Source: a virus | Length of the DNA: 20,915 bases | Reading direction: 5' to 3' (one strand) | IMG/VR virus record: IMGVR_UViG_3300025810_000114 | Location: 1-20,915 of that record | In this document: one piece after another, positions 1 through 20,915 of the stretch | How the letters are laid out: every line of letters begins with the position of its first letter | Numbering within the stretch: the first letter of the stretch is position 1 | The notes under the pieces: model-generated | Seen by the model: only the letters and a program-made list of their open reading frames with translations | Told to the model about the DNA's origin: nothing | Database searches by the model: none | Position numbers and translations under genes: made by a program

Positions 1-357
1 TGGTAGTTTAGTCTTCTTACCTTCGTATAATACCTGGTATCTATTAGTAGCATACTTAGATTTCCTGGGCTTTCCTTTGAGCCTGTAATCTCTTTTCTGT
101 AGCTTCCTGATGTATCCTAACTTGATTAACCTGGAAACATGAAATGAAACTGTTTTAGGAGTCCTGGATACATGTCGTCCAAGTGTGATCCTAGATGGAA
201 AGCAGATCCCATACTTATTAGTATGTAGACATATTGCTCCTAGCACTCTTAATGTTGTAGCGTGTAGGAAATCATCCTGTATTGCTCTTGCTGGTAGCAC
301 AGAATATAACCTGGTTTCTGGTTTAGATTGCACTATAACTGGCTTGGTACTTCTCAA
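1..357 (-). CDS. Winged-helix DNA-binding protein, replication-initiator-like (partial, runs off left edge)
   Basis: An uninterrupted minus-strand frame of 119 codons continues past the left edge, so the C terminus is missing. The proposed start is TTG at 357-355. It overlaps the stop of the upstream gene (TTGA) and has a GAGG ribosome site seven bases before it. The translation contains LRVLGAICLHTN at about residues 37-48, then G-x-C-x-PS and a TLGRHVSRTPKTVSFHVSRLIKLGYI stretch split over about residues 60-85. This is the pattern of HTH_36-type winged helices in phage and plasmid replication initiators, where the PS and the second helix bind DNA. The tail is very basic (K/R-rich after residue 88). 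It lies in the same transcript as the primase-helicase, so a role in origin binding or helicase loading is plausible but inferred. It could instead be a transcription regulator. Fold fairly sure, function not. Confidence 0.6.
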   Translation of the reverse strand, partial: MRSTKPVIVQSKPETRLYSVLPARAIQDDFLHATTLRVLGAICLHTNKYGICFPSRITLGRHVSRTPKTVSFHVSRLIKLGYIRKLQKRDYRLKGKPRKSKYATNRYQVLYEGKKTKLP

Positions 358-791
358 AATGGTACCTCATCTTTTGTTTTCAGGACTTTACTCTTTGGAA
401 AATGCTCTTTAACTTTGACTATACTTGCTGGTACAAACTTCAGTATCTCCTCAATACTCATGCATATAGATCCATCTGATGGTGTTCTAGGGATAGCACC
501 CTGGTACACAGTAACAAGTGTCCCTGAAGTATGTCTGACCTTCCACACACTATGTACCGATTTTGCTGCAATCTTATCCAATGCCTGATAACCACGTATC
601 AATGCTTCACCATATCTATCCATAGCTGTTGCATCATTACGTCCTATTGCCTCATTAAATTGTTGCAGCGCTTTTGTAAACTTAACCTCAAGTTCCTTTG
701 GCACAAGATCCAACATCCTGGAGTTGTAGCCATATTTCTTTTCCATTGCTACAGCTACGTCATCTACCTTTTGTACTATCTTACGGTTCAT
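354..791 (-). CDS. Hypothetical phage protein, 145 residues
   Basis: I do not recognise this family. It is a soluble, mixed-charge protein with no signal peptide or membrane segment. Residues about 1-75 look mostly helical (KALQQFNEAIGRNDATAMDRYGEALIRGYQALD resembles a helical hairpin in character). The C-terminal half, with HSVWKVRHTSGTLVTVYQG, looks like beta strands. The ATG at 791 has a GAGGA ribosome site. The gene ends in an overlap with the TTG start of the downstream winged-helix gene, so the two are probably translated together. It sits 87 bases after the primase-helicase gene, in the same direction, behind an unusual GGACA/TGTCC repeat cluster. Position suggests a replication accessory role; nothing in the sequence proves it. 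Confidence 0.75.
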   Translation of the reverse strand: MNRKIVQKVDDVAVAMEKKYGYNSRMLDLVPKELEVKFTKALQQFNEAIGRNDATAMDRYGEALIRGYQALDKIAAKSVHSVWKVRHTSGTLVTVYQGAIPRTPSDGSICMSIEEILKFVPASIVKVKEHFPKSKVLKTKDEVPF

Positions 792-1000
792 AAATGTCCT
801 CTGTCTTGGGCATACCAGGACAACAGACAGAACCTATAGTGTTCTGTCCTGTCCGTCCTGGACATATTTTGCCATGCTCTATTGTCCGTCATACCAATAA
901 TTCCCAGATTTCTGGTCTTTTACCAGGACATTTTCTGTTTGTCCTGGCTTGTCCGTCTTGTCCCAGCACCAATCGTTATATTTGTCGATTTGTCCTGTTT
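792..1000. repeat. Cluster of GGACA/TGTCC pentamers with hairpin, after the primase-helicase gene
   Basis: TGTCC or its complement GGACA begins at 795, 818, 845, 850, 860, 883, 926, 940, 950, 959 and 991: eleven copies in about 200 bases, where chance would give less than one. A 10-base word, TACCAGGACA, occurs twice (813-822 and 921-930). The 87-base gap between the two genes also holds an inverted repeat: GACAGAAC pairs with GTTCTGTC around a 7-base loop near 826-848, extended by GGACA/TGTCC arms with small bulges. No T-run follows it on the minus strand, so it does not look like a simple terminator. Half of the cluster encodes the last residues of the primase-helicase. An iteron-like binding site, an RNA structure, or recent local duplication are all possible. 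Confidence 0.6.
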
Positions 1001-2765
1001 GTAATAGGCTTTTTGCACTTCTTACAAATGCCTTACGCTTAGCGTCCTGACTATCGGATCCTGTAATAGAACGCTGATATGCATACTCTCTCCATACCGA
1101 CTCTGTGACAGCAAGACCTGGAACTTTGCCACCTGGTCTTTGTCCTTTCTCTTCTATTGCCTTACGTAATGCATGCAATGTTTCCTTTTGTGCCGAGGTT
1201 AATTTAGATTTAGACGACATCTTTTGCTCTGTTGCTTTAAATACCAGGCTAGACTCATCTCCTAAACCTAATTCATCTGTGTAAATAGTATGCGTTTCAA
1301 AGAGTAGGGCATCTTGCGCCTCTGCATCCTTCTGCTTTTCTGTAACCATTGCTACTAATTGATCCAATCTTTCTACCTTTAACGATACATCTACAGCACC
1401 AATCAATGCTGTTGATCCCCTGGCACCACGATCCCTGTCTTTTCCTGAATGATGAATAGGGAGTACAGCGCAGTTAAATTGCTGACGGATCTTATCCATT
1501 TGTTTTATTGCCTCACCAATATCCTGGGCTGAGTTCTCATCCCCAGTTAAACACCTGGCTACCGTATCAAATATAACCAGCTTAACCTTGTCCTTACTAA
1601 TCTTGTGGATCGTTTCTACTAATTGATCCATCTCTTTCTGATCCAATAATCCGACAGCTTGTGGGATAATATGACATGGCGCTTTTGCCTCTTTCTCATG
1701 GTATTTATGCCAGGCTTGTAGCCTTTTACGTAGTCCTCCAACACCTTCACCAGCTATGTAAAATACTTCTCCCTGGTTAATATCTTTACCGTTCCAACTC
1801 ATGCCATGTGCTATGTGTAATGCCATATCCAATGCCAGGAATGTTTTACCACTTCCAGGCGCTCCATATACCATTGCCATGCTGTTTTCTGGGATATAGT
1901 CCTGGACTAACCAAGGTACAGGCTCCATATTCATTACATCCTGTATCGACATAATCGGTATCGGAGTTATAGGCTGGTCTGATAATACTTTTGTTTGTTC
2001 TACAAGTTCCAATAAATCTTTAATATTATGCTTTTCTAACCAGTCAAATACATCTCCTTTTGGCTGTATTCCTGGTAATTTTATCAACTTAATACTCTTT
2101 GCTAACGGCTGTAAGCTAGAGATAATAACCCTGGCATGTTTTTGCCCTGGTTCATCATTATCAGGGATAATAACTACATCCCTATCTTTCAAGTATTGGC
2201 TGTGTTCTTTAGTCCATTTACCTGATCCACCACTATTGCACGTTGCTAATATACCCAGGCTTTCTAACCTGAGTACGTCCTTTTCTCCCTCTACTATGTA
2301 TACTGGTTTGTCTTTGTTTTCTGCTATTTGTGGTAGACGATACGGTAGTAAAGTTACACCTTGTAGGTTCCATACTGTTTGTCCATTATGCTGTCTACGT
2401 TGCCTGAATGTCTTAGGTTCGTAACGCACTACCTGGTATATAGTATTGCCTTCCTGATCCTGGTAATCGTAAACGGTTTCCTTGCTACTGTTAAATGCTT
2501 CTTCAAAAACCTCATCTTCTGTATTTCTTGGTAGCTTGATTACTTCTTCCAGAAATTGTGCTACGTCAACATCTGGTAACTGTTTTTTAACTAGATCCAC
2601 TACACCACCACCTTCTTCCGTTTCAAAGCAATACCAGGTACCATCTTCTAAATTAACCGTCTTTGATCCCTGAGAGCCGAACCTTAATTCTGTTTTGGTT
2701 TCTTTGCTCGGCTCTCCCCAAAAATGCTTGGCAACGGCTCTTATATTTGCCGACCATTTTGACAT
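879..2765 (-). CDS. Bifunctional TOPRIM primase / RecA-like replicative helicase
   Basis: This 628-residue protein should prime and unwind DNA at the phage fork. Residues 1-100 resemble a DnaG zinc-finger region (EDGTWYCFETEEGGGVVDLV) but lack the zinc-binding cysteines. A TOPRIM domain follows: VEGEKD at 158-163 with E159 as the expected catalytic glutamate, and PDNDEPG with D202 and D204 as the metal-binding acids. The helicase half (about 270-490) has the Walker A motif GAPGSGKT at 301-308, a Walker B-like strand VKLVIFD, and an IHHSGKDRDRGARGSTAL segment typical of RepA/AAA_25 hexameric helicases. The C-terminal 120 residues are basic and uncharacterised. The start overlaps the region of the upstream stop: its AGGA site includes the TAG of the ssDNA-binding-like gene and is only a base or two from the ATG, so translation is probably coupled. 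It differs from T7 gp4 in its helicase family. Confidence 0.9.
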   Translation of the reverse strand: MSKWSANIRAVAKHFWGEPSKETKTELRFGSQGSKTVNLEDGTWYCFETEEGGGVVDLVKKQLPDVDVAQFLEEVIKLPRNTEDEVFEEAFNSSKETVYDYQDQEGNTIYQVVRYEPKTFRQRRQHNGQTVWNLQGVTLLPYRLPQIAENKDKPVYIVEGEKDVLRLESLGILATCNSGGSGKWTKEHSQYLKDRDVVIIPDNDEPGQKHARVIISSLQPLAKSIKLIKLPGIQPKGDVFDWLEKHNIKDLLELVEQTKVLSDQPITPIPIMSIQDVMNMEPVPWLVQDYIPENSMAMVYGAPGSGKTFLALDMALHIAHGMSWNGKDINQGEVFYIAGEGVGGLRKRLQAWHKYHEKEAKAPCHIIPQAVGLLDQKEMDQLVETIHKISKDKVKLVIFDTVARCLTGDENSAQDIGEAIKQMDKIRQQFNCAVLPIHHSGKDRDRGARGSTALIGAVDVSLKVERLDQLVAMVTEKQKDAEAQDALLFETHTIYTDELGLGDESSLVFKATEQKMSSKSKLTSAQKETLHALRKAIEEKGQRPGGKVPGLAVTESVWREYAYQRSITGSDSQDAKRKAFVRSAKSLLQTGQIDKYNDWCWDKTDKPGQTENVLVKDQKSGNYWYDGQ

Positions 2766-2768
2766 TTC

Positions 2769-3299
2769 CTAAAACTCAAGATCATCTTTAAGTTCTATTT
2801 TCGGTTCTGGTTTCTTTGTTTCACCTGGTTTATCAGCCCAACCAGCTAATTTAAATACTGGTACGTTGACTGTTGCCTCTCCAAATTTCTCAGGCTTAAT
2901 ATCAGATACTTCTATTATTGCCATCTTACCTTTATTGCTTGCCATACCTGAGTTAATGTCTTTCCATACTCTTGATAATGCCTCTCTTGATGCTCTTTGA
3001 TTGGTAATCCAATCCTTCCAGCTATTTTCAGGCGCTCCATACTTATCAGAAAGATATACAGTAATACAAAAAGCTTTTTTATATCCATCCATAAGCTTTA
3101 CTTTTTCACCTGGATATTCATTCCACTTCCAATCTGGTGCAACACCAGCTGCTAATTTACCTTGTCCTATTCTTATAGTTTCAGGATCTATTAACAGTTT
3201 TTTTATATTACATTCGGTACCGTCTACTACCCATGTTTTTGCTTGCGCTTTATATCCCATATAAGATACTGCTTCATTACCTAAATCTAAATTTTCCAT
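2769..3299 (-). CDS. Probable single-stranded DNA-binding protein
   Basis: The protein (176 residues from the second ATG) ends in an acidic tail, ELKDDLEF, with a terminal phenylalanine. This is the hallmark by which SSB and T7 gp2.5-type proteins contact replication partners. The body has alternating hydrophobic and aromatic strands (KAFCITVYLS, KMAIIEVSDI, VNVPVFKLAGW) compatible with an OB-like fold, but I recognise no named family. It lies directly before the primase-helicase gene (3-base gap), which fits. Two in-frame ATGs exist, at 3305 and 3299. The GGAG site is one base from the first and seven from the second, so 3299 is preferred. The first would overlap the preceding stop as ATGA. 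The assignment rests on tail, size and neighbourhood, not on a clear fold match. Confidence 0.6.
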   Translation of the reverse strand: MENLDLGNEAVSYMGYKAQAKTWVVDGTECNIKKLLIDPETIRIGQGKLAAGVAPDWKWNEYPGEKVKLMDGYKKAFCITVYLSDKYGAPENSWKDWITNQRASREALSRVWKDINSGMASNKGKMAIIEVSDIKPEKFGEATVNVPVFKLAGWADKPGETKKPEPKIELKDDLEF

Positions 3300-3301
3300 T
3301 G

Positions 3302-3499
3302 TCATTCTCCTTGTTGTTTAATAATTGTGTCGGCTTTTTTTACGATCTTCTGTACGTTGCTAGAAAGTTTATGACTTAAATGCTCCCTCAATATTTCATC
3401 CACTATCGAGGACTCTGAACGTCTGCTCATTATTTTTTTTTGCTGCAATAAATCACAAACATCTGCTGAAAGTCTTAAATGTTTTTCAATTATTTTCAT
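3302..3499 (-). CDS. Small ribbon-helix-helix (Arc/CopG-like) regulator
   Basis: A 65-residue protein. An N-terminal strand (KHLRLSADVCDLLQ, about residues 5-18) is followed by SRRSESSIVDEILREHL (about 25-41). This matches the strand-helix-turn-helix pattern of MetJ/Arc dimers, in which paired strands enter the DNA major groove. A short basic tail follows. It is the first gene of the leftward block, next to the divergent promoter region at 3500-3651, so it may repress one or both promoters (inferred). An AAGGA ribosome site lies eight bases before the ATG. Its stop overlaps an upstream ATG of the next gene. The RHH fold is read by eye from the residue pattern; another small helical protein is possible. 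Confidence 0.65.
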   Translation of the reverse strand: MKIIEKHLRLSADVCDLLQQKKIMSRRSESSIVDEILREHLSHKLSSNVQKIVKKADTIIKQQGE

Positions 3500-3536
3500 T
3501 TTTTTTTCCTTGTATTCTGCACCTTACAGGGGTTTC

Positions 3537-3595
3537 ATTAAAAAAAGTACCGTTTAGGTCTTGCAATTGTACCAAAATGGGACTATATGTATAGT
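3537..3595. promoter_or_regulatory. Divergent promoter region, possibly sharing one palindromic -35 element
   Basis: The self-complementary hexamer TTGCAA at 3561-3566 can act as a -35 element in both directions. Rightward, it is 17 bases from TATATG (3584-3589), with TATAGT close behind at 3590-3595. Leftward, it is 18 bases from TTTAAT (ATTAAA on the plus strand, 3537-3542). GTACC occurs at 3547-3551 and 3569-3573, 22 bases apart, about two helical turns; these could be operator half-sites for the neighbouring ribbon-helix-helix protein. The hexamers are imperfect matches to the sigma-70 consensus, and phage- or host-specific promoters may differ. That divergent transcription starts in this 152-base gap follows from gene orientation. 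Confidence 0.45.
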
Positions 3596-3651
3596 AGATG
3601 ATAAAAGATAAATTTAAGATACAAAAAACAAACATAACAGAAAGGACTAAT

Positions 3652-3969
3652 ATGCTAGTTAATAAAAACACACTTAAAGCTTTTATTAGAAAGAATAGGG
3701 ATCAACTATTCATATCAACTAGGAGTAAATTTGACGGTATGACAGATGGTTGTGAACCTTGTACCGATAAAAGTTTCAGGATAGCAAAAGAAACTACCAG
3801 AGATTTAAGATACACATTAGGTATCGAAGGTGCTTACTTTACTAATAGCACAGGCACAGCTAGGGACTTTATAACAAAATATGAGGACAATGACTTTATC
3901 GGTTACAACGTTAGTAACTGTTGTGGTTATTTTATCTTAACAATCAAAAAACAAAAGGAGGTAGCTTAG
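3652..3969 (+). CDS. Hypothetical phage protein, first gene of the rightward operon (105 residues)
   Basis: Not recognised. The frame opens earlier, at 3598, but the ATG at 3652 has an AAAGGA ribosome site at 3641-3646 and is chosen as the start; the earlier ATG lies among the promoter elements. The protein is basic in its first third (LKAFIRKNRDQLFI), then has SKFDGMTDGCEPC with two cysteines three residues apart. A second pair, NCCGYF, is near the C terminus, so a metal-binding or disulfide-bonded fold is possible. No membrane segment. It ends one base into the GTG start of the next gene. Being first in the operon it may be an early takeover or regulatory protein, which is inference. Confidence 0.7.
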   Translation: MLVNKNTLKAFIRKNRDQLFISTRSKFDGMTDGCEPCTDKSFRIAKETTRDLRYTLGIEGAYFTNSTGTARDFITKYEDNDFIGYNVSNCCGYFILTIKKQKEVA

Positions 3970-4151
3970 TGAATAACAGATACAAAGAACTAAATAACAC
4001 AGAAAAAAATATAGTGGATCAGTTAATTAATTGCATAGCATCAAACAAAATTGAAGGTATGAAATTACTATCCATTATATGTAAGGCACAAGATAAAATC
4101 AGATTAACAAACATATCTAATAAATTTTTACAGGAGTCATACATTGGTTAG
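3969..4151 (+). CDS. Small hypothetical protein, GTG start (60 residues)
   Basis: The start is GTG at 3969, which shares a base with the previous stop (TAGTG) and follows a near-perfect AAAGGAGG ribosome site at 3955-3961. An in-frame ATG at 3921 would begin inside the upstream gene without such a site. The product is short, charged and mostly helical in character (NTEKNIVDQLINCIASNKIEGMKLLSIICKAQD, about residues 10-42). No family recognised. It overlaps the recombinase gene by eight bases, so the two are probably translationally coupled; a recombinase accessory or directionality factor is conceivable only from this position. Confidence 0.65.
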   Translation: MNNRYKELNNTEKNIVDQLINCIASNKIEGMKLLSIICKAQDKIRLTNISNKFLQESYIG

Positions 4152-4938
4152 AAATAAAGCTGGCAAACCACACAAGGGACGATACGTTGCATACTATAGA
4201 GTTAGTACCAACAAACAGTCCCTTGGTTTGGATGCACAAAAGGTAGCAGTAGAACAGCACTTGAACGGTGGCGACTGGAACATGGAAGCAGAGTTCACAG
4301 AAAAAGAGTCTGGAAGAAAAACCGATAGGCATAGACCAGAATTGCGTAAAGCTTTGGACTATTGCCTGGCTCGAAGCTGTACTCTTATTATTGCCAGGCT
4401 GGATAGATTAGCCAGGAACGTTTCTTTTTTAACCAAGATAATGGATAGCAAGGTAAATTTTATAGCTTGTGATGTTCCTAACTTTGATAATCCAGCTACA
4501 AATAAAATGATGCTTACACTTATGATGACACTAGCAGAACATGAGGCGCAACGTATTAGAGATAATACTAAAAAGGCATTAGCTGTTAGAAAGCAACAAA
4601 TAAAAGATGACGGTTTTTTTATAAAGACGGATCTGTTAGGTAATCAACATAAAGTTACAAAGCTTGGTAGTCCTAATGCTAGTATAGGATCTCAACTAGG
4701 TACTAAAGCTATCCAGGATAAAAGTAATCAGGAGGCTGATAGGATTTGTATAGAGATTAATAAAATAAAAAAACTAGGACATACATCATTACGTGAAATA
4801 GCTAAAGAATTACAGGCTAGGGGAGTAAGACCGATACGAGGTGATATGTGGATTGGTATAGATGCAGATGGTAATTCTGTAAACAAGTTATCAAGTTTAC
4901 GTAACATAATGATAAGAGGAGGCATTTATGGAGTATAA
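4144..4938 (+). CDS. Serine recombinase (resolvase/invertase-type site-specific recombinase)
   Basis: The resolvase catalytic domain spans about residues 13-150. YYRVSTNKQS places the nucleophile at Ser21, and ARLDRLARN carries the conserved arginines (R85, R88) with D87 between them. EHEAQRIRDNTKKAL marks the long E helix that links to DNA binding. Residues about 185-264 form a short C-terminal region with TSLREIAKELQARGVRP, a helix-turn-helix of the kind in short alphaproteobacterial recombinases, not the large zinc/coiled-coil domain of phiC31-type integrases. The start is TTG at 4144 with GGAG seven bases before it; no ATG is usable. The enzyme cuts and rejoins DNA through a phosphoserine link. 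It could integrate the phage, resolve concatemers, or invert a segment. I found no matching att or inversion repeats in the window. Confidence 0.88.
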   Translation: MVRNKAGKPHKGRYVAYYRVSTNKQSLGLDAQKVAVEQHLNGGDWNMEAEFTEKESGRKTDRHRPELRKALDYCLARSCTLIIARLDRLARNVSFLTKIMDSKVNFIACDVPNFDNPATNKMMLTLMMTLAEHEAQRIRDNTKKALAVRKQQIKDDGFFIKTDLLGNQHKVTKLGSPNASIGSQLGTKAIQDKSNQEADRICIEINKIKKLGHTSLREIAKELQARGVRPIRGDMWIGIDADGNSVNKLSSLRNIMIRGGIYGV

Positions 4939-5461
4939 TAAAAGTAAAGATATATTTACAAATAAATTACACTATTTGTATGAAGCAAAAGTAGCATTAG
5001 CAGAAAACGATTTACTCAAACGTAAAGGTATACATACGACAGGAAGTTTTATGTCAGCACGAGATAGAGCGTTTTTATATAACCATGATAAAGAATTGCA
5101 AAAATTACATACGAAATTTCTTACATGGATGCATAGTACACAAGCAAGATTTTTAGTATCAAGATTAGTCATTGCAGATTTTTATGCTAAAAAACTTTGC
5201 ACATTAACGTCATTACAAAATGATACAGATTTTACAAGAAATGCTATAGCAGATATTATAAAAACTTCTGTAGAAGCTGGATGGATATATAAAAAAAATA
5301 ATGATCATAATAAAAAGGAAGTTCTTATATTACCCACAAATCTGCGAATAAAATTCTGGTCAATTTATTGTAAGGTGCGTTTCTTATATCACAAAGAAAT
5401 AGGTTTACATAATGTTCATAGATTAATGTCAGCATATTATGATATGGAAGATATATTATAA
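4928..5461 (+). CDS. Putative winged-helix DNA-binding protein next to the recombinase
   Basis: This 177-residue basic protein overlaps the recombinase end by 11 bases and has a strong AGAGGAGG ribosome site (4915-4922). Residues about 85-140 (TLTSLQNDTDFTRNAIADIIKTSVEAGWIYKKNNDHNKK in character) look like a helix-turn-helix with a wing: two helices, the second ending in EAGWIYKK, then a charged turn and a strand VLILPTNL. This resembles MarR/ROK-type wHTH regulators. The N-terminal 80 residues are helical and the C terminus is basic and aromatic. I do not recognise the family by name. A recombination directionality factor or operon regulator is possible. Its tight link to the recombinase suggests a shared job. 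Confidence 0.55.
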   Translation: MEYNKSKDIFTNKLHYLYEAKVALAENDLLKRKGIHTTGSFMSARDRAFLYNHDKELQKLHTKFLTWMHSTQARFLVSRLVIADFYAKKLCTLTSLQNDTDFTRNAIADIIKTSVEAGWIYKKNNDHNKKEVLILPTNLRIKFWSIYCKVRFLYHKEIGLHNVHRLMSAYYDMEDIL

Positions 5462-5534
5462 ATAATATGCGCAATTAATGGTTATTTTATTTTAATACAT
5501 AAATGATATATTAAGAAAAGGATGAAGATAAGTT

Positions 5535-5840
5535 ATGAAAAAGAAACAGATACAAAATAGAGATTTTTATAAACATACTGGTTTGTATACTTCTACAGCT
5601 AATAGAATAACAGTTCCAATGGAATATCTTAAACATATAGATACAGCCATTCATATATTTAAAGAGCTACAACAATCACTAGAAGAAATTAAAAGTTTAA
5701 AAGTTGCTGGCTATAGAAAAGTTGCTTATGCAAGGTCAGAATTATATGATGCGCATAGATGTTTTATTGAGCAAGCTGATGAATCTTACAACCATAAGTA
5801 TCGCAATGGACCTAAAGTAGATTATAAAAATGTACGATAA
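5535..5840 (+). CDS. Hypothetical protein, 101 residues
   Basis: Not recognised. The product is basic (K/R-rich ends), with a central region about 28-80 that reads as two or three long helices (KHIDTAIHIFKELQQSLEEIKSL, YARSELYDAHRCFIEQADES in character). No membrane segment, cysteine pairs or known motif. The ATG at 5535 is 13 bases after an AAGGA site, longer than usual; AAGATAAG closer by could serve instead, so the start is not certain. It is separated from the upstream gene by 73 very AT-rich bases in which I see no convincing promoter, though weak TATATT-like words occur. Same strand and operon as the recombinase and exonuclease. Confidence 0.6.
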   Translation: MKKKQIQNRDFYKHTGLYTSTANRITVPMEYLKHIDTAIHIFKELQQSLEEIKSLKVAGYRKVAYARSELYDAHRCFIEQADESYNHKYRNGPKVDYKNVR

Positions 5841-5931
5841 AACGTTTGAATATTATAATAGGTTATGCATGGTTTCTTTACTTAACTATTTTATGTATAT
5901 TAACAATAAGATCCTAGGTTACTGGGATTAA
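5830..5931 (+). CDS. Possible 33-residue small ORF
   Basis: ATG at 5830 overlaps the end of the 101-residue gene and opens a frame of 33 codons rich in aromatic residues (NRLCMVSLLNYFMYINNKILGYW). It fills an otherwise empty gap before the small membrane protein gene. No good ribosome site precedes the first ATG; a weak AGG precedes the internal ATG at 5869. The hydrophobic middle might be a short membrane helix. It may equally be chance in AT-rich DNA. Listed because the tight gene packing here makes an empty 110-base gap unusual. Confidence 0.25.
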   Translation: MYDKTFEYYNRLCMVSLLNYFMYINNKILGYWD

Positions 5932-5950
5932 TTACAAAAGGAGAAGGATA

Positions 5951-6169
5951 ATGGATAAGTCTTTAGTTCGCATAACATATATTAGGTCACGAGAGGTTTT
6001 TAGTAATACCTTGTTTTATCTGACTAGGCTGATTAGGTTGTTTAGCAGAACGCATACTTATGAGTATATAGTAGAAACTGTTAAATTACTAATGGTAATA
6101 TTTATTGCATTAAATGTAATATTGTACGTTGCTTATATCATGGAAGTTATGGAGGCTTGGTCATGGTAG
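5951..6169 (+). CDS. Small membrane protein (72 residues)
   Basis: A basic N-terminal half (several arginines between residues 7 and 33) is followed by one clear hydrophobic segment, VKLLMVIFIALNVILYVAYI, at about residues 44-63, then a short acidic end. Positive-inside logic would leave the N terminus in the cytoplasm. The ribosome site is strong (AAAAGGAGAAGG just before the ATG). It overlaps the exonuclease start by seven bases, and its own last codons contain the GGAGG ribosome site of that gene, so translation is coupled. No family recognised. Small membrane proteins in early phage operons often target host envelope functions or superinfection, which here is only a guess. Confidence 0.7.
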   Translation: MDKSLVRITYIRSREVFSNTLFYLTRLIRLFSRTHTYEYIVETVKLLMVIFIALNVILYVAYIMEVMEAWSW

Positions 6170-7110
6170 GTAAACTTACAGACGATACAAAATTATCATG
6201 TAGTCAATTAGCACCATTTGTTAATGCCCAAGATCCGTATAAAACTAAAAATAGTGTGTTAAGGGGTTGCATAGATGCTATGGCTAAAAATTATAAAAGA
6301 TCCGAGGCACCACAATTTAGTGCTATGCATTGGGGTAATACGTTTGAAAATGAAATATTAAAAGCGTGTGCAAATGTATTAGGTATAAAAGCTGAAATAG
6401 ATATAGAACAAAAAGTTGTACATGACACACTACCATTACAAGGATCTCCTGATGGCATTGGCTTAGGCAATGATATCGTTATCAGGAATGACGCAGAGAA
6501 GGGGATATACTTACCTAATAATAGTGGTATACCTTTAGTCGGTCCAGGTATATTAGAGGCTAAACTTACTAGCGCTAAACCTACTGACGTACCAGCTTTG
6601 TATAGAGGTGTCGTTCAGGCACAAGGTTTAATGATGTGTACTGGCTATAGGTGGTGTGCTATTCCAACATTATATGGAGGAGTGCATTTTAAAATATATA
6701 TTTACGAGCAAGATTTGCAAATGCAAGAACGTATTGCAGATGCTTGTAAAGATTTCCAGGACAGATTAGATACATACAAAAAAGAAGGTGTAGTTGACTG
6801 GTATGATGTAGAAGATCCTTTTGATGGTAGCAATACTTATAAAGAAGATATGGGATTACCTCCTGTAAAATTAGTTGAGTCGGATGCAGAGATTGCAGAA
6901 AAATATTTAGATGCATGTGCTTTAATTAAATCAGGTGAAAAAATTAAAGATGAATGTACTGCATATTTTATGTCTATTATTGGTAATCATTCTACAGCAG
7001 AAGGTGAGGGATACAAAGTAACATGGAAAACTAATCCAGCTAAGAAAGGATATTTTGTACCTAGTAAAGAAGCTAGCAGAGCAAAGTCAATAAAAGTTAA
7101 GGAGATATAA
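6163..7110 (+). CDS. YqaJ/lambda-exonuclease-type PD-(D/E)XK nuclease
   Basis: Of 315 residues from the ATG at 6163 (GGAGG seven bases before; a TTG at 6157 is in frame but too close to that site). The fold of the lambda exonuclease/YqaJ viral recombinase family is visible in order: W57-G-N-T-F-E62-N-E near the first helix, LQGSPDG with D97 as the metal-binding aspartate, ILEAKL with E132 and K134 as the ExK pair, and VVQAQG with Q152 and Q154 in the helix that follows. Such enzymes chew one strand of double-stranded ends to give 3' single strands for annealing or strand invasion. D97 to E132 is wider than usual because of a roughly 25-residue insertion. No partner annealing protein of the Beta/RecT type is seen nearby; the SSB-like protein at 2769-3299 might partly cover the role. 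Family call is firm, substrate is inferred. Confidence 0.85.
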   Translation: MVGKLTDDTKLSCSQLAPFVNAQDPYKTKNSVLRGCIDAMAKNYKRSEAPQFSAMHWGNTFENEILKACANVLGIKAEIDIEQKVVHDTLPLQGSPDGIGLGNDIVIRNDAEKGIYLPNNSGIPLVGPGILEAKLTSAKPTDVPALYRGVVQAQGLMMCTGYRWCAIPTLYGGVHFKIYIYEQDLQMQERIADACKDFQDRLDTYKKEGVVDWYDVEDPFDGSNTYKEDMGLPPVKLVESDAEIAEKYLDACALIKSGEKIKDECTAYFMSIIGNHSTAEGEGYKVTWKTNPAKKGYFVPSKEASRAKSIKVKEI

Positions 7111-7111
7111 T

Positions 7112-7282
7112 ATGGGTCATTTTGATGATGCATGGAAAACAAGTGTCAATAAAGATAAGTGTTTTTATTGTGGAGGTAAACCAGAGATCCATGAAGATGA
7201 TAGACACTATTGTGGAAGATGTTACCGAAATTATATTATGGAGCCAGATGAAAAAAATGATTATGGAAAGGACAAGATATGA
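7112..7282 (+). CDS. Short zinc-ribbon protein (56 residues)
   Basis: A small gene with a near-ideal ribosome site (AAGGAGATATAAT before ATG 7112). It has two CxxC knuckles: C17-F-Y-C20-GG and C34-G-R-C37, 13 residues apart with a histidine (H27) and further charged residues between. This is a four-cysteine zinc ribbon, and little else fits in 56 residues. The C terminus is acidic then basic. The stop overlaps the next start as ATGA, linking it to the LexA-like gene. Zinc ribbons of this size in phages often contact nucleic acid or host RNA polymerase; no specific target can be read here. Codon pattern and ribosome site make it a convincing gene. Confidence 0.8.
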   Translation: MGHFDDAWKTSVNKDKCFYCGGKPEIHEDDRHYCGRCYRNYIMEPDEKNDYGKDKI

Positions 7283-7539
7283 GTGAAGTAAAATTACCTA
7301 TGTCTTTTTTTACACCGAAACAAAAAAAGGTATGGGACTATATTAAAAGTTATCATAAAGATAATTCTTATCCACCTACCTACGAAGAAATTAGAGTACA
7401 CATGAAATATAAATATGTAGGACAAGTATCAGCAATGATCCAAAAGTTAAAAGAAAAAGGTTATGTTGATAATACTCCTGGAGTAGCAAGATCTCTATAT
7501 GCTAAGGATGTAGACTCTATTGTAGTACGATTGAAATAA
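7279..7539 (+). CDS. LexA N-terminal-type helix-turn-helix protein lacking the protease domain
   Basis: 86 residues that follow the LexA DNA-binding domain closely: TPKQKKVWDYIKSY (about 12-25), SYPPTYEEI (30-38), a recognition helix region around GQVSAMIQKLKEKGYV (48-63), and NTPGVARSL (65-73), which corresponds to the PGxSR segment at the end of the LexA domain. The Ser-Lys autoprotease half is absent, so RecA-stimulated self-cleavage should not occur. It could compete for host or phage SOS boxes as an uncleavable, possibly monomer-weak repressor, or regulate this operon. LexA dimerises mainly through the missing half, so its binding mode is uncertain. An AAAGGA site precedes the ATG. It is the last gene of the rightward operon. 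Confidence 0.8.
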   Translation: MSEVKLPMSFFTPKQKKVWDYIKSYHKDNSYPPTYEEIRVHMKYKYVGQVSAMIQKLKEKGYVDNTPGVARSLYAKDVDSIVVRLK

Positions 7540-7549
7540 TTTTGAAGGT

Positions 7550-7585
7550 ACAATCATAAGCAGTAAAACTTTAATGCTATTGTAT
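7550..7585 (+). terminator. Possible stem-loop after the rightward operon
   Basis: Eleven bases after the LexA-like gene, TACAAT and AGCA can pair with TGCT and ATTGTA further on, giving about ten pairs with a 4-base bulge and a 12-base loop. No T-run follows directly, so it is not a classical rho-independent terminator. It may be a 3' RNA structure, or chance. Confidence 0.25.
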
Positions 7586-7602
7586 GGTCATTTAAACGAC
7601 TC

Positions 7603-7626
7603 GAAAAATCCCTGTTTTCTGGGATT
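7603..7626 (-). terminator. Rho-independent-type terminator of the late leftward operon
   Basis: On the minus strand, AATCCC pairs with GGGATT across an 8-base loop (7607-7626), and the right arm runs into TTTTT followed by CG. The left arm overlaps the stop codon of the holin gene, which ends the late block. The stem is only six pairs. The convergent position, between a rightward and a leftward operon, is where terminators are expected. Confidence 0.6.
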
Positions 7627-8035
7627 ACTTCTTTAAGTTGTCCCTAGCTATTCCTTTTGACTTCTCGTAGGATCTCATGGCTCCGAGTCCTAGGAGGCTC
7701 ATAACTAACGTGACGAGTCCTTCTAATTCTAAACTTGGAGGAGTAATACTAGGATTAAACATTACAGCGAACCAAGTTAAAATTGGACCTATAAAAAACT
7801 GCCATAATAATCCTAGACAAGCCACCCACATTATTGCTGGACGTGCGCCTGATACAAATAAGCTAGGATGTTTTGCTTGTTCTTTATTAATATCTAGTTG
7901 TCCTTTTGCTAATTCTGTAGCATGTTTTTCTGCCATAGCACTTAACTCAAAAGCAAGCTTTTCAGTTTGATCTTTGTCTTTTATAAACTTACCTATAAGT
8001 TTTGTTGCTGGTCCTATTAATGCTGTTAATGCCAT
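7625..8035 (-). CDS. Holin, GTA-type 3-TM family
   Basis: A 136-residue membrane protein that should open the inner membrane at lysis. A charged amphipathic N-terminal half ends in GARPAIMWVACLGLLWQFFIGPILTWFAVMF (hydrophobic from about residues 65 to 92, split by a proline), then PP-S-LELEGLVTLVMSLLGLGAMRSYEKSKG (about 98-128). The R-P at the membrane entry, the paired prolines, and the LLGLGAMRSYEK-type ending match the 3-TM holins of alphaproteobacterial gene-transfer agents and their phage relatives. GGAG precedes the ATG by seven bases. It is the last gene of the late block, two bases after the upstream stop. No endolysin lies beside it, which is unusual for a lysis cassette; the cell-wall enzyme must be elsewhere or belong to the virion. 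Confidence 0.8.
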   Translation of the reverse strand: MALTALIGPATKLIGKFIKDKDQTEKLAFELSAMAEKHATELAKGQLDINKEQAKHPSLFVSGARPAIMWVACLGLLWQFFIGPILTWFAVMFNPSITPPSLELEGLVTLVMSLLGLGAMRSYEKSKGIARDNLKK

Positions 8036-8037
8036 AT

Positions 8038-8691
8038 TTACTCCTTTTCTGTTTGCCAGTTATTAAGTTGATTTTTATATTCCAGGTATAATTCTGTATC
8101 GGCATAAGAACGTCCTTCTTGTATGCATACCATAAAATATTTTGGGCTATATACCAGGCACGTTCCATCATCATATTCCATGTCATGCGCAAAAGTAGGA
8201 CTGCTTACCGATACAAAGAATTTAAAAGTTATACCTACAGCTACACCTATAAAAGCAACACTTATTACAGTAATTAATCCATATTTAATATACTCTGCTA
8301 TTTCTTGCTGCTTTTTTAATTTTTTTGCTTTAGCTTCTTTTATCGCTTGTTTTTTTGCATCAATACGTTTCTTACGTTCTTGTAATATAAACTCCCAAGT
8401 TCCTGGTCCAAAGCGTAGGTTCACTAGATTTCTTAGTTCATTCATTTGCTCACGAGCTAATTTAGCGTCAATCACTTCTCTAGCCACATTTTCTGTTGCA
8501 AAATGATCTACATTTTTTGAATCTCTAGCTTTAATAGCTTGTTGCTCACCCATCATAGCTTTATCAATATGTCCTATGATGTCACCTATATCATTGCAAG
8601 TTGATATTTGTTGCTTTACAAAGTCTACACTTTGTTTTACTAATTTAATTCCTGAAAGTACAGCTGCTCCAGCACTAACTGGATCAACCAT
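8038..8691 (-). CDS. Membrane protein with cytoplasmic coiled coil, lysis-cassette neighbour (217 residues)
   Basis: It begins MVDPVSAGAAVLSGIKLVKQ, a start shared in style with proteins I recall from marine myo- and podophages that lie near the tail or lysis genes. Residues about 45-135 are helical and strongly charged, ending in a lysine-rich stretch (KKQAIKEAKAKKLKKQQ). One membrane helix follows at about 137-161 (YGLITVISVAFIGVAVGITF). The last 55 residues, with two cysteines (C178, C189), would then be outside the inner membrane. This topology could suit a spanin-like or virion-anchoring role, but no lipobox is seen. The start overlaps the upstream gene by eight bases; its ribosome site is weak (GAG), so it is probably coupled. 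Confidence 0.7.
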   Translation of the reverse strand: MVDPVSAGAAVLSGIKLVKQSVDFVKQQISTCNDIGDIIGHIDKAMMGEQQAIKARDSKNVDHFATENVAREVIDAKLAREQMNELRNLVNLRFGPGTWEFILQERKKRIDAKKQAIKEAKAKKLKKQQEIAEYIKYGLITVISVAFIGVAVGITFKFFVSVSSPTFAHDMEYDDGTCLVYSPKYFMVCIQEGRSYADTELYLEYKNQLNNWQTEKE

Positions 8692-8920
8692 TTTGTTTCT
8701 CGATAAACCTATCTAGCTTTGTTTCGATACGTATAATTAATTCTTTTATTTCTCTAGTTTCATTATGCAATTCTTTTTTAGTAGCATAGTCTTCTCTTGT
8801 TCTGTTTAATAAAATTTGTAAACGTTTAACCTCTGCAAACATTTTACCAAACGCCCACCCAAAACCAGATGCAATAATAGTTAGTAGAAAATTCCAAACT
8901 ATAAAAGGGTCAATAGTCAC
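8684..8920 (-). CDS. Small N-anchored coiled-coil membrane protein (possible inner-membrane spanin or XhlA-like)
   Basis: 78 residues with a GTG start at 8920. A single N-terminal hydrophobic segment (FIVWNFLLTIIASGFGWAFG, about 6-25) is followed by about 50 residues of heptad-like charged helix (EVKRLQILLNRTREDYATKKELHNETREIKELIIRIETKLDRF in character). N-terminal anchor plus coiled coil is the topology of Rz-type i-spanins, and such proteins commonly sit beside holins. No outer-membrane lipoprotein partner is visible in an alternative frame here. The GTG shares a base with the stop of a 31-codon ORF (TAGTG), and its own ribosome site is poor, which suggests coupling to that peptide. Confidence 0.7.
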   Translation of the reverse strand: MTIDPFIVWNFLLTIIASGFGWAFGKMFAEVKRLQILLNRTREDYATKKELHNETREIKELIIRIETKLDRFIEKQNG

Positions 8921-9015
8921 TAAAATGCTCTTATCTTTGGAGCTTTACCTTTTTTACGTTTCTTTTTAAACATAGATTTTATTTTATCTAAGATAATCTT
9001 TAACTGTGCTTTCAC
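8920..9015 (-). CDS. Short, very basic peptide (31 residues), coupled to the next gene
   Basis: GTG at 9015 follows a GGTGG ribosome-like site and opens a frame of 31 codons ending TAG, which overlaps the GTG of the next gene as TAGTG. Thirteen of 31 residues are lysine or arginine, concentrated in FKKKRKKGKAPKIR after an amphipathic QLKIILDKIKSMF. The frame fills an otherwise empty gap between the 212- and 78-residue genes. An internal ATG gives a 17-residue version. It could be a membrane-active or nucleic-acid-binding peptide, or exist just to couple translation. The TAGTG join, used elsewhere in this genome, is the best argument that it is real. Confidence 0.45.
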   Translation of the reverse strand: MKAQLKIILDKIKSMFKKKRKKGKAPKIRAF

Positions 9016-9622
9016 TTGTCCACCTGTTAATTCTGTTTACCTCAGTAACCTCACCCTCACTATTTACAGTATCTGCATACAATGCTTTGAATGCTGTCAT
9101 ATCACTTGCATTATCTATAGCAGTTTCTATATCACTACAATCTTTTCTTATAGCTGCAACGTATGTTTTTACTGCATCAGGTATAGCTTTGCTACTATCA
9201 TAAATACTACGTTCTACTAACCAATTAAATCGTTTTATAAAACCATTAGCTTGTTCTTTAGCTTTATTTTTAGCTAGTGTTTTTAAACCATAATTGATTA
9301 CTTGGTTTCCATCTGCATCAGTAATGTTATTACCATCTTCATCAACAGCATTAGCATCTGCTAACGCTTTATCCGTTGTGGTATAAGAGGTCGTTACTTT
9401 GTTATTACCACTATCAAAAGCATAAGTAGGACTAGAAGTTATTTCAAAAAGATCATCACCTTTTGTTCCTGGTTCTACAGTATAAATACCTATTGCATTT
9501 AAATCTGCCCAAGACCAAGCTGTAAATATTCTTCGAGAATGTCTTACATCATTTATTGTTATATTGCGTGGAAATCTTATAATCTCCTCTATTTCGTTAT
9601 CACTATTTATTAAAGCCCACAT
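8984..9622 (-). CDS. Tail-fibre assembly / DUF4376-like phage protein
   Basis: 212 residues. The opening MWALINSDNEIEEIIRFPR and the following I-YTV-EPG strand pattern resemble the N terminus of tail-fibre assembly or attachment proteins, which often start with a short statement of host-range fibre contact. Residues about 55-105 are beta-rich and contain NAVDEDGNNITDADGN, a calcium-loop-like acidic turn. The last 90 residues are helical, with FNWLVERSIYDSSKAIPDAVKTY resembling the DUF4376-type C-terminal helix pair. It follows the fibre genes directly, which supports an assembly or fibre-tip role. The ribosome site is AAGGAGATA before ATG 9622. Family assignment is by pattern, not certain. 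Confidence 0.6.
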   Translation of the reverse strand: MWALINSDNEIEEIIRFPRNITINDVRHSRRIFTAWSWADLNAIGIYTVEPGTKGDDLFEITSSPTYAFDSGNNKVTTSYTTTDKALADANAVDEDGNNITDADGNQVINYGLKTLAKNKAKEQANGFIKRFNWLVERSIYDSSKAIPDAVKTYVAAIRKDCSDIETAIDNASDMTAFKALYADTVNSEGEVTEVNRINRWTSESTVKDYLR

Positions 9623-9650
9623 TTTTTTTATCTCCTTGTTATATTAATCA

Positions 9651-11312
9651 TCAGAAAGCGTTTGAGTACGTGGCACTTTGATCCCCCCAAGCTCCAAATA
9701 TAAAATTACCACCACTTCCATTTAAACCACCACCAGAAGTCCTGATTTTTAGTCCATTTGAAAGTACATCAAAATTATTAGTAGAACCAATACCTGATTC
9801 AGATGAGTTTGTGTCCCAATTAAGTAATGTAGTTACTGGGTTGCTTGTATCTCTTGCTGTATCTAAAACATACCAACTAGCTGAACTATCAATTCTTTTT
9901 ATAAATAACATTCTAGGTCTAAATCCTGTGTAAATAAATGGTCCATCTGTATTACCATTTCCAACATAGGTTCCAAACTTTTGAAAACCTTTAACATCAT
10001 GCCAACAATAAGATATTCCTGCTCCACTGCCTGCATAAGAAGCACCTAAACTAAAAACAGAAGAAGTAGGAGCTGTGCTATTATAAATTGATGAAGTAAA
10101 TTGACCAGAAGTTGTAAAATATAAAACTTTTCCTGAATCAAGTCCAGAATGATACATTGCCCAATTAGCTACACCTGTTAATTTAGATATTATAAATGTT
10201 GGAGCTTCAGATAGACCATGACCAAAAGTTGAATTAGGTGTATATTGAGGCCATTCAACTATACTAAATCCAGCTTTTGTGTTTGCTTGTACTGTAGTAG
10301 TTGTAGCACCATCTGAATTACTAGCTGTTGTTCCTCCATTAGCTCTCCAACACCAAACTACAAAAGGTTTACCACTTTCATTTTGAGATGAAGCATTAGT
10401 TGCAAAACTCCAACCATCACTATCAAATTGTGACCAATATGTTGAATAATCTGATTCTGCACTTGTTTGTTCAGAACGTAATACATTAGCACCTCTATTA
10501 GAATCATACATATATGAAACAGTAGTACCAGTTCTACTATGACCCCAAATAAAATCTGGTTTGAAACCAACTCCACTTATACTTCTATTATTACTTGCAT
10601 CTCCAGTATAAAGAACTGTATTAAATTGTTTACTAGGATAATCAGTATCAGTTTCTGCTGGATCTATATCTGATGATATAGGTAAGTTTGCTGAACACAT
10701 TGCTAAAAAACCAGAAGGAGGTGTATAGTAAAAATCTCCAAATCCATTTTCATCTGTGTTACCTTGAGCTGTTTTTTGACCACAAAAAGTACTATCTTGA
10801 CCTGTATTTAAAGTAGCTACTTGTGTATTCATATAAACATAAGGATAATAAGTAGAACCATCATTTGCACTAGACCAACTAAATGAACCTTGACTACTGT
10901 TATTAATAAAAAATTCCATAGTAGAATTTGTAAAATCCATAGCTACTGCTAGTATAGCTCCACCACTTGCGAAAGAAGAACCATAAGAAGTTGATGTTGA
11001 ATTAGTTTGTGGAGCAGTAGAAACTAATTTATTTCCACCCTCTCTCATTCCTATTATTGCTTTACCAGAAGTAACATTATTTAAATCAGCATTATCAATA
11101 CATACACCAAAATGCAATGAGCCAGGAATACTTGCGGCATAAACTTCATAATAGAATTTACCATCACCTAATTTAAAACCAACATCTAATTGAGCTGCAT
11201 TACCTGTTGTTGAGCCAAGTTGTTGATTAGCATTGTCAATATTTGAATCTGCATAAGAAGATGCTCTACGCTTCAAAGGATTAAATCTTGCAAAATTTCC
11301 ACTACTTGGCAT
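9651..11312 (-). CDS. SPRY-domain tail fibre / host-recognition protein with DUF7483-like repeats
   Basis: 553 residues. The N-terminal 190 residues resemble a SPRY/B30.2 lectin-like fold: FNPLKRR, then DGKFYYEVYAASIPGSLHFGV, AVAMDFTNSTMEFFINN and PYVYMN, in the usual order. Two repeats follow. The first (about 235-335) has GVGFKPDFIWGHSR, FDSDGWSF and FVVWCWRANGG. The second (about 345-550) has GHGLSEAPTFIISK, ISYCWHDVKGFQKFGTYVGN, GFRPRMLFIKR and FIFGAWGD. Such modules are common at the distal ends of marine phage fibres and probably bind cell-surface glycans. Composition is rich in S, T, N and G. It starts 17 bases after the LamG-type gene with its own TAGGAG site; the pair may be the two halves of one ancestral protein. 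Confidence 0.75.
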   Translation of the reverse strand: MPSSGNFARFNPLKRRASSYADSNIDNANQQLGSTTGNAAQLDVGFKLGDGKFYYEVYAASIPGSLHFGVCIDNADLNNVTSGKAIIGMREGGNKLVSTAPQTNSTSTSYGSSFASGGAILAVAMDFTNSTMEFFINNSSQGSFSWSSANDGSTYYPYVYMNTQVATLNTGQDSTFCGQKTAQGNTDENGFGDFYYTPPSGFLAMCSANLPISSDIDPAETDTDYPSKQFNTVLYTGDASNNRSISGVGFKPDFIWGHSRTGTTVSYMYDSNRGANVLRSEQTSAESDYSTYWSQFDSDGWSFATNASSQNESGKPFVVWCWRANGGTTASNSDGATTTTVQANTKAGFSIVEWPQYTPNSTFGHGLSEAPTFIISKLTGVANWAMYHSGLDSGKVLYFTTSGQFTSSIYNSTAPTSSVFSLGASYAGSGAGISYCWHDVKGFQKFGTYVGNGNTDGPFIYTGFRPRMLFIKRIDSSASWYVLDTARDTSNPVTTLLNWDTNSSESGIGSTNNFDVLSNGLKIRTSGGGLNGSGGNFIFGAWGDQSATYSNAF

Positions 11313-11329
11313 TTAATTAACTCCTATCA

Positions 11330-12133
11330 TTACGAACCGAAGGTGGGTGAATCTATAAGCTGGTTATCTGCACTTAAACCACTTGTTGTAAAATCGTTGT
11401 TGTTACCAGAACTATCATCTCCAAGTGCAGAAGCATTTTGATACTTTAGGTAAAATCCATTAGTGCCATAATTACCAGTAGTGTTATGATAATCAACTGG
11501 TGTCCAAATATTATTTTTTGTTGTTCCAAAATAACTAGCATCATAAGAATAACCATCTGCTAAAATAGTTTCTGCCATTAATCCATCAAATCTATTTGAT
11601 CCACTATTTCCATACCAACCAACAAAATTAGGATTACCAGAAGTGTTAAAAAAAGTATCATAATTTTGTGATGGTTGAGTATTTGTGCTATTATCTGTGT
11701 TATCATTTAAAGTGCCATTTACATAAAGCCTAACTCTATTATTAGCAGTTGATTGTGTTGTATCTACTCTTATAACAATATTATACCAACCTGTAGAGTC
11801 ACGATACCTTGCATTAGTTTGCACATTTATTGGGAAACTACCAGTATACTGATAAAGTTGTAGTTTACCAGAATGAGTTCCTCCATTACCAAATTTCATT
11901 GCTGCTTCAGTAGAAGAATTAGCATAAACACCAAAAAAGGCATCATTATCATCTCTTGACCTTTTCAACCACGTGCTGAAAGTAAATGTTCTTCTGTTGC
12001 CTGTACTACTAGGTGTTCTAGTCATGTGAGTTGATTCTTCACGACTAAATCTACAGCTTTGTTCTATTTGATAGTCATAAAAAGCACTACCACTACTTCC
12101 AGGATTTTGAAAAAATTTACCTTGTACTGGCAT
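11330..12133 (-). CDS. LamG/concanavalin-like lectin-domain fibre protein
   Basis: 267 residues. From about 35 to 215 it follows a LamG/ConA jelly-roll: RRTFTFSTWLKRS, AAMKFGNGG, GWYNIVIRVDTTQ, NRVRLYVNGTLND, and FDGLMAETILADG, which is the classic closing strand pattern. The last 40 residues (GLSADNQLIDSPTFGS ending) look like a linker to a following SPRY domain. That domain is found in the next gene, so this may be the front half of a split fibre. Role: binding a surface polysaccharide, inferred from the domain and the position beside the tail fibre. Ribosome site AGGAG nine bases before the ATG. It ends in a double stop, TAATGA. Confidence 0.75.
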   Translation of the reverse strand: MPVQGKFFQNPGSSGSAFYDYQIEQSCRFSREESTHMTRTPSSTGNRRTFTFSTWLKRSRDDNDAFFGVYANSSTEAAMKFGNGGTHSGKLQLYQYTGSFPINVQTNARYRDSTGWYNIVIRVDTTQSTANNRVRLYVNGTLNDNTDNSTNTQPSQNYDTFFNTSGNPNFVGWYGNSGSNRFDGLMAETILADGYSYDASYFGTTKNNIWTPVDYHNTTGNYGTNGFYLKYQNASALGDDSSGNNNDFTTSGLSADNQLIDSPTFGS

Positions 12134-12145
12134 TAATTATATCTC

Positions 12146-12727
12146 CTATGCAAATGCAAGTTGTGGCGCTCCTAGTTGAATTGATCCAGAAGCCTTAACA
12201 AAATAAGGTATAACATCAACTGCACTCGCAGCAGTCGATATAGTTAAACCAGCTCCACCAGCAGTTTCATAATCTGTGCCTAATGATAATGTTCTGCTTC
12301 CTGTACCATCTTGAATAAATACTATGATACCAGATTGTCCTACTGATTCTGTACTAGGATTAGCTAGTGTTACATTACCTGTAGCTGTTAAAACAAAGTT
12401 TTGATAAGTATCAAAATCAAGTGTAACACTGCCTGTTTGTGATCCAGCAGTTTGTGTGCTACCTCTTTGTGCTTTTGTAAATGTATTGTTTTCATCTTTC
12501 TTTACTGTATCAGCATCAAATGCTTGTACATCACTACCTATTGCAACACCTAATGCTGTTCTAGCGGCACTTGCACTTGTTGATCCTGTACCACCTTTTG
12601 CTACTGTTATTGTTGGTAAACTTGATATACCTATACCATCTGTTACTGCCAGTGTGTGTCCAGTAGGTATAGTTACTGTTGTTCCACTTGCTCCTTGTAT
12701 TTTATCTACTGCTATTGTACTCGCCAT
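12146..12727 (-). CDS. Tail-fibre-associated structural protein
   Basis: 193 residues, low in charge and rich in G, S, T, A and V. The N terminus contains DKIQGASGTTVTIPTGHTLAVTDG and later VAKGGTGSTSASAARTALGVAIGSDVQAFD, a stretch seen at the joint of many phage tail fibres. The rest is beta-rich (GSVTLDFDTYQNFVL, NVTLANPST, GIIVFIQDGTGSRTLSLG), compatible with a trimeric beta-helix or knob. No catalytic motif. The ATG has AGGAG nine bases before it. It sits between the T7-type fibre and the lectin proteins, so it may extend or cap the fibre. Confidence 0.7.
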   Translation of the reverse strand: MASTIAVDKIQGASGTTVTIPTGHTLAVTDGIGISSLPTITVAKGGTGSTSASAARTALGVAIGSDVQAFDADTVKKDENNTFTKAQRGSTQTAGSQTGSVTLDFDTYQNFVLTATGNVTLANPSTESVGQSGIIVFIQDGTGSRTLSLGTDYETAGGAGLTISTAASAVDVIPYFVKASGSIQLGAPQLAFA

Positions 12728-12737
12728 TTATTATCTC

Positions 12738-14486
12738 CTATATAATTTGTAATATTCCATTTCCACCTACTGTCCAAGTTGCACTACCTGTTACAGAAAT
12801 TTGACCGTATAAAATAGAATTTTTTGTTGAAGCTGTTGTTGTACTACAATTAGAACTAATAGAATTATAATTACTAAATACGTTTCCAGGTGTAGATATT
12901 TCACTTGCCTGGATTGTACTAAAAGTTAGATTACCTGAACCATCAGTTGTAATTGCCTGGTCTGCTGTACCATCTGATACTGGATAACTTAATCCATCTA
13001 ACACTACTTTTCCTGAACCATCAGGTGTTATATTAATATCTCTGTTAGAAGTAGAAACTATTGAATTAGTTTGTACGTCAAGGTTTCCTCCTAACTGTGG
13101 ACTTCCATCCTGAACAATATCAGTTAACGAACCAGCAACGATAGTTACCCAGGCTGAACCATTATAATATTTTAATACGTTAGCTGATGTATTATAAGCT
13201 AGATCACCTTCATCTAAAGATGATGAGGGATCTGAACTAGCTACTCTATATCTATTAGCAAAATCATTTACTGTACTTAAATTACTTGCAACAGAATTTA
13301 CATTTGATATTGAACCAGCTACAGATGTAATGTTTGAGTTTGCACCAGCGACTGTATTTATGTTAGTAGTATTACCAGCTACTGTACTTATGTTACTTGA
13401 TATTCCAGCTACAGTAGAAATATTAGAATTTGCTCCAGCAACCGTTGCTATATTTCCTACAACACCAGATGCACCTAATGTTGCCATATTTGTAACGTTG
13501 TCTGATGTTGCTAATAAATTTAAATCAGTTACGATATCGCTAGTAGCTAACGTGTTTAGGTCACTTATAATATCACTGGTTGCTAATGTATTAAGATCAC
13601 TTACTATATCACTTGTTGCTAGTGTATTAATATCGGATACTATATCTGTTGTAGCTAACGTATTAATATCTGATATTATATCTGTTGTTGCCAGTGTATT
13701 AAGATCACTTACTACATCACTTGTAGCTAATGTATTTAAATCAGATACTATATCACTTGTAGCTAAAGTATTTATATCATTTATAACATCTGTTACTGCA
13801 AGTGTATTTAAATCAGCTACGAAATCTGATGTTATTAAACTTGCCTTAGCAGCAACAGAAGATACGGCACTACTAATTCCAGCTACGGTTGATACGTTAC
13901 TGGATATACCAGCTACAGTTGACACATTACTTGCTATTCCACCTACTGTACTTATTGCACTACTAATTCCAGCTACGGTACTAACATCAGTTTTAACAAG
14001 GTCTGTTTCTGGGACACCACTACTATTAAAACTTAATACTTTGTTTGCTCTAGATGTTGCAGTAGGTAAATCCATTGACAAACTTGTATTGTCTGTGATT
14101 GGACCTTTTATACTCCTATCATTATTTTCTGATAGTTGTTGAATAAATATTGTTAAGGCATCTAACTCTGTATTTAAACTGCTAGCTAATAAATCACCAG
14201 CCGTTACAAAGTCTGTGGTACGTTCAATAGTTTTACCTCCTACAATTGTAATTGTATTGGATGAAGTAGGAGTCGTAGGATTAGTGGTAAAAGTTATTGA
14301 ACCTGTACCATTAGACGTAGACAAAGTTACGGTATAATCTGTAGTCAAACTTTTTAAAGTAGAGTCGATATAGACTTGTATATCTGTCTGCGCTAATATA
14401 GGAAAGGAGAATGAATACGGACCTACCCCAGCGCTTCCAGAATATACTACTCGTCTAGCTTGACTTGTTATAGAATAATTTGCCAT
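12738..14486 (-). CDS. T7-type tail fibre with 10- and 12-residue repeats
   Basis: 582 residues. The N-terminal 125 residues match the T7 gp17 tail-binding domain: YSGSAGVGPYSFSFPI, TDIQVYIDS, DYTVT, GSITFT, GGKTIERTTDF, LNTELDALTIFIQQLSEN, RSIKGP. This domain docks the fibre to the tail. Three 10-residue VSTVAGISSN-type repeats follow (about 170-205), then nine 12-residue NTLATSDIVSD-type repeats (about 218-326), probably a rod. After more VAG repeats comes YRVASSDPSSSLDEGDLAYNTSANVLKYYNGSAWV, typical of fibre shafts, then a small C-terminal head with GSATWTVGGNG. Its AAGG site is six bases before the ATG, and a promoter-like TATAAT lies just upstream. The repeat number probably sets rod length and may vary among relatives. 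Confidence 0.88.
   Translation of the reverse strand: MANYSITSQARRVVYSGSAGVGPYSFSFPILAQTDIQVYIDSTLKSLTTDYTVTLSTSNGTGSITFTTNPTTPTSSNTITIVGGKTIERTTDFVTAGDLLASSLNTELDALTIFIQQLSENNDRSIKGPITDNTSLSMDLPTATSRANKVLSFNSSGVPETDLVKTDVSTVAGISSAISTVGGIASNVSTVAGISSNVSTVAGISSAVSSVAAKASLITSDFVADLNTLAVTDVINDINTLATSDIVSDLNTLATSDVVSDLNTLATTDIISDINTLATTDIVSDINTLATSDIVSDLNTLATSDIISDLNTLATSDIVTDLNLLATSDNVTNMATLGASGVVGNIATVAGANSNISTVAGISSNISTVAGNTTNINTVAGANSNITSVAGSISNVNSVASNLSTVNDFANRYRVASSDPSSSLDEGDLAYNTSANVLKYYNGSAWVTIVAGSLTDIVQDGSPQLGGNLDVQTNSIVSTSNRDINITPDGSGKVVLDGLSYPVSDGTADQAITTDGSGNLTFSTIQASEISTPGNVFSNYNSISSNCSTTTASTKNSILYGQISVTGSATWTVGGNGILQII
13510..13833 (-). repeat. Nine imperfect 36-base tandem repeats in the tail-fibre gene
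   Basis: Units begin on the plus strand at 13510, 13546, 13582, 13618, 13654, 13690, 13726, 13762 and 13798, each starting GCTA, GCCA or GCAA and encoding twelve residues of the NTLATSDIVSD type. The unit size is constant and third positions vary, so the protein pattern is under selection. No spacers, so not CRISPR. Confidence 0.85.
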
Positions 14487-14509
14487 TCAATACCTTAAAA
14501 GTTATTGGT

Positions 14510-14537
14510 ATTATAAAGTTTGTATATTAATCTCCAA
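14510..14537 (-). promoter_or_regulatory. Promoter-like element before the tail fibre gene
   Basis: On the minus strand a consensus TATAAT (14510-14515) lies 16 bases downstream of TTGGAG (14532-14537), in and just before a 40-base gap, one of the larger ones in the late block. The -35 match is weak (three of six). It may boost fibre expression, or be chance in AT-rich DNA. Confidence 0.35.
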
Positions 14538-17001
14538 GCGCCGTACCAAGATTTGGTGGTCGAGAAGGGAAAGTCTGTCCTGGACTCCAGTAATAATCCT
14601 GGTTAAATTCTCTGTAATATCTTTCTCTTTTTCTAAAAGAGCGCTGCGCTTTTGGATCTACGAATTTTTGTATATTGTCTAGAATTATTCTTTCAAAAGC
14701 TAAACGTAAATACCAAACACTTGCTCCTGGAGTATACTGTGCCATGTATCTAGTTAATTCTCTACCAAAGTTAGTATCTTTACCTGATGCTAATTCTATA
14801 ACATTACCTATAGTTAATCTTCCTATATCTCCAATAGCACCGACTACTGGTCCAGCTACAGTTTCTTCTAATCCTCTACCACCTCTGCTAGTTGTCGATA
14901 CTAAAAAATCTCCAAAAATTCCAAGACCTCCACCTTGTAATAATGCCTGTACCCAAAACTCAGGAGTATTCATTGGTCTAGGATCTCTACCTCTTGTTAC
15001 CTGATGCGCTTGCAATGCTAATCCACCCATCAATGTAACACCTATAATATAATCAGCTACAATACTTACTCTACGTTTCGGATCTTTTATTTTCATGTAT
15101 CGCATAAAATGTGTATGCATAACTGTAACTGGATAGTTTTTAAACATAGCCATACTACGTCCTAACTCACCAACAAATGTACCAGGTTTTGCTCCACCTA
15201 CTAAAGATGCTCTTGCTCTTAAAGTAGAAGAGGGGATAGCTGTTTCAGTTTCGGTTACAATCATTTCTAAAACTTTACTTGCTATATCTTCTGCTTTATC
15301 TTTTGGTATTCCTTCTATTTCTTGTATCTTTTGATAATCTAAAAATTTAACATTATTATCTTCATATAATTCTGTTTTTCTTATTAAGTTCCAATCATCA
15401 CTTGTTAATCCATAACGTTCTAAATTTTTTTGTAATAGATCATCTAACTCATCAAATTGTTTATTTACTTGTGATCCAAAATGCGCTAAAAATTCCATAC
15501 CAAATGCTTGTCTTCCAGCTTGTGTCATAGGAGCCAATCCACTTACTCGCATTACAGTATCCGAGATCCTGGTAGTAATGTTAGGACCTGTAGTTTCTCC
15601 AAAGTATCTAGCATTTAATATTGTTGTACTGATATAATTTTCTGCTATTAATCCTAACCTATTACCTAACATAGCTTTTTCTTTAAATGATAAAGGGTTT
15701 AACATTTTAAAATAATTTTTTAAAACTTTAACTTGTGGTAATCCAGCTAACCTAGATGCTATTCTCATATTTTGCATATCAGTTATTGCACTTATTGAAG
15801 CTGATCCTAAAAATGCTGATTGTATTAAGTGCCTTGTACCAGCCATAATATTTGCTATCCGTCCATCTACAGGAGTATTATTTCTTGAGGTATAAGCATC
15901 ATAATAACTTTGTGCTTTTGCAATTTGTGTTTGTGCTTTATTTACAGCGTTACGATTACCTCCTAATTTATCTATGTTAGTTGCTCTTCTTAATATTTCT
16001 GTTTCTATAGCTTTCATCATAGTAGTAGGATTAGGACCTAATATTTGTAATTCAGCAATATCACTTGTCATTTTATCTATGTGATTATTAATAACATTAA
16101 ATGCATTAGGTTCACCATAACGTTCTTGATATTGTATCCAGGAGTCTGCATCTTTAAATTGTAAAAATCTATGCTCTTGTCTTCTATTAGATAAACTACT
16201 TTTTCCGTATACTGACATTTTACCAGGTTTTAATTTATTTGATCCTTCTGATATAATCGTTTCAAAAACTTCATCTAAGGCAAATTCTAAAGACTCTACA
16301 GTATGAGGATTACCAGTTTGTTCATTAATCATTTTTGCTGGATTTAATAAAGGTTTTATAAATTTTTTCCATTCATCTCTACCAGCTACTCTTATATTTA
16401 AAACATGATGCAGTTGTGGTAATCCATAATTATCTAACTTAGGTATACGCATACCATATTCATTAGCTGTTATTCTTGCTTTTTCAAAAACTTTAGTAAC
16501 TGCTTCAGCTATTTCTCTAGCGTTTTTATTACCAGTAGATCCTGGCTCAAATATTTCTTTTACCATTTGGTTTATACTAGATTTGTTTCGTACATTACCT
16601 ACAGCATTTCTACCATACTCGTTTAATAATTTAGTCAACATACCAAAATATTGATTTCGTAATGATGCTCTTCTTCCTTCTAAATTACTAAATGTTCCTA
16701 TATTATCATTAGCTATTATAGCTTGATAGGCTTTGCCAGGATCTCCAGGATATTCGTCTATATTTATCAGGGCTTGTTTCCAGGCACGTAGTTGTAATAA
16801 TTTTACTCTACGTTTATGCATGGCATTATATTTTACCTGGTCAAATGTTTCTTTGCCAGCACGTATACCAGCATTTTCAGGAGTATCATTTTTGCTAAAT
16901 TGTATAAATAATTGATCATATATTTTATTTAATTCTTCAGCTTGTTCCGTAGTAATATTACCTTCACGTTGTCCGTTTACAATACAGTCTTTAAAACTCA
17001 T
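14527..17001 (-). CDS. Internal virion protein-type, DNA-ejection candidate (824 residues)
   Basis: A large, mostly helical protein with many basic and glutamine-rich helices and no enzyme motif that I can see. A hydrophobic helix at about 648-664 (ADYIIGVTLMGGLALQ) and a glycine-rich stretch after it (QGGGLGIFGDFLVST) could insert in a membrane. The C-terminal YYWSPGQTFPSRPPNL ending recurs in large phage proteins of this position. In T7, the genes before the tail fibre encode the internal core proteins gp14-gp16 that form the ejection channel; this gene has the same place, so an equivalent role is inferred from order and size. The ATG overlaps the upstream stop (ATGA), with GAGG seven bases before it. 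Sequence similarity to T7 gp15 is not obvious by eye. Confidence 0.6.
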   Translation of the reverse strand: MSFKDCIVNGQREGNITTEQAEELNKIYDQLFIQFSKNDTPENAGIRAGKETFDQVKYNAMHKRRVKLLQLRAWKQALINIDEYPGDPGKAYQAIIANDNIGTFSNLEGRRASLRNQYFGMLTKLLNEYGRNAVGNVRNKSSINQMVKEIFEPGSTGNKNAREIAEAVTKVFEKARITANEYGMRIPKLDNYGLPQLHHVLNIRVAGRDEWKKFIKPLLNPAKMINEQTGNPHTVESLEFALDEVFETIISEGSNKLKPGKMSVYGKSSLSNRRQEHRFLQFKDADSWIQYQERYGEPNAFNVINNHIDKMTSDIAELQILGPNPTTMMKAIETEILRRATNIDKLGGNRNAVNKAQTQIAKAQSYYDAYTSRNNTPVDGRIANIMAGTRHLIQSAFLGSASISAITDMQNMRIASRLAGLPQVKVLKNYFKMLNPLSFKEKAMLGNRLGLIAENYISTTILNARYFGETTGPNITTRISDTVMRVSGLAPMTQAGRQAFGMEFLAHFGSQVNKQFDELDDLLQKNLERYGLTSDDWNLIRKTELYEDNNVKFLDYQKIQEIEGIPKDKAEDIASKVLEMIVTETETAIPSSTLRARASLVGGAKPGTFVGELGRSMAMFKNYPVTVMHTHFMRYMKIKDPKRRVSIVADYIIGVTLMGGLALQAHQVTRGRDPRPMNTPEFWVQALLQGGGLGIFGDFLVSTTSRGGRGLEETVAGPVVGAIGDIGRLTIGNVIELASGKDTNFGRELTRYMAQYTPGASVWYLRLAFERIILDNIQKFVDPKAQRSFRKRERYYREFNQDYYWSPGQTFPSRPPNLGTALGD

Positions 17002-20000
17002 GCGCAGTCCTCTAATCTATTTAACATTTTTTTATCTTGATTAATTTCGTTAAGTATATCGGTACGTGATTGTGTAGTTAATACTTCCTGGTCATCAATA
17101 ATTTGTGCTATAGGAACGTTGTCATATATAGATGAGTCTGCTTTTTGTTTTTGTAGATCTACTTCGAGTTCTTTAAGCGTAGCTTCTGCAATTCCTTCTT
17201 GAGTGCTGGTTGCATCTCGTCTGCTATCTGATCTGACTTGTCGTAATCGTATTCCTGTCCCTTGTATAATTTGTTCGTTTGAGATTTCCAGCGCTGTAGG
17301 CTGTTCTCCGATAGCTTGATTGTTGTCGATTTCTGCGAAGTCATCAAATTTTCCTTTCAATTCATTATATGTTATTTTTGGTTTATTTCCAATACCTAAT
17401 ACATATTCAGGCATTATTAATCTACCTGTACCAATAAACCTATTAATCATTCTATTAAATACTTTTTCTGGTTTTACATCCATATACATTAACTGTACTG
17501 AGTATCCTTGGTCCTTAAATCTTTTTTGTAATTTTGTAACTTTTGTTGAAGTATGTCCTACAATCGGAGTAATAATATTATTACCTTTTTTCATAGACTC
17601 ATCTAATATTTCTTCAGCTATAACTTTACTTTCTAAATGTAATGCATTTCCTCCTAAACCATCTTGGTACTCTGGTAAACTTTTTTTTACTTCGTCACTA
17701 TCTACAATTGCTGATTTAGTTTTTCTTGCTATTTTATTTGCTATAGAACTTTTACCACTAGCTGGAGCGCCTATTAATATTATTGCTTTTTTATCTTGTA
17801 AAACTGATTCAGGTATTAAGTCTTCTTCTTCCCAGGCTAATCTTTCTGCATGCAATACATGATTATCAATACCGTCAATATAACCTGTAGCTGACCAGTT
17901 TTTCATTTTAAATTTTCTTTTTTCTAACCATGATACTGATCCATAATTAGGATCATTTACTGTAATAGGTATTGTTTTTGCTTTTTCTAATGCTGAAATA
18001 ATTGCTGGATGCTTAATTATTTGTTCCGTACCAAAATTATCATCTTGCATTTTATTTTTAAGATCTATACGTACAGCTTTATCATCTTCAAAACCTTCAC
18101 GTACTCCTATTTCTTCTTCTGTAATTCTTTGTAATTGATCACCTTGTTGTTCTACAGCTTTGCTTTTTTTGACATCATCAAATCCTGGGATTGGTTCTGA
18201 TTGCTCTGGGACCAGAGGGATTTTCTCTTTAGTTTCAAAAGTAGTTCCAATTCCCCCAACTGAGTCCCCATCAATATTGCCTTCTGATACTGCTCTTCGG
18301 ATAGACTCGACAAATTCTCCTGTAGCTTGTCCGAGGTTGCCTGTTTGTTTATATTCTTTTGCAATGGCTGTAAGGTTGTCGGAGAGATTACCTTTTTTGT
18401 TTGCTTCTTTTTTGAGTATTTCTTGGGCTGTTGCATCTATCATTTCCTTTCTTTTATTTGCATCTCTTAATAATTGATTACCTTCTCTTTCTATTCTTGT
18501 ATGATTACGAACCAATGTATTAAAAACTTTTTTATCTTGTTTTAATAAGCGCAGCGCATTGTCTAAAACGGTTGCACGTTCTTTAAATAATGATTGTAAT
18601 AACATTTCTTGACCAAACAAAGTTTGTTCTTTTACTTGAGTAAAACCTGAACTTAATGCTTGTCTTACTATTTGTTCTGCCTGAAACTCGTTTGCTGGGT
18701 TATTATCAATTAATACTTTTGCTATAGGAAAATGTTTACTAGGATCGCTTACTAACTTACCAATTATACTTGCATAATTAGATGGTATTTTTTCATTTAT
18801 AACTAAACCAAATGCATCATCAGATAAACTTGCTAGATGTTTACCTTGTCTAGCTAATTGAGATCTAGGTGGTAAAGTTTTAAATTTATCAGGATCTATT
18901 CTTAATATCCTAGATGCATCAACTGGTGTACCTGTTCCTTCTGCAATATTTTTTAATGCTCCTATTACTTTTATTTGCTCTGGTGTAAAACCATCTACTT
19001 CTTTAAAAACAAAACCTGAAAGTATAGGATCTTGTTTAGGATCTTTTGCTTTTATTCTTTTTGCTAATGCTAATCTTTGATGACCGTCTACAATAAATCT
19101 TTTACCATTTTTATTTTCAAAAACTAATATTTGTCCAGCAAAATGAGGTTCCCATGTTTTTATATCTTTTAATCTATCTGATACACCAAATTCATCACCA
19201 CCTGATTTAAACTGAAATGTTTTTGCATCTACCTCTATTTCTTCAGGTCTAAAATTTACAGCCTCATCAGGTTTTGTAATTTGTTGTATTTGTTCTTTAC
19301 TTAAATTATTTTCTATTGGTGCTACAGGATCTTTTAAATTTAAAGCTGTATCTTCTTCATTTAAAATTTTAAGCGCTTCATTATGTCTATTGATATGTTC
19401 TTTTTCTCCATTTAATTTTTCTTTTGTTGTTGTTTTAGTAAATGGATTATCATTAATTATATTAGCTTCATCTTCTGTTTCTCTTAATACGTATTCAATT
19501 AAATCTTCGTTAATAGAATCTCCATTAGGATCTTTAATTTCTCCTCTAGATAATTTACCTTTTACATGAGGTAAAATAGATTTTACTCCTGATACAACTC
19601 CGTTAGTAGCAATACCAAATAGTCCACCACCACCAGCCATAATACCTATATCTGCAATCACCTGACTTGTATCGTAATCAATACCAGCTTTATCTCGCCA
19701 GGCTTTTACTGTTGGTCTTGTAAATAATCCATAAGTACCTTCTGCTAATGCATTATATAAAAAATGTTTTGCAAATGCTTTTGCTGTAAATCCATAAGGA
19801 GTAGTAGATCCTATTGCTAATGTAGCAACTCCCATAGGATTACGTATCATATCATAACCTTCTGCTGTTATTGTAGCTAGTGTACTTCCCCAGGTCATAC
19901 CCTTAACATTGTCTTCATATTCTTTCCTGGCATTTCTTGCTAATTCACCAGCACGTATTTGTACTAATTCTTCAGTAAATAATGGTAAGTGTTGTAATCG

Positions 20001-20324
20001 TCCATCATCTTTTATAAGTTTATTTAAATTAACTAAACCTTCTAAAAATTGATCTTTGTGTTGTCTTCCCTGATAACCTTCACCTTGTCCTCTAGATGCA
20101 TCTCCAAAGTTATTTATTCTTTTACCAGTTATTTCATGTATCTCATCTAGTACAGGTTGTAATGCCTGAGAATACGCTTCACCTTCTGAAAATATAGATC
20201 CAGATAATTTATGATCTTTCCAGGTAACATCCCAATCTCTTCCAAAATCTGATTGATATGGTTCCGTAGCTGGTCCAAGGTTTGGATTATTAGATACAAA
20301 ATCATCTGGATTTTTAAAGTACAT
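16998..20324 (-). CDS. Polyvalent virion-type protein with ParB-like and zeta-toxin-like kinase domains (1108 residues)
   Basis: A multidomain protein. Two glycine-rich hydrophobic stretches lie at about 164-200 and 221-252 and could reach a membrane. A ParB/Srx-type domain spans about 365-470, with VDGHQRLALAKRI placing DGHQR at 413-417, the signature loop. A long charged helical region follows. A zeta-toxin-type kinase spans about 840-1000: Walker A GAPASGKSS at 852-860 (K858, S859), an IVDSDEVKKSLPEY segment with the acidic residue expected to bind substrate, and later VQLMYMDVKPEKVFNRMINRF with an arginine helix. Zeta kinases phosphorylate UDP-activated sugars or nucleotides. Fusions of ParB-like, kinase and other effector domains are known as polyvalent proteins, thought to be injected with the DNA. 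The start overlaps the upstream stop as TAATG, with no clear ribosome site. Enzyme activity is inferred. Confidence 0.75.
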   Translation of the reverse strand: MYFKNPDDFVSNNPNLGPATEPYQSDFGRDWDVTWKDHKLSGSIFSEGEAYSQALQPVLDEIHEITGKRINNFGDASRGQGEGYQGRQHKDQFLEGLVNLNKLIKDDGRLQHLPLFTEELVQIRAGELARNARKEYEDNVKGMTWGSTLATITAEGYDMIRNPMGVATLAIGSTTPYGFTAKAFAKHFLYNALAEGTYGLFTRPTVKAWRDKAGIDYDTSQVIADIGIMAGGGGLFGIATNGVVSGVKSILPHVKGKLSRGEIKDPNGDSINEDLIEYVLRETEDEANIINDNPFTKTTTKEKLNGEKEHINRHNEALKILNEEDTALNLKDPVAPIENNLSKEQIQQITKPDEAVNFRPEEIEVDAKTFQFKSGGDEFGVSDRLKDIKTWEPHFAGQILVFENKNGKRFIVDGHQRLALAKRIKAKDPKQDPILSGFVFKEVDGFTPEQIKVIGALKNIAEGTGTPVDASRILRIDPDKFKTLPPRSQLARQGKHLASLSDDAFGLVINEKIPSNYASIIGKLVSDPSKHFPIAKVLIDNNPANEFQAEQIVRQALSSGFTQVKEQTLFGQEMLLQSLFKERATVLDNALRLLKQDKKVFNTLVRNHTRIEREGNQLLRDANKRKEMIDATAQEILKKEANKKGNLSDNLTAIAKEYKQTGNLGQATGEFVESIRRAVSEGNIDGDSVGGIGTTFETKEKIPLVPEQSEPIPGFDDVKKSKAVEQQGDQLQRITEEEIGVREGFEDDKAVRIDLKNKMQDDNFGTEQIIKHPAIISALEKAKTIPITVNDPNYGSVSWLEKRKFKMKNWSATGYIDGIDNHVLHAERLAWEEEDLIPESVLQDKKAIILIGAPASGKSSIANKIARKTKSAIVDSDEVKKSLPEYQDGLGGNALHLESKVIAEEILDESMKKGNNIITPIVGHTSTKVTKLQKRFKDQGYSVQLMYMDVKPEKVFNRMINRFIGTGRLIMPEYVLGIGNKPKITYNELKGKFDDFAEIDNNQAIGEQPTALEISNEQIIQGTGIRLRQVRSDSRRDATSTQEGIAEATLKELEVDLQKQKADSSIYDNVPIAQIIDDQEVLTTQSRTDILNEINQDKKMLNRLEDCA

Positions 20325-20851
20325 TATAAATTAGTCGCTTCTTTTGTGTAATGTTCTACTGTTCCTTTTCCAGCCTCAGTATTCCAATTTTTTTTCCACC
20401 ATGCTGCTCTTTCTTCAACAGTATTACCTATAGGTTCTGGTGACATAGCCATAAATAAACGCAACATCACAGCGCTATGTAATGGTTTATTCATATCTTC
20501 CCATTTTAATTCACTTATTTTAAAATTTATTTCTGGGTATTTTTGATTTATTGCATCTTCAATTTTTTTAACATTTTTAGATAATGTGCCACCTGGCTCA
20601 TTCTTTAATCTGTTTTGTATTGTAGCAAAAGCTGTTTCTGGTCCGTCATCAAATTGAAAAGGTCCTGTACTATAAGATGAAAATGTACCTTTTTGTGTAG
20701 CAAAAATACTTTCTGCACTTGCTATTTCCATCATTTGTAATCTAGTGTTTTCTATATTACTACCTGGCATAATGTCCGTTACAAAATTTACAGCAGTTTG
20801 GATAATAGGTTTACCACTTGCGTAAGGTGTTTTAATTGTATAATTTTCCAT
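20324..20851 (-). CDS. Lysozyme/transglycosylase-like internal virion protein (N terminus uncertain)
   Basis: About 175 residues from the preferred ATG at 20851 (GGAG nine bases before); another ATG at 20866 lacks a ribosome site. The frame stays open from there to the right edge, so it could also be the C-terminal part of a longer protein. Residues about 40-70, MEIASAESIF then TFSSYSTGPFQFD, resemble the SLT fold: a catalytic-type glutamate (E42 or E47) followed by a GPFQF strand, as in lytic transglycosylases. A WKKNW near the C terminus would suit a wall-binding surface. In T7 the gp16 internal core protein carries such a domain to open the cell wall during ejection; the position here, at the head of the ejection-type genes, agrees. 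Family call moderate. Confidence 0.55.
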   Translation of the reverse strand: MENYTIKTPYASGKPIIQTAVNFVTDIMPGSNIENTRLQMMEIASAESIFATQKGTFSSYSTGPFQFDDGPETAFATIQNRLKNEPGGTLSKNVKKIEDAINQKYPEINFKISELKWEDMNKPLHSAVMLRLFMAMSPEPIGNTVEERAAWWKKNWNTEAGKGTVEHYTKEATNL

Positions 20852-20915
20852 AATTTTTTTCTCCATTTGTTGTATTTCTTTTTTTCTATTTTCTATTATT
20901 TCTGTTTGTCTAAGA

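Follow-up and report, generated by a model that had tools for sequence, protein, structure and literature searches.

A ParB-fold protein with a zeta-type kinase in the ejection module of a short-tailed marine phage: a candidate ejected effector with an exchangeable payload slot

The gene and its place among the virion genes

The window, that is, the whole stretch of 20,915 nucleotides analyzed here, comes from a short-tailed marine phage, and all positions below follow its numbering. An ORF on its minus strand (16998..20324) encodes a protein of 1108 amino acid residues that combines a ParB-fold module with a zeta-type kinase in one polypeptide (hereafter the ParB-payload protein); all features described below are on the same strand. 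A preliminary description of this DNA had given the gene, a DGHQR motif at residues 413 to 417, and a Walker A motif at residues 852 to 859, all of which we found at these positions. The N-terminal region (residues 1–330; 19335..20324) was poorly conserved in alignments and contains no known domain. Hydropathy analysis showed that the membrane segment suggested earlier at residues 164 to 252 is a weak one, with a Gly-rich, weakly hydrophobic stretch at residues 222 to 240 giving the best 19-mer mean hydropathy (1.55). The ParB-fold module (residues 331–690; 18255..19334), which is the constant part of the family according to profiles, alignment, and an AlphaFold model, consists of a ParB N-domain and HTH-like helices followed by a helical region. 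Downstream of it, sequence comparison revealed a conserved linker motif, GFDD...QQGDQL (residues 714–735; 18120..18185), which forms the upstream border of a payload slot. In the window protein, the slot holds a cassette with the zeta-type kinase at about residues 736 to 1060 (17145..18119; the borders are approximate and were set by homology). The protein ends with a conserved C-terminal tail (about residues 1061–1108; 17001..17144), in which Cys1107 lies one residue from the end.

The neighboring genes were identified by profile and synteny. The next gene (14527..17001) overlaps the ParB-payload gene by 4 bp and encodes a virion structural protein of phrog_684 at the position of epsilon15 gp17; a phrog_684 gene follows the ParB-payload gene in the window and in most loci. 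Its pelagiphage homologues are annotated as internal virion proteins. On the upstream side, a 180-residue ORF (20324..20915; phrog_3108) at the position of epsilon15 gp15 belongs to a gene of approximately 1050 to 1090 residues that the window edge cuts, leaving just its C-terminal end. The gene is whole in relatives, with 1086 residues in L010 and 1049 in L001, and has phrog_3108 at its end. In L001, which is 92% identical to the window over the 716 bp that they have in common, the gene for the major head protein is followed by those for the tail tube (phrog_394), a tail protein (phrog_376), an internal virion protein (phrog_418), and the large protein, and then by the ParB-payload gene. This gene order in relatives of the window equals that of epsilon15 gp7 to gp17, in which the internal virion proteins are followed by gp15, annotated for its similarity to a lytic transglycosylase, and then by gp16 and gp17. 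Because the order matches, we assigned the ParB-payload gene, which lies between the gp15-type and gp17-type genes, to the gp16 slot, and its earlier placement among ejection-type genes is thus borne out by synteny. A review had assigned epsilon15 gp11 to gp13 as the ejection proteins; we set this assignment aside because the sizes disagree with the genome record.

No homology was detectable between the N-terminal regions of the ParB-payload family and epsilon15 gp16. A profile of the C-terminal tail scored 14.8 bits on SPN1S_0018, which occupies the same slot, whereas the highest score among 1000 shuffles was 9.4 bits; on epsilon15 gp16, it scored 4.9 bits, below the best shuffle, and the likeness there is by eye only. 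From synteny only, we infer that the ParB-payload protein is packaged and injected with the DNA; the literature searched yielded no virion proteomics on the Prochlorococcus P-SCSP1 homologue.

The ParB-fold module and the zeta-type kinase

A search of the PDB with the ParB-payload protein as a single sequence gave matches at chance level only. Pfam misses the ParB part of the 1108-residue protein, for which it reports only GmrSD_N (E 0.04), and the Pfam ddrB-ParB model did not match the protein. In a profile search, phrog_10691 covered residues 342 to 683 at 4e-58, and the module also forms the end of the portal-family profile phrog_21. The AlphaFold model of residues 331 to 690, built from 50 sequences, had a mean pLDDT of 87, and its best match in the PDB by Foldseek was Noc (2.5e-5), with ParB-CTP structures at about 1e-3. 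The Noc/ParB match spans the N-terminal domain and the HTH domain, so that residues 331 to 690, as modeled, have the succession of ParB N-domain and HTH domain that characterizes the ParB/Noc superfamily. Within the DGHQR motif (19074..19088), GHQR is invariant in 50 diverse sequences of the module, as is the downstream N459. In the alignment of the ParB family, R417, which is the active-site motif Arg, is conserved together with a preceding Asp, and no Tyr is invariant.

The kinase core (residues 843–993; 17346..17798) was matched by Pfam Zeta_toxin with an E value of 7.5e-17, far beyond chance and with a score well above the cut-off of the model. A profile of 17 family sequences gave Zeta (3.8e-9) and PezT (2.8e-4) in the PDB, and the AlphaFold model of residues 750 to 1108 (mean pLDDT 83) had Zeta (1gvn) as its top match at 5e-9, followed by PezT at 8e-8. 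The 17 zeta-payload sequences have in common the Lys and Ser of the Walker A motif GAPASGKS (K858 and S859; 17748..17771), D875, and D877 (17694..17696), the last of which lines up with D67, the catalytic base in zeta. R958, R962, and R968 (17421..17453) are also invariant and, by analogy, are probably the lid arginines of the kinase. The protein therefore has the zeta kinase fold with the Walker A motif and the catalytic Asp of the zeta/PezT family. Structure models thus recovered both folds named in the preliminary description, the ParB-like one even though Pfam misses it, and the catalytic residues of the kinase are intact.

The substrate pocket is a different matter. Zeta contacts UDP-GlcNAc through E100, T118, and R120 (Mutschler et al. 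2011, PMC3062530), and the T118V variant of PezT is non-toxic (PMC3062530). When these contacts were mapped onto the window protein by profile alignment rather than by structure superposition, T118 corresponded to V922 (Val in 13 and Thr in 4 of the 17 sequences) and R120 to H924 (Arg in 3 of 17); E100 corresponded to E904, at a position that varies through the family. Since the T118 and R120 contacts are replaced and E100 is variable, the substrate is probably not UDP-GlcNAc bound as in zeta. UDP-GlcNAc, the substrate suggested earlier, is therefore doubtful as judged from sequence, although the catalytic D67 is kept as D877, and a toxic UDP-sugar kinase activity is not to be assumed, because the substrate contacts of zeta are not conserved. 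A substrate pocket different from that of zeta would make the kinase a new enzyme activity to define.

An epsilon/zeta system has a cognate epsilon antitoxin beside the toxin. The epsilon-type antitoxin PF08998 was absent from 16 related virus records, and no antitoxin match was found among the window ORFs neighboring the ParB-payload gene, in agreement with the preliminary description. The absence may be less odd than it seems, because a late-expressed virion gene need not spare a producer cell that will lyse.

Relatives and exchange of the payload

A search of viral contigs with the full protein found one locus only. With the alignment of the ParB module as the query, viral contigs gave 80 loci and contigs of bacterial genomes another 47, the latter mostly from alphaproteobacteria but including a Flavobacteriaceae and a Polaribacter MAG. 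Of these 47 loci, 34 also contain a homologue of the next gene, and the module relatives in long chromosomal contigs of alphaproteobacteria are probably prophages. The closest relative, L010, shares 72% identity in the ParB module and has an identical architecture.

Payload classes were assigned with iterated profiles on the region after the ParB module. The 75 proteins, including that of the window, comprised 23 with a zeta kinase, 28 with a RelA/SpoT-type domain, 15 without a payload, and 9 with something else in that place (17, 20, 14, and 7, respectively, after near-copies were removed), and none of the 75 had the zeta and RelA-type payloads together. The ParB module is constant across all of them, and nearly all share the C-terminal tail ending with Cys: a Cys lies 1 to 8 residues from the C terminus in 68 of 68 tailed relatives, mostly within a similar tail, when six very large or different proteins are left out of the count. 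Pfam misses most RelA/SpoT-type payloads, with RelA_SpoT reaching 1.1e-11 in L076; the class was built by an iterated profile that included Pfam-recognized members, and three different seeds converged on the identical 28 members. In the PDB, the best match of the RelA-type profile was Tas1 (8.5e-22), followed by many GTP pyrophosphokinases. Tas1 is a T6SS toxin and a (p)ppApp synthetase. One Asp and one Glu are invariant in the RelA-type payloads. Members without a payload show that the protein can do without one.

Mapped onto the ParB tree, the zeta label requires 12 changes, and well-supported branches force at least 8 of them. The data reject a zeta payload that arose once and descended vertically (one zeta clade on the ParB tree, p 1e-103). 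Exchange is also seen directly in pairs of near-identical phages. L039, without a payload, and L048, with a RelA-type payload, share 90% identity across 13.0 kb on the upstream side and 94% on the downstream side, and the sole large difference over the 14 kb compared is an in-frame 846-bp payload insertion. L048 and L050 carry two different RelA-type payloads between flanks that are 92% and 94% identical, and L011 (RelA type) and L020 (zeta) have flanks with 92% and 89% identity; a further swapped pair consists of L023 (zeta) and L024 (RelA type). No gene was gained or lost together with the payload in the stretches compared between near-identical pairs, which therefore contain no co-travelling immunity gene. 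The zeta payload showed dN/dS values of 0.03 to 0.14 (ten pairs), indicating purifying selection and hence that the domain is kept for function; for RelA-type payloads, the values were 0.01 to 0.52 where measurable.

Slot exchange among near-identical phages points to an interchangeable weapon delivered at infection. If this is true, short-tailed phages deliver enzymes besides a channel at DNA entry, and phage payloads change as readily as bacterial polymorphic toxins. With the payload present, absent, or swapped, these near-identical pairs offer isogenic comparisons made by nature; therefore, the host effect of injected phage proteins becomes directly testable.

Proposed role and comparison with known systems

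The domains, the synteny, the payload exchange, the purifying selection, the intact catalytic residues, and the lack of a co-travelling immunity gene in the compared pairs were all observed. The reading that we favor, and hold to be reasonably probable, is that the ParB-payload protein is an ejected effector resembling polymorphic toxins: a virion protein of the gp16 slot, delivered to the host with the DNA, in which the N-terminal region, the ParB module, and the tail are the constant parts and a small-molecule enzyme between module and tail is exchangeable. Packaging, ejection, topology, toxicity, and substrate would be as follows. The protein would be packaged in the head and enter the host along with the DNA, with the tail probably acting as a signal for packaging or ejection. 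T7 gp16 has a DNA-binding C-terminal part that reaches the host cytoplasm (PMC8954989); by analogy, the ParB module may be the DNA-binding part, and in the cytoplasm of the host it probably clamps or binds the entering phage DNA, NTPs, or both. From the slot between module and tail, which would hold an exchangeable small-molecule-modifying enzyme, the zeta-type kinase would, at entry, transfer phosphate to a nucleotide or nucleotide-sugar of the host, and host metabolism would be arrested or redirected, presumably to toxic effect; in relatives, a Tas1-like RelA/SpoT-type synthetase, or nothing, would take its place. More tentatively, podoviral ejection proteins may be carriers of a system like that of polymorphic toxins, with a ParB clamp that keeps the ejected protein on the incoming genome and a single internal slot between constant borders. 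Homologous recombination would refill this slot with a zeta-type kinase of new substrate specificity, with a Tas1-like alarmone synthetase, or with nothing, and no immunity gene would be involved.

The alternation of the kinase with a Tas1-like synthetase is what makes an anti-host effector the best reading. Both payload types act, by family, on nucleotides, and this would also fit a counter-defense role, in which the injected kinase (or the RelA/SpoT-type enzyme of relatives) modifies nucleotide signals or cofactors of host immunity and so protects the entering DNA. Rapid exchange between near-identical phages fits an arms race with varied host defenses, and an immunity gene would be unnecessary; however, the Tas1, zeta, and MuF-Apk2 relatives are known as toxins, and no defense-linked model matched beyond a marginal IetA (E 0.006), so that we regard this role as unlikely, if the foremost of the alternatives. 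The location in the ejection module, the ParB fold, and the DNA-binding cytoplasmic part of T7 gp16 (PMC8954989) would equally suit an ejection machine in which the P-loop and the ParB module form an NTP-driven aid to DNA entry and no effector is involved. We hold this to be improbable: 15 relatives lack the kinase and 28 have a RelA/SpoT-type domain in its stead, with no change in the rest of the protein, so the kinase is unnecessary for ejection; the argument covers the kinase and not the ParB module.

Instead of the infected host, the target of a polymorphic toxin might be competing bacteria or superinfecting phages. Such a toxin would share the design of MuF polymorphic toxins, and the module relatives in probable prophages of alphaproteobacteria would fit it. 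The compared pairs contain no immunity gene that accompanies the payload, unlike MuF-Apk2 with its adjoining iapK and aph1, and we give such a target little credence. Least credible is a decayed or passenger payload without function: the patchy presence of the payload would suit it, but the dN/dS of 0.03 to 0.14 and the invariance of K858, S859, D877, R958, R962, and R968 speak strongly against it.

The anti-host effector thus stands as the best reading, and with it part of the preliminary description, which had also named it the best candidate for an undescribed system. Undescribed in kind it is not, because polyvalent proteins (PMC5512222, 2017) and MuF toxins (PMC5576092) have been published. 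Polyvalent proteins contain ParB-like, zeta-like kinase, and RelA/SpoT domains, and their injection has been proposed (Iyer et al. 2017, PMC5512222). Like these large late-gene phage proteins, which are predicted to be injected and combine such domains with other activities, the ParB-payload protein unites disparate activities (ParB fold and zeta kinase) in one polypeptide and is encoded among late virion genes, and the ParB module of its family also occurs in a 3912-residue protein of Ruegeria phage 45A6. By contrast, the zeta-like kinases of polyvalent proteins were reported in conjugative elements and MuF fusions, whereas the ParB domain of the window protein is unmatched by the DdrB-ParB Pfam model, no metallopeptidase was seen, and there is a single exchangeable slot between constant borders, as seen in near-identical pairs.

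MuF phage toxins have variable C-terminal domains, among them RelA-like (p)ppApp synthetases, and immunity genes (PMC5576092, PMC12226406), as in MuF-Apk2, where iapK and aph1 adjoin the toxin gene (PMC5576092, PMC12226406). The two families would be alike in having a head-associated phage carrier, variable toxin domains, and a supposed delivery with DNA, and the window family, as far as its sequences tell, has a variable enzyme domain on a constant carrier. The carriers differ: no MuF domain was matched in the window searches, and the gene encodes a podovirus ejection-slot protein in the ejection module, not a MuF protein adjoining the portal. In the window protein, the payload lies inside the polypeptide and a constant tail follows, whereas the MuF payload is C-terminal, and the adjacent gene in most loci is phrog_684 rather than an immunity gene.

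Epsilon15 gp16 and SPN1S_0018 share the gene order and the C-terminal tail with a Cys close to the terminus, significantly for SPN1S and by eye for epsilon15, but have 600 to 634 residues, no ParB module or payload, and no detected N-terminal homology. The zeta/PezT toxins share the fold, the Walker A motif, the catalytic Asp, and the conserved arginines; the window kinase differs in having no antitoxin, in its unconserved UDP-GlcNAc contacts, and in lying within a virion-type protein. Gene 114 of halovirus HCTV-5, in the head-gene region, likewise encodes a single protein (1293 residues) that joins a zeta-like domain with a ParB-like one, but the domain order is reversed, the ParB is different, and the virus is archaeal with another gene context. 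No paper joining a zeta toxin with ParB and a podovirus, or with an internal virion protein, was found in the literature searched, a scope outside which most subscription journals and preprints lie. The class to which the ParB-payload protein belongs is thus known from polyvalent proteins and MuF toxins, while its carrier and its internal slot look new.

Lifestyle and tail-module genes

The window carries a recombinase-like gene (4144-4938, + strand), which matches DNA invertase/integrase profiles, and a RecE-like exonuclease gene (6157-7110, + strand), and together these two genes suggest that the phage is temperate or was once temperate. Two adjoining tail-module genes on the - strand (9651-12133) encode lectin-like domains, Laminin_G_3 in one and SPRY with DUF7483 in the other; both match portions of a single virion protein profile, phrog_19943.

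The ParB module in other proteins

Residues 351-661 of the ParB-payload protein (window 16998-20324, - strand) matched positions 1014-1328 of the portal-protein profile phrog_21, whose C-terminal end is the same ParB module. Either the module is fused to the portal protein in some phages or the profile is a mixture. The same module was found in proteins of 2100-2700 amino acids from Gastranaerophilales and Elusimicrobia MAGs (L119, L133, and L135), two of which also matched the zeta profile.

Payloads and C-terminal tail in related loci

The conserved tail (window 17001-17144, - strand) carries a Cys at its very C-terminal end, and this residue is near-universal in the window protein and loci L010-L089. 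Three loci (L033, L034, and L052) possess an additional stretch between the ParB module and a RelA-type payload. This stretch matches GNAT weakly (0.006 for L033) and contains a sequence, DGNSTYSVA, that looks like a second ParB-like motif. In L076, L084, L026, and 25 more loci, a RelA/SpoT-type synthetase replaces the zeta kinase after the ParB module, and the top PDB match of this payload was the T6SS toxin Tas1.
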